NCBI GenBank assembly: GCA_040386775.1
Contig: JAZKEU010000017.1
Span: 246,316 to 310,315 of the forward strand
Direction of reading: 5' to 3'
Length of the DNA stretch: 64,000 bases
Source: Bdellovibrionota bacterium
GTDB taxonomy: Bacteria > Bdellovibrionota > Bdellovibrionia > Bdellovibrionales > JAEYZS01
Both the position numbers and the translations under genes were made by a program. Shown here piece by piece: positions 1 to 64,000 of this stretch; the first letter of the stretch is position 1; each line of letters starts with the position of its first letter. A model generated the notes under the pieces. It did no database searches. It saw only the letters and a list, made by a program, of their open reading frames with translations, and was not told where the DNA came from.

Positions 1-401
1 TGATTGGGAGCTCCGGCCTTGATGACCTTGAAATCCCCTTTTAAGAACGTGATTTGAATTCTACCTTGTTCATCTTTCTTAGGATTTTCGATAACTATCA
101 AAGAATTTGGCTCCACTTGGATCTCAAAGCCTGAAGCAAAAGTGATTTTGGCGCGAGAGCCTTCATCGGTGGTGATAGTGTCTTGGTTCTTGAGTTCCTG
201 TTCGTCGCGTGCATTCTTGTATCTGAGAGTCTTAGCAGCTTTAAAGCGCACTTTGCCTTCGATATTCTGAATGGTAGCGATGGTCTCTCTAGTGTCCTTC
301 GGTGTTAAAGACTGGTCGATCCTTTCTACGATCGCTTCGTGATAAATGATCACGCCAAGTCCCAATAACAAAAATAAAACCAAAAGAATATTCTTCTTCA
401 T
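1..401 (-). CDS. FecR-like domain protein, N-terminal part (runs off the window)
   Basis: The first 401 bases translate on the minus strand from ATG at 401 without a stop for 133 residues. The start MKKNILLVLFLLLGLGVIIY is a signal peptide or membrane anchor. The rest resembles a FecR-type beta domain: IEGKVRFKAAKTLRYKNARD, then LKNQDTITTDEGSRAKITF, then FEIQVEPNSLIVIE. Such domains are usually periplasmic and occur in sigma-regulator and LysM-type envelope proteins. A good ribosome-binding site (AAGGA) lies just upstream, and secG ends 84 bases before it, so it may be the last gene of the gap-secG run. The C-terminus is outside the window, so its exact role is unknown. Confidence 0.6.
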   Translation of the reverse strand, partial: MKKNILLVLFLLLGLGVIIYHEAIVERIDQSLTPKDTRETIATIQNIEGKVRFKAAKTLRYKNARDEQELKNQDTITTDEGSRAKITFASGFEIQVEPNSLIVIENPKKDEQGRIQITFLKGDFKVIKAGAPN

Positions 402-485
402 CTAATCCTTGCTCGTCCTTTAGAGACGATGAATTAATTATTACGTTAGATGACGTTTTTGGCTAGTTGATAATTAGTTAGCTGA

Positions 486-818
486 CTACTTAGTTTCTGG
501 AGTCGCTGTTTTTTGAGTTTCAGCAGGTGCTGTCATTGGAGCACTTTGGGTTGTAGCGGGAGGAAGGTCATCAAGAGCACTTCCGCTTTTTTCAGAAGAG
601 AGTTTTGTAAGTAGTAAGCTAGTTATTGCAAAACCTAGAACTATATATCTAGTCATCTTGAAAAGAAAATTAGGAGCGCCAGTCGGACCCAAGATAGAAT
701 TAGAAGATCCACCGCCGCCACCAAATGAACCGCCCATTGCACCTTTAGAATCTTGAATAAGAACTAAAGTTATTAAAAGTAATGCTGCGATAATATGAAG
801 GACTGCTACAAAAGTCAT
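486..818 (-). CDS. secG: Preprotein translocase subunit SecG
   Basis: This 110-residue protein has the SecG layout: a first membrane helix (about residues 4-22, AVLHIIAALLLITLVLIQ), a glycine-rich cytoplasmic loop (GAMGGSFGGGGGSS, about 27-40), and a second helix (about 56-70). The family member binds SecY and SecE and helps SecA push preproteins through the inner membrane. The tail after residue 75 is longer than usual and rich in Pro, Ala and Thr (PPATTQSAPMTAPAETQ). It follows tpiA on the same strand by about 107 bases; secG next to tpiA is a common bacterial arrangement, which supports the call. Confidence 0.95.
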   Translation of the reverse strand: MTFVAVLHIIAALLLITLVLIQDSKGAMGGSFGGGGGSSNSILGPTGAPNFLFKMTRYIVLGFAITSLLLTKLSSEKSGSALDDLPPATTQSAPMTAPAETQKTATPETK

Positions 819-916
819 TTATGTGATCTCCTAAAAATAGAAAGAAATTTATAAGCTTAAGCGTCCAACTAGGCCACATATTTTTACAATAACGCAAAGA
901 GTCGCATAACATCGCT

Positions 917-936
917 AAAGGCGACTTAGCGCCTTT
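917..936 (-). repeat. Short palindrome over the tpiA stop codon
   Basis: Arms AAAGGCG (917-923) and CGCCTTT (930-936) flank a 6-base loop that contains the tpiA stop codon (926-928). The right side continues as TTAGCGCCTTTTGG, close to TAAGCGCCTTTTGG of the nested palindrome at 24445-24520. It lacks a clear T tract, so it is not a typical terminator. It may be a degraded or single-hairpin member of a repeat family. Confidence 0.5.
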
Positions 937-1684
937 TGGTTAATGCAATCTGGCAGATTTGAGCGAGACTGTCTGGTTTAAGAGAAGCTCCGCCAACTAG
1001 AAAGCCATCGATATCGGGCTTAGAAATAAGCTCTTGTGCGTTCTCAGGTTTAACAGATCCGCCGTATAGAATTTTATAAGTATCTAAGCCTGTGATTTTT
1101 TGAAGAGTTTTTCTTACAAAGGCATGGGCTTCTTGAGCTTGTTCTGGGGTGGCGACTTCGCCGGTGCCGATGGCCCAAACAGGTTCGTAAGCAACAATAA
1201 GGCTTCCTTTGCGATCAAAATGTTTTAGCCCCACTTCTAATTGTTCTTTTAGAACATCAAAAGTTTTTCCGCCCTTTCTTTGATCCAAAGTTTCGCCAAT
1301 GCAATACATTGGAATTAAATTATGAGCCTGAGCGGATTTAATTTTTTTAGATAAAAGTTCATTGTCTTCTTTAAAGTGACTGCGTCTCTCTGAGTGGCCA
1401 ATCAAGATGGCATCTGTTTTCATGTCTTTAAGAACCTTAGGCGAAATTTCGCCCGTAAAGGCACCTTCATCCTCCGTGTAGCAGTTCTGTGCTCCCGTAA
1501 GAATGTCCACATTTTGTTCGGCCAAACAATCTTCCACAGCTTGTAAGCAAACTGTTTGGGGAAAAATAAAAACCTGTTTTTGATTTGCTGGTGGGAGTAA
1601 TTCTAAGAATTTTTTAAGAAAGGCCGTAGACTCTTCGGGGTTCTTATACATCTTCCAATTTGCCGCTACAACTTTTTCTATCAT
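926..1684 (-). CDS. tpiA: Triose-phosphate isomerase
   Basis: Interconverts dihydroxyacetone phosphate and glyceraldehyde 3-phosphate in the cytoplasm. Family signatures are visible in order: AANWKMYK near residue 8 (catalytic Lys), GHSERR near 95 (catalytic His), AYEPVWAIGTG near 165 (catalytic Glu) and YGGSVKPENA near 208 (phosphate-binding). The 252-residue length is typical. Its start overlaps the pgk stop by 4 bases, so translation is probably coupled. The last codons (KRR and stop) lie inside a small hairpin at 917-936, described separately. Confidence 0.98.
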   Translation of the reverse strand: MIEKVVAANWKMYKNPEESTAFLKKFLELLPPANQKQVFIFPQTVCLQAVEDCLAEQNVDILTGAQNCYTEDEGAFTGEISPKVLKDMKTDAILIGHSERRSHFKEDNELLSKKIKSAQAHNLIPMYCIGETLDQRKGGKTFDVLKEQLEVGLKHFDRKGSLIVAYEPVWAIGTGEVATPEQAQEAHAFVRKTLQKITGLDTYKILYGGSVKPENAQELISKPDIDGFLVGGASLKPDSLAQICQIALTKRR

Positions 1685-2925
1685 GGTGATGGTTCCCTAA
1701 TTCTGGTTCTTAGAACTTCCAATCCAGCTAATTTATCGCCTTGAAGATATTCTAAACTTGCGCCGCCGCCGGTAGAGATGTGGCCGACTTTATCTGCATA
1801 ACCTGATTCATTGAGTGCCGACACGCTATCGCCGCCGCCCACAACGGTGAAGCCTTCACATTCGCTCACAGCCTTTGCGATGCCCATCGTTCCGCGTTCA
1901 AAACCTTTTTTCTCGAATACGCCCATGGGGCCATTCCAAAATACAGTTTTTCCTTTAGCAATTTCTGCTGCAAATAATCTTCGCGATTTTTCGCCGATAT
2001 CTAGGGCCATTAGGCCATCTGGAATATCTGGAGTTCCAACAACTTGCGGAATTGGATTTTCAAAATTTTTTGAGCAGACATGATCTATGGGAAGTAGCAC
2101 TTTTTTGTCACGAGCTTCAACTTTTTCCATAAATCTTTTTGCATAGCTCACTTTGTCTTGCTCTATACGAGAATTTCCCACTCCTTGTTTCAGGGCGGCC
2201 ATAAATGTATAGGCCATGGCACCACCGATGATGAAGGTGTCTACGCGATCAATCAGAGCATCAAGTACGCCAATCTTGTCGCTCACTTTAGATCCGCCAA
2301 GGATTGCGATGAATGGGGATTCGTAATGATAAAGAACTTTATCAAGCATTTCGATTTCTTTTTTCATCAAGAAACCTACGCCCTTTGTTTTGATAAGTTT
2401 CGGAAGAGCATCAATAGTAGAATGAGCCCGGTGAGAAGCACCGAAGGCATCGTTGATGTAAACATCTGCGTATTGCGCAAGCTTTACGGCAAACTTCTCA
2501 TCATTTTTTTGTTCTCCAGGAATGTATCTTACGTTTTCAAGGAGAACGATCTGATTTGGTCTAAGAGTTTTCATTAAGGCTTTTGGTGCATCGCTCGCAG
2601 GGTCTTCGATCAAGTGAATTTCTGCATTGAGGAGCTCATGGAGTCTTTCAGCAACTGGTTCTAGGGAATATTTTTTGTCAAAACCCTCAGGCCGTCCAAG
2701 ATGCGATGCAATCATGAGTTTGCATTTATTGTCTAAGCAATACTGGATTGTTGGAATGGCTTCTCGGATTCTTGTGTCGTCTGTGATCTTTCCATTTTTC
2801 AAAGGTACGTTGAGATCGAGTCTTAAGAAAACTCTTTTTTCTTTGATATCGAGTTCTTCGATAAATTTAATTCCCTTTAAGCCAGGAGTAACCGGGGCCG
2901 GGGTTGCTGACGGAATAAGAGTCAT
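1681..2925 (-). CDS. pgk: Phosphoglycerate kinase
   Basis: Transfers phosphate from 1,3-bisphosphoglycerate to ADP in glycolysis. Visible signatures are RVFLRLDLNVPLKNG near residue 31, SHLGRP near 75, the hinge region FWNGPMGVFE near 331, and the nucleotide-binding GGGDSVSAL near 365. The 414 residues match the family plus a short N-terminal extension rich in Pro (ATPAPVTPGLKG). The gene starts 2 bases after the gap stop and overlaps tpiA by 4 bases, so gap, pgk and tpiA form one operon. Confidence 0.98.
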   Translation of the reverse strand: MTLIPSATPAPVTPGLKGIKFIEELDIKEKRVFLRLDLNVPLKNGKITDDTRIREAIPTIQYCLDNKCKLMIASHLGRPEGFDKKYSLEPVAERLHELLNAEIHLIEDPASDAPKALMKTLRPNQIVLLENVRYIPGEQKNDEKFAVKLAQYADVYINDAFGASHRAHSTIDALPKLIKTKGVGFLMKKEIEMLDKVLYHYESPFIAILGGSKVSDKIGVLDALIDRVDTFIIGGAMAYTFMAALKQGVGNSRIEQDKVSYAKRFMEKVEARDKKVLLPIDHVCSKNFENPIPQVVGTPDIPDGLMALDIGEKSRRLFAAEIAKGKTVFWNGPMGVFEKKGFERGTMGIAKAVSECEGFTVVGGGDSVSALNESGYADKVGHISTGGGASLEYLQGDKLAGLEVLRTRIREPSP

Positions 2926-2927
2926 GA

Positions 2928-3935
2928 CTACAAACCTTTTGCTTTCATAAATAACGCTAGATCAACCATTCTGTGCGAGAAGCCCATCTCGTTGTCGTAC
3001 CAAGAAAGAACTTTGATCATGTTTCCTTCGATCACCATCGTTTGATCCAAATCAATGATGGAGCTAAAAGGGGAGCCGATAAAATCTGTACTCACGAGAG
3101 GATCTTTTTCGATTTTCATAATGCCCAACATTTCTTTTTGCGAAGCTTTTGTTAGTGCATCGTTAACTGATTCGATTGTAACTTGTTTTTTTGTAATACC
3201 AACGAAATCAACCAGTGATACATCTGGCGTCGGCACTCGGATACTCACGCCGTCGATTTTTCCTTTTAGATCCGGAAGAACTTCGCCGACGGCAATAGCT
3301 GCCCCTGTTGTTGTCGGAATCATGGAGAGAGCGGCGGCTCTAGCGCGTCTGAGATCTTTGTGACCTGCATCAAGTAATCTTTGGTCGCTAGTGTACGAGT
3401 GAACGGTGGTCATCATACCTTTTTCGATCGTAAAGTTCTCGTGAAGAACCTTAACAAGAGGAGCAAGGCAGTTTGTGGTGCAAGAAGCATTGGAAACGAT
3501 CTTATGTTTACCTGCATCGTATTGCGTGTGGTTCACGCCAAATACCGCGGTGAAATCGACGCCTTCAGCAGGAGCTGAGACAAGAACTCTTTTTACGGAA
3601 CCTTTAATGTGTTTTTGGAAATCAGCAGCTGATTTGAAAGCGCCTGTACATTCGAACACGATATCCACTTCCCATTTGTCCCAAGGGATATCCGCCGGAT
3701 TTTTGGAGCTTGAAACAGGAATGCTCTTCCCATTAACGAGTAACCCGGCAGCGTTATGTCCAACTTCGAAAGGAGCCATGCGGTGAGTACTGTCGTATTT
3801 TAAAAGATGCGCGCTCGTCGCGATATCTGAAGTGTCGTTGATTCCAACAAAATCCACTTTGTCATAACCGGCTCTAAAAACCATACGACCAATACGACCA
3901 AAACCATTAATTCCAACTCTCAATTTGCGTGACAT
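2928..3935 (-). CDS. gap: Glyceraldehyde-3-phosphate dehydrogenase
   Basis: Oxidises glyceraldehyde 3-phosphate to 1,3-bisphosphoglycerate with NAD(P). The N-terminal dinucleotide fold VGINGFGRIGRMVFRA and the active-site motif SNASCTTNCLAPL (catalytic Cys near residue 153) are intact, as is the C-terminal SWYDNEMGFSHRMVD. Length 335 is standard. It is the first gene of the gap-pgk-tpiA operon. Its ribosome-binding site (AGGAGA) and ATG lie within a perfect 13-bp inverted repeat (3932-3964), so translation could be controlled by RNA structure. Confidence 0.98.
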   Translation of the reverse strand: MSRKLRVGINGFGRIGRMVFRAGYDKVDFVGINDTSDIATSAHLLKYDSTHRMAPFEVGHNAAGLLVNGKSIPVSSSKNPADIPWDKWEVDIVFECTGAFKSAADFQKHIKGSVKRVLVSAPAEGVDFTAVFGVNHTQYDAGKHKIVSNASCTTNCLAPLVKVLHENFTIEKGMMTTVHSYTSDQRLLDAGHKDLRRARAAALSMIPTTTGAAIAVGEVLPDLKGKIDGVSIRVPTPDVSLVDFVGITKKQVTIESVNDALTKASQKEMLGIMKIEKDPLVSTDFIGSPFSSIIDLDQTMVIEGNMIKVLSWYDNEMGFSHRMVDLALFMKAKGL

Positions 3936-3964
3936 ATAAGTTCTCCTGATAAGAACTTATATGT
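3932..3964 (-). promoter_or_regulatory. Perfect hairpin sequestering the gap start codon
   Basis: Arms ACATATAAGTTCT and AGAACTTATATGT are exact reverse complements of 13 bases separated by a 7-base loop. In the gap mRNA the Shine-Dalgarno AGGAGA straddles loop and 3' arm, and the AUG (3935) is paired inside the 3' arm. The stem is AU-rich. Such a layout suggests translational control by melting, protein binding or temperature; alternatively the DNA palindrome is an operator. Structure is seen directly; function is inferred. Confidence 0.6.
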
Positions 3965-4031
3965 ACGCTTTTAGTAGGAAATTGGCAATGAGTCCGACCT
4001 AAAGTCGAATCGCGTCAAGGCTAACGCTTTT

Positions 4032-4379
4032 CTACTGACACTCTTCAGTAGGGCATTTTGCGATTTCTAAAACTTTTAAGTTTGAACTATTCACTGGTGT
4101 AACGATCAATACGTTTTTAATGCAACCGAAATGATTGTCGTATTTCATTGAAAATCCTGGAGCTGTGATCAATCCAGATCCGTGTCCATCCCAAACATGG
4201 TCTACATTGTTATGAACAGTTGGCTTTGATCCTGTTGTTACAGTAACTTTATTGTCTTCAACGACAACTTTAACTCTTGGTCCAAATTGTTCTCTTGTAT
4301 CACAAACGATGCGTTCAGCTTTTGCGGTACCTGCCGCTAAAATTAATCCTATTGCTCCTAATGTTTTCAATGCTTTCAT
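4032..4379 (-). CDS. Small secreted protein, function unknown
   Basis: No family recognised. The chosen start at 4379 has a strong ribosome-binding site (AGGGGAAATC) and gives a clean signal peptide, MKALKTLGAIGLILAAGTAKA, cut before ERIVCDT; an in-frame ATG at 4403 would add eight residues of poor signal character. The mature part is about 94 residues with three cysteines (VCDT, HFGCIK, IAKCPTEECQ gives two more near the end), which suggests disulfides and a periplasmic or extracellular location. It lies upstream of gap on the same strand but separated by about 96 bases. Confidence 0.7.
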   Translation of the reverse strand: MKALKTLGAIGLILAAGTAKAERIVCDTREQFGPRVKVVVEDNKVTVTTGSKPTVHNNVDHVWDGHGSGLITAPGFSMKYDNHFGCIKNVLIVTPVNSSNLKVLEIAKCPTEECQ

Positions 4380-4584
4380 GATTTCCCCTTTTATTGTTTT
4401 CAAAAATAATCTCTAAATCCTTGTGATAAGGTTTAGTGAGAGCACAGGTATAAGTCAAATATGATATTCCTTATACTTACTATAACATTATACTTATCAT
4501 AGGAATGAAATTTATAGGAAGCTAGCCGCTCTGGGGACAGTATTTACTTTACAGTTCGCAGGTAATCTATAGATTAGATTGTAC

Positions 4585-6429
4585 ATGAACCACTTAAAAA
4601 ATGAGAAAAGTCCATATCTTAAGCAGCACGTCAATAATCCGGTCGATTGGTATCCGTGGGGAGAAGAGGCTTTTGCCAAAGCGAAGAGCGAGAGTAAGCC
4701 TATCTTTTTATCTATAGGTTATTCGACCTGTCATTGGTGCCATGTGATGGAGCATGAATCGTTTGAAGACAAAGCTGTGGCAAAAATTTTAAATGAAAAT
4801 TTTGTTTCCATAAAAGTGGATAGAGAAGAACGTCCAGACATCGATTCGGTTTACATGACCGTATGTCAGATGCTGACCGGCCATGGTGGATGGCCTTTAA
4901 ATATTTTCTTAACACCGGACAAAAAACCATTCTTCGCAGGAACATATTTTCCTAAAAATTCAAAATACGGTAGAGTCGGTTTGATTGATCTTTTGCCACG
5001 AGTTTCAGATATATTTACTAATAAAAAAGACGAATTGAATCTCACTGTGGATGGCATTCAAGCTGCTCTCAAAGAATCTCAAAACAACAAAACGGTGAGT
5101 AGCGATTTTGATTTAGAATTTTTAGTCCACAAAACCAAAGAAGAATTGAGTGGAATGTTTGATAATGAAAATGGTGGATTTGGAATCAAACCCAAATTTC
5201 CATCGCCTCATAAATTGATTTTTTTACTTGAAAATTACAAGCTCACCAAGGATCAAGAATCCTTAGCGATGGTGGAAAAAACTCTTTTCAAAATGCATCA
5301 GGGTGGGTTTTACGATCATATTGGAGATGGGTTTCATAGATATTCCACAGATGAGAAGTGGATCCTCCCGCACTTTGAAAAAATGCTCTACGATCAAGCG
5401 TGGCTTTCCTATGCTTACACCTTTTGCTTTGAGCTCACCGGGAAGTCTTTCTACAGGCAAATTGCGGAAAACATCTATGACTTTGTTTTACGAGAAATGA
5501 CAAGCTCAAACGGTGGTTTCTATAGCGCTTTTGATGCCGATACAGACGGGGAAGAAGGTAAGTTCTATATCTGGACGGTCAACGAACTGGAGAAGCATCT
5601 CAGTGCCGAAGAATTGGCTTTTTTGAGAGAAGATTTTGAATTTTCTTTTGAAGGAAATTATTACGACGAGGCCACTCAGCAAAAAAACAATCATAATATT
5701 TTCTATCTAGAAAATTCTCTCGAAGTAAAAACAGAAAAAGATATTGAGACATTCTTTACAAAGTTTGCCCCAATCAAACAAAAACTTTTAGAAATTAGAG
5801 CACAGAGACCAAAACCTTTGAGAGACGAAAAAATCTTAACGGATTGGAATTCGATCATGGCTGCATCATTTTTAAAAGCGGCCAAAGTATTTGATTTAAA
5901 ATCTTCTCTAAAAGCTGAAGTTTATAAAAAAGCCGGTTTAAAAAATATCGAATTCATTATTAGTGAAATGAAACTCGATGATCATCTTTTCCATAGAACC
6001 TGCGATGATGAACTTCAAAAGTACGAGTTTTTGGAGGATCAAGCTTCGTTCATTTGGGCTTTGACTCATGCTTATGAACTCACGGTCGATAAAAAGTATA
6101 TTTTGATGGCAAAAGATCATATTCATAAAGTTGAGACCGAGTTCAGTGATCCTAGTGGCGGCTACTTTCAAACTCCGCAGTCTCAAGAAGTGGTATTGAT
6201 GCGTATGAAGGATCTCTATGATGGAGCCATTCCATGCGGTAATTCCATATATATGACGGCCCTTACAAAATTGACTCTTTATCTCAAGGATCCGATTCTG
6301 CAGGAAAAGTACGAGCAAAATATCCAGAAAATGTTTGACCAAATTGTATATTCTCCCTCGTCTAACACGTTCCTGACAATGTCATGCTTGTTTTTTCTAC
6401 ATCCTTACTGTGAAGAAGGACTTTGTTAA
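4585..6429 (+). CDS. DUF255 thioredoxin-like protein (YyaL/SSP411 family), C-terminus short
   Basis: The N-terminus shows the DUF255 thioredoxin-like fold: [29 protein letters not shown] with a CHWC centre, [10 protein letters not shown] and [12 protein letters not shown]. The remainder resembles a six-hairpin glycosidase-like domain, as in the family. Family members usually run to about 670-690 residues; this one has 614 and ends in the odd cysteine-containing tail HPYCEEGLC, so it may have lost about 60-80 residues at the C-terminus. The ATG at 4585 is preferred over TTG at 4579. The biochemical role of the family is not settled. It is divergent from the gene before it. Confidence 0.85.
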
Positions 6430-6541
6430 GAGTCGCGCTGCATTTATGTGGAAACTACCAAATCTCTAAGATACGAATATTCTCGGTTTACATTCAAATA
6501 AAAGAATAACTAACGGTAAGAAACTTTCATGGGGGGATTTA

Positions 6542-7792
6542 ATGAAGTTTTGGGCACTTATTCTATCGGTTTTTACGTTCGTAGGGGTTTCGTCTTTCAG
6601 TTCTAGTTCGGTAGCAGTTTCAAATCGCATCGAAGAAAAGCAATCGGAAAAAAAAGTCAAGAAAGCTTGTATTGGCCAAAAGAAATACGGTGAAAATTCT
6701 GATTATATTGTCACAACTGAAAGTGATGAAATCAAAATTATGTCTTATAATGTAGAAAATTTGTTCGACACTATCCATGATGAAGGACGAGATGATTATG
6801 AATTCCTACCTATAGATAGTGCGGAAAAAGAAAAATGTGATTTCAAAAAAGGTTATTATAAAGAAGCTTGCCAGAAAACAGACTGGACAGATGACAGACT
6901 TGAATTGAAGTTATCGCAAATTAAAAAAGTCGTTGAAGCTCAAGGCGAACTTCCAGACATGCTCGCAGTTCTTGAAGTTGAAAATGTGAATGTGGTTTCC
7001 CAGTTGGCAGATTACTTAGGTTACCCAAAATTTCTCGTTACATCAGGTGAAGATAAGAGAATTGAACTTGCTGTTCTCTACAAAGAAGACAAAGTTAAAT
7101 TAAAAGAAATGAAAGAAGTGAAGATCGTATTTCCGTCAGAAGTGGGACAAAAGAATACGCGCAATATTTTGGTGGCAAACTTTATAAGTCTAAAAAACAA
7201 AGATCAAATGATCGGTCTTTATGTGAATCATTGGCCATCTCAAGCTTCCCCATCAGTGACGCGTGTAACAGCCGCTAAGCACATTAGAAAAACAATTGAT
7301 CAATTCTCAAAGAAATACAAAGACAACTACCATGTGGTAGCGGTAGGGGACTTCAATACGATCGAAAAGGACAGTCCAAAACCCTTTGATATTATTCAAG
7401 ATAAGGAATGGGAATATAGTCTCCTTGATGTAGAACAAAAATATAGAAAATCTTCTTACAAGAAAGATCCTAACAACATGTTAAAGAAAATGGCTCCAAG
7501 CTCTTATTACTACAGTGGTGATGGAACTTGGAATCACTTGGACCGCATTTTTGTGAGTTCAAACTTAGTAGACAATAAAGGTATGGAAGTGATGACTGAA
7601 ACGTTCAGAATCCTTGCTCCAGACTTTGTATTAAAAAGTGTGACTCCAAAATCGAAAAAAGACGAAACAGAAGAGAGTCGCGCGAAAGCTTGCACGTTCT
7701 CGGCTCCAAAAAGATATTTTCATAATGCCACAAATCCAAATGCTGCGGGATTCTCAGATCATATGGGGTTAATTGTTAAGTTGAAACTTTAA
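6542..7792 (+). CDS. Secreted endonuclease/exonuclease/phosphatase-family protein
   Basis: The 416-residue product begins with a signal peptide (MKFWALILSVFTFVGVSSFS) and then shows EEP-superfamily motifs: IKIMSYNVENLFD (metal-binding Asn), LEVENV (metal-binding Glu), VNHWPSQ, VAVGDFNT (catalytic Asp/Asn pair) and the final SDHMGLIV (Asp-His). These enzymes cleave phosphodiester or phosphoester bonds with a divalent metal. The export signal suggests action outside the cytoplasm, for example an extracellular nuclease; the substrate is inferred only. A strong GGGGGGA ribosome-binding site precedes the ATG. Its stop overlaps the convergent regulator gene by 4 bases. Confidence 0.85.
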   Translation: MKFWALILSVFTFVGVSSFSSSSVAVSNRIEEKQSEKKVKKACIGQKKYGENSDYIVTTESDEIKIMSYNVENLFDTIHDEGRDDYEFLPIDSAEKEKCDFKKGYYKEACQKTDWTDDRLELKLSQIKKVVEAQGELPDMLAVLEVENVNVVSQLADYLGYPKFLVTSGEDKRIELAVLYKEDKVKLKEMKEVKIVFPSEVGQKNTRNILVANFISLKNKDQMIGLYVNHWPSQASPSVTRVTAAKHIRKTIDQFSKKYKDNYHVVAVGDFNTIEKDSPKPFDIIQDKEWEYSLLDVEQKYRKSSYKKDPNNMLKKMAPSSYYYSGDGTWNHLDRIFVSSNLVDNKGMEVMTETFRILAPDFVLKSVTPKSKKDETEESRAKACTFSAPKRYFHNATNPNAAGFSDHMGLIVKLKL

Positions 7793-8481
7793 ACGTGCAA
7801 TCTGTAGCCAACACCACGGATTGTTTCGATTGTTTTTCCGTAGGTATTGAGTTTTTTACGAATTGCACAGATGTGAACATCAATCGTTCTTTCTGTTACT
7901 GAATTAGTGCCATTGATGCGTTGGATAAGTGATTCTCTAGAAAGAGGTTTTCCGTCAGCCTTTAAAAGCTCTTTTAGAATGTTGAATTCCATTAAAGTGA
8001 TTTCTAGATTATTGCCAAGGATTTTTACTTTGTAAGAATCAAAATCGACTTCAAGATCTCCTTTCACAAGAATGTTGCGACTAGAAATTGAGGAAGCTGA
8101 GGTCTTTTCTTGGTAACGATTTAAAACTGCTTTTACTCTTCTCAAAAGAACATTCACAGAAAAAGGTTTTTCGATATAGTCGTCGGCACCCATGTCAAAA
8201 GCATTAACGATATTGTCTTCGCTCGAAATCGCAGTTAAGAATACCACCGGTAGATCGGCATATTTTGCATCACCTCGGAGGCGAGATAGAACTTGAGAGC
8301 CCTGTATATCGGGTAGATTGTGGTCAAGGATCATAAGATTAGGCCTAAAGCTTTCTAATACTTCAAACGCTCTTTTGCCGTCGTTCACAGAAATGGTTTT
8401 GTAGCCGTTTTCTTCAAATATACTTGTCAGAAAATCTCTGAGCTCTGACTCATCTTCAACTAGTAGTATGCTATTGTTCAC
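7789..8481 (-). CDS. OmpR/PhoB-type response regulator (orphan)
   Basis: A 230-residue two-domain regulator. The receiver domain (about 1-120) has the acidic pair VEDE, the phospho-acceptor Asp in LMILDHNLPD (near 53), the switch Thr in FLTAISS, and the Lys in YIEKPFSV. The C-terminal winged-helix domain (about 135-230) ends with TIDVHICAIRKKL and IRGVGYRLHV. No histidine kinase gene adjoins it, so its partner lies elsewhere. Palindromic CTTAAT-type sequences just upstream (8534-8560) are candidate binding sites for autoregulation. Confidence 0.95.
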   Translation of the reverse strand: MNNSILLVEDESELRDFLTSIFEENGYKTISVNDGKRAFEVLESFRPNLMILDHNLPDIQGSQVLSRLRGDAKYADLPVVFLTAISSEDNIVNAFDMGADDYIEKPFSVNVLLRRVKAVLNRYQEKTSASSISSRNILVKGDLEVDFDSYKVKILGNNLEITLMEFNILKELLKADGKPLSRESLIQRINGTNSVTERTIDVHICAIRKKLNTYGKTIETIRGVGYRLHV

Positions 8482-8533
8482 AATTCCCTCCGTGATAAAC
8501 CATCAAACAATATTAGTTTAACGCACTCGGTTT

Positions 8534-8560
8534 CTTAATATAAATTAAGATGATCTTAAT
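8534..8560. promoter_or_regulatory. Overlapping palindromes upstream of the response regulator
   Basis: CTTAATATAAATTAAG (8534-8549) is a palindrome with a 4-base centre. ATTAAGATGATCTTAAT (8544-8560) is a perfect 17-base palindrome around a central G. A further ACTTAAGT lies at 8574-8581. CTTAAT appears twice, 21 bases apart, which is the kind of two-turn spacing used by OmpR/PhoB-type dimers. They lie between the divergent regulator and the outer-membrane protein gene and could control either. Confidence 0.4.
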
Positions 8561-8600
8561 AACAATAAATATGACTTAAGTCCTGATATGATCGAATTTT

Positions 8601-8630
8601 TTGATAAACTAGCCAAGATACTAATAAAAT
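8601..8630 (+). promoter_or_regulatory. Candidate sigma-70 promoter of the 8651 gene
   Basis: TTGATA at 8601-8606 and TAAAAT at 8625-8630 are separated by 18 bases, each matching five of six consensus bases. The expected start site would be near 8637, leaving a short leader containing GGGGAT before the ATG at 8651. Confidence 0.4.
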
Positions 8631-8650
8631 AAGGTATATAGGGGATCAAC

Positions 8651-9541
8651 ATGAGACTGCATCATTTGTTAATTTTAAATACAATATTAAGTACGATATT
8701 ATTTTCACAATTTTCTCAAGCGGCGTACGTAGAAAAAGTGAAGGGCAAAAAGATACTGGTCTTCTTAGATGGAATGTCTGTGAGTAAAGGAGATATGGTA
8801 GAAACCATTGATCCCACGTCGAAAAAGAAAACCGCTATTCTGAGAGTCACGACAGTAAAAGACGATAAAGCGATTGCAGAACTTGTGCGTGGTAAGGCGA
8901 AAATCAATCAAACAGTGTACACAAGAGCAGCTGGAAAATCTGTTGAATCACCGAAAGAAATGCCAACGACTAAAAAATCTGTAAAGAAAAGTACTGTTGC
9001 CAATCACAACTCCACATTTGCTATCGGCGGTATGTTAGGAGTTGGTTTTGATACCATGGAGCTAAAACTTCCGTACCCAACTCCCACTGAAACAGTAGAA
9101 ACCACAGGTATGGGATTCAGTTTAATGGCAGTTGCTGATATGAAGCTCAATGACTGGTTCTCAGTGAGAGCTCTAGCGGGGATGGAGCAGTTCAATGTAA
9201 AAGGTGACTCTGTGGATGGTGGTTCAGGTGGTTATTGTGTAACTTGTGAAACAGAAATCACCTACTTCAAAGGAGCGGCTTGGGGTAAAGTGAGTTTATT
9301 CAGCTCAGTTTGGGCGGGATTAGGTCTTGGGTTACAGCATCCTCTCAGCAAAAAGACAAATGCTCTTGATGAAGCATCAATCAAAAGTGAAGCCGTATAC
9401 ATGTTTGGGGGTGGAGCAGATGTTGAATTAACAGATAACATGTACATCCCGCTTCAAATTGAGTACGGTATGACTCCAAGTTCTGACTTTGCAAAGTCAA
9501 CCTACTATGGCGTTCGTGCTGGGGTTATGCTACGTTATTAA
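8651..9541 (+). CDS. Probable outer-membrane beta-barrel protein with N-terminal SH3-like segment
   Basis: No named family recognised. The 296-residue product has a signal peptide (MRLHHLLILNTILSTILFSQ, cut after QAA), then a small lysine-rich beta domain (KGKKILVFLDGMSVSKGD, about 30-95), a charged linker (TTKKSVKKSTVANH), and a C-terminal region of about 170 residues of alternating polar and hydrophobic strands ending in an aromatic residue (GVRAGVMLRY), as outer-membrane barrels do. A Cys pair (YCVTCE) sits in the middle. The amidohydrolase gene begins 4 bases after its stop, so the two may be cotranscribed. Confidence 0.65.
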   Translation: MRLHHLLILNTILSTILFSQFSQAAYVEKVKGKKILVFLDGMSVSKGDMVETIDPTSKKKTAILRVTTVKDDKAIAELVRGKAKINQTVYTRAAGKSVESPKEMPTTKKSVKKSTVANHNSTFAIGGMLGVGFDTMELKLPYPTPTETVETTGMGFSLMAVADMKLNDWFSVRALAGMEQFNVKGDSVDGGSGGYCVTCETEITYFKGAAWGKVSLFSSVWAGLGLGLQHPLSKKTNALDEASIKSEAVYMFGGGADVELTDNMYIPLQIEYGMTPSSDFAKSTYYGVRAGVMLRY

Positions 9542-9545
9542 ACTC

Positions 9546-10874
9546 ATGAAATATTTAATTCAGAATTCAACTCTCATCCCAATGATCAAAGATCGTGAAG
9601 TATTATCTAACGATCTCTTGATTGAAAATGGAATCATCAAGCAAATCGGAAAGATTCAACCGGATTCAAACACTCATGTGATTGATGCCAAGGATTGCTT
9701 TACTTTACCCGGTTTTATCCAAGGACATATTCATCTTGTACAAACTCTCTTAAGGCATCAAGCCGATGATTTAGAGCTTTTGGATTGGCTAAAGGAGCGC
9801 ACCTGGCCCTTTGAAGCCGCAATGGATGGTGATGCCATCGAAGCATCAAGTCTGCTCGGAACTTCAGAGCTTTTGTTGGGTGGAACAACAACAATTTGTG
9901 ATTACGGAACCACACACTCTCATGAAAGAGTCTTTAAAGTCGTAGAAAAAATGGGATTACGATACATCGGTGGAAAAACTCAGATGGATCAAGGTGAAGG
10001 CGTTCCAGCCCCTCTTTTAGAAAAAACAGATACTTCTTTGAGAGAAGTCTATGACCTTGGTAAAAAGTGGCATAAGGCTCATGGGAACAGAATTCAGTAC
10101 GCGGTTACCCCAAGGTTTGCCGTGAGCTGTACAGAAAATCTTTTGAGAGAATCGGTAAAAATGGCTCGCCAAAATGGTTGGTATTTACAAACGCACTCTT
10201 CAGAAAACAAAGGGGAGATTGAGCTTGTCGAAAAATTAACAGGCAGAAAAAATATTTCCTATTTAAATGACTTAGAATTTTCTGGGGAAGATACAATTCT
10301 CGCTCACTGTGTGCATCTCACTGAGAAAGAGATGGCGATTTTGGCAGAGACAAAAACAAGAGTATGTCATTGTCCTGGTTCCAATTTAAAATTGGCATCT
10401 GGTATTGCGGATATTCCTGAAATGTTAAAAAGAAAAATTCCCGTGCTGTTAGGTGCAGACGGTGCCCCGTGCAACAATCGCTTAAGTATTTTTAATGAAA
10501 TGGGATTGGCAGCCACGATTCACAAGGTCAAATACGGTCCATTGAGTATGCCAGCGTGGCAAGTTCTAAAGATGGCTACCGTAGATGCAGCCAAAGCTCT
10601 AAGGCTGGATAAAGAAATAGGCACGTTGGAAGTGGGAAAGAAGGCCGATATCGTTATTTTGTCTCGTAAATCTCTCTCGATGAATCCTGATGGCGATCCC
10701 GCCTCACAAATAGTTTACGGTGCTCATCCTAACGATGTGGCTTACGTTTTTGTAGAGGGAAAAATGCTAGTGGATAAATCTAAACTGACATCTGTAAAAG
10801 AAGAATCAGTGATCGAACAATCTCGAGATGCTTGGAATAGAACCCGTCCTAAAATGAAAGAATTTATTGTTTGA
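9546..10874 (+). CDS. Amidohydrolase, SAH/MTA deaminase or chlorohydrolase-like (TrzA/AtzB/SsnA group)
   Basis: A metal-dependent cytoplasmic amidohydrolase of 442 residues. Metal ligands are visible in order: GFIQGHIHL (His-x-His, near 61), THSSENKGEIE (near 215), AHCVHLT (near 254) and LGADGAPCNN (Asp near 305). The family deaminates or dechlorinates purine- or triazine-like rings; S-adenosylhomocysteine or methylthioadenosine deamination is the most likely housekeeping role but substrate cannot be read from sequence. The ATG at 9546 follows the preceding stop by 4 bases; an upstream in-frame start at 9489 would lie inside that gene. It overlaps the next start by 4 bases. Confidence 0.85.
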   Translation: MKYLIQNSTLIPMIKDREVLSNDLLIENGIIKQIGKIQPDSNTHVIDAKDCFTLPGFIQGHIHLVQTLLRHQADDLELLDWLKERTWPFEAAMDGDAIEASSLLGTSELLLGGTTTICDYGTTHSHERVFKVVEKMGLRYIGGKTQMDQGEGVPAPLLEKTDTSLREVYDLGKKWHKAHGNRIQYAVTPRFAVSCTENLLRESVKMARQNGWYLQTHSSENKGEIELVEKLTGRKNISYLNDLEFSGEDTILAHCVHLTEKEMAILAETKTRVCHCPGSNLKLASGIADIPEMLKRKIPVLLGADGAPCNNRLSIFNEMGLAATIHKVKYGPLSMPAWQVLKMATVDAAKALRLDKEIGTLEVGKKADIVILSRKSLSMNPDGDPASQIVYGAHPNDVAYVFVEGKMLVDKSKLTSVKEESVIEQSRDAWNRTRPKMKEFIV

Positions 10875-12016
10875 AAAACATTTTTCAAAAAAATATTTTA
10901 AACCCCATCGTAGATTTATTAAAGCAAGGGCTAACTCCTGAGAAATTAGCACTTTCCCTTTGTGCAGGGATTGCAATCTCATGTTTTCCGGTTTTGGGAT
11001 CCACAACAATTTTGTGTGCGCTATTTGCTCATTTTTTTAAGGTGAATCATATTGCAATTCAGATCGCCAACTATGTTTGTTATCCTCTCCAATTCGCTCT
11101 ATTAATTCCTTTCTTTCTAATGGGTAATTATATTTTTGGTTACGAAAAAATGATTTTTAACATTCAAGATATGCTTACTCACTTTCAAATCGATACTGTA
11201 GGTTTTTTTCAGACTTACACAGGCCTTGCCTTACGGGCTTGTGTTGCTTGGTTGATAAGCGCTCCTATTATTGGATTGGCAACTTACTATCCACTTAAAA
11301 TACTTGTTCAAAGAATCTCTAAGAAGCAAGCGGCTAGCATGGTGATATTAATTTTTTTTACAAGTATAGCAAATGCGGAAATTTTTAAATTCACAGGTAC
11401 AGCTAAAAATACAAAAGGGGAAGTGGTCTATACAGAAAAACATAAAGTTATCCTTGATAATAATAAAGTTATTTCAAGTGAAACGCTTTACTATAGCCAT
11501 GAAGATAAACTTATTGCGGAGCTTAAATCAGATTATAAAACCAGTATGTTTTTACCAGAATATATCTTTAAAGATCTAAGAAGTGGAATCGAACATATTG
11601 TTGTTAAAGATGGCGACAAGCTGTTGTTAAAGTCTAAAGAAAATGAAAAATCTAATATAAAAACAAAAATTATAAAAGCATCTGAGAAGATGGTATCTTG
11701 CCAAGGATTTCATTATTTTATTCGAGAGAATCTTGATAAATTTAAAAGAAATGAAGACAAGGACATTCAGCTTATTTTACCAGGGTTATTGGATTATTTT
11801 ACATTCAATATAAGAGCTCAAGACAAAAAACAGACAGAAGGACCTATTGTAAATTTAAAAATGACGGTAAATAGCTGGGTTTTAAAAATGTTTGTGCAAA
11901 CAGTAGATATCGAATACGATACAATTAAAAAACAACTTTTAAAGTATCGGGGTGCCTCTAATATTTTAACTGATAGTGGCAAGACTCAAGATGTTGAAAT
12001 TACGTATCAATATTAA
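10871..12016 (+). CDS. DUF2062 membrane domain fused to an exported domain of unknown function
   Basis: The start is TTG, overlapping the previous stop (TTGA). Residues 1-155 match the DUF2062 pattern: GLTPEKLALSLCAGIAISCF, PVLGSTTILCALFAHFF, NYVCYPLQFALLIPFF, then a further hydrophobic segment near 120-145. From about residue 150 the sequence looks like an independent signal peptide: KKQAAS, a hydrophobic run VILIFFTSIA, and an ANA site before EIFKFTG. The last 210 residues are soluble, beta-rich and end DVEITYQY. An internal ATG at 11339 could start a separate secreted protein. One polypeptide with a periplasmic tail, or two fused genes, are both possible. Confidence 0.7.
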   Translation: MKNIFQKNILNPIVDLLKQGLTPEKLALSLCAGIAISCFPVLGSTTILCALFAHFFKVNHIAIQIANYVCYPLQFALLIPFFLMGNYIFGYEKMIFNIQDMLTHFQIDTVGFFQTYTGLALRACVAWLISAPIIGLATYYPLKILVQRISKKQAASMVILIFFTSIANAEIFKFTGTAKNTKGEVVYTEKHKVILDNNKVISSETLYYSHEDKLIAELKSDYKTSMFLPEYIFKDLRSGIEHIVVKDGDKLLLKSKENEKSNIKTKIIKASEKMVSCQGFHYFIRENLDKFKRNEDKDIQLILPGLLDYFTFNIRAQDKKQTEGPIVNLKMTVNSWVLKMFVQTVDIEYDTIKKQLLKYRGASNILTDSGKTQDVEITYQY

Positions 12017-12084
12017 ATAGCAAAACTTTTTTTATCTAAAGTTTTTCACCTATGTCTCCGATTGAGATACAAGAGGAAATAATC

Positions 12085-12699
12085 GTGAAAACTAACATTC
12101 TACATTCTATGGCGAGAATAATAGTTTTGCTTTTTTGCACGTCACTACTGATTCCTTTTCAGAATTGTTCTGTTTATAAATCCGAAGGCAGAAAAGATTT
12201 TTCCAGCAGTTTAGATCAAGCTGCAGACAAAGGTTGTTATCCTTACATTGATACAAATTTAGCTATGGAATTTATGGATATCCTCGATGACTCTTTGAAT
12301 GTTTATAAAAATAAAGTCGAGGGCGAAGATGCGCACTCCTGTGATTTTAGAGCAGCAGGGCATTTACTTAACCATATCAATTGCAAGATTTCTCAAGGAA
12401 ATGGTGAACACGCACTCTTATTGAAACAAAATGGTGCCCTTGCTTTTGAAGATACGCAGGCCATTTGGACAGCGCCTGCAGCGGGAACTAGGCCGGGATT
12501 TGTAGGTAACAATCATGGTGGTTACATCACTTTAGATGCAGATGGATTGTACACCATTAAATATCTCGCTCTAGATGATAATGAATTAAAAGGTGTCGGT
12601 TGTGCAGTGAGACTCACAATTCCTGATTACAACACAAACGCCATCGCCACCCAAAACACGCTCTCAAAAATAACTTTAGAAATGGCGATGAAAAGGTGA
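12085..12699 (+). CDS. Lipoprotein, function unknown
   Basis: A GTG start at 12085 is preceded by a strong ribosome-binding site (GAGGAAATAATC) and yields a typical lipoprotein signal, ending IPFQNC with Cys as the lipidation site; an upstream ATG at 12052 has no such site. Mature protein of about 170 residues has several Cys (KGCYP, HSCDFR, INCKI, GVGCAV) and no recognised domain. The QNC lipobox is shared with the cysteine-repeat lipoprotein at 14247. The last codons (AMKR and stop) are supplied by a palindromic repeat shared with the convergent M48 gene. Confidence 0.7.
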   Translation: MKTNILHSMARIIVLLFCTSLLIPFQNCSVYKSEGRKDFSSSLDQAADKGCYPYIDTNLAMEFMDILDDSLNVYKNKVEGEDAHSCDFRAAGHLLNHINCKISQGNGEHALLLKQNGALAFEDTQAIWTAPAAGTRPGFVGNNHGGYITLDADGLYTIKYLALDDNELKGVGCAVRLTIPDYNTNAIATQNTLSKITLEMAMKR

Positions 12700-12772
12700 G
12701 CCGCACCTTTTCCAAAGTTTCGCGTTATTTGACGCAGATCTGTGGAAAAGGTGCGGCTCACCTTTTCATCGC
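12685..12772. repeat. Palindromic element, copy 1 (between convergent genes)
   Basis: An 88-base near-perfect palindrome. The outer arm contains AAAGGTGAGCCGCACCTTT and its reverse complement; the middle contains GCGTTATTTGACGC. Each outer arm is itself a hairpin (AAAGGTG with CACCTTT), so the element can fold as three hairpins or one long stem. In this copy symmetry extends outwards through GCGATG, so both convergent genes end in the same residues AMKR and use the TGA in the repeat. Confidence 0.8.
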
Positions 12773-13981
12773 TTTTACTCTTTGGATTACAGGTGGGTGG
12801 GTGTATTCAAAAAAAACTTTGAGAGGGTGAGGATTTAAATTCGATAATGAATCCACTGACATTTTTTTTAAAGCATTCACTAATTCTTGGGAGTGGCCGT
12901 AGGTTCTCGCGGCATAACTGTCGGCCTCGAACTCATATTTTCTAGAAAGATAGAGACTATAGAGGGAAATCATTGTTGAAATCGGAGAATAAAATATTCC
13001 AAAGAATACAAAACTTGCATAAATCGAAATATTTTCCATCTGGAAAGCTTTGAATATTTCAGGGTTTTTCATGAACAAAGAAAAAACATAAAAAGTTAGC
13101 CCAGTTGTAAATATAGAAACAAAGAGCTGTCTAAAAATATGTTTTTCTTTGTAGTGACCAATTTCGTGAGCGAGAATGGATACTAACTCTTGCTGCGTGT
13201 GCTTTTGGATCAAAGTATCAAAGAGAACGATTCTGCGGAATTTTCCAAAACCGGTAAAGTAGGCGTTGGCCTTAGTGGAGCGTTTACTGCCGTCCATTTT
13301 AAATAGCCCTGAAAGTTTAAAATTTTCCTTTTTGGCAAAATTTTCGATTTCTGTTTTTAGAGGTCCCTCTTCAAGGGGTTCAAATTTATTAAAGAGTGGC
13401 ATAATGGTCACCGGTGCTATAAACATCACAAAAAGTTGGAACAAAATAATAAAAGCAAAAACCCAAAGCCAAGCGTTATTTACAGTTTCAAAAAACCAGA
13501 AAATAACAGCGAGAACAATTCCTCCTATCAGAACTCCCATAAGAACGCTTTTGAATAAGTCTCCAATAAAGGTTTTCGGTGTGGTTTTATTAAAACCAAA
13601 TTTTTCCTCTATAACAAAGGTATCATAAATATGAAACGGTAAACCAATAAGTCCACCCAGAAGCGAAAGTGTTGCGATGTAAAGTAGTCCTTGGAAAATA
13701 GGATTTGAAGTGACATCTCGAATTTGTAAATCAATAAAATTAAATCCACCCAATGCGATAAAGGTAACTAAAAGCAAAGTGGAGATTGCTCCTTCGAGTA
13801 ACGCGAACTTAGTGTTGGTCTTTAAGTATGCTTGAGATTTTTTGTATTTTTCTTGATCATAAAAACCTTGAAATTCAGTCGGAACTTCCGTTTGGATGTT
13901 CTTGATATTCAGGAGGTCAATGATTGAAGAAAATAGGTAGCTACCAATGATAATTATAAAAACAATATACTCTAGCTTCAT
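12758..13981 (-). CDS. M48 family (Ste24/CAAX-type) membrane metalloprotease
   Basis: About 407 residues with an N-terminal membrane helix (LEYIVFIIIIGSYLFSSI), three further hydrophobic segments, and the zinc site LAHEIGHYKEKH near residue 265, with the third ligand region YEFEADSYAARTYG near 345. Such Ste24-like enzymes cleave membrane-associated or prenylated peptides in eukaryotes; bacterial roles are probably in envelope quality control. The ATG at 13981 is given; TTG at 14017 with a GAGGAG site is an alternative start that adds 12 residues. It ends inside palindromic element copy 1. Confidence 0.9.
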   Translation of the reverse strand: MKLEYIVFIIIIGSYLFSSIIDLLNIKNIQTEVPTEFQGFYDQEKYKKSQAYLKTNTKFALLEGAISTLLLVTFIALGGFNFIDLQIRDVTSNPIFQGLLYIATLSLLGGLIGLPFHIYDTFVIEEKFGFNKTTPKTFIGDLFKSVLMGVLIGGIVLAVIFWFFETVNNAWLWVFAFIILFQLFVMFIAPVTIMPLFNKFEPLEEGPLKTEIENFAKKENFKLSGLFKMDGSKRSTKANAYFTGFGKFRRIVLFDTLIQKHTQQELVSILAHEIGHYKEKHIFRQLFVSIFTTGLTFYVFSLFMKNPEIFKAFQMENISIYASFVFFGIFYSPISTMISLYSLYLSRKYEFEADSYAARTYGHSQELVNALKKMSVDSLSNLNPHPLKVFFEYTHPPVIQRVKAMKR

Positions 13982-14060
13982 ATGCTTTAGCTTTGAATAG
14001 GGCGCTAATTTAGTCAATATGCTCCTCAATATAAGTGCTATTAAATAAAAATTTTTATTC

Positions 14061-14088
14061 TCAAGTTAAGACATTTTATAGCCGATAG
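14061..14088 (+). promoter_or_regulatory. Candidate sigma-28 (FliA) promoter
   Basis: TCAAGTTA (14061-14068) and GCCGATAG (14081-14088) are 12 bases apart. The FliA consensus is TAAAGTTT, about 11 bases, GCCGATAA, giving six of eight and seven of eight matches. It is the only GCCGATA-type site seen in an intergenic region of this window. It would drive the cysteine-repeat lipoprotein with a leader of about 150 bases that contains a small hairpin (arms GTGTCT and AGACAC near 14107-14123). Confidence 0.45.
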
Positions 14089-14246
14089 GTTGGATATAGA
14101 AGTTTGTGTGTCTTTAAGAGACACCATTCTTGGAATTGATGAATTCTGATAGCCATCAGCTGGATATAGGTCCAGAGAGGCGTAAGTTTCATTACATATT
14201 TTACGTTAAGTTCTGCGATAATGTATCTATTGAGGGGTTATTAATT

Positions 14247-16406
14247 ATGAAGAGTTTCACTGCACATATCGTAAGAAAATGGGCTTTCTATTCTGTGACT
14301 ATTTTTTCCACAGTAGTTTTAGTGTCCTATCAAAACTGCGGAAAAGTAAAATTTAGCGCTTCAAGAGATCAAACGCTCACACCACAGTCTTGCGGATCTA
14401 TTTCAATGGCTCCACCTAACGGATTGTCAGAAAATACAAGTGTGGCCTTTACAGTGACACCTCCGAATGGGATTACAATATCAGATCTTTCTTGGAGCTT
14501 TACTAAAGGTTCAAGCTCTACAGTAGTTTATTCGACAACAACAAATCCAGCAGTTCACACATTCAATCATGCCAGTGAGGGTGTTGGAGATTATTTAGCT
14601 ACGGCAATTTTTATGAAGAGCGATGGTAATGGTTGTGAACTTGCACAATCGTTCCAAATTATCACGGGTGATCTTTGCGTTGATCCTTCGGGTATCAGTG
14701 GTCCAACGGTTGGTTTTGTAGGTGAATTGACATCACCATTCTCTGTCGACTACGAAGATTGTTTTGTTGGAACTGCAGTTTGGGATATGGATAATGATGG
14801 AATCCCAGAGCATACAGTTTCTGTGACGGATTCAGTAACTCATACTTACACAGCACCAGGAACTTACACCGTGACTGTCACGGTGATTGATGGCGAAGAT
14901 AACTCGCAAACAGTTTTAACTTCTACAATTGTAGTTAATTATCCGAATTGTCCAAATGGAGCAACAAATCCACCTGATTGTAATCAATGTCCAGTAGGAC
15001 AAACTCCTGTAGGAGGTCAGTGCGTACCGAGTTGTACGAATGGTGCCATCAATCCTCCGCTCTGTACAAACTGTCCAGCAGGTCAAACTCCAGTGGGCGG
15101 TCAGTGCGTACCCAATTGTCCGAATGGAGCAAATAATCCTCCGACATGTACAACATGCCCAGTGGGTCAAACTCCTATTGGTGGTCAGTGCGTACCCAAT
15201 TGTCCAAACGGCGCAACAAATCCGCCTTCATGTACAAGATGTGATGCGGGTCAAATTTTAGTAAATAATCAATGCATAAACGATTGTCCAAATGGAGCAA
15301 TCGATCCTCCTGCGTGTATAACATGTTTACCTGGACAATTTATTATTGGAGGTCGATGTACGACTCCAGTAAATTGTATGGTGGGTACAACTCAAGTTCT
15401 GCATGGAGCAACTAGAACATTCTACGACAATTCGAATGTAGGTTGTGGAGCGGGTCAGTCTCCAAGTTGCGCAAGCCAAGCTAGAACTTGTGATAATGGT
15501 GTGATGAGCGGATCACAAAACTTCGCTGCGATTGCATGTCAGTCGATAAGCTGTCCAACAACTTGTCAAAATGGCGCAATCAATTTTCCAGCATGTACAA
15601 CGTGTCCGGCAGGAAGAGTTATTGTTGACGGTCAGTGTGTTATTCCATCAGGTTGTAACGTCAATGGAACTCCGATGGTTCATGGAGAAACAAGAAGCTT
15701 CTATCCATCTTCAGCAGTTTCTTGCGGAGGATCTTGTACTCCAGAATCTAGAACTTGCAACAACGGTGTAGTCAGTGGAAATACGGCAAATACAGCTACA
15801 ACTTGTTCAGTAGCAGCATGTACATCTTGTACTCTAGATGGAATAACGGTGGCTCACGGTCAGTCGAGAGATTTCTTTATTGAGTCCGCGGTAACTTGTA
15901 GTGGATCGTGTTCTTCGATTTCTAGAACTTGTAATAATGGATCGTTCACAGGTGATCCTGCTTACAATCGCGCAACTTGCGTAGAAGCAATCTGTAATCA
16001 CAATTGGCAAATCGGTGAATGGAGTGCCTGCAGTGTGACAGCATGTGGACAAACAGGAACGCAAACTCGATCTGTAATTTGTATGAGAAGTGATGGTGTT
16101 GTAGCTGATGATTCAGCTTGCGGAACTAAGCCTGCGAATGTGCAAGCATGTTCTACGGCTCCTTGTAATCAAGCAGGGTGTTGGACATGCGTAGGAACTG
16201 ATTCTGAATGCTATCCAGGGCCTGCAGCAGGTTGCGGATACGGAGGATACTTGAGTGCACATGGTGGACCCGATTTAAGAAAGACATCTTGTGCGCAAAT
16301 AGGTGATAGAGCCGGCTTCCAAAGATCACGTCCATCAGGAGTTATCTGTGATGGCGGTTGGTTGTCTTGTGAACCATGTAAACCTAACGGCATTGGCGGA
16401 AACTAG
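14247..16406 (+). CDS. Large cysteine-repeat lipoprotein with PKD and TSP1 domains
   Basis: 719 residues from ATG 14247 (site GAGGGG upstream; an in-frame start at 14130 lacks one). A lipoprotein signal ends VSYQNC. Then come an Ig-like segment, a PKD-like domain (about 175-235, HTYTAPGTYTVTVTV), five tandem 28-residue units (84-base period, 14949-15368) of the type NGAxxPPxCxxCPxGQTPxGGQC, a sixth unit further on, three about 50-residue units of the type HGxTRxFYxxxxVxC...RTCxNG, and a TSP1-like module (WQIGEWSACSVTACGQTGTQ) before a Cys-rich tail. The architecture suggests a surface adhesin or binding protein; the function is inferred. A terminator follows. Confidence 0.8.
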   Translation: MKSFTAHIVRKWAFYSVTIFSTVVLVSYQNCGKVKFSASRDQTLTPQSCGSISMAPPNGLSENTSVAFTVTPPNGITISDLSWSFTKGSSSTVVYSTTTNPAVHTFNHASEGVGDYLATAIFMKSDGNGCELAQSFQIITGDLCVDPSGISGPTVGFVGELTSPFSVDYEDCFVGTAVWDMDNDGIPEHTVSVTDSVTHTYTAPGTYTVTVTVIDGEDNSQTVLTSTIVVNYPNCPNGATNPPDCNQCPVGQTPVGGQCVPSCTNGAINPPLCTNCPAGQTPVGGQCVPNCPNGANNPPTCTTCPVGQTPIGGQCVPNCPNGATNPPSCTRCDAGQILVNNQCINDCPNGAIDPPACITCLPGQFIIGGRCTTPVNCMVGTTQVLHGATRTFYDNSNVGCGAGQSPSCASQARTCDNGVMSGSQNFAAIACQSISCPTTCQNGAINFPACTTCPAGRVIVDGQCVIPSGCNVNGTPMVHGETRSFYPSSAVSCGGSCTPESRTCNNGVVSGNTANTATTCSVAACTSCTLDGITVAHGQSRDFFIESAVTCSGSCSSISRTCNNGSFTGDPAYNRATCVEAICNHNWQIGEWSACSVTACGQTGTQTRSVICMRSDGVVADDSACGTKPANVQACSTAPCNQAGCWTCVGTDSECYPGPAAGCGYGGYLSAHGGPDLRKTSCAQIGDRAGFQRSRPSGVICDGGWLSCEPCKPNGIGGN
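14949..15368 (+). repeat. Five tandem 84-bp coding repeats
   Basis: Units begin at 14949, 15033, 15117, 15201 and 15285, each opening TGTccnaAyGG and encoding a Cys-rich 28-residue unit. Units 1-3 are closest to each other and units 4-5 more diverged, so copy number could change by recombination or slippage. Confidence 0.8.
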
Positions 16407-16424
16407 AATCACAGTATTCTAAAA

Positions 16425-16460
16425 ATAAAAAACCCAAGCGAAGGCTTGGGTTTTTTATTT
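16425..16460. terminator. Bidirectional rho-independent terminator
   Basis: Stem AACCCAAGC with GCTTGGGTT around a short loop, flanked by an A tract on the left and T tract (TTTTTTATTTT) on the right. It lies between the convergent cysteine-repeat lipoprotein and ssb and can serve both. Confidence 0.85.
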
Positions 16461-16485
16461 TGTACTTTAGATTTTATCTTAAATA

Positions 16486-16944
16486 CTAAAATGGAATTTC
16501 TTCGTCCGAATTAAATGATGGCTCTGCACCAAAATCTTGAGCAAAGTTATCGCCACCACCTGCAGATTGAGAAGATGCGCCAGCTCCAGCATTTGCAGAT
16601 CTTTCACCCGCAGCGCCTAAGAATTGAACTGTGTTTGCTACAACTTCTGTAGAATATTTTTTTTGACCAGAAGCTTGATCTTCCCAAGAACGAGTTTGAA
16701 GTTTTCCTTCAACGTACACTTGGCGTCCTTTAGCTAAATGTTGACCACAGATTTCAGCCATCTTTCCCCAAACTACAATTCTATGCCATTCAGTTTTTTC
16801 CTGCATGTCACCAGTCTGTTTGTTTTTCCATGATTCGCTAGTCGCAACAGAAAATCTCGCGATAGCTTGGCTTGTCGCCGTGTACTTTAATTCTGGATCT
16901 GACCCAAGACGACCAACGATGATGACTTTATTAACTCCTGCCAT
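16486..16944 (-). CDS. ssb: Single-stranded DNA-binding protein
   Basis: 152 residues with the SSB OB-fold: [20 protein letters not shown], then [15 protein letters not shown]-like sequence, [20 protein letters not shown] and [17 protein letters not shown]. The flexible Gly/Ala/Ser-rich linker leads to the acidic tip DEEIPF, which in this family recruits repair and replication partners. It binds single-stranded DNA as a tetramer in the cytoplasm. It stands alone between a terminator and palindromic element copy 2. Confidence 0.97.
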
Positions 16945-17051
16945 AATATTCCTTCCCCTATCATTTTGACTTAAACTTAATTGTTTCTCGTTAAGATAGA
17001 GCGCTTAGTTTCAGTAAAACTAAATCAGGAGAAAGACTCGAGTCAAAAAAA

Positions 17052-17129
17052 TAAAAGGTGAGCCGCACCTTTTCCAAAGTCTTGCGTCATGTGACGCAAA
17101 TCTTTAGAAAAGGTGCGGCTCACCTTTTA
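17052..17129. repeat. Palindromic element, copy 2 (between ssb and gspN)
   Basis: Same structure as copy 1: left arm AAAGGTGAGCCGCACCTTT, middle TTGCGTCATGTGACGCAA (a perfect inner palindrome), right arm reverse complement of the left. Its right edge supplies the TAA stop of gspN (17127-17129). Confidence 0.8.
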
Positions 17130-18101
17130 GAAAGAGTTGGCTGGGGTCATGCGGGGAGGGCCGTAAAAATTGGCTCCGGAGACTTTAAAGATGTATTCAC
17201 GGCCTTGTGGGGTTTCAGATTTTTTATAAGAGTCTAAAAACCCTAGGAAAAGTCCGGCTTTTGCTTGGTAGCTGGGTTTTGTTTTGATCTGTATTGTCAA
17301 ATCAAAGGCCCCGGGATTTACGTTGACTTGGCCACCTGAACTTTGAAAGTTCAAACTCATGGTTCCGCGAACCTGGGCATAGAGTTCATCGGAAGGACTT
17401 CCGATTTGGGCCTTTTCGATATTCAATTCACCTTTATTCATCTGACCTTTTAAAATCAATTCTTGAAGCTTTGTATCGGGGAGGGCCAAGGGACCAATCG
17501 GAGTGGGCACACTTGCTGCCGTAATATTTATTCTTGTGGCTTTTAAATCCACCTGTGCATCTGGCTGCTCAGAAAAAGAAGGGTCGATCACGGCATCGGA
17601 ATCTAAATTCATTTTTCCTTCCAGAGTCATCGGAAGAGCAAGAAGTTGAGAGAGTTTGGACAACTCAATTCCTTCGGCATCAATAGTAATATTTTGCTTT
17701 AACGCTCCCGAAGTGGCTTTAGAGCCGCCGCGAGTAGTGAGATCTAAATCTCCATCAAAAATTCCTTTAGCACTCAAAGAAACTCCAGGCTTAAATGACA
17801 ATAGCCCTGCAATCGAAGGAGAAACCATCACGCTATCCGCGGAGAGAGGAGGGAATTGAATTCCTTGCGCCTTCACATCGGTCAATTCCAATCCTGGACT
17901 TGGTAACAGTGAAAAGTGCAGTTCCTTGAACTTTAAAAAGACTTGATTCTGGGTGAGCTTTGCAATTTGAGTGGTCACATATGAGCCAAGGTCACTGAAC
18001 GGAAAGAGTAGAAATAAAAAAACCACATACGCAAGAAATCCTAAGAAAACTTTCTTTTTATTGTTCTTTAAAAAAGTAAGAAACATGCGCAAGTATTTCA
18101 T
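17127..18101 (-). CDS. gspN: Type II secretion system protein GspN
   Basis: 324 residues with one N-terminal membrane helix (about 16-35, KKVFLGFLAYVVFLFLLFPF) and a periplasmic beta-rich region of AsmA/GspN type (GLELTDVKAQGIQFPPLSAD, GPLALPDTKLQELILKG). It is the last gene of the gsp cluster, overlapping gspM by 1 base. GspN is an accessory, not universal, component of these machines. The C-terminus ends just inside palindromic element copy 2. Confidence 0.8.
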   Translation of the reverse strand: MKYLRMFLTFLKNNKKKVFLGFLAYVVFLFLLFPFSDLGSYVTTQIAKLTQNQVFLKFKELHFSLLPSPGLELTDVKAQGIQFPPLSADSVMVSPSIAGLLSFKPGVSLSAKGIFDGDLDLTTRGGSKATSGALKQNITIDAEGIELSKLSQLLALPMTLEGKMNLDSDAVIDPSFSEQPDAQVDLKATRINITAASVPTPIGPLALPDTKLQELILKGQMNKGELNIEKAQIGSPSDELYAQVRGTMSLNFQSSGGQVNVNPGAFDLTIQIKTKPSYQAKAGLFLGFLDSYKKSETPQGREYIFKVSGANFYGPPRMTPANSF

Positions 18102-18775
18102 TATTCTCTTTTATTCCTTTGATTTTTAGGAGCTGCGGCTGCGGGGGCAGCTTCTTTTACGTTGAAGCTAGAAACTCTGAACTGCACATCATAAAAATGC
18201 ACGTCCGCTTCGGTGGCTTTCATTTCTAAATTTAAAACTTTCACCAATGGAGAAATTCTATCTAATTCATAACCGATATCTACAATTTGCTTGAGAGTGA
18301 GTTGTTTTAAATGGGTCTCGATCCCTGTGGCGTTGATTTGTGGAGGAATCAAAGTAGAACCTTGAGGGTTTGTAAATTGAGTTTCACTCAATGAAGTGAT
18401 TTGTTCTTTGGTTAAACCTTTTTCAGTTAAAACTCGGTCCACTCTCATTTTTAAATCCGCCGAGGTCAGCCCGAGACTTTGAGGAGGAATGTTTTTAATT
18501 TCTTGAGAAACTTCTAAAAGTTCTGCGATGGTGAATTTGGTATCTTCAAACTCAGCGACAGAGTCTTGAGAAGAAGAATGCCAAACATAGGGAATGCTGA
18601 ACACCACTAAGAAGGCCATAAAGAAAGCCAAAAACACCACAAGTTTTTGGCCTCGAACTGGAAGATTATCATATTTTTCGCGAAGTGAAATATAGGTATC
18701 GGATTCTTGAAATTGATCCCAACGAGCAAGAACGGGGTCTTTTAGCTGATCAAATATTTCCTTTAACTTATCCAT
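18101..18775 (-). CDS. gspM: Type II secretion system protein GspM
   Basis: 224 residues: a cytoplasmic N-terminus, one membrane helix (about 43-62, KLVVFLAFFMAFLVVFSIPY) and a periplasmic domain. GspM partners GspL at the inner-membrane platform and links it to the pseudopilus assembly. Sequence conservation of GspM is low, so position between gspL and gspN is the main support. The gap to gspL holds a short AGTGCTTC hairpin. The C-terminus is Ala/Pro-rich then basic (PKNQRNKRE). Confidence 0.75.
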   Translation of the reverse strand: MDKLKEIFDQLKDPVLARWDQFQESDTYISLREKYDNLPVRGQKLVVFLAFFMAFLVVFSIPYVWHSSSQDSVAEFEDTKFTIAELLEVSQEIKNIPPQSLGLTSADLKMRVDRVLTEKGLTKEQITSLSETQFTNPQGSTLIPPQINATGIETHLKQLTLKQIVDIGYELDRISPLVKVLNLEMKATEADVHFYDVQFRVSSFNVKEAAPAAAAPKNQRNKRE

Positions 18776-18787
18776 CTGTCCTTACCC

Positions 18788-18806
18788 AGTGCTTCTTCGA
18801 AGCACT
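18788..18806. repeat. AGTGCTTC hairpin, copy 1 (gspL-gspM gap)
   Basis: Arms AGTGCTTC and GAAGCACT around TTC. The same hairpin recurs in the infC-rpmI and rpmI-rplT gaps. All three sit in short gaps between cotranscribed genes. Confidence 0.7.
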
Positions 18807-18807
18807 A

Positions 18808-20442
18808 CTATTTAATCTTTCTATCCATTTTAAAACTCATATGAAATACCATGCGCCCATCTTTTGAAGCGATCGATGGCGGAAGTTCTTGCAACTTTTT
18901 ATCTGAAGCTAAATTTCTTAAAAGACTTTTTATTGTATTGAGTTGGTCTTGGGAGCTGACTTCTCCTTGAAGAACAACGAATTCACTGCGAACGGCAAAT
19001 TGACGAATGTCTACGGGAAGAGTTTTTCTTTGTGGCAATGAACTTGAAATTTTATTGATGATTTCAAGAGGTGAGTTGATCACCTTAAGATCTGCAAGTT
19101 TTTGATGGTCGCTGATTTCTTTTTTCTTTTCACGAATGAATGTGCTGATCGCTCCAGGTCTGGCTTGAGCACCTTTTAATCCTACAGCCGGCGATCTTGC
19201 CACATTGGACAAAGCTTCTGTGGCTTTACTTGCGAGATTTACCGCAAGCATTTCTCTGGAATAAGAATAAATAGCAAAGAGAACAAGAGCCGCGGATACG
19301 TACTGAACACTTTTTTTCCATTTCTTCCAGAAGACAGTGGCATTGGCTCCAGCTTTTGTGAAAACGCCTTTTCTAAAGTTTACGGGAGGATTCTTTGGCT
19401 TTCTGAGGCCTTCAATGGCAAGACCGATAGCAATTGCAGAATCCTTTTGGAGTTCATTTGTTTGTGCAGCGTAAACTTTAATTCCGCTAGATAAATGACT
19501 GATCGGAGTGCAAATGATTCCTAATTTGTTTGAGAGGTAAGGAGCAATGTTCACCAGGTGGCTCACGCCGCCAAGCAATTGAATATTCTGAATTGAAATT
19601 GATTTTTCACTTTCAATTTCTACGATAGTTTTTTTAAGTTCATTGACGAGAGGATTTAAGGCTTTGACAATGGCATTGGAAAAAGTGATTTGATCTTTTG
19701 TTGCGCCATCGTTCTTGGTTAGAACGAATCCTTTTTCTTGTAAGCCTTTTAAACCTTCAGCATAAGAAATTTCATAAGTTTTTTGAATGGCTTTAACAAT
19801 CTCCAACCCACCGATTTGAATGGATCTGGTCTCAATAAGCGTTTGATTTTGCATCACCATCAAGATGGTTTTTGAATGTCCCATATGAAGGTAAATGTCG
19901 GCGCCCGTAGTTTCGCCTAAAGTTTCTGCTTCCGGCGGAGCCAACCACCAGTTTGTAAAGAGATTAGATAATGCAAAACCATCGGTACTGATCACGTCAG
20001 GATCAAGTCCCGCTTCATTTGAAAGCTTTATGATGTCATCGATATATTTATTAGGAGTCGCGCAAGCGAGAACTTCCGAAGATCCGCCAGTGAACTTTAC
20101 GATCTTTGCATCAAAGATGGCTTTGTCTTGATCAAAAGGAATTTCATCTTCTAATTCAAAGGGTAAGCTTTTTAAAATTTTAACTTTTTCGCGGAAGGGA
20201 AATGATTTATTACGAATGCTCACTCTATCTTGAGAAACACCGACTACAAATTTGCATAGGTGAGGATCATAGCTTTGAGCAATTCTTGCGAGGGCAGATA
20301 AAATTTCGATGCGTTTGTCTTGAGAAATATCTAAGCTATAAGGAATTTCTAAAAAATCGCGCAAGATAAGTGATCTGCCAGTCAACTCAACGTCTGCGAC
20401 TTTTATGCTGAGAGTTCCAATGTCGATCCCGATGCTTCTCAT
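18808..20442 (-). CDS. gspL: Type II secretion protein GspL, PilM-like
   Basis: 544 residues. The N-terminal 350 form an actin-like PilM/GspL cytoplasmic domain (GIDIGTLSIKVADVEL; YLHMGHSKTILMVMQ; LLGGVSHLVNIAPYL near 290). A membrane helix follows near 380-400 (SAALVLFAIYSYSREML), then a PilN-like periplasmic part. In the platform GspL binds the GspE ATPase and GspM. The complete actin-like domain is closer to PilM of type IV pili than to the truncated enterobacterial GspL. 124 bases separate it from gspK. Confidence 0.8.
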   Translation of the reverse strand: MRSIGIDIGTLSIKVADVELTGRSLILRDFLEIPYSLDISQDKRIEILSALARIAQSYDPHLCKFVVGVSQDRVSIRNKSFPFREKVKILKSLPFELEDEIPFDQDKAIFDAKIVKFTGGSSEVLACATPNKYIDDIIKLSNEAGLDPDVISTDGFALSNLFTNWWLAPPEAETLGETTGADIYLHMGHSKTILMVMQNQTLIETRSIQIGGLEIVKAIQKTYEISYAEGLKGLQEKGFVLTKNDGATKDQITFSNAIVKALNPLVNELKKTIVEIESEKSISIQNIQLLGGVSHLVNIAPYLSNKLGIICTPISHLSSGIKVYAAQTNELQKDSAIAIGLAIEGLRKPKNPPVNFRKGVFTKAGANATVFWKKWKKSVQYVSAALVLFAIYSYSREMLAVNLASKATEALSNVARSPAVGLKGAQARPGAISTFIREKKKEISDHQKLADLKVINSPLEIINKISSSLPQRKTLPVDIRQFAVRSEFVVLQGEVSSQDQLNTIKSLLRNLASDKKLQELPPSIASKDGRMVFHMSFKMDRKIK

Positions 20443-20566
20443 GTGTGTGCTCTTGGTGGTCTTAAAATTATTTAAGTACTTAAGATGACTTCTATTTTTA
20501 TTGTCTAACAGAGCGCCGAAGATATCAATTTCTCAAGCCAAAACCCAGACAAAGGTGTTGGTCGAA

Positions 20567-21889
20567 TTAGTTTTCCCACCAGTAGACGACGCGTGGTTTT
20601 TGATCTGTGGATGTTGCGCCCGCTGCAGGTGTTTGCGGGTTGTTGCCGGCGCCAGATTTAGGATTAGGATCGTCGGCATCGGGTATTCCATCATTGTCAT
20701 CATCGGGATCTTGATCGTCAGGTATTTTATCCTTGTCGGTATCGAGAGGGCCACCGGAGCCGCCAGGACCACTTTGACTTTGATTATCTTTGTCCAGAAT
20801 CGCAATCATCTGATCACGAACCGCCTCCACATCATAAACAATCGCAATAATCTCTCGAGTGACGTTTTGGAATTCACCCGTGACTTTGATTCTAAAATTG
20901 TATTCATTGCCGAAAAGAAGAGGAATCTTTGAAGCGTTGAACGTTTGTTGATTGGCACTTATAAAAGCAATAAATTCATTTTCATCTTTGAATGGTCCGC
21001 CTTTTTCCAAATCATTTCTTCGGCTGATGATTTCGCTCGCCATTTCGTCGGTAATAATAGGATCAATGGATTTTAAAATTTCTGCATTGGCTTGATTGAC
21101 GTTAATCCCTTTAGAGCCATACACCGTCACGTGAGGCAATAGAATTTGAAAAACATCTTCTCTCATCCCATCGACCATTTTGAGTTCATCCATAGTTTGG
21201 AAAGGTCGGTTGGGAGGAATGACCGCATCATCGTCGGCGTCTGGATATCGAGATTTTTCATCGCCGCCATTTGCACTCACGCTGTCTTCATCCACCCAGT
21301 CTTGAAGATTATTGATCAATTCTTCGTAATCAAAGTTTTTATTTTTCTCGGCCCACACATCGTCTTCGGCTTCAAGCTTTTGCACGAAGATCTTAGTGAG
21401 TTGTTCTTTTGTCGCTTTCTTTAAACTTTCACTCAAGGAATCCAAATCATTGATATCAATCTTTGAGCCTTCCGCCGAAATTTGTGCCACATATCTTGCA
21501 TCCATAAAAGAATCACTCGTCGCAGTCTTTATTTGGTCTTTGTCGGCAATGGAAGTTTCTTCAGGAATAGAAGGGGGCCAAGTGAAAGGCATGGACCAAA
21601 TCATTTGTAGTAAGCTCTCTTGTCCTTTGAGTTGGCTTCCGTATTGCTTATTGATACTTTTAAAGAGCTGAATCCTTAAAAGCGATAGTTCCATTCCAGC
21701 CTTGGCCGCATCGTAGGCTTTAATGCGATGATATTCTTTGTTTGAAAGGATGTATTCCACGCTTGTATCGAAATTCAATTCTACCGCGAGGAAAGCCATA
21801 ATCATCACGCAGAACATGGCCATTAGAAGGGCCACGCCTTTTTGATTTAACTTTTGAGGCTTTCTAGAGGGAAATTTAAAATTCATCAA
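20567..21889 (-). CDS. gspK: Type II secretion minor pseudopilin GspK with Asp-rich C-terminal repeats
   Basis: 440 residues. The prepilin-like N-terminus (QKGVALLMAMFCVMIMAFLA) lacks the usual Glu at position 5, as GspK normally does. The helical GspK core follows (NLQDWVDEDSVSANGGDEKS; GINVNQANAEILKSIDP). The C-terminal 70 residues are unusual: DTDKDKIPDDQDPDDDNDG and DADDPNPKSG look like thrombospondin type 3 calcium-binding repeats, followed by VVYWWEN. It overlaps gspJ by 4 bases. GspK caps the pseudopilus with GspI and GspJ. Confidence 0.85.
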   Translation of the reverse strand: MMNFKFPSRKPQKLNQKGVALLMAMFCVMIMAFLAVELNFDTSVEYILSNKEYHRIKAYDAAKAGMELSLLRIQLFKSINKQYGSQLKGQESLLQMIWSMPFTWPPSIPEETSIADKDQIKTATSDSFMDARYVAQISAEGSKIDINDLDSLSESLKKATKEQLTKIFVQKLEAEDDVWAEKNKNFDYEELINNLQDWVDEDSVSANGGDEKSRYPDADDDAVIPPNRPFQTMDELKMVDGMREDVFQILLPHVTVYGSKGINVNQANAEILKSIDPIITDEMASEIISRRNDLEKGGPFKDENEFIAFISANQQTFNASKIPLLFGNEYNFRIKVTGEFQNVTREIIAIVYDVEAVRDQMIAILDKDNQSQSGPGGSGGPLDTDKDKIPDDQDPDDDNDGIPDADDPNPKSGAGNNPQTPAAGATSTDQKPRVVYWWEN

Positions 21890-22824
21890 TTTCCTCCTCC
21901 TTTGGAGTAATCGACTTCCCCCGGAGCATCATTATCGATTTGTTTTGTTTGCGAAGTGGCGGCATCCATATTATTGGGAAATCTCAATGCCACTACGCGG
22001 ATAGCAGAAACTTCTTTTTTATTCTGTTCCACGGTGAGGGTCACTTCCACGGCGGAAGGGAATTTGTTTTTTAAAGCGTCATCATTTTCGGTCGTAGATT
22101 CCCAATTGTCGACCCAGTCTTCTTTTTCTTTACCGAAGTATCGCAATTCAAATTTCTTAACACCTTCGATAAGGACCGTGTCTGTTCCGCCTTCATCGAC
22201 TTTGTCATCGATGTAGGGAGAAGTTCTTCTCCATAAACACTTGGTTGGAACATCTGGGTTGGATAAACTTTTGCAGGACTTCACGTAGTATCCAACTTCC
22301 TGTTGGTCGGAAACTTTTTCTCCCGGTTGAATGGTGATGTTGTTGAGATTGGTAAAGTGAATGGAATCTTTGGTCCCTTGGAAAGCTGTGTGATTTAAAA
22401 TTTGACGAATTTTAAAATTTTGATAAATGGGCGAATTTGGATTTCCGGTACCTTTCGGAGGTATATCGTCGGCGGTTCCTAGCTGACCGTCAGGTCCGGG
22501 TTGTGCCGTACCACCACCGGTATTGGCTTTCTTTTTCTTTTCAATTTCCTTTAAAACTTCGCTATTCACGTCCTGATAATGGAAAGCGAGATTGATATCA
22601 CGTTCGATGATTCTCATCGCGGAATTGATTGCAGATCTTTGATCAATGTTTTTTTGAACTTTGGTTTTGAACTCGGCACTTCTTCTCATGGATTGGGACA
22701 CCATCACAGTGAGGAAGGCCATGATCGACATCGCGATAACAACTTCAATGAGTGTGAATCCAGTTTGTTTTGTTTGGGGCGCTAATTTCTTTGGTGGTAA
22801 ACATTTTTTAGAGCTAATTATCAT
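21886..22824 (-). CDS. gspJ: Type II secretion minor pseudopilin GspJ
   Basis: 312 residues with the prepilin motif TGFTLIEVVIAMSIMAFLT after a 21-residue leader, and the GspJ features GVKKFELRYFGKEKEDWVDN and AVEVTLTV. An insertion near 105-130 contains GPDGQLGTADDIPP, an Asp/Gly-rich motif resembling a calcium-binding loop. It is long compared with the usual 200-odd residues. Start overlaps gspI stop by 4 bases. Cleaved by a prepilin peptidase (GspO) not present in this window. Confidence 0.85.
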   Translation of the reverse strand: MIISSKKCLPPKKLAPQTKQTGFTLIEVVIAMSIMAFLTVMVSQSMRRSAEFKTKVQKNIDQRSAINSAMRIIERDINLAFHYQDVNSEVLKEIEKKKKANTGGGTAQPGPDGQLGTADDIPPKGTGNPNSPIYQNFKIRQILNHTAFQGTKDSIHFTNLNNITIQPGEKVSDQQEVGYYVKSCKSLSNPDVPTKCLWRRTSPYIDDKVDEGGTDTVLIEGVKKFELRYFGKEKEDWVDNWESTTENDDALKNKFPSAVEVTLTVEQNKKEVSAIRVVALRFPNNMDAATSQTKQIDNDAPGEVDYSKGGGN

Positions 22825-23336
22825 ATACCCGCTCCCGGAGCAGGAACGCCGCCAGCATAATTCACAATGTAAGAGGTCGTAGAGTATTGCACGGATTTGG
22901 ATTTTGCTTTCCAGACAATCGTGATTCTCATCTCTTTGATGTTTTTAGAAAAGTGACCAGTCATTTGTTTTACGATGGTTCTTGTCATCTCATCGATGCG
23001 TCCATCTTCTGCCATCATCAGTGGTGTGAGGTCTGGAAATTCTAAAACTCGAACTTCCGCCTTCCAGGATAGATCTGGAAACTCATCACCAAAGTCTCCA
23101 TCTTCTTCTTCAGGAATTGCGGTAAAACCAACTTGATTGTATTTAATTTCAAGTTCAGTTGTTTTACTTTTTAAAAGCGAAGTGATGATCTGAACTTTTT
23201 CTGATTTTCTAAATGAAAAAACAGTTCCGCTCCAAGAGGAGGACAGGGCTACGAGAGCGCCAGCCAAAATGATGGTGGCGAGAAGCACTTCTATTAACGA
23301 GAAGCCCTTGCTGCTCTTTGCGAGATAAAAGTTCAT
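22821..23336 (-). CDS. gspI: Type II secretion minor pseudopilin GspI
   Basis: 171 residues with the cleavage and helix motif KGFSLIEVLLATIILAGALV directly after a short leader. The middle contains the GspI-typical DLSWKAEVRVLEFPDL followed by the conserved helix TRTIVKQM and MRITIVWKAKSKSVQ. It overlaps gspH by 4 bases and gspJ by 4 bases. It belongs to the tip complex with GspJ and GspK. Confidence 0.85.
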   Translation of the reverse strand: MNFYLAKSSKGFSLIEVLLATIILAGALVALSSSWSGTVFSFRKSEKVQIITSLLKSKTTELEIKYNQVGFTAIPEEEDGDFGDEFPDLSWKAEVRVLEFPDLTPLMMAEDGRIDEMTRTIVKQMTGHFSKNIKEMRITIVWKAKSKSVQYSTTSYIVNYAGGVPAPGAGI

Positions 23337-23935
23337 TGAATGTCCTTTAAACTTTTATATTCGGTCAAAACTGTTCCGACGCCAGTAAGGGGATTTAGAA
23401 TGATGGTCCACTTGATGGCTTTTTTATTTGTTAAGTGAATGGCAGCTTTGGTAACCAGTCCTTGAGGGAAAAAATAAACATATGCTTTGCCAGTTGTGAC
23501 TTTATTTTTTTCTGAATATTCAATGTCTTCAAAATAAAATTTGCCAGGCAATTCTTCGGCTTTTTTCGTGGTTTTTTCGTCCATCTCAAAGCCAGTTTCA
23601 GAAGTTGCTTCCTCTTCTTTTTTATCCTCGTCATTTTCATTGCTGAGAGTGAGAGTTAAGTCTTTTTGAGTGGCGCGTTCAACCCAGTAAGTGTGAGGTT
23701 CGTTAGGATCTTCCGGCATGGTAAAAACCATACGATGAACCATTCCGGTGAGACGTGCGGCAGTTTGGGCTTGTTTTGTAATGACGGTGAGTCTACGAAC
23801 GGCGGATCTCACTTGATCGCCACTCGATAACTTTGGAACGGCATAGAGAGCTAGGCCTGCAACGAGACCTAACACGAGTAAGACTTCGAGTAAGGTGAAA
23901 CCTCTAGAGGTCCTCAGAAGAAATGTCGGCATCAT
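23333..23935 (-). CDS. gspH: Type II secretion minor pseudopilin GspH
   Basis: 200 residues, prepilin motif RGFTLLEVLLVLGLVAGLAL near residue 11. The first ATG and the next ATG are adjacent, so the start could be 23935 or 23932. A strongly charged insertion (NENDEDKKEEEATSETGFEM, about 98-117) interrupts the usual beta domain. The gene begins 32 bases inside the end of gspG, a long overlap which implies translational coupling. Confidence 0.8.
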   Translation of the reverse strand: MMPTFLLRTSRGFTLLEVLLVLGLVAGLALYAVPKLSSGDQVRSAVRRLTVITKQAQTAARLTGMVHRMVFTMPEDPNEPHTYWVERATQKDLTLTLSNENDEDKKEEEATSETGFEMDEKTTKKAEELPGKFYFEDIEYSEKNKVTTGKAYVYFFPQGLVTKAAIHLTNKKAIKWTIILNPLTGVGTVLTEYKSLKDIQ

Positions 23936-24362
23936 TACCTGACCCGCCTTCTTTTTTGTCTTTACCTAAAGATTTGATCGTATAGCTTGATCCACTCGCT
24001 TCATATATTAAATCGGTGTTCCAAGCATCTTGTGGATATTTATCTAGATAGGCATCAGGTCCCCAGCTCTTACATTCTCCACCCGTGTTCTCGAGCAATC
24101 CATCAAGAGCTGCTGGATAGCTACCACAATCTACATAGTACAATTGCAAGGATTGAGAAACTTTACCCATGATGATTTTTGTTTCTTGAACTTGTGATTT
24201 GAAGAAGTTTTTGAATACGCCTTGAGCAAGGAGTGTCAACAATCCTCCAACAATACCCAATACAATCAAAATCTCAATCAAAGTCATACCAGCTTGGCCT
24301 AACTTTGTTCTTGGTGTTCTTGATCTAATTTTTGATTTTAAATTTCTAATAGTTAAATTCAT
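23904..24362 (-). CDS. gspG: Type II secretion major pseudopilin GspG
   Basis: 152 residues. Prepilin motif QAGMTLIEILIVLGIVGGLL follows a 22-residue basic leader. The C-terminal domain has the GspG pattern YYVDCGSYP, GGECKSWGPDAYLDKYPQD (Cys pair and metal-binding loop) and ends GGSGNDADIS. GspG is the main fibre subunit. It follows gspF after a gap of about 160 bases that contains a nested palindromic repeat. Confidence 0.92.
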   Translation of the reverse strand: MNLTIRNLKSKIRSRTPRTKLGQAGMTLIEILIVLGIVGGLLTLLAQGVFKNFFKSQVQETKIIMGKVSQSLQLYYVDCGSYPAALDGLLENTGGECKSWGPDAYLDKYPQDAWNTDLIYEASGSSYTIKSLGKDKKEGGSGNDADISSEDL

Positions 24363-24444
24363 TCAGTGCCTCCACAAACATTTCAAATTTTTCAACCGAC
24401 TTATTAAAGCAGAATATTAACAAATTTTTACTTCATCACCAACG

Positions 24445-24520
24445 CCAAAAGGCGCTTAGTCGCTTTTGGCGACCAGGTGCGGCGCCAAAAGCGACACAAA
24501 AAACGATAAGCGCCTTTTGG
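24445..24520. repeat. Nested double palindrome next to the gspF stop
   Basis: CCAAAAGGCGCTTA (24445-24458) pairs with TAAGCGCCTTTTGG (24507-24520), and inside it GTCGCTTTTGGCG (24459-24471) pairs with CGCCAAAAGCGAC (24483-24495). The two pairs are adjacent without a gap, giving a 27-bp perfect stem with a short loop region, and half-hairpins are also possible (CCAAAAG with CTTTTGG). It ends 2 bases before the gspF stop. The tpiA-end hairpin shares its GCGCCTTTTGG end. Confidence 0.8.
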
Positions 24521-24521
24521 T

Positions 24522-25736
24522 CTATACGCCCTGAGACATTTCGATAATTGGCATCATGATGGCAAAAACGATAATACCGATCACGAGACCCATGCTCACG
24601 ATCATGATAGGCTCAAGTAAACTCGTGAGTCCTTGAATGCTGTTTTTCACTTGGAAATCGTAGGCATCACTGACTTGAGTGAGCATATTTTCTAGATCTC
24701 CCGTTTTTTCCCCGATGCTGATCATAGTAATAACAAGCGGAGGGAATTCTTCAGATTTTTTAAGAGGACCTGCGATAGATTCCCCTTCAGAAATATTTTC
24801 TCTAGCTTGGTCGACAGCTTTGGCTAAGACCGCGTTGTTCACCACGTGTCTCACGATGTCCATAGATTGAAGCATCGGTACGCCACCAGCCAACAGAGTA
24901 GAAAGAGTTCGAGTGAATCTACTCACGGCAATCAATCTTGCCATTTTTCCAACCACAGGCATTTGGAGAACGATTTCGTCCCATTTGTCTGAGCCTGCCG
25001 GAGTGGCCTTCCAGCTTCTGAACATCACAATCACCGCAATGCCAACCACAATGATAATGTGCCAATAATTAACAATGACGCCGCTCAAGTTGATAACGAT
25101 TTCAGAAAACCACGGAAGCTTTTTATCGGAATCTTCAAAGATCTGCGTGATTTTGGGAATTACAAAGATAAAGAGTACAAAGAGCATTCCAAGAGTAAAA
25201 AGCATCATGATCACGGGATACATCATGGCTGATTTTACTTTTGAATTGAGTTCGTTCTGAGCTTCTGTAAATTCCGCTAGTCTCAAAAGAATAATATCCA
25301 AGGTTCCAGACATTTCTCCGGCCTCAACCATGGAAACATAAATATTATTAAAAATTTTTGGATATTTTCTCATGGACTTGTGAAGTTGCGAACCTTCATT
25401 CACTTGGTTTCTAAGTTCAGAGCAAGCTTCTTTTAAAGTAGGATTTTCCACTTGCTCAGAGACGGCAGAAAGAGATTCCACAAGAGGAACATTGGCCTTA
25501 ATCAAGGTCGCAAGCTGTCTTGTCATCATGGATAGATCTTGAACGTTAACTTTTGTTCCGCTGCCAGGTTTCTGACTTTGTTTTTTAGCTAGGGCTCTTT
25601 GTTTATTTGCGAGTTCGGTGATAAAGACGCCATCACGCTTTAATTTAAGACGAGCAGTACGCTGATTTTCAGAATCAACAATTCCTCGAACGGTTTTCCC
25701 AGTTTTATCTATTCCTCTATACTCAAATACAGGCAT
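24522..25736 (-). CDS. gspF: Type II secretion inner-membrane platform protein GspF
   Basis: 404 residues typical of GspF/PilC: VFEYRGIDKTGKTVRGIVD at the start, the first T2SSF domain (LSMMTRQLATLIKANVPLVE), membrane helices near 170-195 and 220-240, and the second domain (RFTRTLSTLLAGGVPMLQSM) ending with a third helix (IVSMGLVIGIIVFAIMMPII). It spans the inner membrane and connects the GspE ATPase to pseudopilus growth. It is separated from gspE by an unrelated outer-membrane gene with its own terminator. Confidence 0.95.
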   Translation of the reverse strand: MPVFEYRGIDKTGKTVRGIVDSENQRTARLKLKRDGVFITELANKQRALAKKQSQKPGSGTKVNVQDLSMMTRQLATLIKANVPLVESLSAVSEQVENPTLKEACSELRNQVNEGSQLHKSMRKYPKIFNNIYVSMVEAGEMSGTLDIILLRLAEFTEAQNELNSKVKSAMMYPVIMMLFTLGMLFVLFIFVIPKITQIFEDSDKKLPWFSEIVINLSGVIVNYWHIIIVVGIAVIVMFRSWKATPAGSDKWDEIVLQMPVVGKMARLIAVSRFTRTLSTLLAGGVPMLQSMDIVRHVVNNAVLAKAVDQARENISEGESIAGPLKKSEEFPPLVITMISIGEKTGDLENMLTQVSDAYDFQVKNSIQGLTSLLEPIMIVSMGLVIGIIVFAIMMPIIEMSQGV

Positions 25737-25775
25737 GAAGAAAGCTTATCAAGGGGACACAAGCGTAGCAAGAAA

Positions 25776-25803
25776 AGAAAAAGGAGGCTAAGCCTCCTTT
25801 TTC
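25776..25803 (-). terminator. Rho-independent terminator
   Basis: Stem AAAGGAGGC with GCCTCCTTT around TAA, flanked by A-rich sequence on one side and TTTTTCT on the other, so it works in both directions. On the minus strand it ends the outer-membrane protein gene (25830-26318), directly upstream of gspF. Confidence 0.75.
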
Positions 25804-25829
25804 TATGTGCAATCTAGTCTTAAACTAAA

Positions 25830-26318
25830 TTAGAACGCGAAAGTTGCTGCAGCACTTGCGTATTCAAAACTACTTTGTGTAATATCGTCTGTCATCCAGT
25901 TGAAATATTTGCTATATTGAACGCCCACTTTTGCAGTTGCAGAAACTTTATAATCAGCACCAATCTTTAAGCTTGGACCAAATGTTGTTTCGTCTTCAAG
26001 CCCGGTATCAACCATTGCAATACCGAAGCCTGGAGCAACGTAAACATCAATGTTTGAATCAGTTAGCATATGGATTGGCATGTTTGCACCCAAAGCCATA
26101 ACCTCAGATACTGCAGCATCTTTATCATCTGTTTGCATGAAGAAATATCCACCAAGACCATAAAGGTTTGTTTTCTTCATTTCGAAATCAGCACCCAAGT
26201 GAATTGCACCTTGTGTGAATCCAAGTAAAGCTCTAACTGATTTGTTTTGTGCTTGAGCATTGATAGTTCCCGCTGTTAAAACGCAGAACGCAACTGCTGC
26301 TAATAGAATATTTCTCAT
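25830..26318 (-). CDS. Small outer-membrane beta-barrel-like protein, function unknown
   Basis: 162 residues from ATG 26318, which has an ideal ribosome-binding site (CAGGAGAAAAC). A signal peptide MRNILLAAVAFCVLTAGTIN is followed by QAQ, then about eight amphipathic strands (AIHLGADFEMKKTNLYGLGG, ANMPIHMLTDSNIDVYVAPG) and a terminal Phe (AAATFAF), as small barrels have. It interrupts the gsp cluster between gspE and gspF and has its own terminator, so it is probably an independent unit. Whether it serves secretion is unknown. Confidence 0.65.
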   Translation of the reverse strand: MRNILLAAVAFCVLTAGTINAQAQNKSVRALLGFTQGAIHLGADFEMKKTNLYGLGGYFFMQTDDKDAAVSEVMALGANMPIHMLTDSNIDVYVAPGFGIAMVDTGLEDETTFGPSLKIGADYKVSATAKVGVQYSKYFNWMTDDITQSSFEYASAAATFAF

Positions 26319-26496
26319 GTTTTCTCCTGTTGTAGCATGATTGTTTATCAAACATGCTTATTTTATAATAATCAGTTAGTGATCGAAACATGAAAAATTA
26401 TCTGAATCAAATAATTTAAAGCATTAGCTTAAGAATTGAGCTTAAACGCTAACAATTATAGTCAATTTGTGATGTAAAATGCAAAACTACAGAAAT

Positions 26497-28185
26497 TTAG
26501 TCATCAAGCTGCGTATTTGCTAAAAGTTCTTCGAGAGTAGTGATTCCCATTAAAACTTTTCTTACGCCGTCTTCTCTTAGAGTTCTCATGCCTTGTTGAG
26601 TGGCCATTTTTTTGATAGCGCCCCCATCCATTTTTTGTAGGATGAGTTGTCTTATTTCCTCGGTCATCTGTAAAAGTTCGCAAACTGTAGTTCTAGAAAT
26701 ATAACCTTTTTGATTGCACTGACCGCAACCTACGGCTTTATGAATTGTTCCTCTTTGCGCTTCTTCTCTAGTAATACCCAAAGTCACCAGCTCAGAATCT
26801 GTCGGTTCATAAGGCACTTTGCAATGAGGGCAGAGAACTCTCACGAGTCTTTGCGCAATGACTCCCAACAGAGAAGAAGCAATCAAGAAAGGTTCGCAAC
26901 CCATGTCCAATAATCTTGGAATCGCGCCGGCAGAATCGTTGGTATGAAGAGTAGATAACACTAAGTGACCAGTTAATGACGAGTTGATCGCGATCTCCGC
27001 GGTTTCGTAGTCACGAATCTCCCCAATCATAATCACGTCGGGATCTTGACGAAGAATCGATCTTAATCCACTCGCAAAAGTTAATCCAATTTTTGAATTC
27101 ACTTGGATCTGACCCACTCCGTGAATTCTTTGCTCCACAGGATCTTCAACGGTAATGATATTGGTGTCGGTGTTATTGATTTTAGTTAAACAGCCATAAA
27201 GCGTTGTGGATTTACCGGAACCTGTAGGACCTGTTACAAGTAAGATTCCGTGAGTTTTTCCAAGCACATCATGAATCTTTGAAAGAGCTTCTGGAGAGAA
27301 CCCAAGTTGTTCTAATTCTAGAATTACGTTGGATCTATCTTGAAGACGCATCACGAGACGTTCACCGTGAGCAGTCGGTACAGAGTTCAAACGAATATCA
27401 ATGTCTTTACCTGCAAGCTTCAATGGAATTCTACCATCCTGAGGCAAACGTTTTTCCGCGATGTTCAAGTTACCCATAACTTTGATACGAGAAGTGATCG
27501 AGTTCTGAAGTTTCTTTGGTGGCTTAAAAATATCATAGAGCACACCATCGATACGGAATCTTACTACCATGTCTTTTTCGTAAGGTTCGATATGGATATC
27601 CGATGCTTTTTCTTTAACAGCACGAAAGAGAAGTGTGTTCACAAGTTTAATCACCGGAGCTTCATCATCCCCAGCCTCAAGCAAATCAATGATCGGTTCA
27701 TCCAGATCATATTCTTCGCCTTCGAGATCATCAAGACCATGAAGGTGAGCCCCGGATTTTTCATAAACCTTATTGATCGCATCTTGAATTTTACTTGAGG
27801 TTGAAACCAACATATGAATATTTTTATCAAATAGCGCTCGAAGATCATCCATCACTTTGTAGTTCAAAGGATTAGAAGTCAGAACCGTGATCACACCTTG
27901 GTTGTCTTTGAAGGGGAGGATCGAATGAGTTTTTGCATAGTTGATAGGGATATTGCGAATAATATCAGCAGGGATGTCGTTGACGGGAATATCTTTTAAA
28001 AAATCTAACTCCAGCTGTTTACAAAGTTCAAAAAGAGCTTCATCTGGAGTAGAAATATTTTTCTTTCTTAATAGTTCCCCAAGCGTTGTTCCATCAGCCG
28101 TCTCCGTATCAAAAAGAGCCGAAAGCTCCTTTTCAGACATGCTTGTACTCTTAAGTAAAATATTTCCAACCGTATCAACAGCCAT
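26497..28185 (-). CDS. gspE: Type II secretion ATPase GspE
   Basis: 562 residues. N-terminal GspE domain, then the ATPase core: Walker A GPTGSGKSTTLYG near 320, Asp box and Walker B VIMIGEIRDYETAEIA near 385, His box GHLVLSTLHTN near 405, and the zinc-binding tetra-Cys region CPHCKVPYEP with GCGQCNQKGY near 450-495. It powers pseudopilus assembly at the cytoplasmic face. The ATG at 28185 with GGAG six bases ahead is chosen; a TTG at 28218 would start inside palindromic element copy 3. It lies about 83 bases after gspD. Confidence 0.95.
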   Translation of the reverse strand: MAVDTVGNILLKSTSMSEKELSALFDTETADGTTLGELLRKKNISTPDEALFELCKQLELDFLKDIPVNDIPADIIRNIPINYAKTHSILPFKDNQGVITVLTSNPLNYKVMDDLRALFDKNIHMLVSTSSKIQDAINKVYEKSGAHLHGLDDLEGEEYDLDEPIIDLLEAGDDEAPVIKLVNTLLFRAVKEKASDIHIEPYEKDMVVRFRIDGVLYDIFKPPKKLQNSITSRIKVMGNLNIAEKRLPQDGRIPLKLAGKDIDIRLNSVPTAHGERLVMRLQDRSNVILELEQLGFSPEALSKIHDVLGKTHGILLVTGPTGSGKSTTLYGCLTKINNTDTNIITVEDPVEQRIHGVGQIQVNSKIGLTFASGLRSILRQDPDVIMIGEIRDYETAEIAINSSLTGHLVLSTLHTNDSAGAIPRLLDMGCEPFLIASSLLGVIAQRLVRVLCPHCKVPYEPTDSELVTLGITREEAQRGTIHKAVGCGQCNQKGYISRTTVCELLQMTEEIRQLILQKMDGGAIKKMATQQGMRTLREDGVRKVLMGITTLEELLANTQLDD

Positions 28186-28194
28186 TCTATCTCC

Positions 28195-28268
28195 AAAGGT
28201 GAGCCGCACCTTTTCCAAAGGTTTGCGTCATTTGACGCGGATCTGAGCAAAAGGTGCGGCTCACCTTT
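28195..28268. repeat. Palindromic element, copy 3 (fills the gspD-gspE gap)
   Basis: Left arm AAAGGTGAGCCGCACCTTT, middle GCGTCATTTGACGC, right arm the exact reverse complement. It occupies almost the whole space between the gspD stop (28269-28271) and the gspE ribosome-binding site, so any transcript through the cluster carries this structure. Confidence 0.8.
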
Positions 28269-30659
28269 TTATTCTTCGATGAATTCGTCTTCCTGTTCTT
28301 TGAGTCTATTCGTTTTTGTCGAAGGTTTCAACTTTGGACGCATATTTTCTGTAAATGCTCCGTGACGATCTTTTCCACCGAAGTTTTCTTTAATGTTGCG
28401 TACTCTATCATCCAATTTTCGAGAGAGTAGGCGACCAGAGTCTTCTGGGTTTCTGATTACTTTTGGCGTGATGAATACGATGAGATTTTGTTTTTCAACT
28501 TTATTTTCAGTCGACTTGAATAGCCATCCTAGAACTGGAATATCTCCCAATAGGGGAACCTTAATTACAGTTTCAGTTTGCGCATCTCTCATCAATCCCC
28601 CGAGGACTGCCGTGTCACCATCTCTCATTACGATATTAGTTTCAATAGCTCTGTCGGAAGTGGTTCTTGAAATTTTTCCCAATTCAGATCCATCAGTAGG
28701 GTTGGCATCAACTTGCTTGATGGTTTGCTTGATATTTAGTCTGACAGTTTCACTGCTCGGAGAAATATGAGGTTTAATCACAAGTTTTATCGTCGCTTTA
28801 ACTCTTTCTACGTTAGGTGATGTTGCTCCACCCGTTCCTGTAGGAACAGCAGTCACTGCAATTGGAACCTCTTGACCCACTTCCACCGTTGCTTCTTCGT
28901 TATCCATAGCAATAATTTGCGGAGTTGCAAGGACATCAGACTTTGTATTTTGCTTTAGTAAACTTAAGAAGCCCATCAAGCTTTTTACGTTTACAGTTTG
29001 ACCACCAATTTTAATTGGAACAGTTTCTCCGCTACCAAATCCTAAGATCGCGCCTTCACCACCAATGGCGGCAAGGCTGGCAATACTCGAGTGACCACCG
29101 AATCCTGCTCTTCCTAAGCCCTCAGTTCCTTTTTCAAATTTGTAATAAGAAATACCAAACTTAGTACTATCGTTACTTACCATCTCCATGATGATCGCTT
29201 CCACATATACTTGATCTCTTGGAATATCGATTTTATTCAGCAACGCTAGAACCGCTTGGTAATCCTGCTTGCTACCTACGATAATCAAAGAGTTCGTGTC
29301 TTTATCCGCAGAGATCTTAACGTCTGCCCCGAATAATCCCGATGAAGAAGAAGATCCGCTTTGAACGCCGCCCATAGGATTTCCAAAACCATCATTGAAT
29401 ACCGGAGGAGGCGGGAAGTTTTGCGCTCCTGCTTGTCCCTTTTGTTCGTCCTTCAATTGTTTTGCAATGCCATTGATGATGTCCGATATTTTTTCAGCTT
29501 CACCATGTTTTACATAATACACATAAGCGCCACCAGAACTTTCAGAAAGTCTAAAGTCCAAAGTCGCCACTAATTTTCTAATTTTATCGATACCAGATTT
29601 ATTGCCCACTACGATTACAGAGTTTGTTCTGTCATCTGGAATCACTGTGGAGAAAGCACTTCCGCCAGTGGATTGCGATTGGCCACCAGGTCTGAATCTT
29701 GGAATTCCAGAGGAGAATGCTCCGGCAGAAGATTTCTTTTGGCCTTTGTTAATGATTTGGTCGATGAGGTCTGCAATGTCTTTTGCTTTTGCATTTTTGA
29801 TATTGATCACGGCCAATTGTTCGTCAAATCCAGCGATATCCAATTGTCCCACGATTTTGATTAATCTTTGAACACTAGAAGCTTGATCCGAAACGATAAG
29901 AGAGTTGGTAGGTTCATAAATATCGATGTTACCATTTTTAGAAACGAGTTTTGTCGCAAACTTATTCATTTCTGCAGCGGGAACATATTTTAAGTGAATG
30001 ATTCTGGTGATCATCTGATCTGTGTCTGGAGTGTAAGCGCCAGAAAAAATTTCTAAGTTGTCTCTTTGTGCATCTCTCACCGGAAGAATTTTTAAGAATT
30101 TTCCAGAAGGCACAATCGAGAATCCTCTGATCGCAAGAGCACTCAAGAACACTTTGTAAGCTTCTGCCACAGTGATTTGGGTTGGCGCCATGATGGTGAT
30201 TTTTCCACTCACGTTGGGATCCACGATAAAATTTTTGCCTGTCAATTCCGAAATGGCTTTGATCACATCGGCGATATCCGCATTTGGGAAATCAAAACTA
30301 TCGATAAGATCGGGATAGTTTTCATTTGTGATGTCCGCATCCGTGGCCTGCGAAAGAGGAGGAGTTTTTCTTTTCTTTGTTCCACTAAAGGCAGGATTTG
30401 CTGGACCTGAAGATGTTGGCGCAAAACTATTGTTCGGTGTTGGTGGCGGTGGAGGAGTATTTTGTTGTCCACCAAAGACATCATCGCCACCCGGAGAGTC
30501 ACCCATATCCATATCAGGAGATTCCAAAAAATCATTTTCTTGCAATATATCTTCTTGAGCATGCACATTTCCAGTGAATGTCACGGGTGTGATCAGCGTA
30601 ATTGCAACTGTGATCCACAATAATTTTAATTTTGCATTTGAGCGGCTCTTACTTATCAT
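28269..30659 (-). CDS. gspD: Type II secretion outer-membrane secretin GspD
   Basis: 796 residues. Signal peptide (residues about 1-35, ending VHAQ), a Pro/Ser/Asn-rich linker (about 55-95), N0 domain (SFDFPNADIADVIKAISELT), N1-N3 repeats (IIHLKYVPAAEMNKFATKLV; VINIKNAKAKDIADLIDQII; YYVKHGEAEKISDIINGIAK), and the secretin pore (VEVGQEVPIAVTAV; TAVLGGLMRDAQTE; PLLGDIPVLGWLF). It forms the outer-membrane channel. The low-complexity insertions in N1-N3 loops and the linker are longer than in enterobacteria. The C-terminus is charged (KEQEDEFIEE). Confidence 0.95.
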   Translation of the reverse strand: MISKSRSNAKLKLLWITVAITLITPVTFTGNVHAQEDILQENDFLESPDMDMGDSPGGDDVFGGQQNTPPPPPTPNNSFAPTSSGPANPAFSGTKKRKTPPLSQATDADITNENYPDLIDSFDFPNADIADVIKAISELTGKNFIVDPNVSGKITIMAPTQITVAEAYKVFLSALAIRGFSIVPSGKFLKILPVRDAQRDNLEIFSGAYTPDTDQMITRIIHLKYVPAAEMNKFATKLVSKNGNIDIYEPTNSLIVSDQASSVQRLIKIVGQLDIAGFDEQLAVINIKNAKAKDIADLIDQIINKGQKKSSAGAFSSGIPRFRPGGQSQSTGGSAFSTVIPDDRTNSVIVVGNKSGIDKIRKLVATLDFRLSESSGGAYVYYVKHGEAEKISDIINGIAKQLKDEQKGQAGAQNFPPPPVFNDGFGNPMGGVQSGSSSSSGLFGADVKISADKDTNSLIIVGSKQDYQAVLALLNKIDIPRDQVYVEAIIMEMVSNDSTKFGISYYKFEKGTEGLGRAGFGGHSSIASLAAIGGEGAILGFGSGETVPIKIGGQTVNVKSLMGFLSLLKQNTKSDVLATPQIIAMDNEEATVEVGQEVPIAVTAVPTGTGGATSPNVERVKATIKLVIKPHISPSSETVRLNIKQTIKQVDANPTDGSELGKISRTTSDRAIETNIVMRDGDTAVLGGLMRDAQTETVIKVPLLGDIPVLGWLFKSTENKVEKQNLIVFITPKVIRNPEDSGRLLSRKLDDRVRNIKENFGGKDRHGAFTENMRPKLKPSTKTNRLKEQEDEFIEE

Positions 30660-30704
30660 AAACCATCCTTGGTTCGGTGGGCATCATTTGCGCCCATTAA
30701 AATC

Positions 30705-31772
30705 TTATTCGTTAATATTAAAATTCAGCGACGCCGGTCTGCCGTCGCGTTCAATTTCCAATTCAATTCGTCCTTCATTACGGAGATTATTATAAAGCTC
30801 CATAGCTTTAGCGGGGCTATTGACCTTTTCGCCGTTAACGCCTTTGAGCACGTCACCAACTTTAAGACCAATCTGGCTAAAGACACTGTTCGGTTCAATT
30901 CCTAACATTTTAAATCCATCAACTTCTCCGCCGCTACCAGGAACAATGTTCGGAACAGCCGTGGCTTGCTGAAGAAGATCTGGAAGATTTTTTAAGTAAT
31001 TATTTAAATCCGAGCGCTTGATCGAAATTGTGTCACCTTGCTGAGAAAAAACAGCAGTAGAAGCAGCAGGAGATGTCTTTGCAAAGCTCACCTTCGCGTC
31101 TTCAGGGATTTCGATATACTCTAAGCGTGAGCTCTGAGAGTTTCGAATGATAGCTTTTCTTCTTTGCACTTTCACAAGCGTAGCAATATTTTCAATTTGA
31201 TCGTTGGGAAGATATGGAATCACTTCGTTCGTAGTTCTCAACTGAATTGTGGCCACACTCTTTGCGGGATTCACATGCACAATGGTACCGATAAGATTGA
31301 GGGGCAACGTTGATTTCACCGCTGGTCCATCATCTGCAAATTTTTCGCCCTCATTGGTTGAAAGAGGATTTGGAATGATCCCATCAGAGTTAAAAATATT
31401 TCTGTCAGTGATTGGCCCGTACTCAGTTCTAGATTTCATCTGCGGTCCAAAAGAACCTTTCTGAGGAAAGATAGGTGGTGCAGAAGTTGGCAGGAGCGAA
31501 TCTCTCATAAATAAAATCGTAAGATCCGCAGAAAAAAGTGCGATCAAAAGAATCAACACTAAGGGAAGATGTTTATCAAAAGAGCCTTCACGAATTGTCT
31601 GTGGTCGGATGGGACGAGCGCCGTAGTAAGTTTGTGACGAAACATCTGCATTTGGATTAAAAATTCCAGTGGAAGTGTTTTCGAATTGGTCATTTCCTAA
31701 AGAGTCATTTTCCAAAGAGCTTTCTTTAAAAAAAGATGGGAATATTTTTTTTAAAATATTTTTGATAGCCAT
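30705..31772 (-). CDS. gspC: Type II secretion protein GspC with PDZ domain
   Basis: 355 residues. A cytoplasmic N-terminus of about 68, one membrane helix (LPLVLILLIALFSADLTILF), the homology region LNLIGTIVHVNPAKSVATIQ followed by IENIATLVKVQRRKAI (about 165-215), and a C-terminal PDZ domain (about 275-355, GFKMLGIEPNSVFSQIGLKV, GDVLKGVNGEKV). GspC links the inner-membrane platform to GspD. It is first in the cluster; the divergent region 31773-32250 should hold its promoter. Confidence 0.92.
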   Translation of the reverse strand: MAIKNILKKIFPSFFKESSLENDSLGNDQFENTSTGIFNPNADVSSQTYYGARPIRPQTIREGSFDKHLPLVLILLIALFSADLTILFMRDSLLPTSAPPIFPQKGSFGPQMKSRTEYGPITDRNIFNSDGIIPNPLSTNEGEKFADDGPAVKSTLPLNLIGTIVHVNPAKSVATIQLRTTNEVIPYLPNDQIENIATLVKVQRRKAIIRNSQSSRLEYIEIPEDAKVSFAKTSPAASTAVFSQQGDTISIKRSDLNNYLKNLPDLLQQATAVPNIVPGSGGEVDGFKMLGIEPNSVFSQIGLKVGDVLKGVNGEKVNSPAKAMELYNNLRNEGRIELEIERDGRPASLNFNINE

Positions 31773-32250
31773 TGATGTGATTTCCCCGATGTCGCCGTAT
31801 CTCTCTAAAGGTACCCTAAAGAAATGTTAGCAATGGAGTGCTTTTTCGGATACGAAATTCTTAAATTTTGGCTTTCAAATCCTATATATATGAAGAGTCT
31901 AGTCTTAGGTCTCGTTATGGCTGACCCAAGAATTTCTTATTACTTGAGATATTTTAAGCAGTTAATGAGTTTTGACCTGAGGCGCAATTACAATTTCATA
32001 CGAAATCTTTTCAAGATGAGGGAATAGATTTTTAATTTTCGTCAAAATTAGGCATAACCCTAACAAGCTTTGTGATCAGTGTTTCGATGATGAGTAACTA
32101 CGAAACATAAAAAAGTTCGGGGAAGATCTAAAGTCTCTTGCAAAAGTTCGTGGGGAATAAAAGCAAGAATTAAGCATCGGTCAAAGCGTACTAGAAAGTT
32201 TTAGGACTGAAAAGTTAGCCAGATGATGCGTGGGTGTGTGAGGGGTTTTA
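31773..32250. other. 478-base region with no confident gene; possible HTH-gene remnant
   Basis: Upstream of gspC on one side and of the 32251 gene on the other. A 67-codon plus-strand frame (31824-32027) has no ribosome-binding site and no recognisable sequence and is not called. From about 32092 a frame reads RNIKKFGEDLKSLAKVRGE, an in-frame TAA, then KQELSIGQSVLESFRTEKLA, which resembles the start of an XRE/RodZ-type helix-turn-helix protein; this is weak evidence for a decayed gene. No clear promoter is recognised. Confidence 0.35.
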
Positions 32251-32961
32251 ATGAAAGCGATCTTGTTTAGCGGTTTATCCATGATGGACCAGAGTTCTGT
32301 AAGAGAGTCACTAATTCGTATTCCTGAAGTTCTAAATCGTATCAAGACAGCACAAAAAACAGTCGACCAGTTAACAAATAGTTCCGTTGAATTGGTTAAT
32401 TGCATGCTCGATGACGATCAAACTTTCACAGCGAACTGCAAAGTAAGAAGAGTTCTCGTAAATCTTGTGCAGCTTGGTCTTTATGATAGGCACGTAAAAA
32501 ATAATGAAAAACCAAAATACTTTGTAGGTTCAATTTCAAACCTTTCGGCTATCGAACATTGTCTGGGATTCAGTTATATTGATGAATTTGTAAGATCAGT
32601 ATGGTTCCAAGATCTAGAGGGTTCGGAAGCAGGGATACCTGTAATGTCTGAAAGTAAATATCAAGATATCCAAGTGATTCAAATGATGAATCGTAAACCG
32701 ACACAATTCTATATTTATGAGTTTAGCCAATTGTCGACAGAGATGTCTGAGTCAAAGAAAATTGATGAAGCCGATAGTGCTGACAAATTGATCGTAAGAC
32801 TTATTAAAAAATATGATGTGAAACAAATTGTAAACCTTGGTCCATCAGATTTATTGTTGGATCCAGTTTACAATCCGTTTCACCTGGAAGATATCAATGT
32901 GTTTAACACGATTGAGATCGATCCAATGTTGTCTTGGTTTTATTCCAGACTAGCATGTTAA
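32251..32961 (+). CDS. Hypothetical protein with remote acyltransferase (FabD-like) resemblance
   Basis: 236 residues, no signal peptide, good ribosome-binding site (GAGGGG). Not recognised with confidence. Three segments line up in order with malonyl-CoA:ACP transacylase: KAILFSGLSMMD at the start (compare the FPGQGSQ region), YFVGSISNLSAIEHCLGFSY near 89 (compare GHSLGEYSAL, with the catalytic Ser position not conserved), and QIVNLGPSDLLLDPVY near 195 (compare the VGPG motif). It is shorter than FabD (about 310) and lacks the Gln and Ser of the active site, so it may be a non-catalytic relative or a coincidence. It is convergent with the 32972 gene. Confidence 0.6.
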   Translation: MKAILFSGLSMMDQSSVRESLIRIPEVLNRIKTAQKTVDQLTNSSVELVNCMLDDDQTFTANCKVRRVLVNLVQLGLYDRHVKNNEKPKYFVGSISNLSAIEHCLGFSYIDEFVRSVWFQDLEGSEAGIPVMSESKYQDIQVIQMMNRKPTQFYIYEFSQLSTEMSESKKIDEADSADKLIVRLIKKYDVKQIVNLGPSDLLLDPVYNPFHLEDINVFNTIEIDPMLSWFYSRLAC

Positions 32962-32971
32962 TCATGCTCAC

Positions 32972-33415
32972 CTAATCACTCTCTAAAACGATATCGAATT
33001 GCTTGTTTCGTTCTTCGATGAGTTTATTCAGTTCATCCGGTGCACTTTTTGTAGCTTTTATATAAAAACTTTCAAAAGCGGTTTGGTTTTTTCTAATTTC
33101 TTCTTCTAATTTCTTTTGTATTATTTGGTAATCGGCACCTTTAGGGCTTTCCAATTGTTTCATTTTTTTAGTCAGCTCTATGAAGACGCGCTCTTGATGG
33201 GTGTAGTTCGTTCCGGATTCCAAAATGGTTTCATAAGAATATTTTGTTTTATGAAGAAAGTTCTCGTAAACCCTTGCCATAGAGTCTTCGATTTTTTCTG
33301 GTTCTGTGTGTTTCATAGATTCAGGATCCATAATTAGTTTAATAAAGATCGTAAAGCCTGCGCTTATGATTATAGAAATCAAAATGACCATCAAAAGTCT
33401 TCTGCGAAAAATCAT
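32972..33415 (-). CDS. Small membrane-anchored protein, function unknown
   Basis: 147 residues. One N-terminal membrane helix (about 7-28, LMVILISIIISAGFTIFIKL) and a charged, helical remainder (YSYETILESGTNYTHQERVF, DELNKLIEERNKQF) that probably lies in the periplasm. No family recognised. It overlaps the preceding GNAT-like gene by 4 bases and so is the third gene of an operon headed by the cobalamin adenosyltransferase. Confidence 0.65.
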   Translation of the reverse strand: MIFRRRLLMVILISIIISAGFTIFIKLIMDPESMKHTEPEKIEDSMARVYENFLHKTKYSYETILESGTNYTHQERVFIELTKKMKQLESPKGADYQIIQKKLEEEIRKNQTAFESFYIKATKSAPDELNKLIEERNKQFDIVLESD

Positions 33416-34572
33416 ACTAAAATAGGTTCGATTTCAGGAGGCGGAGTGACTTTGTGAAGTTGCAAGAAATCAGGCAGAGGTTTTTCTGGCGGAAGAATCG
33501 TGTAAATAGAAAAAGGAAGTTTTGAACTTAAAAAATTCTTTGGTGGCATCGTCAATGGAGTCTTATTGAAGTGCGGATAGCTTAGTAGCTCATCTTTTTG
33601 GGTGGTTCTAAAAACTTCGGCGAGTAATGCGCCAAAGATATCAGGATTGTCAGCATAGAGGTGAGTGAGGAACTTCATTTTCACTTCTCCACCGATGGCT
33701 GGAAGACGTTTTACGAAACCAAAATAAGACATCCATTTAGAAAATTCATAAATTGTTTCACCAAAGCCTGTATAATTTAAAACTGAGATGCCTAAAATAT
33801 GAGAGGCTTTCCACGGGGCCACACAGCCGATGATGTTGTTTCTTGAGTCTTTGGCGATCAAGAAATTATGCATATCGAAACCTTTCCATTTTTTGAATCT
33901 CTCTAAAAGAAGATCCACAGAATAAGGAAAGCTTAAAGGTTTGTGAAGAGCTCTACTTTTCAAATAGGAAGCAAGTGGTTCAAGATCATTGGGGCTCATT
34001 GGCGCAATTTTGATCGATTTTAGAAAGGGAAGATCCGTAAAAGGAACTTTTCCATGAATTGTAATCAGATCATATTTTCTATAGAAATAATATCTAGGGA
34101 TATGTCTTCTCGAACTTCTCGGACGAATCAAAGCATTGTAGGCTTGAGTTTGATTTGAATTCATAATTGAAAATACGTAATCACAATTTCGAGTGACCGC
34201 AGATTCAGTCATTGCTGGAAGTAATTTTTCTGGCCACTGAACAATAGCTTGTCTTGAATTTGCTATTCTTAAATCTGTCGCAAAGCCAACTTGAGTTTCT
34301 TCGCCGTTCAAAAGAGTTTTTCGGTACAAAATGCTAGCGATGCCTTCGATCTCATCTTTTTCATCGACCATTTTGAAAGTGACAAAGTCATCGGTTTGCA
34401 AACGATACTTATCAAAGAACGAACCTTTGCGATCCACGACAAGTTCCATGGGGGAATTGGTTAGGAAAGGCTGTTTGATGACAAAGTTTTTAAGTTTATC
34501 ACTGTCAGATTCTTGAGCTACTTCAACTCTCAATTCGCCCTTTTGGTCTGTCGGGTGCGCTGGATTGCTCAT
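33412..34572 (-). CDS. GNAT-like acyltransferase-type protein, function unknown
   Basis: 386 residues with the general look of a two-lobe GNAT protein: an N-terminal lobe with VEVAQESDSDKLKNFVIKQP and FKMVDEKDEIEGIASILYRK, and a C-terminal lobe with MHNFLIAKDSRNNIIGCVAP. The acetyl-CoA-binding loop is not clear, so the call is tentative. It overlaps the adenosyltransferase gene by 4 bases upstream and the 32972 gene by 4 bases downstream, which suggests translational coupling in one operon. No signal peptide. Confidence 0.55.
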   Translation of the reverse strand: MSNPAHPTDQKGELRVEVAQESDSDKLKNFVIKQPFLTNSPMELVVDRKGSFFDKYRLQTDDFVTFKMVDEKDEIEGIASILYRKTLLNGEETQVGFATDLRIANSRQAIVQWPEKLLPAMTESAVTRNCDYVFSIMNSNQTQAYNALIRPRSSRRHIPRYYFYRKYDLITIHGKVPFTDLPFLKSIKIAPMSPNDLEPLASYLKSRALHKPLSFPYSVDLLLERFKKWKGFDMHNFLIAKDSRNNIIGCVAPWKASHILGISVLNYTGFGETIYEFSKWMSYFGFVKRLPAIGGEVKMKFLTHLYADNPDIFGALLAEVFRTTQKDELLSYPHFNKTPLTMPPKNFLSSKLPFSIYTILPPEKPLPDFLQLHKVTPPPEIEPILV

Positions 34573-35159
34573 TTGGCTTCACTCATTTTTTTTGACCATT
34601 CGATCTCAGGAAACCCTTCAACTTTATTGCAATATCTGGCGATCACAAAAAGAAGATCGCTGAGGCGATTGAGATACTGAATAAGCAATGGATCAACAGA
34701 ATTATTTTCATCGCGAAGTTTTAAGCAGAGTCTTTCTGCGCGCCTGCAAACCGTGCGTGAAATGTGAAAACTCGACGAAGAAATCGAGCCGCCCGGCAGA
34801 ATAAAATTCTTCAGTGGTGGTAGTAATTCTGTAAGTTCATCAATTTTTAATTCTTGTTTTTTAATGTCTTGCTGTAAAATTGTGGGAAGTTTTTTTTGCA
34901 TTTCGCTGTCTGCGCAGGCCAGTTGGCTTCCGATGTTAAAAAGATCATTTTGAATTTGAAATAAAATATTACTCAAAGCTTTTGCGAGTTCTATTTTTTT
35001 CGGACTCAAGCTCATATGGCTAAGGGCAACACCGATTGTCGAATTCAGTTCATCGAGTGTACCGTAAGACTCAAGTCTAACGTGACTCTTCAAAACCTTT
35101 TCGCCGCTCACAAGGCAGGTTTCGCCTTGATCGCCTTTTTTGGTATAAATCTTTGCCAT
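34569..35159 (-). CDS. Cob(I)alamin adenosyltransferase, PduO type
   Basis: 196 residues with the PduO/MMAB-type ATR motifs: IYTKKGDQGETCLVSGEKV at the N-terminus (ATP binding), HVRLESYGTLDELNSTIGVA near 30, FILPGGSISSSSFHISRTVC near 118 and RRAERLCLKL, and YLNRLSDLLFVIARYCNK near 165. It transfers the adenosyl group of ATP to cob(I)alamin, making coenzyme B12 in the cytoplasm. It heads a three-gene minus-strand operon; no B12-dependent enzyme is visible in the window. Confidence 0.92.
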   Translation of the reverse strand: MAKIYTKKGDQGETCLVSGEKVLKSHVRLESYGTLDELNSTIGVALSHMSLSPKKIELAKALSNILFQIQNDLFNIGSQLACADSEMQKKLPTILQQDIKKQELKIDELTELLPPLKNFILPGGSISSSSFHISRTVCRRAERLCLKLRDENNSVDPLLIQYLNRLSDLLFVIARYCNKVEGFPEIEWSKKMSEAK

Positions 35160-35284
35160 TCAAATTATTAGTTCAACCTTTGGGCTGAAACTCATTCCTA
35201 AGCGCTAAATATTAATCAATAATGTTGTTTTTGAGTAGGACAATCAATTTGCAACGATGCATTAACTCGCTTGAAGGTTGAGGC

Positions 35285-36769
35285 TTGAGCATATTTAAAC
35301 TACTTATTGATCACCTAATGAAAATGTTGGAAAAAGTAGCTGAAAAAATTTTTAGATTCTTGTGCTCTCTCAAGCTAGCGGTGATTGTGATCGTTTCTTT
35401 AGGCACCATCGCAGCGATAGGCACTGTTATGGAATCCAAGTACGATATGATAACGGCACAAAAGCTCGTCTATCATTCGCCCTATATGTATTTTGTCATG
35501 ATTCTTTTGTGTGTAAATCTTATTGCGGTGGCTGTTGATCGTTTGCCATGGAAAAAAAGACACACAGGTTTTGTCATTGTTCACGCAGGGATTGTGATTT
35601 TAATTGTAGGATCTTATGTGACACGAAAAGTTGGTGTCGATGGAACTCTTTCTTTTGATATAGGAGAAACTTCTAGAAACGTGCAGACCAATGAAACAGA
35701 TCTGATCGTTTACAAACTGAAAGACTTAGAAAGTTCCGAAAAGATTTTTTCTCAAGATGTAGATTTTCTTGTTAATAACCCAAAGAAAAAACCAGTAAAA
35801 ATTCTTTTTGGTGCAGGGGAATCTGATCAAATTGAAGTGATCGATTATATGCCTTACGCCAAAAGAGACTTTACCATCCAAGAATCTAACTTGATGACAG
35901 ATGGTCCGGCACTCAGATTTCAGCTTCAAAATCCTTTCGTCAATATGATTGAATGGATTGTGCAGAGTGGATCGCAACCTGCGAAATTGGATTTGGGTCC
36001 CGCGCAAGTTGTGTTGGCTCGAGAAAATTATGAAAGTCTAGGTGGAAAAAACGAAATCGTTCTTTATCCAACTCAAAACAAAAATACATTGAGATATCAG
36101 ATTTTTGATAAGGACAGTAAAGACGGAAAACCCATCAAGAGCGGAATGGTTCCCGTGGGTGGAGTGATCGAACCGGGGTGGATGGGGCTCACGGTGAGAG
36201 CCATTCAGTTTTATCCAAAAGGCAAAGTAGAATACAAATATACAAAATTAGATTATCCGAATGCCACGAGTACCGCAGCGGCGCAAATCAAATTCAACGG
36301 TCAAGCGTATTGGCTAGGAATGAACACGGCACTTCAGTTGTTTTCAAAAGACACGGTTTATTTTGTGACCTACGGAAATAAAAGATTGGACATTGGATTC
36401 AACATGACTCTCGATCGCTTTGAAATGGAAAAGTACGAAGGCACGCAGATGGCAAAGACCTATAAGAGCGTGGTGAATATTCCCAATGTTGGCCAAAAAG
36501 AAATTTCGATGAATGAACCGTTGAAACATAACGGTTACACTTTTTATCAATCGAGTTTTCAGGAAAATAAAATGGGAGAGCCGACGGCTTCGATTCTTTC
36601 TGTGAATTACGATCCAGGTCGCTGGATTAAATATTTTGGCTCGCTCTGCATCGTTTTAGGGTCTATCATGCTTTTTTACTTTAAGAAATTTGGAACAAAA
36701 CAATCGTCGCAAGAAAAATTTATGAAAATGGACCAACAGTCGTTCATCGAAGGTGAGGTAGAAAAATGA
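35285..36769 (+). CDS. resB: ResB/CcsB-like cytochrome c biogenesis protein
   Basis: 494 residues with the ResB layout: helices near 25-48 (SLKLAVIVIVSLGTIAAIGT), 63-80 (YFVMILLCVNLIAVAVDRL), 90-107 (GFVIVHAGIVILIVGSY), a long periplasmic domain, and a final helix near 452-470 (WIKYFGSLCIVLGSIMLFYF). With CcsA it forms the system II heme lyase that attaches heme to periplasmic apocytochromes. A TTG start at 35285 preceded by AAGG is given; ATG at 35318 is an alternative. It overlaps ccsA by 4 bases. These cytochrome maturases fit the c-type subunits of the act operon downstream. Confidence 0.85.
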   Translation: MSIFKLLIDHLMKMLEKVAEKIFRFLCSLKLAVIVIVSLGTIAAIGTVMESKYDMITAQKLVYHSPYMYFVMILLCVNLIAVAVDRLPWKKRHTGFVIVHAGIVILIVGSYVTRKVGVDGTLSFDIGETSRNVQTNETDLIVYKLKDLESSEKIFSQDVDFLVNNPKKKPVKILFGAGESDQIEVIDYMPYAKRDFTIQESNLMTDGPALRFQLQNPFVNMIEWIVQSGSQPAKLDLGPAQVVLARENYESLGGKNEIVLYPTQNKNTLRYQIFDKDSKDGKPIKSGMVPVGGVIEPGWMGLTVRAIQFYPKGKVEYKYTKLDYPNATSTAAAQIKFNGQAYWLGMNTALQLFSKDTVYFVTYGNKRLDIGFNMTLDRFEMEKYEGTQMAKTYKSVVNIPNVGQKEISMNEPLKHNGYTFYQSSFQENKMGEPTASILSVNYDPGRWIKYFGSLCIVLGSIMLFYFKKFGTKQSSQEKFMKMDQQSFIEGEVEK

Positions 36770-38370
36770 AAAAACTGATTCTAGCTTTGAGTTTAATGTT
36801 ATTTGCACCCGCAATGACCCAAGCCTCCATTGAATCGATATTTGCACCCATACCGGTCCAAGATTCAGGCAGAATCAAACCTTTTGATACTTTTGCGAGA
36901 GAATCTCTACAGCTCGTTTACGGGAAGAGAGATTACAACGGAAAGCCCGCGACGGAAGTGGTGTTCACTTGGATGATTATGCCTCATCATTGGGATGACA
37001 TTGAGTTTGTTAAAATTGATCAAAAAGAAATCAAAGAACAACTAAAATTAGACGTAAACAAAAAAAGATTCTCACCCAAAGAACTTCTTTCTAAAGAACA
37101 ACTTCAAATTCTCTTTACAGAATTACAGACTAAAAAAGAAGCTCAAGAAAAGTTAAAACCATTTTTTCAATCTGTAGAGCGTTTGCAGAGTCAGCTCACA
37201 ATCTACAAGGCCATTGGGCAGGGGTTTGTGCCGGGATGGATTCCGCAAGAATCTTCTGACACATGGATCGCCCTAAAAGATTTTTCTTCAGATTACAGTG
37301 AGCTTTTTTTGAGAATTACAAAGGCTTTTGCTGCTTCTCTTGGGGATAAGAGCAAAGTTGAAGATCTAAGAGCTGCTGTACAAATTTTCAACGAAAAGGC
37401 CAAGGGCGAAAATTTAGATAAATATCCTGCGCAGCAAAAAATCAACTTGGAAGTTCAGTACAATCAATTCCATCCATTCCAGTGGGCGTGGATAGCATAT
37501 GTATTTTCGGCATTGTTTTTTATGTTCTATTTCATTTCAAAGAAGCAAGCTTTCTATAAACTTTCACTTTTTGCTACATTCGTTGGATTTATTATTCATA
37601 CGTATGGCTTTGCCCTTAGAATTTTCATCATGGAAAGACCACCGGTAACAAACATGTACGAGACGGTGATTTGGGTTCCGTGGGGTGCGGTTCTTTTCTC
37701 TATGATTTTGCTGAAGGTAAGTAAGAATAAATTCTTTATCTTTGCATCAAGTATCATTGCATTTGTATGCCTTGTGTTGGCAGATCTAGCGCCGATCATT
37801 TTAGATCCAAGCATGCAGCCTCTTCAGCCTGTATTGAGAAGCAATTTGTGGCTGACGGTGCACGTATTAACTATCACGATCAGTTATGCGGCATTCTTCT
37901 TAGCATTTATTTTGGGAGATATTGCTTTGAGCTTTTATCTTCTAGACGAAAAAAAATACGGTACACATATCACATCACTTAGAGATGCAATTTATCGCTC
38001 TATTCAAGTGGGTGTAGTGTTGTTGGGTGCGGGCACGATCTTAGGTGGTGTTTGGGCCGATTATTCTTGGGGGAGATTCTGGGGATGGGATCCAAAGGAA
38101 ACTTGGGCATTGATTGCATTTTTGGGCTACATCGCCATTCTTCATGGTAGAATTTCAGGTTGGATTAAACCGTTCGGATTTGTTCTATGGTCGGTAATAG
38201 CTTTTGCTCTCGTTGTGATGGCTTGGTACGGGGTGAATTATGTCTTGGGTGCAGGTCTTCACTCTTATGGGTTTGGGGGCGGTGGTTTACCATTTGTTTC
38301 CGCAGTGATCGGCATCCACATTTTATTTGCGGCCACCGTATGGTTCGTAAGGCTGCAAAGACAAAAATAG
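36766..38370 (+). CDS. ccsA: CcsA-type cytochrome c biogenesis protein (heme handling)
   Basis: 534 residues. A signal-peptide-like start is followed by an unusually long N-terminal periplasmic region (about 20-240) before the first of the CcsA helices. The C-terminal half contains the defining tryptophan-rich heme motif WGRFWGWDPKETWALIAF near 440 and conserved His in GFALRIFIMERPPVTNMYET (near 285), AHVLTI-like LTVHVLTITISYAAFFLAFI and ILHGRISGWIKPFG. The family delivers heme to apocytochrome c outside the inner membrane. The long N-terminal extension resembles fused ResB/CcsA organisations; it overlaps resB by 4 bases. Confidence 0.9.
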   Translation: MKKLILALSLMLFAPAMTQASIESIFAPIPVQDSGRIKPFDTFARESLQLVYGKRDYNGKPATEVVFTWMIMPHHWDDIEFVKIDQKEIKEQLKLDVNKKRFSPKELLSKEQLQILFTELQTKKEAQEKLKPFFQSVERLQSQLTIYKAIGQGFVPGWIPQESSDTWIALKDFSSDYSELFLRITKAFAASLGDKSKVEDLRAAVQIFNEKAKGENLDKYPAQQKINLEVQYNQFHPFQWAWIAYVFSALFFMFYFISKKQAFYKLSLFATFVGFIIHTYGFALRIFIMERPPVTNMYETVIWVPWGAVLFSMILLKVSKNKFFIFASSIIAFVCLVLADLAPIILDPSMQPLQPVLRSNLWLTVHVLTITISYAAFFLAFILGDIALSFYLLDEKKYGTHITSLRDAIYRSIQVGVVLLGAGTILGGVWADYSWGRFWGWDPKETWALIAFLGYIAILHGRISGWIKPFGFVLWSVIAFALVVMAWYGVNYVLGAGLHSYGFGGGGLPFVSAVIGIHILFAATVWFVRLQRQK

Positions 38371-38515
38371 AACTGACACTTCTAAAAAATTAGATCCGTT
38401 GTGGCTGGCATAGATTAAGCATAAGTATCATTGTGATTTCGGTTTCCTGGATTTTAGGGGCTTTAAAGTTCTTTAAATTGTCAGGTGATGTGTAAATTTA
38501 ACAAAGAGGTAACGT

Positions 38516-38923
38516 ATGTTTAAAGTGTTATTCGCATTTATTTTGGTAGGTTCAATTCAGTCTCAAGCAGTATTAATTAAAAAGATTCCTGCCGAGATTA
38601 TCGGCGCTGCTTATGTTGATATGAATGGATTGAAAACGATTGCGGTAAACACAAAATATCAAGGTGGTTGTGGGCCAGAAAAAGCGACGTTGAATGTTAA
38701 GAAATGCGTTTCAATAGGTGAAAAAACTTATTCTTGTGTATCGGATTTAGCAATTTCTAGTGTGGTCAATCAATCTTGTATTAGTAAGAGCGTGGAGAAG
38801 GTATTTACAATTACCCAAGCTCAAATCAAAAACGAATCTCTGATGTCTGAAAAATACAAAGATTCAACTCTGGTCATTCGCGGAAAAAGTAAAGAAGTAG
38901 AAATAAAATTAGGAAAAATGTGA
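38516..38923 (+). CDS. Small secreted protein, function unknown
   Basis: 135 residues. A signal peptide (MFKVLFAFILVGSIQSQA) precedes about 115 mature residues with four Cys in two pairs (YQGGCGPEK, VKKCVSIG, YSCVSD, NQSCISK), so disulfides are likely. AGAGGTAACG ahead of the ATG is a good ribosome-binding site. No family recognised. The metzincin-like lipoprotein gene starts 10 bases downstream, so the two are probably cotranscribed, which may make them functional partners. Confidence 0.65.
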   Translation: MFKVLFAFILVGSIQSQAVLIKKIPAEIIGAAYVDMNGLKTIAVNTKYQGGCGPEKATLNVKKCVSIGEKTYSCVSDLAISSVVNQSCISKSVEKVFTITQAQIKNESLMSEKYKDSTLVIRGKSKEVEIKLGKM

Positions 38924-38933
38924 GAACAAAAAG

Positions 38934-40127
38934 ATGAAGTTGTGGGTAATCTTAATTATTATAGCCAGTTCAGTATCGGCATGTTCAGGATCCTCAGGTA
39001 AGGGCGGAGCCGAAAGCTACGAAGGCAATGTCGTCGAGCTACACAATCGATTTTTTACTGAAGGCGGGGATTACCTAAGTCAGCGTTGCGATATTGATTT
39101 AAAAGATAAAAAAACAAAATTACTTACAGATCTGCAATCTAAACATGCTGATTTAGTGCAACTTAAAAATTCATATTATGCTAAAGAATCTGGCGATAAA
39201 AATGGAAAATTCGAAATTTTAAATTTTGGCCCGGCGAAATTTTCTAGAGAGAGGTTTCCTGTGCAACATAAGGATGTGTGGCAAGAGAGTGACGGTCTAT
39301 CTTGGTATAATATTATAAAATATTATGAAAAAATATTAGCTAATCCCAAAGCCAGTCTTGAAGATTGGTACGATCTAGATATAGATGTGCGAAACATTCT
39401 TCCTGATGATCAAAGTAGAATTCTAGAATTGCAAAATATGTCTTTAGGGAGACGTGATAAAGAAAATCTAAAACTCATCATGGAAATCACCGAATCTTGC
39501 ATCGAAAACAATCAGTGTTCAAAGTTAGAGTTGTCAGCCTCTCTAGAGGCGTGGGTACAAAGTAAGAGCTATTACCCTCTTAATTTAAAAAAAATTAGAA
39601 GCGCATCAAGCCAAGATGAATTTAAAAAACGCCTTAGAACGTTCAATGCAGATCTTAATTTTGATTATGATAAGTTTAAGCTACGTCATAATAATCACAA
39701 AGTAGATAAAGAATCTTCAACTCTAACGGTTCATATGGATCTAAATGCTTTTGCCCCTGATCAACGAAAGCTTGCGGATTATCTTCAGGCAGTTTGGTCG
39801 GTGGAAGGAATCAACATAAGAATTTTGACTTCAAGAGATCCCAGCTATTCTTTTTATAAAATTGTTTTAAACTCTCAAGAACGTCGGGGAGTTGTCTATC
39901 ATGAGCGACATCTTATGTACCTTAATCCAAATACTTCTATTCAGAATCTTATTCATGAATTTGGGCATGTATTGGGCTTAAGAGACGAATACTATACGAT
40001 ATGGAATGAAGACTCTTGTAGCTACAAAGATGAATATAACAAATCGAATTTGATGTCCGGACCACCAAGTATTAACGTGAAAAGCCAGCATATTAAGGCT
40101 CTTAAAGAGCTTTATTTTAGTAATTAA
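38934..40127 (+). CDS. Metzincin-like lipoprotein metalloprotease
   Basis: 397 residues. The N-terminus is a lipoprotein signal (VIIIASSVSA-type hydrophobic run ending SACSG, Cys lipidated). The C-terminal region has the zinc motif NLIHEFGHVLGLRDEYYT near 340, matching HExGHxLGLxD with Asp in place of the third His, and SNLMSGPPS near 378, which may be the Met-turn. Thus it is likely a secreted or outer-membrane zinc protease; the substrate is unknown. A second metzincin lipoprotein is at 60406. It follows the secreted protein by 10 bases and is convergent with uup. Confidence 0.75.
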   Translation: MKLWVILIIIASSVSACSGSSGKGGAESYEGNVVELHNRFFTEGGDYLSQRCDIDLKDKKTKLLTDLQSKHADLVQLKNSYYAKESGDKNGKFEILNFGPAKFSRERFPVQHKDVWQESDGLSWYNIIKYYEKILANPKASLEDWYDLDIDVRNILPDDQSRILELQNMSLGRRDKENLKLIMEITESCIENNQCSKLELSASLEAWVQSKSYYPLNLKKIRSASSQDEFKKRLRTFNADLNFDYDKFKLRHNNHKVDKESSTLTVHMDLNAFAPDQRKLADYLQAVWSVEGINIRILTSRDPSYSFYKIVLNSQERRGVVYHERHLMYLNPNTSIQNLIHEFGHVLGLRDEYYTIWNEDSCSYKDEYNKSNLMSGPPSINVKSQHIKALKELYFSN

Positions 40128-40143
40128 GAGAACTTTACTTAAC

Positions 40144-41961
40144 TTACGAAAGACTTTCCCATAAAGCGTAAAGTCGATCGACTTCGGTTTGCGCCTTTGC
40201 AATTTCCTTAGACAGTTCCATTAGTTTTTTAGAATCCGCTAAATTCTCTGGTTTTCCATACTCCGCCGTAAGTTTTGCAAGGAGTTCTTCAGCTTTTTTG
40301 ATATTTCCATCCATGTTGTCTAAAGCGAATTGATCTTTAAAGCTTAATTTTTTCTTTTTACCGGAATCTTGTGAGCTTGAACCACCGGCTTTGTTCGTGG
40401 CCTTAATTTTTTGCTCTAAGCGTACTTGGTCTTCGTACCATTCTTCCCATTGATCAAGGCCTACCATCGGAGTGATGGTCTTTTCGCCTTTTTCATCCAC
40501 GCCAAATGCCAAGAGCAAATTGCTGGCTTGATCCAAGAAATATCTATCATGGGTGACCAGAATAATGGCGCCATTGAATTCACTCAGAATATCTTGGAGC
40601 ACATCCAGGGTAGAAATATCAAGATCATTGGTTGGTTCATCGAGAATTAAAACATTGGCTTTTTTCAGTAAAAGTTTTGCAAGTAGAAGTCTGCTTTGTT
40701 CTCCGCCAGAAAGTTTTCTGACCGGCATATCCATTTGTTCGTAAGAAAATAAAAATCTTTGTAAGTAGCTCTTTACATGCATGGTACCATTGTCGCCATA
40801 AGGTACAAAATCTCCGGCAGGACAAACGGTTTTGATCACGCTCAATTCTTGATCGAGACTTTCACGGTTTTGTTCAAAGTAAACCACCTGCAATTGATCA
40901 GCATGGAAGACTGATCCCGTATCGGGCTTTTCTTTTCCTGTGAGAAGTCTAATAAGGGTGGATTTTCCGCAACCATTTTTTCCAATCAAACCAATACGGC
41001 TCTTTGGCGTGAGCAATAAATCTAGAGGAGGGATAACGGTACTTTTACCATATTTTTTAGAAATATTTTTAGCTTCAATCAACTTCTTAGGATTTTTATC
41101 CATGCCTTGCAGTTGCATTTCTACACGCTGCACTTGGTTTCGAGAAGTTAGATCCCCAACCTGATCTTTTAAAACTCCTGCTTGGTCTATTCTTGCTTGC
41201 TGTTTTTTTAGTCGTGCCTGTGGGCCACGTCTTAACCACTCGGTTTCGCGTCTGAGAGTATTTTTAAGTTTAGTCTCTAGACTTTCTTGAGCGGTGAGGA
41301 GTTGCTCCCTCACTTCTAAATATTTTGCATAATCGCCATCAATCTTTAAAAGTCCATCGGGGTGCCTGCGATCGAGCTCAAAAATTTTATTGGAAACTTT
41401 TTGCAGGAACAATCTGTCATGGGTGATGGTGACCGTAGCAAAGTTGGATTTTGCTAGAAGATTCTCAAGCCACATGATGCTTTCGATGTCGAGATGGTTG
41501 GTGGGTTCATCCAAAAGTAATAAGTTAGGTTCTTTTAAAAGTTCACGTGCGAGGGCTACGCGTTTTTTCCAACCTCCGGAAAGATTGGAGATCAAGGTCT
41601 CTGCCTGCACTTCGCCCTCCGTCAAAGATAACTTCGACATGATTTGGTGGGCGCGCGAAATTTCCTGCCAATCATAGGGATCGTGAGACCCTTCCATTAC
41701 GGAATCTTGTACAGTAGCGTTGTCCGTAAATTGAGGAACCTGTTCCAGATATCCAATTTTCAAACCCCGTTGAGGAGAAAGAGTGCCGCCATCCAAATCA
41801 GAAGTTTCTGCTAATATTTTAAGCAATGTTGATTTGCCAGCTCCATTAGGTCCAATTAAACCAATGCGCTCGCCACTTCCGATAGAAAATGTAAGTCCGT
41901 CGAAAAGAGTTCTAGATGCAAAAACTTTTTTTAGCTTGTGAGCATTAATCAAAATCGCCAT
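40144..41961 (-). CDS. uup: ABC-F family ATPase, Uup-like
   Basis: 605 residues with two ABC cassettes and no membrane segment. Cassette 1: Walker A GPNGAGKSTLL near 38, signature LSGGWKKR, Walker B NLLLLDEPTNHLD. Cassette 2: GKNGCGKSTL near 335, LSGGEQSRLL, VLILDEPTNDLD. Between them is a basic linker (RRETEWLRRGPQARLKKQQA) and at the C-terminus a coiled coil (DGNIKKAEELLAKLTAEYGK) as in Uup, which binds branched DNA or ribosomes. ABC-F proteins act on ribosomes or DNA intermediates in the cytoplasm. Convergent with the metzincin gene. Confidence 0.92.
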   Translation of the reverse strand: MAILINAHKLKKVFASRTLFDGLTFSIGSGERIGLIGPNGAGKSTLLKILAETSDLDGGTLSPQRGLKIGYLEQVPQFTDNATVQDSVMEGSHDPYDWQEISRAHQIMSKLSLTEGEVQAETLISNLSGGWKKRVALARELLKEPNLLLLDEPTNHLDIESIMWLENLLAKSNFATVTITHDRLFLQKVSNKIFELDRRHPDGLLKIDGDYAKYLEVREQLLTAQESLETKLKNTLRRETEWLRRGPQARLKKQQARIDQAGVLKDQVGDLTSRNQVQRVEMQLQGMDKNPKKLIEAKNISKKYGKSTVIPPLDLLLTPKSRIGLIGKNGCGKSTLIRLLTGKEKPDTGSVFHADQLQVVYFEQNRESLDQELSVIKTVCPAGDFVPYGDNGTMHVKSYLQRFLFSYEQMDMPVRKLSGGEQSRLLLAKLLLKKANVLILDEPTNDLDISTLDVLQDILSEFNGAIILVTHDRYFLDQASNLLLAFGVDEKGEKTITPMVGLDQWEEWYEDQVRLEQKIKATNKAGGSSSQDSGKKKKLSFKDQFALDNMDGNIKKAEELLAKLTAEYGKPENLADSKKLMELSKEIAKAQTEVDRLYALWESLS

Positions 41962-41974
41962 CGCAAGAACCTAA

Positions 41975-42020
41975 CGCATAACCGACACCAAAAGGTAGTC
42001 CGTACTTTTCTGTACCGGCG
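41975..42020. repeat. Degenerate palindromic unit after the uup start
   Basis: AAAAGGTAGTCCGTACTTTT forms an imperfect hairpin (AAAAGGTA with TACTTTT-type right arm) and is preceded by ACCGACACC. It resembles the AAAGGTG hairpin module of the larger palindromic elements with changes. Weak evidence. Confidence 0.35.
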
Positions 42021-42119
42021 CCGTGTTAATAATATTGAGAAGTTGATCAAAAAAATGTCTCATGCGTATTTTTTGAGCATTCGTAAGATCTGGTTATCTC
42101 AAAAAAAAATTCAAAAGCT

Positions 42120-42148
42120 TTGAAAAAACTCAGTGACAAGATTATCAA
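42120..42148 (+). promoter_or_regulatory. Candidate sigma-70 promoter of the act operon
   Basis: TTGAAA (42120-42125) and TATCAA (42143-42148) are separated by 17 bases. It would give a leader of about 100 bases before actA. The 294-base gap between uup and actA holds no gene. Confidence 0.35.
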
Positions 42149-42255
42149 TTCGTTGTCATTTATATATGTTGTAAAGCACAAAGATAAATTTCGGAAAAGG
42201 ACTCAGTGTGTTCTAAGCCTTAGGTTTGTTTTTATGCGATTGAAAGGGAGCAACT

Positions 42256-42795
42256 GTGAACAAGTCCATCTTGAAGAGCCCTCTGTTTAAACTCGGGCTC
42301 ACAGCGCTAGTGTTAGTTGTAGTTGGTGCGCATGCATATTTTTTGGTTCCACCAACAGGATACAACAACGGATATCAACCTGATCAACCGATTCCATTTG
42401 ATCATACCATCCACGCAGGAAAGTACCAGATTAGCTGTCAGTACTGTCACTCGAACGTAGAGAAATCTCGTCACGCGACAGTGCCTTCACTAAACGTATG
42501 TATGAACTGTCATAAAAACGTGGCGGCTGATAAGCCTTTAATTCAAAGATTAAAAGCTGCTTACGAAGCTGGCGAAAGCATTCCTTGGGTAAAAGTAAAC
42601 ATGCTTCCTGACTTTGTAAAATTCAATCACAAGAGACACATAGCTAAAGGCGTTCAATGTCAAACATGTCACGGACCAGTTGAGACAATGCAAACTTACT
42701 ATCAAGAAAAGCCTCTCTCAATGGGCTGGTGTATTGAGTGCCATAGAAAACCTGAACACAACGCAAACATCAGTTGCGACACTTGTCACTACTAG
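42256..42795 (+). CDS. actA: Alternative complex III pentaheme cytochrome c subunit ActA
   Basis: 179 residues with one N-terminal membrane helix (about 11-30, LFKLGLTALVLVVVGAHAYF) and five CxxCH heme sites: CQYCH, CMNCH, CQTCH, CIECH and CDTCH. ActA accepts electrons from the Fe-S/quinol part of the complex at the periplasmic face. It uses GTG as start with GGGAGC upstream. It opens the actABCDEF operon, 18 bases ahead of actB. Maturation requires the ResB/CcsA pair encoded upstream. Confidence 0.92.
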   Translation: MNKSILKSPLFKLGLTALVLVVVGAHAYFLVPPTGYNNGYQPDQPIPFDHTIHAGKYQISCQYCHSNVEKSRHATVPSLNVCMNCHKNVAADKPLIQRLKAAYEAGESIPWVKVNMLPDFVKFNHKRHIAKGVQCQTCHGPVETMQTYYQEKPLSMGWCIECHRKPEHNANISCDTCHY

Positions 42796-42813
42796 GCTTG
42801 GAGACGACATAAC

Positions 42814-45800
42814 ATGAAAAACGAAAACAATATTGAAACAACGACAGAAAAAATTTTCTGGAAAAGCTTAGATGAAAAATATCAAACAGAAGAGTTCAAA
42901 GCTATTGCTCAAAAAGAATTCGTAACTTCTCCCTTCGCGACTGAAGATGGAACAGACGGTGTAGCAAGACGTGATTTCTTAAAATTGATGGGTGCAAGTA
43001 TTGCTCTAGCAAGTACTGCATGTATCAAAAGACCTGTTGATTACATCGTTCCATACGCTGAGCATCCACCAGAGATCACTCCAGGTGTTGCAAACTATTA
43101 CGCTTCATCATGGACATTCCAAGGTGAAACTCACGGACTTGTGGTTAAGACAAGAGAAGGTCGTCCAATTTATCTTTCTGGAAATAAAAAACATCCAATC
43201 AACCAAAATGGTATTTCAGCAATCGCTCAAGCACAAATTTTATCACTTTATGATCCAGACAGATTACAAGCTCCAGTAAAAAGAAACGAAGACGGATCTT
43301 ATTCAAAAATCACATGGGACAAATTAGATGAAGAAGTAACTGCAGTGTTGAAGGGTGGACCAGTTGTTCTTCTTTCTTCATCTCTAAACTCTCCATCAAC
43401 AGAAACTTTAATTTCTGATTTCTTCCAAGGCTTCAAAGGGAAGCATGTTGTTTGGGATTCATTAGGAAATGATGACGTGGTTGCTGGTCAAAAAGCATCT
43501 TACGGAAACACAGTCGCTCCGAGATACAGACTTGATCAAGCAAAGATGATTGTATCAATTGATGCTGACTTCTTGGGAACATGGTCAAGTTCAACGGAAC
43601 TGTCTAGGCAATTCGCTCAAGGAAGAAAGCCTGGAAAAGACATGAATAAACTTGTGTCATTTGAATCCATGATGTCTTTGACTGGTGCAAACTCAGATAC
43701 AAGAATCCCAATTGCTCCTTCACAACAGTTGACTGTAGCAATGGGTCTTATCAATGAACTTGTGAACAACCAAAAAGTTTCAAGATACGCTGGTGATGGC
43801 GCGGTTTCAAAAGCGGCTAGCCAATTCGCAAACGCTGCTGAAGAAATCGGAATGGAAAAAGAACTTCTTTCGCAAATTGCAAAAGATCTTTGGGCAAACC
43901 GTGGCGCTTCAGTAGTACTTACTGGTGGTATCACAACAAGAACAGCGCAAAGTGCTGATCTTCATGCAGCGGTGAACTTCTTAAATACAATTTTAGAAAA
44001 CGATGGAAGAGCTGTTGACGGAACTGCAGTAACAACTGCTGCCGGTGGTTCTTACCAAGATATGAAAAACTTAATCCAAGAAATGAATGAAGGAAAAGTT
44101 TCTACTTTAATCATTCATAGAGCGAACCCAGCATATGCACTTCCAAAAAGCTCAGGCTTTGTTGAAGCTTTGAAAAAAGTGAAGACAGTGATTTATGCAG
44201 GTTCGCACTTAGATGAAACTGGAAAGCTTGCTAACTACGTAGCTCCAGATCATCACCATCTCGAAAACTGGGGAGACTCAGAAGTTCAAAAAGGTGTTTA
44301 CTCAATCCAACAACCAACAATTCGTCCTCTATATGATACAAGGTCATTAGAATTAACTTTGATCTCTTGGGCATATCAATTGGATGCTGGTCCTTCAAGA
44401 TTAAGAGATCCAGACAGCTGGTTAGATTATTTGAAAAAGAACTGGCAAAATAATCTTCAAAAAACTGCAGGCGTTGGCGGCGGGTTTGAAGACTTCTGGT
44501 TAACTTTCTTAAAAGAAGGTGTGATCGATACTTCATCACGTGGCGGAAGAAGAACTGCTCCAAGTACTGCGAGACAATTCTTGGTTGGTTCATTAACTAA
44601 AATCCAGAAGCCAGTGACTAAGGATGTAGAATTAGTTCTTTACTCTAAAATTGGCCACGCCGATGGAAGCTTTGCAAACATCGCATGGCTTCAAGAATTC
44701 CCAGATCCAGTTACAAAGATCGTATGGGATAACTACTTTAACGTTTCTCCAAAAATGGCTCATGATTTAAAAATCAAAGAAGGCACTGTAATTGAAGTGG
44801 AAGCAAACGGAGTGAAAATGAAACTCCCAGCTCACATTCAACCAGGCTTGAACGCAAAAACAATTGCAGTTGCGGTTGGTTTTGGAAGAACAGATGCAGG
44901 ATCTGTTGGATCTAACATCGGTAAAAATGCATTTGAATACGTAAATCTAAAAGGCGATGTTCCAGTATTTTCAGGTCAAGAAGCTAAAGTTTCTGTGACA
45001 GGTGAGAAGATCGAACTTGCTTGTACTCAAGGCCATCATTCAATGGAAGGTCGTCAAATCGTAGTTCAAGCAACATTAAAGGATTACTTGAACAATCCAG
45101 GGGCAAACATCCATAGACATAAAATGTTATCTCTTTGGGGAACGCACGAATACAAAGGTTACAAGTGGGCGATGGTTATCGACCAAAACGTTTGTAACGG
45201 TTGCAGTGCTTGCGTGATCGCTTGTCAAAGTGAGAACAACATTCCAACAGTTGGGAAAAAATATATTCTTCAAGGTAGAGAAATGCACTGGTTGAGAATC
45301 GATCGTTACTATGCGGGCGACGAAGCAAATCCAGAAACAGTTTTCCAACCTATGCTCTGCCAACATTGTGACAATGCTCCTTGTGAAACAGTTTGTCCGG
45401 TTCTAGCTACTACTCATAGTGATGAGGGCTTAAACCAAATGACCTATAATAGATGTGTTGGGACGAGGTACTGTTCAAACAACTGTCCTTATAAAGTTAG
45501 AAGATTCAACTGGTTCAACTACGCAACTCCACTTAAGAAACCACAAACAATGGCGTTAAACCCAGATGTTACTGTGAGATCAAGAGGGGTCATGGAGAAA
45601 TGTACTTTCTGTACACAAAGAATCCATGAAGCAAAGAACACAGCTAAAGATCAAAATAGAAAAGTAAAAGACGGTGACGTAGTAACAGCTTGCCAAGAAG
45701 CTTGCGCAACAGGAGCTATCATTTTCGGTAACGTGAATGATCCTGAATCTCAAGTGGCTAAACTTTTCAAAGATCCAAGATCATACTCTGTTCTTGAAGA

Positions 45801-45924
45801 AGTGAATGCTGTTCCATCAGTAAGATACCAAACTAAGGTGAGAAACAGTGACACAGTTGCAACAGCAAAGCATCACAGCAGTGATTCCGCTGGACATGAC
45901 TCTAAAGGTGGAGGAGCCCACTAA
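42814..45924 (+). CDS. actB: Alternative complex III ActB (molybdopterin-like and Fe-S fusion)
   Basis: 1036 residues. A twin-arginine-type signal ([20 protein letters not shown]) lies near 48. The large N-terminal part is related to molybdopterin oxidoreductases but, as is usual for ActB, probably lacks the cofactor. The C-terminal Fe-S part (about 770-1000) has four Cys clusters: [35 protein letters not shown] and CTFCTQR with [10 protein letters not shown]. It transfers electrons from quinol to ActA within the membrane complex. It ends HDSKGGGAH. It overlaps actC by one base. Confidence 0.92.
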
Positions 45925-47288
45925 TGATTAAACGTGATGTCCTCGTCGGAGGAAATAAAACTTATAAAGACATTTCAGACGATATTTGTTCGATCGTAGA
46001 GACGGTTCCAACAAAAGGTTGGTTCATGTACTTCCTTCCAGCAAAAATGGGTCTTCTATTCTACGTGGGCGTGATCGCTATGATCATCGGTTACGGAATG
46101 GGACTCATGGGGGTTAACCATCCGGTAGGTTGGGGAACTGACATCGTAACATTCGTATTCTGGGTTGGTATTGGTCACGCGGGAACTTTAATTTCTGCAG
46201 TACTTTTCTTATTCAGACAAAAATGGAGAACAGGGATCAACAGAACTGCGGAAGCGATGACAATCTTTGCCGTAATGACTGCTGGTATTTTCCCTCTGAT
46301 TCATACAGGTCGTCCATGGTTAGCATATTGGTTGATTCCATATCCAAACCAAAGAGGACCTCTTTGGGTAAACTTTAGATCGCCACTTCTTTGGGACGTG
46401 TTCGCGGTTTCAACTTACCTTACGGTTTCTCTAGTGTTCTGGTACATCGGTATGGTTCCGGATATCGCAACAGTAAGAGACAGAGCAAAAAATAAAATCA
46501 GAAAATTAGCTTACGGAGTTCTCTCGCTTGGTTGGAGAGGGACAAACAGAAACTGGCAACATTATGAATCAGTTTATATTATCTTAGCTGGTTTATCGAC
46601 ACCTCTAGTACTTTCGGTTCACTCGATCGTATCTTTTGACTTCGCGGTGTCTGCACTTCCTGGTTGGCATACAACGATCTTCCCTCCGTACTTTGTTGCG
46701 GGCGCGATCTTCTCTGGATTTGCGATGGTTGTGACGTTGATGGTCTTGATCCGAAACGCATTCCCTGTAATGAAAGACTACGTAACACTCAATCATATGG
46801 AAGTGATGAATAAGATCATCATGACGACGGGTATGCTTGTTGGTTACGCATACGCTTCAGAGTTCTTTATCGCTTGGTACTCAGGCGTTGAATATGAACA
46901 GTACGCATTCATCAACAGAATGTTTGGTCCATACTGGTGGGCTTACTGGATCATGGTAACTTGTAACGTAATTATTCCGCAAATTTTCTGGTCTAAGAAA
47001 ATGAGAAGAAACATCCCGGTGATGTTTGTAGTTTCTATTTTCGTAAACATCGGTATGTGGTTCGAGAGATTCGTAATCACAGTAACATCTCTTCATAGAG
47101 ATTACCTGCCAGCAAACTGGGGGATGTTCAATTTCACGTTCTATGACTTTGGCGTGATCATTGGGTCGTTTGGTATGTTCTTCACGTTATTCTTATTATT
47201 CATCCGTGTTTTACCAATGGTAGCGATGTCAGAAGTAAAACCAGTGTTAGATGTGGGCAGAGGAGATAAACATGAACGAGCTCATTAA
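45924..47288 (+). CDS. actC: Alternative complex III quinol-binding membrane subunit ActC (NrfD-like)
   Basis: 454 residues with about ten membrane helices ([53 protein letters not shown]) and NrfD-family residues. The His-containing segment [16 protein letters not shown] and [18 protein letters not shown] near 390 are typical of quinol-oxidising NrfD proteins. It anchors ActB and oxidises the quinol. Start ATG follows the actB stop by overlap (TAATG) and the stop overlaps actD by 17 bases. Confidence 0.93.
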
Positions 47289-47829
47289 TGAAATCAATGG
47301 CCTCTTAAGATCTAGGACAGATAAAGGCGTTGCTGCAATTTTTGATGATGAACATGCTTTACTGAGAGCTGCTCAAAAAGCTTATGATTCTGGTTATAGA
47401 AAATTTGAAACATTATCACCATTTCCTATTCACGGAATGGACGATGCAATGGGATTAAAAAGATCTCCAGTGCCATGGTTCACATTCATCTTCGGAGCTA
47501 TCGGATTAGCGTTCGGTCTTTTCGTTCAATGGTGGATGTCAGCAGTGAGCTGGCCGATCAATGTTGGTGGTAAACCAATGTTCTCATTACCAGCATTCAT
47601 CCCTGTCATTTTCGAATTGACGGTATTGTTTGCAGCACTTTCATCAGTAGCAGGAATGCTCTGGTTGTGTAATCTGCCAAAAGTAGATCCACCAATTATT
47701 CACCCTGATATCACGTCTCATAAATTCTGCTTGTTCATTCCTGTGAACGATCATGGGTACGACGAAGCAAAAGCAAAAGAACTTATGAAGGGCTTAGGCG
47801 CTTCTGAAATTCTAATGGCGGAGTTATAG
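47272..47829 (+). CDS. actD: Alternative complex III subunit ActD (DUF3341)
   Basis: 185 residues. Starts at ATG 47272 preceded by AGGAGATAAAC; an in-frame ATG at 47251 would overlap actC more. An N-terminal soluble part ([20 protein letters not shown]), two membrane helices ([39 protein letters not shown]), and a C-terminal soluble part ([13 protein letters not shown]) match DUF3341. It stabilises the complex; no redox cofactor is seen. Confidence 0.88.
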
Positions 47830-47830
47830 A

Positions 47831-48442
47831 ATGAAAACTTTAACATTTTCTAAAGGTATACTAACTCTAGCTTTAGTTTCCGTTGTAATGACTGGTTGTT
47901 TGCCAGAAAAACGTTCTAAAGAACCCAATGTTGAGCTCACGCAAGACATGATGAGCGATCCATCTTTTAAAGCTCAAGACTTTGATAAGGACAAACCAGG
48001 TAAGAGAGCAAACATGCTTCCCCCGCCAGGAACAAATCCAATGAACTGGACACCATATCCAAATTATCAAAACGATGAAGAAGCGAAAAATTTTAAAAAC
48101 CCACTTGTTTCTAATAAAGAAATTTTAGGAAAAGGTGAGAGACTCTTCCAAATTTATTGCGCCGTTTGCCACGGAACTAAAGGTTACGGAGATGGAACAA
48201 TAGCGGAAAAGAGTTTAGTAAAACCACCATCACTTCAAGCTGAAAAAGTTAGAGGATGGACAGATGGTCAGATCAATCACTTGATCACTAAAGGTCGCGG
48301 ACTCATGGGCGGATACGAAAGCCAAATTCCAAGTCAGGAAGATCGTTGGGCGTTGGTTACTTACATCAGACACATGCAGAAATCTTTGCCAGCAGCTGGG
48401 CCTAATCATGATCACTCACAACATGCGAATGAAGGAAAATAA
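47831..48442 (+). CDS. actE: Alternative complex III cytochrome c lipoprotein ActE
   Basis: 203 residues. Lipoprotein signal ending VMTGCLPEK (Cys lipidated) and a single heme c site CAVCHGTKGYGDG near 115, with the probable axial Met in LITKGRGLMGGYESQI near 160. It is the small monoheme subunit of the complex that passes electrons onward. It begins one base after the actD stop and ends one base before actF. The C-terminus is His-rich (NHDHSQHANEGK). Confidence 0.9.
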   Translation: MKTLTFSKGILTLALVSVVMTGCLPEKRSKEPNVELTQDMMSDPSFKAQDFDKDKPGKRANMLPPPGTNPMNWTPYPNYQNDEEAKNFKNPLVSNKEILGKGERLFQIYCAVCHGTKGYGDGTIAEKSLVKPPSLQAEKVRGWTDGQINHLITKGRGLMGGYESQIPSQEDRWALVTYIRHMQKSLPAAGPNHDHSQHANEGK

Positions 48443-48443
48443 A

Positions 48444-49652
48444 ATGGGAAACGTTGATCATAACCATAGCCATAAACTCGAAGTCGGCACTTACGTTGTA
48501 AGCCAAAAGCTAAAAGGAATCATGTTTAGCTTTATCCTGATCGGTCTTCTAACTTTAGTAGTTGGATACGTGGTGGATAAAGAAAGAATTTGGCAGTCAT
48601 TCCTGACAAATTTTTTCTATTTTACATCTTTAGCTTTAGGTGGACTTTTCTTTACAGCAATTCAGTATGTAACTAAAGCAGGTTGGAGTGCAGGTGTAAG
48701 AAGAGTATTTGAAAGCTTAACAGCATTCTTACCAGTAGCTTTGGTTGCAGCAATCGTAATCATCGCGTTCGGTTCTCATTCACTTTTTGAATGGTTACAC
48801 ACAGATGTTGTCAATGCAGATCCAATCCTCAAAGGTAAACAAGGCTACTTGAATATGCCGTTCTTTGCGATCAGAACAGTTGTGTTCTTTGCAATCTGGA
48901 TGCTTTTCCAGAAATTAATCGTTGGAAATTCTTTGAAGCAAGATAAGACTGGCGACGAAAGCTTAACTCACAAAAACGTTTCACTTTCTGTTGGGTTTTT
49001 GATTCTTTTTGCTCTGACTTATTCACTGTTCAGTATTGATTTCGTAATGAGCTTACATCCACATTGGTTCTCTACAATGTTTGGTGTTTATACTTTTGCA
49101 GGATTATTCCAAGCGTCTCTATCACTGATCACTATCATTGTGATTAAATTGATGGATAAAGGCCTTGTGAAAGGTTTTGTGACGGAAGAACATCTTCACG
49201 ATCTAGGGAAATTCATGTTCGCGTTCACAGTGTTCTACGCTTACATCGCGTTTTCTCAGTTCATGTTGATCTGGTACGCAAACTTACCTGAAGAAACTAT
49301 TTTCTACGCACACAGAGCACACGGTGGTTGGATGGCAGTGTCATTTTCACTTCTGATCTTTAAGTTCGTAGTTCCATTCTTGATGTTGTTACCAAGAGGC
49401 GCTAAGCGTGACAAAGGTCACCTTGTGCGCGTTGGTTGCTTGATCCTAATCATGCAATGGGTAGACATCTATTGGTTGGTATATCCAAACTTTAACGAAG
49501 GACACGTAGTGTTCTCGTACCAAGAAGTAGGGTTGTTCTTGGGCTTCTTAGGATTGTTTATCTTCACTGTGACGAAATTTTTGTCGAAGAATAGTCTGGT
49601 GGCGATTAAAGATCCGTATATCCACGAATCAAACCATCACCACGTCCTTTAA
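48444..49652 (+). CDS. actF: Alternative complex III membrane subunit ActF
   Basis: 402 residues with about ten membrane helices and no heme. Start ATG 48444 is one base after the actE stop; an in-frame ATG at 48408 would add 12 residues inside actE. Segments typical of this NrfD-related subunit include GVRRVFESLTAFLPVALVAA near 82 and FSQFMLIWYANLPEETIFYA near 270. With ActC it completes the quinol:acceptor oxidoreductase. A His-rich start (NHSHKLEV) and end (SNHHHVL) are seen. No cytochrome oxidase gene follows. Confidence 0.9.
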   Translation: MGNVDHNHSHKLEVGTYVVSQKLKGIMFSFILIGLLTLVVGYVVDKERIWQSFLTNFFYFTSLALGGLFFTAIQYVTKAGWSAGVRRVFESLTAFLPVALVAAIVIIAFGSHSLFEWLHTDVVNADPILKGKQGYLNMPFFAIRTVVFFAIWMLFQKLIVGNSLKQDKTGDESLTHKNVSLSVGFLILFALTYSLFSIDFVMSLHPHWFSTMFGVYTFAGLFQASLSLITIIVIKLMDKGLVKGFVTEEHLHDLGKFMFAFTVFYAYIAFSQFMLIWYANLPEETIFYAHRAHGGWMAVSFSLLIFKFVVPFLMLLPRGAKRDKGHLVRVGCLILIMQWVDIYWLVYPNFNEGHVVFSYQEVGLFLGFLGLFIFTVTKFLSKNSLVAIKDPYIHESNHHHVL

Positions 49653-49676
49653 GACGGCTCGATCTTTCGAGCTGTC
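49653..49676 (+). other. Hairpin after the act operon
   Basis: Arms GACGGCTCGA (49653-49662) and TCGAGCTGTC (49667-49676) pair with one wobble, starting at the base after the actF stop. It lacks a T tract, so it may be a 3' stabiliser or processing site rather than a terminator. The following 160 bases are comparatively GC-rich, hold no gene and show no further clear signal. Confidence 0.45.
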
Positions 49677-49893
49677 TCGGCGTTGCTTGCGGTTTCGAAA
49701 ATCCTCGCGCCTTGATGCAGCTCGCAATCTCTTCGCCTCAGTTTTTTGTGTCGGAGATTTGGGGGGATGGGATGACTGCGTTTTGCTGGTCAGATATTCA
49801 ATGTAAATGTATGCAGTTTGATATCAAAAATATTCTTTTATGACAGGGAAATCTTTTTGTCGTAAATTGATATTCAAATGCATCGGAGTTTTT

Positions 49894-50208
49894 ATGAGAT
49901 TTATGCTTATTACAGTTCTAGCTATATTTTCAATTTACACAGGATGGATAGTTTGGGAATTCGGTTATACAAGCGTATTTGAAGTCTCCCTTAGAGAGCA
50001 GCCTTCAACACAAGTGTTAGTGGATCTCTTTGTCATGGGCGGCATTCTGCTGGCCATTATGATTCTGGATAATCAAAGAAATGGAAGACCTTTCCGTAAG
50101 GTTGCTCCGTTTGTGGTAGTTACTCTTTTAGCCGGATCAATAGGACCTCTTTTATATTTCATAGTCCATGCTGATCTTTTAAAATATAATCCCAAAAAGC
50201 TGACCTAA
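49894..50208 (+). CDS. Small membrane protein, DUF2834-like
   Basis: 104 residues from ATG 49894 preceded by GGAGTTTTT; an in-frame ATG at 49840 is less convincing. Three hydrophobic segments (MLITVLAIFSIYTGWIVWEF, LVDLFVMGGILLAIMIL, APFVVVTLLAGSIGPLLYFI) and the order of residues (SLREQPSTQVLVDLF) fit DUF2834 small inner-membrane proteins, of unknown function. A terminator follows at 50244. Confidence 0.65.
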   Translation: MRFMLITVLAIFSIYTGWIVWEFGYTSVFEVSLREQPSTQVLVDLFVMGGILLAIMILDNQRNGRPFRKVAPFVVVTLLAGSIGPLLYFIVHADLLKYNPKKLT

Positions 50209-50243
50209 ATCCCTAGCTTTATATTCAAGATATTTTCAAATGT

Positions 50244-50270
50244 ACGCTGACTTAATAGTTGGCGTTTTTT
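50244..50270 (+). terminator. Rho-independent terminator
   Basis: ACGCTGAC (50244-50251) pairs with GTTGGCGT (50258-50265), with one mismatch, followed by TTTTTTC. It ends the DUF2834-like gene. Confidence 0.6.
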
Positions 50271-50362
50271 CTATGTGGCATACAACTTGTGAAACTAAAA
50301 AATTCAATTCGGGTGCGTATAACGTTTTAGTGTGTGAATAAAAATTTTATTAATTTTGATTC

Positions 50363-50390
50363 TTGACAGAGGTTCGCATTTATATATTGA
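50363..50390 (+). promoter_or_regulatory. Candidate sigma-70 promoter of the 50412 gene
   Basis: TTGACA (50363-50368) is a perfect -35. TATTGA (50385-50390) is a weak -10 after 16 bases; TATATT starts 14 bases after the -35. The ATG follows at 50412 with AAGGGGAAG as ribosome-binding site. Confidence 0.35.
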
Positions 50391-50411
50391 TGATTCAATC
50401 AAGGGGAAGTT

Positions 50412-50924
50412 ATGAAATATTTATTTTTTATCTTGTTGCTATCATCTGGTTATTCTTATGCGGGAACTCTAGAAGTTATTACCTTTAAAAAAGGTGAGCT
50501 TAAGTCAGTTCAGGCGACACCTGGAGAGCTTAATTGTAAGTTCAATTATGATATGGATACATATTGGAAAAGAGTAACTGACGGTTATGAATGTATACAT
50601 GCAGGATGTTGGTACGAACAGCAAGCCTCTTACACAATTAAAATCAATAACGATCTTTATATTGAAAGAACAGATGATAATGGCACCAGCATAAGTGATC
50701 ATCCAAAAGTCATGACCGATGCCATCTGTGCGGAAGAAGGATTGCAACAGTATAAGCGTTCTACAGAGTGGTGGCTCTTCAAATTGCATGAAGTGGATGC
50801 GGGTAGTATTTTTAAAAAATCATCTAAAGAATGTTATGAAAAAGAATTGTGGGTAACCTACGACACGACAACCAAAAAAATCTTCAGCCATGCCTTTAAA
50901 GACAAACTGGTAGAATGCCCATGA
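50412..50924 (+). CDS. Secreted protein, function unknown
   Basis: 170 residues. A signal peptide (MKYLFFILLLSSGYSYAG) precedes a mature domain with six Cys (LNCKFN, YECIHAGCWYEQ, AICAEE, SKECYEKE, VECP), so it is probably disulfide-bonded and periplasmic or extracellular. No domain recognised. The next gene (50938) begins 14 bases later, so the two are likely cotranscribed. Confidence 0.65.
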   Translation: MKYLFFILLLSSGYSYAGTLEVITFKKGELKSVQATPGELNCKFNYDMDTYWKRVTDGYECIHAGCWYEQQASYTIKINNDLYIERTDDNGTSISDHPKVMTDAICAEEGLQQYKRSTEWWLFKLHEVDAGSIFKKSSKECYEKELWVTYDTTTKKIFSHAFKDKLVECP

Positions 50925-50937
50925 TCTTTAAAGAGCT

Positions 50938-51831
50938 ATGAAAATTTTCAAATATTCATTGATATCTGTAGCTTTATTTTTGTTAATAGCGGTGGGCTTT
51001 TTTCTTTATTCAGTGTCACAGCTTCCGGATCCAATTGCTCTTAAAGAAAAAATAAAAACCGAAAAAGAAGTAAAATCTCCGACAGAATTACAAAAAGAAA
51101 TCTCTGCGGAAGTAGAAAGTCTTTCCCAGACTCTTGAACCTGAAAATGAATCAGTTCAGCAGCCGACACATGTTGCTGCCACAAAATCAAACACCAGCGA
51201 GCAAGTTTTTGGCCTAATAAACGAAGAGTACAGTGATATTCGTGTTTGTGAAAACTTAGGAAAACCTTCTACAAAAGACATTACTCCTAATGTGATATTT
51301 GATGCTATCGCTAGTAAAGATAGAAATGATTCCAAGCTCGAATCGTTCCGAGTTCCAATTAAGCACATCTTCCAAAGTAAACCGATGAAGGAATTGTTCG
51401 CAGAAATTGATGAAGTGGATAAAGACAATCTTCAAGGTGAAGAGCGCACTTCATACTTAAAGAAAATTGGCTTTTACGCTATCGCAGTTAAAAAAGCGCA
51501 AGAGGCCTACAGTCAAAAGGCGGAGTACGAAGAGATCGGCGATAGAGCCTATGATCTTTATGTGATTTCTCAAATCGTAGAGAAAAAGCCAGAGCTTGCT
51601 TTAGACAAAAATGTTTTAGATTTCTGCAATCAGCTTCAAACTTCTATTGGTCAAAAATCAAAATCTGATATCACTGAGGAAAGAAAAGAACTTCTGAAGC
51701 TTATCGAGTATGCGGGATTAACACCTCAACAGTTGGATTTTAATCCTCAGGTCAGAACGAAGTTCAATATCGATCTCAGTAAGACAGGCCTATCTTTTGG
51801 CTTAACTCACCCCGGAATGAAGTTTCAATAA
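50938..51831 (+). CDS. Membrane-anchored protein, function unknown
   Basis: 297 residues. An N-terminal helix (IFKYSLISVALFLLIAVGFF, about 3-25) anchors a mostly helical, highly charged domain rich in Glu and Lys (KEKIKTEKEVKSPTELQKEI, about 38-60), then a region EQVFGLINEEYSDIRVCENL and a C-terminal part with a second Cys (FCNQLQ). No family recognised. It ends GLTHPGMKFQ. Part of the short secreted-gene run between the act operon and thrS. Confidence 0.6.
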   Translation: MKIFKYSLISVALFLLIAVGFFLYSVSQLPDPIALKEKIKTEKEVKSPTELQKEISAEVESLSQTLEPENESVQQPTHVAATKSNTSEQVFGLINEEYSDIRVCENLGKPSTKDITPNVIFDAIASKDRNDSKLESFRVPIKHIFQSKPMKELFAEIDEVDKDNLQGEERTSYLKKIGFYAIAVKKAQEAYSQKAEYEEIGDRAYDLYVISQIVEKKPELALDKNVLDFCNQLQTSIGQKSKSDITEERKELLKLIEYAGLTPQQLDFNPQVRTKFNIDLSKTGLSFGLTHPGMKFQ

Positions 51832-51943
51832 ATGGGAAAGATCTATTCTGCCTAGTGTTGCAGTGTTTCTTCATATCAAATAAGCGTTAATATCTCGACT
51901 TCGCCTAACCCCTTTACTAAAACTTAAGCATCCGGGGGGATGA

Positions 51944-52402
51944 ATGAAGTCTTTATTTTTGTTTCTTATTATTTTCTCAATCAATTCATTTGCTCAAAAC
52001 TCTCTCAATACCCAATATCCGAGAGTGATGGCCTGCCAGAATCCAAGTTCTAATATCTATGTTGAAGTTTTCCACGATCAATCAGGATTTCTTGGCGCTC
52101 CTAAGAATCCAACAGGATATTTGATTCTCTGGTCCACAATAATGGGCAAGGACACTCAAAAGAGATTGGTATTAGACGTTCCTATGAAGCATATCTCTGA
52201 GGGAGGTTCCGGATGTACTTTAGATATAAAGTGGTCCCAAAAAAAAGGAAGTGGAGCCGATGCAATTTCTCATTTTCATATTCAAGTTGCTGCCTGCAAT
52301 ATGTTGGATAAAGCACCTAAAGGCAAAATCACTCAAAACGATGTCTATAGTAGTGGCAAAGTTATAACGACATCTTCAGATTTGAATTGTCAGCTCCAAT
52401 AA
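51944..52402 (+). CDS. Small secreted protein, function unknown
   Basis: 152 residues. Signal peptide (MKSLFLFLIIFSINSFAQN) and a mature domain with Cys residues VMACQNPS, GSGCTLDIKW, VAACNM and LNCQLQ. GGGGGGATGA before the ATG gives a strong ribosome-binding site. No family recognised. The APP1-like gene starts 28 bases after its stop, so the pair may be one transcript. Confidence 0.6.
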   Translation: MKSLFLFLIIFSINSFAQNSLNTQYPRVMACQNPSSNIYVEVFHDQSGFLGAPKNPTGYLILWSTIMGKDTQKRLVLDVPMKHISEGGSGCTLDIKWSQKKGSGADAISHFHIQVAACNMLDKAPKGKITQNDVYSSGKVITTSSDLNCQLQ

Positions 52403-52429
52403 TTTTCAAATAATTAAAAGAGGAATTTT

Positions 52430-53206
52430 ATTAAAAATTTATTTTTAGCTATTCTGTTCTTTTCCAGTGTTAGTTATTCTAGAACGTTAATTGTATCTGA
52501 TATCGATGACACGATCAAAGCTTCTCATGTGCGTAAGAAATCTGATTCCGCGGCAAATGCTTTTGTAACCACTTTGGCTTTTAGAGGAATGAAAGAGACT
52601 TATGAAGAAGTTCTCGCAAATGAAGGAGCTGAAATCATATATGTGACCAACGCTCTAGATACCATAATGAACGATTCCCATTCCAAATTCATTAAGAATA
52701 ATGAATTCCCTAAAGGAAAAATATTTTTTAGGAAAGGAAGTGCCGATACTCACAAATACTCCACGATCAAGAATTACTTATTATCAAATCTCGATATAGA
52801 TAAACTGATCTTGGTGGGGGACAATGGAGAAAGAGATATTTTGTTTTACGATCAAATCGCTCAAGAATTCAAAGATCGGCTGACGAGCATCAACACCTAC
52901 ATTCGTATTGTTTATTCAGAGCCGTATAAAGTGTTGCCCCTGGCAGAAAATCAAAAAGGATTTGTTTCTCCATTGGAACTTCTAGCGGATTTAACTGTAA
53001 GTAATTTTATAAAAGTAGAAAGATATTATGAAATTGCCGGAAAACAGTCACAAGAAATTTTGGTAGCAGAAAAAACCGACAGTAAAAGCCCTCAGTATTT
53101 TCCGAGTTGGCTAACTTGCAAAGGCTTTGACCCCGGCTCTTATGAAGAATTAATGACACCAATTATAGAAAAAGGCTTTGAAAAGGTTCGTTCCATTTGC
53201 CAGTAA
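52430..53206 (+). CDS. Secreted APP1-type (DUF2183) phosphatase-like protein with a probable ATT start
   Basis: The reading frame holds a perfect signal peptide and catalytic motif upstream of the first standard start codon (GTG at 52529): from ATT at 52430 it reads MKNLFLAILFFSSVSYSR and then TLIVSDIDDTIKAS. GAGGA (52420-52424) lies five bases upstream of the ATT, and the frame is closed by TAA at 52415. DIDDT is the DxDxT motif of HAD-fold APP1-type phosphatases; LVGDNGERDILFY near 110-125 matches the later acidic motif. GTG 52529 would cut off the catalytic motif. Predicted to hydrolyse phosphoesters, perhaps lipids, outside the cytoplasm. Confidence 0.65.
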   Translation: MKNLFLAILFFSSVSYSRTLIVSDIDDTIKASHVRKKSDSAANAFVTTLAFRGMKETYEEVLANEGAEIIYVTNALDTIMNDSHSKFIKNNEFPKGKIFFRKGSADTHKYSTIKNYLLSNLDIDKLILVGDNGERDILFYDQIAQEFKDRLTSINTYIRIVYSEPYKVLPLAENQKGFVSPLELLADLTVSNFIKVERYYEIAGKQSQEILVAEKTDSKSPQYFPSWLTCKGFDPGSYEELMTPIIEKGFEKVRSICQ

Positions 53207-53365
53207 ATCTCTCAATTGCAATTAAACCTATCGCCAATTGTTTAAATCCTTCTAAATTCAGGATAACCATTGACAAGATGAGGGATTTTTTGAGACTTTA
53301 TCTTTCATGCAAGAGTGCCTATCTTATTCAATTACCACAATGACATTTTAATCCCAGGCACACCT

Positions 53366-55324
53366 ATGTCACAAATATCCATTATACTACCAGACAACTC
53401 CGTTAAAAACTTCGATCATGAACCTACGGTTCTTGAAGTGGCAAATGCTATTGGTCCACGTTTAGCTAAAGAAACTCTGGGCGGAATTGTAAACAATGGA
53501 AAAGACATTGAGGATCTTCGCTACGTTTTAAAAAATAACGATAAACTTAAAATCATCACTTCAAAAGATCCACAAGGTTTAGAGGTGATCAGACATACTG
53601 CTGCTCACGTAATGGCTCAAGCAGTTCAAGAATTGTGGCCTGATGTGAAGGTAACAATTGGCCCCGTGATTGACGATGGTTTCTATTATGACTTTGATTC
53701 TCCATTTACTTTCTCTCCAGAAGATTTAGAAAAGATCGAAAAGAAAACAAAAGAAATCATAAAACAAGATCTTCCAATCACTCGCGATTATTGGCCAAAA
53801 CAAAAAGCCATCGAAACTTTCACAAAGATGGGTGAGAACTTCAAAGTAGAGCTCATTCAAGGTTTAAAAGACGAAAAAGTGGGAATCTACACGCAAGGTG
53901 GAAAATGGTTCGATCTTTGTAAAGGTCCTCACGTACAAAGCATCGGTTCTATCAAAGCCGTAAAAGTCACTCATCTTGCTGGTGCTTACTGGCGTGGTGA
54001 TGAAAAAAATAAAATGCTTCAAAGAGTTTATGCGACTGCATTTTTCTCTGAAAAAGATCTTCAAGAGCATCTTGCAAGAATCGAAGAAGCAAAAAAACGC
54101 GATCACAGAAAGCTCGGAAAAGAAATGGGCTTATTTGTATTTGATCAAGTTGCGGTGGGAAGTCCTTTCTTCACACCGAAGGGCACGATCATTTATAATG
54201 AATTGATTCAATTTGTTCGTGAAAAATATAAAAAATATGGTTACCAAGAAGTGATCACTCCGCAAATCTATGACGTGGATTTGTATCATACATCAGGTCA
54301 CTACGATAACTACCGTGAGAATATGTACTTTACAGATATCGACGAGAGAAGCTGTTCGGTGAAACCAATGAACTGTCCAGGGCATTGCGTATTGTTCTCG
54401 CACGATCATCATTCCTATAGAGATCTACCTTTACGTATCGCAGACTTCGGAAGACTTCATAGATATGAAAAAAGCGGAGCTCTTCACGGTGTAACTAGAG
54501 TAAGATCATTCTCACAAGATGATGCTCACGTTTTCTGTACTGTAGATCAAGTTCAATCTGAAATTGAAAAATTCATGACAATGTTAAATGAGATTTATCA
54601 AACTCTAGGTATGTCCGAATACAAGGTTTACTTCTCAACTCGTCCAGAAAAACGTACGGGTAGTGAAGAACTTTGGGATAAAGCTGAAAATGCTTTAGAA
54701 CAGGCTCTTAAAAATTTAAAACTAGATTATATTTTAAATCCTGGTGACGGTGCCTTCTATGGACCGAAACTAGATATTTCTTTTGTGGATGCACTAAAGC
54801 GTCCATGGCAATTGGGAACTCTTCAGTACGATCCAAACATGCCAGAAAGATTTAAATTAACTTACGTTGGTTCAGACAACACAAGTCATACACCTGTGAT
54901 GTTACATAGAGCGATTTTAGGATCGTTAGAAAGATTCATAGGTGTTTATACAGAACATTGCGCAGGCCATTTCCCACTTTGGATGAATCCAAACCAAGTG
55001 AGTATATTAAATTTAAACGAAGTGCACATTCCATTCTGTGAAGAATTGAAAGAAAGACTTCAAAAAGAAAATATCCGCGTAAACTTCGATGCAAGAAACG
55101 AAAAATTAGGTTTCAAGATCAGAGAAGCGCAATTGATGAAGGTTCCGTACATGATCGTTGTCGGAGATAAAGAAGTAGAAACAAAAAAATTAGCTGTTCG
55201 TTATAGAACGGGCGAAAATTTTAATGATTTAACAATAGAGAATTTTGTGGAAGGCCTAAAGACTGAAATTAAAAATAGAAGTCTTACTTCTTATCTTAAA
55301 CCAACCCTACCAGGAGATGCATGA
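53366..55324 (+). CDS. thrS: Threonyl-tRNA synthetase
   Basis: 652 residues from ATG 53366 (GTG at 53315 is an upstream alternative). Domain order is typical: TGS (IILPDNSVKNFDHEPTVLEV), editing domain (RHTAAHVMAQAVQ), class II core with motif 2 (MNCPGHCVLF; RSFSQDDAHVFC), motif 3 (LHRAILGSLERF), and anticodon-binding domain at the end. It charges tRNA-Thr with threonine in the cytoplasm. It overlaps infC by four bases and heads the thrS-infC-rpmI-rplT group, a common bacterial order. The 159-base leader could hold regulation but none is recognised. Confidence 0.95.
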   Translation: MSQISIILPDNSVKNFDHEPTVLEVANAIGPRLAKETLGGIVNNGKDIEDLRYVLKNNDKLKIITSKDPQGLEVIRHTAAHVMAQAVQELWPDVKVTIGPVIDDGFYYDFDSPFTFSPEDLEKIEKKTKEIIKQDLPITRDYWPKQKAIETFTKMGENFKVELIQGLKDEKVGIYTQGGKWFDLCKGPHVQSIGSIKAVKVTHLAGAYWRGDEKNKMLQRVYATAFFSEKDLQEHLARIEEAKKRDHRKLGKEMGLFVFDQVAVGSPFFTPKGTIIYNELIQFVREKYKKYGYQEVITPQIYDVDLYHTSGHYDNYRENMYFTDIDERSCSVKPMNCPGHCVLFSHDHHSYRDLPLRIADFGRLHRYEKSGALHGVTRVRSFSQDDAHVFCTVDQVQSEIEKFMTMLNEIYQTLGMSEYKVYFSTRPEKRTGSEELWDKAENALEQALKNLKLDYILNPGDGAFYGPKLDISFVDALKRPWQLGTLQYDPNMPERFKLTYVGSDNTSHTPVMLHRAILGSLERFIGVYTEHCAGHFPLWMNPNQVSILNLNEVHIPFCEELKERLQKENIRVNFDARNEKLGFKIREAQLMKVPYMIVVGDKEVETKKLAVRYRTGENFNDLTIENFVEGLKTEIKNRSLTSYLKPTLPGDA

Positions 55325-56001
55325 ACAACAATAACAATAGCTACAGACCACCAATTGCTCGTCCACCAAGAAAAGAAGGAAATTTCGGTCCCAAGAGAGA
55401 CGCAAAAAAAGACGGGTTCAAAATGAACTTTGAAATCAACGCTGCTCAAGTGAGAGTGATTGATGATGAAGGTGGAATGCTTGGAGTGATGACTCCTAAG
55501 GAAGCCGTAGCAATGGCTCAAGCAAGAGGTTTAGATCTCATTGAAGTTGCACCCAACGCAACTCCTCCAACTTGCAAAATTATGGATTACGGAAAGTACA
55601 AGTATGAGCAAAAGAAGAAGGCTCAGGTTTCTAAAAAGAACCAAGTGACTATCGATGTAAAAGAAATCCAGTTGAGACCAAGAACTGAAACGAACGATCT
55701 AGAAACAAAGCTTAGACACGCTAAGAGATTCCTAGAAGACGGCGATAAAGTGAAGTTCAATCTTCGTTATAAAGGTAGAGAAATGGTCCACCAAGAGCTT
55801 GGAAAAGCCCTTATGGATAAAGTAGTTGAGCAGCTTAAGGGCGTTGGAATTGTGGAAACGGCTCCAAAAATGGAAGGAAAGCAGTTCTTCTGCCTAATGC
55901 AGCCAGATCCAGTTCATTTAAAAGAAGTCCAAAAGAAAAAGAAGCAAGCCGCGGCCCAGGCAGCAGCAGCGACTAAAAAGACGGACGATAAAGAATCATA
56001 G
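55321..56001 (+). CDS. infC: Translation initiation factor IF-3
   Basis: 226 residues: an N-terminal extension of about 35 (Asn-rich MNNNNNSYRPPIARPPRKEG), the IF-3 N domain (AAQVRVIDDEGGMLGVMTPK), the linker (YGKYKYEQKKKAQ) and the C domain (IQLRPRTETNDLETKLRHAK, VKFNLRYKGREMVHQELG). A Lys/Ala tail ends it. It binds the 30S subunit and checks the start codon. Starts with ATG overlapping the thrS stop, not with the rare ATT seen in some IF-3 genes. An ATT start in the nearby APP1-like gene is therefore of note. Confidence 0.95.
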   Translation: MNNNNNSYRPPIARPPRKEGNFGPKRDAKKDGFKMNFEINAAQVRVIDDEGGMLGVMTPKEAVAMAQARGLDLIEVAPNATPPTCKIMDYGKYKYEQKKKAQVSKKNQVTIDVKEIQLRPRTETNDLETKLRHAKRFLEDGDKVKFNLRYKGREMVHQELGKALMDKVVEQLKGVGIVETAPKMEGKQFFCLMQPDPVHLKEVQKKKKQAAAQAAAATKKTDDKES

Positions 56002-56009
56002 CCTCATCC

Positions 56010-56031
56010 AGTGCTTCCTAAGGGAAGCACT
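56010..56031. repeat. AGTGCTTC hairpin, copy 2 (infC-rpmI gap)
   Basis: Arms AGTGCTTCC and GGAAGCACT around a 4-base loop (TAAG). The ninth pair is C-G here, whereas copy 3 has T-A at that position; a compensatory change. Confidence 0.7.
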
Positions 56032-56193
56032 AATGCCTAAAAACCTCTTTTAGGGATTAAAAATAACTTGTTTAGTCATCAACTCTAAGGTTATAACCTT
56101 TACCTCAAGTCCAAAATACTTGTACTACGAACTTTTATACGGCTCAAAAGTAGGATTCAATTCGAATTCTCGCCTGTAAGGTTAGGAGATCAA
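56032..56193 (+). promoter_or_regulatory. 162-base gap between infC and rpmI; possible ribosomal-protein leader
   Basis: The space between infC and rpmI in many bacteria holds leader structures bound by ribosomal protein L20. Here it contains AAACCTCTTTTAGGG- and AAGGTTATAACCTT-type short inverted repeats (AAGGTTATAACCTT at 56090-56103 is a perfect palindrome). No known leader motif is matched with confidence. Confidence 0.3.
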
Positions 56194-56385
56194 ATGAAGA
56201 ACAAGACCAATTCTGGAGCGAAAAAACGCTTCAAGAAGACACCGTCGGGCAAAGTGAAAAGAAAAAGCACTAAGCGTCGCCATCTTATGAACAGCAAATC
56301 ACCAAAAGCAAAAAGGCAATTAGCAGCACCCGTTTACGTAAGTGATGCAAACATGCTTCAAGTAAAAAGATTGCTAGTATTTTAA
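56194..56385 (+). CDS. rpmI: 50S ribosomal protein L35
   Basis: 63 residues, basic, with the L35 pattern KNKTNSGAKKRFKKTPSGKV at the N-terminus, KRRHLMNSKSPKAKRQL in the middle, and a short C-terminus VKRLLVF. Starts at ATG 56194 with TAGGAGATCAA upstream. It binds 23S rRNA in the large subunit. Flanked on both sides by AGTGCTTC hairpins. Confidence 0.95.
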   Translation: MKNKTNSGAKKRFKKTPSGKVKRKSTKRRHLMNSKSPKAKRQLAAPVYVSDANMLQVKRLLVF

Positions 56386-56395
56386 TTAATTTATT

Positions 56396-56416
56396 AGTGC
56401 TTCTACGAGAAGCACT
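56396..56416. repeat. AGTGCTTC hairpin, copy 3 (rpmI-rplT gap)
   Basis: Arms AGTGCTTCT and AGAAGCACT around ACG. It fills much of the 55-base gap between rpmI and rplT. Confidence 0.7.
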
Positions 56417-56440
56417 GTAAGCCCACAGGAGATTTCAGTC

Positions 56441-56788
56441 ATGAGAGTAAAAAGAGGCGTTAAAGCCAGAAGAAGAAGAAATAAAACGTTAAAAAGAGCA
56501 AAAGGTTATTATGCTGCCGGATCGCGCGCGTTTACAATCGCACGTGAAAGAAATGACAGAGCATTAGCTTATGCTTTCAGAGATAGAAAAACTAAAAAAC
56601 GTGAGTTCAGAGCTCTATGGATCCAAAGGATCAATGCAGCTGTAAGACCTTTCGGTTTAAATTATTCAAAGTTCATCAACGGCGTTCAGAAGCTGAACTT
56701 GGGACTGGATAGAAAAGCTCTTTCAGAGCTAGCTATTTTAGATCCAGCAGGATTCAAAGCAGTTGTTGATATGGTTCAAAAAGCATAA
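56441..56788 (+). CDS. rplT: 50S ribosomal protein L20
   Basis: 115 residues, L20 pattern: RVKRGVKARRRRNKTLKRAK at the start, GYYAAGSRAFTIARERNDRA, then FRALWIQRINAAVRPFGLNY and SKFINGVQKLNLGLDRKALS. Binds 23S rRNA early in assembly and often represses its own operon. A strong terminator follows at 56809. Confidence 0.97.
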   Translation: MRVKRGVKARRRRNKTLKRAKGYYAAGSRAFTIARERNDRALAYAFRDRKTKKREFRALWIQRINAAVRPFGLNYSKFINGVQKLNLGLDRKALSELAILDPAGFKAVVDMVQKA

Positions 56789-56808
56789 TCTTTGAACCAA
56801 TGTTAAAG

Positions 56809-56837
56809 AAGGGCCACATCCAATTGGCCCTTTTTTA
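56809..56837 (+). terminator. Rho-independent terminator of the thrS-rplT group
   Basis: GGGCCA (56811-56816) pairs with TGGCCC (56825-56830), followed by TTTTTTAT. It lies 22 bases after the rplT stop. Confidence 0.8.
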
Positions 56838-56848
56838 TACCCTCGCCA

Positions 56849-56908
56849 TGACGCAAAGCAAAGGTGAGCCGCACCTTTTCCAAAACTTTGCGTCAAATGA
56901 CACAAATC
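56849..56908. repeat. Palindromic element, copy 4, rearranged
   Basis: Contains AAAGGTGAGCCGCACCTTT at 56860-56878 but the matching right arm is missing. Instead TGACGCAAAG (56849-56858) precedes it and CTTTGCGTCA (56886-56895) follows, a perfect 10-bp inverted repeat around the module. It then continues AATGACACAAATC as in the other copies. So the order here is middle-arm-middle rather than arm-middle-arm. Confidence 0.7.
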
Positions 56909-56917
56909 TGGGATTTT

Positions 56918-57979
56918 ATGGATGTTGTAGGTTTTGAGAAACGCAAAAGAGATCATATCGAGCTTTCGATGAAATCGGAAAATCAAGCTATTGGGTTTTC
57001 AGGATTTGATCGTGTGGAACTTGAACATGAAGCTCTTCCTGATCTCGATTTTTCAGAAATTACATTAGAAACAAGTATTTTAGGCAAAAAACTTAAAACT
57101 CCGCTTTATATCAATTCCATGACGGCTGGTCACAAGGATGCTATCGCTTTAAACGCGATGATGGCGGAAGTTTGCGAAGCTCGTGGTTGGATGATGGGCG
57201 TAGGTTCTCAAAGAAGACAGCTCGAAGACTCTACAAAAACTACGGAATGGAATGCCTTAAGAAAAAGAGCTCCAAATGCTTTAATTATTGGAAACATCGG
57301 GATAGCGCAGGCAATTAAAGCAAAACCAGAAGATATTCAAAAACTTGTAGAATCTATCAATGCTCAGGCATTATTTATTCATTTGAATGCACTTCAAGAG
57401 TGTATGCAGCCGGAAGGAACTCCTGAATTCAAAGGGGGTTTGAAAGCCATCAAAAAATTAACTTTAAAAATTAAAGTACCAGTCATTATTAAAGAAACTG
57501 GTTGTGGTTTTTCTGTTAAAACCTTGAAAAACTTAAAAAATACAGGAATACATGCAGTTGATATAAGCGGCCTCGGTGGAACCCATTGGGGACGTATTGA
57601 AGGCGCTAGAGCTGAGAGAAATTCCACTCAATCCAATGCCGCAAAGACTTTTGAAAATTGGGGAATTGGTACTATCCAATCTATGCTTAATGCTTTAGAG
57701 ATATCAGGAGAGATATCAGGAGAGTTATCTAAGACAAAAACTTTTCAGACGTGGGCATCCGGCGGTGTAAGAACAGGTCTAGATGCTGCTAAACTTTTAG
57801 CGATGGGAGCAGAGGCTGTGGGCTTTGCAAAACCCGCGATGGAAGAGGCTCTCAAGGGCAGAGCCGCGCTGAACGACTGGATGGCAAGGATCGAATATGA
57901 ACTCAAGACGGCGATGTTTTGTACGGGATCGGCCAACATTAAAAAATTAAAGAAAGCCAATTGGACGTTGAGAGAATAA
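56918..57979 (+). CDS. fni: Isopentenyl-diphosphate isomerase, type 2 (FMN-dependent)
   Basis: 353 residues from ATG 56918 (GGGA upstream); a GTG at 56864 would begin inside the palindromic element. Type 2 IDI motifs: FEKRKRDHIELSM near 5, TPLYINSMTAGHKDAIALN near 62, MMGVGSQRRQLED near 90, IIKETGCGFSVKTL near 190, VDISGLGGTHWGRIEGAR near 210 and WASGGVRTGLDAAKLLAMGA near 280. It interconverts IPP and DMAPP with FMN and NAD(P)H. It starts the mevalonate cluster; stop and mvaA start overlap (TAATG). Confidence 0.93.
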   Translation: MDVVGFEKRKRDHIELSMKSENQAIGFSGFDRVELEHEALPDLDFSEITLETSILGKKLKTPLYINSMTAGHKDAIALNAMMAEVCEARGWMMGVGSQRRQLEDSTKTTEWNALRKRAPNALIIGNIGIAQAIKAKPEDIQKLVESINAQALFIHLNALQECMQPEGTPEFKGGLKAIKKLTLKIKVPVIIKETGCGFSVKTLKNLKNTGIHAVDISGLGGTHWGRIEGARAERNSTQSNAAKTFENWGIGTIQSMLNALEISGEISGELSKTKTFQTWASGGVRTGLDAAKLLAMGAEAVGFAKPAMEEALKGRAALNDWMARIEYELKTAMFCTGSANIKKLKKANWTLRE

Positions 57980-59322
57980 TGGACATCAGAAAAGAGCAAT
58001 CTACATCTACCGATAAGGTTTCGAAAATCACAGAAAATCCCTTAGATGGGTTTTCTAAGTTATCTCGTGAAGAGCGGTATCAACGCCTTTTAGATCTAGG
58101 CTACATCGGTCCGGTGGAGTTTGATTTCTTGATGAATGAAATGCCGATGGACCCAAGTTTGTCAGATCATTTTATTGAAAACTCTATCGGCAATTACAAA
58201 ATGCCAATCGGTGTAGCTGTACACTTTAATATCAATGGCGAAGACAAAATTATCCCAATGGCTGTTGAAGAAACATCTATCATAGCTGCTGCCAGTAAAA
58301 CTGCGAAATGGGTAAAATCTAACGGTGAAATTACAGCGCGTGCTTTGGGCCAAGATATCATCGGGCAAATTCAAATCGCTAGATCTCAAAATCCTACAAA
58401 AGCCGTGGAGAGAGTACTCGCGCAAAAACAAAAATTAATCAGTGATGCAAACGTGATCGCCGAAGGAATGGTAAAGCGTGGTGGTGGAGTTAAAGACATC
58501 ACGGCGAGAATCATTCCTCGTTCTTTAGAGATCGCTGGTGATAATGACTCTATGGTTGTTTTTCATGTGATGATGGATCCTTGCGATGCGATGGGTGCAA
58601 ATGTAATCAATCAGGTTTGTGAAGCATTGAAGCCAAAGATCGAAGAGCTCACTCAAGACGTTGTGACCATGTGTATTCTCTCAAACCTTGTAGATACAAA
58701 ACTTACGGAAGCAAAAGTTGTGATCCGTAATATCGATCCTGAAATAGGAAAAGGTATCGAGGAAGCATCATTATTTGCACAACTGGATCCTTATAGAGCA
58801 GCCACGAACAACAAAGGTGTGATGAACGGTATTGATGCTGTGTTGATCGCAACGGGCAATGACTGGAGAGCGGTGGAAGCTGGAGTTCACTCTTATGCTG
58901 CACAATCTGGAAGATATAAATCTATTACTCAATGGAAAATGATTGGAAAAGATTTGGTTGGAACATTAACAGCTCCAATTGTTGTGGGGACGGTAGGTGG
59001 TGTAACACAACTTCATCCCACAGCAAAAATGGCTCTTAAGATTTTGAAAATTCAAGACGCTCAAGAATTGAGTAATGTCGCAGCCTCTGTGGGCCTAGTT
59101 CAAAACCTTGGGGCGTTGAAAGCGCTTTCCGGAATTGGTATTGTGCAAGGTCATATGAGGCTTCATGCTGGGAATCTGGCACTTCAAGCTGGCGCAAATC
59201 AAAAAGAGCTTCCGCAAGTGCAAGTGATCTTGCAAAAACTCTTAGACTCCCAAAAGAAAATTACAGTTCAAGATGCAAAAGATATCTTAGAGAAACTCAG
59301 AAAAGGTCTTTTGTACTCATGA
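57979..59322 (+). CDS. mvaA: Hydroxymethylglutaryl-CoA reductase, class II
   Basis: 447 residues. Class II HMGR signatures: IPMAVEETSIIAAASKTAKW near 93 (catalytic Glu), MMDPCDAMGANVINQVCEAL near 200, ATGNDWRAVEAGVHSYAA near 295 and GTVGGVTQLHPTAKMALKIL near 335. Reduces HMG-CoA to mevalonate (or in some lineages the reverse). Placement among mevalonate kinases implies the biosynthetic direction. HMG-CoA synthase and thiolase are not in the window. Overlaps the next gene by 4 bases. Confidence 0.93.
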   Translation: MDIRKEQSTSTDKVSKITENPLDGFSKLSREERYQRLLDLGYIGPVEFDFLMNEMPMDPSLSDHFIENSIGNYKMPIGVAVHFNINGEDKIIPMAVEETSIIAAASKTAKWVKSNGEITARALGQDIIGQIQIARSQNPTKAVERVLAQKQKLISDANVIAEGMVKRGGGVKDITARIIPRSLEIAGDNDSMVVFHVMMDPCDAMGANVINQVCEALKPKIEELTQDVVTMCILSNLVDTKLTEAKVVIRNIDPEIGKGIEEASLFAQLDPYRAATNNKGVMNGIDAVLIATGNDWRAVEAGVHSYAAQSGRYKSITQWKMIGKDLVGTLTAPIVVGTVGGVTQLHPTAKMALKILKIQDAQELSNVAASVGLVQNLGALKALSGIGIVQGHMRLHAGNLALQAGANQKELPQVQVILQKLLDSQKKITVQDAKDILEKLRKGLLYS

Positions 59323-60302
59323 AATCATTTGATTTGAGTGTCCCGAGTAAAACTTTTTTTACCGGGGAGTACTTGGCACTCCTTGATGGACCAGCTATTC
59401 TTCTTAATACAAAACCTCGATTCCAAAATAAATTTGAACTGAATATTGAAAAAGAATTTTATACCAATCCTATAGAAGACGAAGAACACCCATTGCATAA
59501 ATATTGGATGGAGAACGAAGATTTTCTTTTGGATTTTGATTATGATTTCATTGACCCGTATCAGGGTAAGGGTGGCTTTGGAGCTTCCAGTGCGCAGTGG
59601 GCAGCCTTCTATGCCTTTGTGAATCAGTATCACCCATCTATGAGTTATTTTTTTGATAAAACAAAAAATGAAAATGATTTCACCAAGAATATTGATTTTG
59701 ATTTCGTCAGCACCTTCTTGAAAAAATATAGATCCATTTCAAATGCCCAGACGAAGAGCAAGTTTCCACCAAGCGGATACGATGTGCTTTCGCAGTGGGT
59801 TGGGAAAGTGGCTTATATTGATATCCAAAACAAAGTGATCAAAAGATTTGATTGGCCTTTCGATGGACTTTCATTTGTCTTGATCAAGAGCCAAGAAAAA
59901 ATCGCTACTCATGAACACTTGAAAGATTTAAACCAAATTCCTGAAAAAGGATTGAGATCTTGCGTTGCTAAAACACTAAAAGCTTTTGAAACAAAAAGTC
60001 AGGCTTTGTTGATAGAAGGAATCCAAGAAAACTACGAAGTTTTAAAAAGCGCTGACCTCGTGGCACCACAAGCGCTAAAGACTTTAGAAAAAATCTCAAA
60101 ACACGAATTTGTTTTGGCAGCGAAAGGTTGCGGAGCACTTGGAGCCGATGTGTTTTGTGCTTTGGTGAAATCAGAAAACTTGCCTCAGTTTCTAAGCTAT
60201 GGGGCAAGTGAAAACATGAGGCTGGTCGCAGCCGAAGACGACCTGTCTCACGGTATTGAAGTGAAGACGGACTTTGATTCCAGCCACGCCACTTTGCACT
60301 GA
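59319..60302 (+). CDS. GHMP kinase, probable phosphomevalonate kinase-like
   Basis: 327 residues. GHMP motif 1 is SKTFFTGEYLALLDGPAIL at the N-terminus, motif 2 is GKGGFGASSAQWAAFYAF near 88 (Gly-rich ATP loop) and motif 3 is LAAKGCGALGADVFCALV near 268. As the cluster already has mvk and mvaD, this kinase most likely provides the phosphomevalonate kinase step, although it could also be a second mevalonate kinase. It overlaps mvaA by 4 bases. It is followed by 103 bases before the metzincin gene. Confidence 0.75.
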   Translation: MKSFDLSVPSKTFFTGEYLALLDGPAILLNTKPRFQNKFELNIEKEFYTNPIEDEEHPLHKYWMENEDFLLDFDYDFIDPYQGKGGFGASSAQWAAFYAFVNQYHPSMSYFFDKTKNENDFTKNIDFDFVSTFLKKYRSISNAQTKSKFPPSGYDVLSQWVGKVAYIDIQNKVIKRFDWPFDGLSFVLIKSQEKIATHEHLKDLNQIPEKGLRSCVAKTLKAFETKSQALLIEGIQENYEVLKSADLVAPQALKTLEKISKHEFVLAAKGCGALGADVFCALVKSENLPQFLSYGASENMRLVAAEDDLSHGIEVKTDFDSSHATLH

Positions 60303-60405
60303 CTGGCCTAAAATGTCAGACTGTATAAAATCTAATAATTATAAACTTTTAAGTCTATTTAATTAGATTTAAAGCTGGTATGAGATTTGTATAATTAGGA
60401 GTTCT

Positions 60406-61545
60406 ATGAAATACATCTCTCTTCTCATCATCGCGGTACTTGGGTTTACCAACGTTCATTGTTCGAAGAGTAAATCCAGTAAAACTAAAAGATATTATAC
60501 AAACGGGGATCCTTTAACGCTGGTTGAAGGTACCACGATGAGTACGGGTTCAATTACAGAGTCCAACTACCAAGAGTTTGACGGCTATTACTTAAGCGAT
60601 GCAGTGGAGTTCACGCAAAAGTCTGAGGTGCAAACTATGGAAGAGAGGCTTGCTGGGCAAGCGGGTTCTGAGGATCAAGAAGAAACTGCCTTCACATCTT
60701 TACCGGAATCTTTAAAGTTTACTTTTAAGGTTAAAGATATTGGTGGTGTTAAAAAATATATCTATTCCTCAGACCAATTGAACATATCGTTTATTTCTAA
60801 AGATGGGCACCTGATTGCTGAATCAGGGACATCGGAAGCCACGGATATACTAGATCTAAAAATTCAGCATATCAGTGTTAAAAAAGATAGAAGTGCTTTT
60901 TCACTTATGGTTTTCGTCCCAAAAGATGTAAAGGGAAATAAAAATTTAGTGGCGTTGACCTTCACCAAACCCTTTGATCGTGTAGAGCAAAAAGCCACAG
61001 GCGACTTTGACTTCCTCTCTGCTAAAAATGTTAAAATTCGTTGGCCAAGAAATCAGAATATCACGTTGAATGTTTGTAATTCAAAACTCAAGAGTTCAGT
61101 TCATAGATTTGAAAGCTCTATGAATCTATGGTCTAAGCATATCAACTCAACTTCTTTTGATGTTAAATATTTGGATAATCCTCCTCCATTTTCGGATTTA
61201 AATACTCACTGTATTTACTTGGTGGACAATTACTTTACAACAGGCAGCGAAGATTATGCGAATATGGCTTCCACATACACTCGCGCAAGAAATAATTTTT
61301 TAGATTCTGATATTTTTATTTTTGAAAAAGAACTTCGTAAGGTAAGATCTAGCGTGGTCGAATGGTATGGAGTTTATGAAATATTTAGAGTTATGACCCA
61401 CGAGATTGGACATTTCCTAGGCATGGGTCATCCCACAAATCTCCTCAATCCGAGTCAAAAAACTATAATGTCATATGCTAAGGATAATACTGAAATTAGA
61501 CTTTACCCCAGAGATATAGAGTCAATTCAAGAGCTTTATAAGTAG
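60406..61545 (+). CDS. Metzincin-type zinc metalloprotease lipoprotein
   Basis: 379 residues. A lipoprotein signal (MKYISLLIIAVLGFTNVHCS, Cys at residue 19) precedes a charged spacer, a beta-rich domain, and a C-terminal protease domain with zinc motif VMTHEIGHFLGMGHPTN near 330 and the Met-turn IMSYAKDN near 350, as in matrixin-type metzincins. Likely exported to the outer membrane or surface. It lies inside the mevalonate cluster on the same strand but has no obvious metabolic link; compare the second metzincin at 38934. AGGAG precedes the ATG. Confidence 0.8.
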   Translation: MKYISLLIIAVLGFTNVHCSKSKSSKTKRYYTNGDPLTLVEGTTMSTGSITESNYQEFDGYYLSDAVEFTQKSEVQTMEERLAGQAGSEDQEETAFTSLPESLKFTFKVKDIGGVKKYIYSSDQLNISFISKDGHLIAESGTSEATDILDLKIQHISVKKDRSAFSLMVFVPKDVKGNKNLVALTFTKPFDRVEQKATGDFDFLSAKNVKIRWPRNQNITLNVCNSKLKSSVHRFESSMNLWSKHINSTSFDVKYLDNPPPFSDLNTHCIYLVDNYFTTGSEDYANMASTYTRARNNFLDSDIFIFEKELRKVRSSVVEWYGVYEIFRVMTHEIGHFLGMGHPTNLLNPSQKTIMSYAKDNTEIRLYPRDIESIQELYK

Positions 61546-61586
61546 TTTTTATTGATATCCGGGCTTGTTAACGATATATCCAAACT

Positions 61587-62534
61587 ATGAGTTGGCAAGC
61601 TTCAGCACCATCAAATATTGCGTTGATCAAATACATGGGAAAGCTAGATTTTTCTAGGAATATTCCTTCCAATGCGTCTTTGAGTTATACGCTTGAAGAT
61701 CTTAAAACTTTTGTAGAAATTGAACAGGTTGATGGACCTGAGGACCTGTGGAAACCACTAGTGCAAACGGGTTGTCTTTCGCCAATTTTTTCTATTAAGG
61801 GGCAACAAAGATTTTTAAATTACTTTAAAAAATTAAAAGACCTCTATAATGTAAAAGAAAATTTCTTGATCAAATCTGCAAACAATTTTCCTTCGGATAG
61901 CGGAATGGCAAGTTCGGCTTCAAGTTTTGCAGCGTTGAGTATTGCCGCCGATATGGCGTTCTCAAGTTTGGGTTATAGAAATCACAGCGATCAAACTCTT
62001 TACCAATTGAGTCGCGAGGGTTCCGGATCATCTTGTCGTAGTTTTTTTAAACCTTGGGCAATATGGAAAAATACGGAAGTTTTTATTCCGAAAATTAAAA
62101 TTCAAAAACTATTACATGATGTGGTCTTAGTGGATACTAAGATCAAAGAAGTTTCATCGGGCGATGCTCATAAAAGAATCGAAACAAGTCCTAACAATGT
62201 CGGCAGGAAAGAGCGTGCAGAGAAAAGATTGGATGATCTTTTAATAGCTTTCAATACGGACAACTGGAAAGGTGCTTTCAATATTGTTTGGGATGAATTT
62301 ATGGATATGCATGAACTATTTGAATCTGCGGAGCCACTGTTCTGTTACCGCACTGAAAAAAGCTACGCAGCTATGCAAGCCGCACGTGAATTTTGGAAAG
62401 AAAATAACGATGGACCCTTAGTCACCATGGATGCAGGCCCGAATCTTCATTTATTGTGGAGAGAAGATCAGGTTCTGCTCAGGGAGCGTCTTAAAGCCAT
62501 CATGAATGATAAGGGCTTTGCATATCTGGATTAG
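61587..62534 (+). CDS. mvaD: Diphosphomevalonate decarboxylase
   Basis: 315 residues. Family motifs: ASAPSNIALIKYMGKLDFSR at the start, SDSGMASSASSFAALSIAA near 107 (ATP loop), REGSGSSCRSFFKPW near 144 and VTMDAGPNLHLLW near 279 (catalytic Asp). It decarboxylates mevalonate 5-diphosphate to isopentenyl diphosphate with ATP. Starts 41 bases after the metzincin stop. It is followed by about 120 bases and a small secreted gene before mvk. Confidence 0.9.
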   Translation: MSWQASAPSNIALIKYMGKLDFSRNIPSNASLSYTLEDLKTFVEIEQVDGPEDLWKPLVQTGCLSPIFSIKGQQRFLNYFKKLKDLYNVKENFLIKSANNFPSDSGMASSASSFAALSIAADMAFSSLGYRNHSDQTLYQLSREGSGSSCRSFFKPWAIWKNTEVFIPKIKIQKLLHDVVLVDTKIKEVSSGDAHKRIETSPNNVGRKERAEKRLDDLLIAFNTDNWKGAFNIVWDEFMDMHELFESAEPLFCYRTEKSYAAMQAAREFWKENNDGPLVTMDAGPNLHLLWREDQVLLRERLKAIMNDKGFAYLD

Positions 62535-62653
62535 CTGAAGGCGCAGTGCCCAGAAGTATTGGTGATTATCTCCTTGATAAGATCTGCTTATTGCAATAAC
62601 AAATTATTAAGACAAATTATCAAATATAAACATAGCCTTAAAGGTGGGGAATT

Positions 62654-63010
62654 ATGAAAACAGTAATAGCATTATTAGTTATTTTAGGGACAACTCAAGC
62701 TTGGTCTTGTGAAGAAATTAAAGGTAAATACAATTGCGGTGGAAACAAAATTTCATTCTATTACGAAACCAGAGCAGATGGCGTAAAGCTTCTTACGGGA
62801 AGTGGAGAAACTATGATTATGGATGGTCAGCCTCATGATCTGGGTATGGGAATGATTTATCAAGTTCATTGCACTCCTAAGGTTTTACAAATTGATATGG
62901 ATAATAATGGAATAATCGCAATTCAAAAATTCATGTATAGAGACGCCAGAACTCTAGATGCTGAAATCACTCTAGATGGTGCAACTCGTGTGTTGGTTTG
63001 TAGAAAATAG
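62654..63010 (+). CDS. Small secreted protein, function unknown
   Basis: 118 residues. Signal peptide (MKTVIALLVILGTTQAWSC). Four Cys (WSCEE, YNCGG, VHCTP, VLVCRK) suggest two disulfides. GGTGGGGAATT precedes the ATG. No family recognised. It sits between mvaD and mvk, 2 bases ahead of mvk, so it is probably cotranscribed with mvk. Its role in isoprenoid metabolism is not apparent. Confidence 0.6.
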   Translation: MKTVIALLVILGTTQAWSCEEIKGKYNCGGNKISFYYETRADGVKLLTGSGETMIMDGQPHDLGMGMIYQVHCTPKVLQIDMDNNGIIAIQKFMYRDARTLDAEITLDGATRVLVCRK

Positions 63011-63012
63011 AA

Positions 63013-63888
63013 ATGAATTTAAAAATTTTTGGGAAATGCATCATTGCCGGTGAGCATGCGGTGATCCGAGGATCGCCCGCTATTGTTTTACCGGTCAAAG
63101 AAAAATTCCTTGAAATTTCCTATAACAATACTCCTGAAGAATTTAAAGTAGAGTTCGAAGGTCTTATGAAAGAAGATCTTTCCTTGGTGTTCTTTGGAGT
63201 TTTAGAAAAAGCCTTAAAAGTTATCAATAAAAAGCACAGTGATCTTCATGGTGAACTAAAGCTGGTGAATAGTGTTCCCGTCGGCGCCGGCCTAGGCGCT
63301 TCCGCAACTCTTTGTGTGGCGGTTGGAAGATTCTTGGAGCATTTGGGTTGGGTGAGCTCGGATCACCTCTATGAGTTCTGTAGGCAGCTTGAAAATCTCT
63401 TTCATGGTGAAAGTAGTGGAGTTGATATTGCCTCGACGATGATGGGAAGACCTATTGAATTTCAAAGGCCATCGCAAATTACGGAGATCAATATCAATTG
63501 GAAGCCCAAGCTTTATATTTCTTACTGTGGTCAGCGTGGAATGACATCGGAGTGTGTAAGACTTGTTAAGGATCAATGGCTAAGAAATGAAATCGAAGCC
63601 TCCAAAATTGATCAAGATATGAAGGAGAGTGTTCTTCTCGCAAAGAAATCTTTAATGAGTGGAGAGAAAGAAGGCTTTTTGGATTTAATAGAGTCTATCA
63701 ATAAAGCACGCAGTTGCTATGAGCGGTGGGGACTGACGGCTGGTGCACTAGATATCCATATGAAAAAACTCACCGAAGAAGGCGCCCTGGCTGTGAAGCC
63801 TACAGGTTCTGGTCGTGGCGGATATGTGATCAGTCTTTGGAGATCGGAACCGAACAGCTCTTTTGATCTTATTCCACTAAAATTTTAG
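63013..63888 (+). CDS. mvk: Mevalonate kinase
   Basis: 291 residues. Motif 1 GKCIIAGEHAVIRGSPAIVL at the start, motif 2 VPVGAGLGASATLCVAVGRF near 87, catalytic Asp region GESSGVDIASTMMGRPIEF near 134 and motif 3 VKPTGSGRGGYVISLW near 262. Phosphorylates mevalonate with ATP in the cytoplasm. It begins 2 bases after the small secreted gene stop. Last recognisable mevalonate gene of the cluster. Confidence 0.9.
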   Translation: MNLKIFGKCIIAGEHAVIRGSPAIVLPVKEKFLEISYNNTPEEFKVEFEGLMKEDLSLVFFGVLEKALKVINKKHSDLHGELKLVNSVPVGAGLGASATLCVAVGRFLEHLGWVSSDHLYEFCRQLENLFHGESSGVDIASTMMGRPIEFQRPSQITEININWKPKLYISYCGQRGMTSECVRLVKDQWLRNEIEASKIDQDMKESVLLAKKSLMSGEKEGFLDLIESINKARSCYERWGLTAGALDIHMKKLTEEGALAVKPTGSGRGGYVISLWRSEPNSSFDLIPLKF

Positions 63889-63912
63889 TTAAGCAATTTT
63901 AGGTAGGAAATT

Positions 63913-64000
63913 TCAATTACCTTTTGGAATCATTTTTTTAGAGTAGTCATAGAGAGCAATGCTCGTTGCGGCCATAACATTTAAAGATTCAACATCAGCG
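63913..64000 (-). CDS. C-terminal end of a SpoU/TrmH-family RNA methyltransferase (partial)
   Basis: The last 88 bases translate on the minus strand as ADVESLNVMAATSIALYDYS followed by KKMIPKGN and stop (TGA at 63913-63915). The run ESLNV...A..IALYDY matches the C-terminal knot motif of SpoU/TrmH methyltransferases, which bind S-adenosylmethionine and methylate rRNA or tRNA. The rest lies beyond the window; the gene is convergent with mvk. Confidence 0.6.
   Translation of the reverse strand, partial: ADVESLNVMAATSIALYDYSKKMIPKGN

Follow-up and report, generated by a model that had tools for sequence, protein, structure and literature searches.

Repeat copies in the analyzed window

The 64-kb stretch of DNA analyzed here (the window) contains at positions 17054-17127 a full inverted dimer, similar to a REPIN, in which two 36-bp units face inwards, as established by motif search, unit mapping and folding. 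According to unit mapping and per-position conservation, the first unit (17054-17089, plus strand) consists of the hairpin AAAGGTG-AGCCG-CACCTTT, a spacer, and the inner tag GCGTCA. The inverted unit occupies 17092-17127 on the minus strand; the A at the outer edge of this unit is the last letter of the TAA stop codon in the minus-strand gene at 17127-18101. Another full dimer (12692-12765) lies between convergent genes, both of which end in ...KR-stop on the element's own AAAGGTGA, and one more (28195-28268) directly adjoins the stop codon at which a secretin gene on the minus strand (28269-30659) ends. The original prediction listed four copies in the window, and all of them are present, these three as exact dimers. 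The fourth copy was predicted to start at 56849; it starts at 56860 and is a truncated dimer (56860-56910, plus strand), comprising an intact unit (56860-56895) and a remnant of the second half, TGACACAAATCTG (56898-56910), with the right hairpin lost. The core of the repeat, AAAGGTGAGCCGCACC, occurs 14 times in the window with at most 3 mismatches, compared to 0.27 occurrences expected from shuffles (2 in the largest shuffle). A dimer of a separate repeat family (AAAAGGCGCTTAGTCGCTTTTGGCGAC...) at 24447-24519 matches the ends of a RAYT from contig C10 (see below). No strand is assigned to full dimers.

In single-stranded DNA, a single long stem is the preferred structure of the segment 17052-17129 (-37 kcal/mol, z -13.6), while the hairpin of an isolated arm or unit has 7 bp and a loop of 5 nt (-5.5 kcal/mol, DNA folding). 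Hence, both alternative folds proposed initially are feasible, the long stem being much stronger than the multi-hairpin form. The common orientation of the copies, also proposed, carries little meaning, as the dimer is nearly symmetric and its two half types occur in either order genome-wide.

Structure and size of the family

The genome comprises 2.86 Mb in 26 contigs, and copies were counted by genome searches and in retrieved stretches. Its RAYT relatives, together with the size and spread of the set of relatives searched, place the organism near Bdellovibrionales. The expectation of further copies outside the window was borne out: the 36-bp unit is present in 57 copies, forming 17 intact dimers and 23 other elements (18 single units, the remainder being truncated dimers, a duplicate, or copies cut by contig ends). 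The unit consists of AAAGGTGAGCCGCACCTTTT, followed by a variable spacer and GCGTCA; a full copy comprises two inward-facing units separated by 2-5 bp, the dimer length being 74-77 bp. The outer 19-bp arms are exact in 51 of the 57 units. The conservation profile has two peaks, with 98-100% in hairpin positions 5-19, mostly 45-89% in positions 21-30, and 79-100% in the GCGTCA tag, which would be the pattern expected from an enzyme reading both the hairpin and the tag.

Two single units, C18:144382 and C18:147693 (genome G000, the one studied here), are followed by near-identical sequences, the second at the contig end, which points to a local duplication. Five contigs (C9, C13, C18, C21 and C22) start or finish in or near copies.

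As a short (20-40 bp) extragenic palindrome present in many copies, often as inverted pairs, the repeat has the features by which REPs and REPINs are recognized. The 36-bp consensus has no GTAG/GTRG at the hairpin foot, and thus the repeat is not a canonical GTAG REP. The GGGGWSAS motif, which is found in a subset of published TIRs and is not required, is also absent from the consensus.

Position relative to stop codons

The intergenic location of the copies, noted initially, is correct; yet in most cases the copy overlaps with the stop codon of an adjacent gene. A gene end faces the element within 400 bp in 31 of 40 cases, and in 26 of these 31 the stop codon is either provided by the element or immediately next to it, compared to approximately 4.8% expected for random intergenic positions (P ~5e-30); the gene ends come from a simple codon-usage caller, so that individual cases may be off, while the overall pattern is strong. 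At six gene ends, the encoded protein finishes in ...KR-stop (or ...ER-stop) on AAAGGTGA of the element. Stop codons are often provided by GTAG REPs as well (PMC3733652), and the placement observed here is a stronger form of this habit.

Single units and dimers

Spacers and tags are more uniform in single units than in dimer halves, with the mean identity of 0.887 and 0.736, respectively (0 of 2000 permutations). The same holds for the main half type taken alone (0.942 for singles, 0.792 for dimer halves; 2 of 2000 permutations). Hence, doublets are not more conserved than singlets, contrary to what would be expected of REPINs. A trace of a second half was found at one of the 19 single sites, the other 18 having no residual. 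The single unit may itself be the spreading form, or the pairs may be older.

The inner halves of dimers show no covariation (79 mismatches, 77.1 in shuffled pairs, P=0.73), and, with no compensatory changes between the two halves, there is no sign that the long stem is maintained for its own sake. A conserved RNA structure was considered and rejected on this ground, together with an Rfam search of the window that yielded no match. An obligatory left/right heterodimer, formed by joined left and right ends of the RAYT unit, was rejected too, as 10 of the 17 dimers are heterodimers, with 8.5 expected (P=0.40).

A RAYT gene bracketed by two units

A search of the genome with the PF01797 profile yielded seven matches, four of them above the family cut-off. 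The original prediction saw no transposase, which is true for the window, but not for the genome: a RAYT gene encoding an IS200-like HuH enzyme of 222 aa (C16:73519-74187, minus strand) is located on contig C16 exactly between two inward-facing units starting at 73521 and 74309. The bracketed element (G000:C16:73521-74309) is 789 bp long. On the 5' side of the gene, the spacer of the unit has diverged and the tag reads CAGTCA. Further units lie just outside the bracketed gene (positions 3726 and 7970-8006 of locus L040).

The C16 protein passes the PF01797 cut-off (28 bits, the cut-off being 23); its score against the NCBIfam model REP_Tyr_transpos (NF047646) is 48 bits, below the equivalog cut-off of 80. 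The profile built from its relatives matches the structure of E. coli TnpA-REP (4ER8) with E=2.4e-13. HxH in positions 61-63 and Tyr in position 120 are invariant across 23 homologues, the HuH-to-Tyr distance being approximately 58 residues. Judging by its sequence, the protein is a divergent RAYT and a member of the wider family.

Three pairs of enzymes and repeats

Two more RAYTs of the same genome are bracketed by inverted ends of different types, forming units of 789 bp (contig C12) and 791 bp (contig C10). Each of the three end types is matched by a separate family of dispersed copies, with 57 units for C16, 26 places for C12, and 8 places for C10, the ends of the genes themselves included; the C12 family comprises, in particular, a dimer at C18:98501-98579. 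The hairpin differs between the three families, while an inner GCGTCA-like tag is common to all of them. Thus, there is one enzyme per repeat family, that is, three enzyme-repeat pairs in one genome.

One more family of the same genome, AAAGGTGCCCTGCACCTTTATGTGTCGCAATTGCGTTAT, has about 8 copies in the retrieved stretches, all outside the window (L074, L075, L076, L042, L046, L049, L077, L079), several of them beside copies of the C12 family. Shared features are the outer AAAGGTG and the inner GCGTTA; no matching RAYT was found, and the family is perhaps an orphan. Two Y1-type genes, L036 (G000:C8:188376) and L038 (G000:C1:148130), are alike at the N-terminus and have no flanking inverted repeats, possibly representing a separate subclass.

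Distribution among relatives and insertion sites

A search of 60 relatives for the C16-type repeat yielded nothing except one weak match (82% over 44 nt), located at G001:C109:33716-33786 in a dimer with another type of hairpin, and an exact 26-mer of the repeat has no occurrence in other species in the GTDB genome collection. Hence, the miniature family is restricted to this genome among the genomes searched, and copies confined to conserved loci in relatives, which could have pointed to a fixed structure, were not observed. From the REP- or MITE-like nature suggested by the original prediction, the REP-like part is retained, given the 57 units, the matched RAYT, and the lack of confinement to fixed loci in relatives.

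The arrangement of a RAYT gene between inverted ends is widespread. Among 70 Bdellovibrionota RAYT loci with enough flanking sequence, 63 have inverted ends at the gene borders that score above all 125 control windows. In some relatives (for example, G015, G055, G001, G002, G058) the hairpins of the RAYT ends recur elsewhere in the genome, in up to tens of copies, reversed-pattern controls being near zero. Identity of the RAYT ends is the reason for equating G001 and G002 with MAGs KLAP26 and KLAP141. The tag GMRTY is found 25-46 nt from the outer end at 58 of 126 RAYT ends, compared to 97 of 630 inner control windows. The similarity of the ends rises with the similarity of the RAYTs (Mantel rho 0.13, 3 of 2000 permutations): RAYTs that are more than 50% identical have similar ends, while below 50% identity the correlation is weak. 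None of the 33 RAYT pairs from within one genome is near-identical (maximum 68% identity), so that the whole RAYT unit is not multiplying at present. In G020, G037, G043 and G049 (a genus represented by many complete genomes, probably Bdellovibrio), the hairpin AAGGTGCCTGCTTCTTTTTT occurs in about 30-45 places per genome, apparently representing an unlabelled repeat family.

Filled and empty junctions were compared for two of the RAYT units; the comparison is at the level of genes rather than base-exact, and the relatives are from outside the genus. In two complete genomes of the order, the gap between msbA and a sigma-54 activator gene is 148-212 bp and holds no RAYT; in the genome studied here, this gap measures 897 bp and contains the 789-bp C16 unit. 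Similarly, four relatives, including two from the same family, have ftsW next to murG, while here the 791-bp C10 unit (L034, G000:C10:70673-73924) separates the two genes, ftsW now terminating on a stop codon from this element. As judged from this comparison, the C16 and C10 units are insertions at the msbA-activator and ftsW-murG junctions, respectively. Dimers show no target-site duplication of 2-12 bp beyond that in shuffled flanks, as expected of single-strand transposition of the IS200 type.

Proposed origin of the repeats and alternative explanations

The repeats are very probably a miniature, non-autonomous form of a RAYT element, its gene-bearing form being the 789-bp C16 unit. The anatomy of the elements and the analogy to E. 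coli TnpA-REP and IS608 lead us to infer that the enzyme would recognize two features of single-stranded DNA, the GCGTCA tag and the hairpin, whose AGCCG loop is invariant, and would cut beside the unit using the HuH-tyrosine site. The cut strand would then be rejoined elsewhere without target duplication. Both single units and inverted dimers could spread in this way, and the copies sit at sites where they would do little harm, namely, at stop codons.

Among the alternatives, the copies might be regulatory elements of the host, bidirectional terminators or stabilizers of mRNA 3' ends, selected at gene ends, mobility being only their origin. The contact with stop codons in 26 of the 31 elements facing a gene end, the stable folding of dimers as RNA (approximately -53 to -56 kcal/mol), and the near-invariance of the outer arms are all consistent with such a role. 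However, the relatives lack the family, and its exact 26-mer is absent from the GTDB collection, which would not be expected of a fixed terminator. Incoming transcripts would meet just four U after a stem of 7-8 bp; none but the outward-facing arms are flagged by the terminator scan, and the number of terminator-like sites across the region is close to that in shuffled sequence (19 and 13.6 +/- 4.8, respectively). Given also that the inner halves of dimers do not covary and that the matched RAYT would have no explanation, this alternative is improbable. As the primary identity of the element, a terminator is not supported by the terminator scan, the signal of which is weak.

It is still less plausible that the family has been spread by another RAYT and that copies have been inserted into the flanks of the C16 gene merely by chance. 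The extra units beside this gene in locus L040 indeed suggest that the spot attracts copies. However, the two other bracketed RAYTs carry different ends with families of their own, and the inner copies at the borders of the C16 gene face inwards, like the inverted ends at the 63 RAYT loci described above.

Finally, given their inverted ends, length of 74-77 bp and dispersed copies, the dimers might be taken for MITEs that are bounded by 19-bp terminal inverted repeats and depend on a classical DDE transposase. This is scarcely credible, since target-site duplications are lacking, single units with no residual second half are common, and the gene bracketed by the ends encodes a HuH RAYT rather than a DDE enzyme.

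Comparison with known systems

The miniature, RAYT-derived repeats described here belong to a known kind of element, the closest published one being the TIRtron/REPtron (Di Nocera 2013, PMC3733652). By its anatomy, the system is best classified as a TIRtron-type RAYT element with a miniature family, probably REP-RAYT-like in its working. As in TIRtrons (TIRYTs), a RAYT-like HuH-Y1 gene is bracketed by inverted repeats rather than by GTAG REPs, and single and dimeric copies are dispersed in the genome; moreover, some published TIRs are self-complementary and form moderate families of single and dimeric copies (PMC3733652). Unlike the many published TIRs with GGGGWSAS, later assigned mainly to TnpA-Y1 subclass 2.1 (PMC6006769), the ends here have AGGTRCC-like hairpins and the GCGTCA-like inner tag.

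The REPINs of Pseudomonas fluorescens SBW25 (Bertels and Rainey 2011, PMC3116915) are similar in being inverted pairs of short palindromes, non-autonomous, extragenic, and matched by a RAYT. However, singlets there are more diverse than doublets and are interpreted as decayed remnants, while here single units are the more uniform ones, and the GTAG tag is absent.

The E. coli TnpA-REP REPtron (PMC8266576; 4ER8) has a homologous enzyme and repeat copies flanking the gene, but E. coli REPs combine 5' GTAG with a bulged stem (PMC8266576), while the stem here is perfect and has no GTAG. The enzymes differ in the motif IWQPR of the E. coli protein, which is VYGGR in the C16 RAYT clade; the W-Q residues, conserved in GTAG-associated subclasses, are not kept in this clade.

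TnpA-Y1 subclass 2.6, or group 5 of RAYTs according to Bertels (PMC6006769), also has atypical non-GTAG flanking structures with copies elsewhere in the genome. However, it is found mostly in Bacteroidetes and has the median HuH-to-Tyr distance of 82 residues; the distance of approximately 58 residues in the C16 protein argues against this assignment. CGTC-tagged REPs (PMC3733652) resemble our repeats in having the CGTC motif at one end of the unit and in the frequent formation of dimers, but their tag is at the foot of an 8-9 bp stem, with a short CCA-like tail opposite, and they have no associated transposase, while here approximately 12 nt separate CGTC from the stem and there is an associated RAYT.

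Bdellovibrio is not named in the main text of PMC3733652 or PMC6006769, and we found no published description of such an element in Bdellovibrio, this absence being weak evidence.

Implications for RAYTs of Bdellovibrionota

We tentatively suggest that Bdellovibrionota possess a distinct branch of RAYTs, in which the AGGTRCC-type hairpin and the GCGTCA-like inner tag replace GTAG, the RAYT is inserted as a unit of approximately 0.8 kb, and single ends behave as independent units of approximately 36 bp, preferentially at stop codons; this generalization is possible, though doubtful at present.

These observations touch upon two open questions, namely, how REPs move and whether REP transposases are domesticated; the RAYT units sit in otherwise conserved gene pairs. 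Three RAYT-repeat pairs with clearly different ends in one genome, and a clade with dozens of matched pairs, make enzyme-repeat specificity testable by swapping. In two respects, the strict placement at stop codons and the uniformity of single units, the family departs from the models developed for Pseudomonas and E. coli, and both departures can be tested. Moreover, the link to RAYTs accounts for a class of unlabelled palindromes in Bdellovibrio-type genomes.
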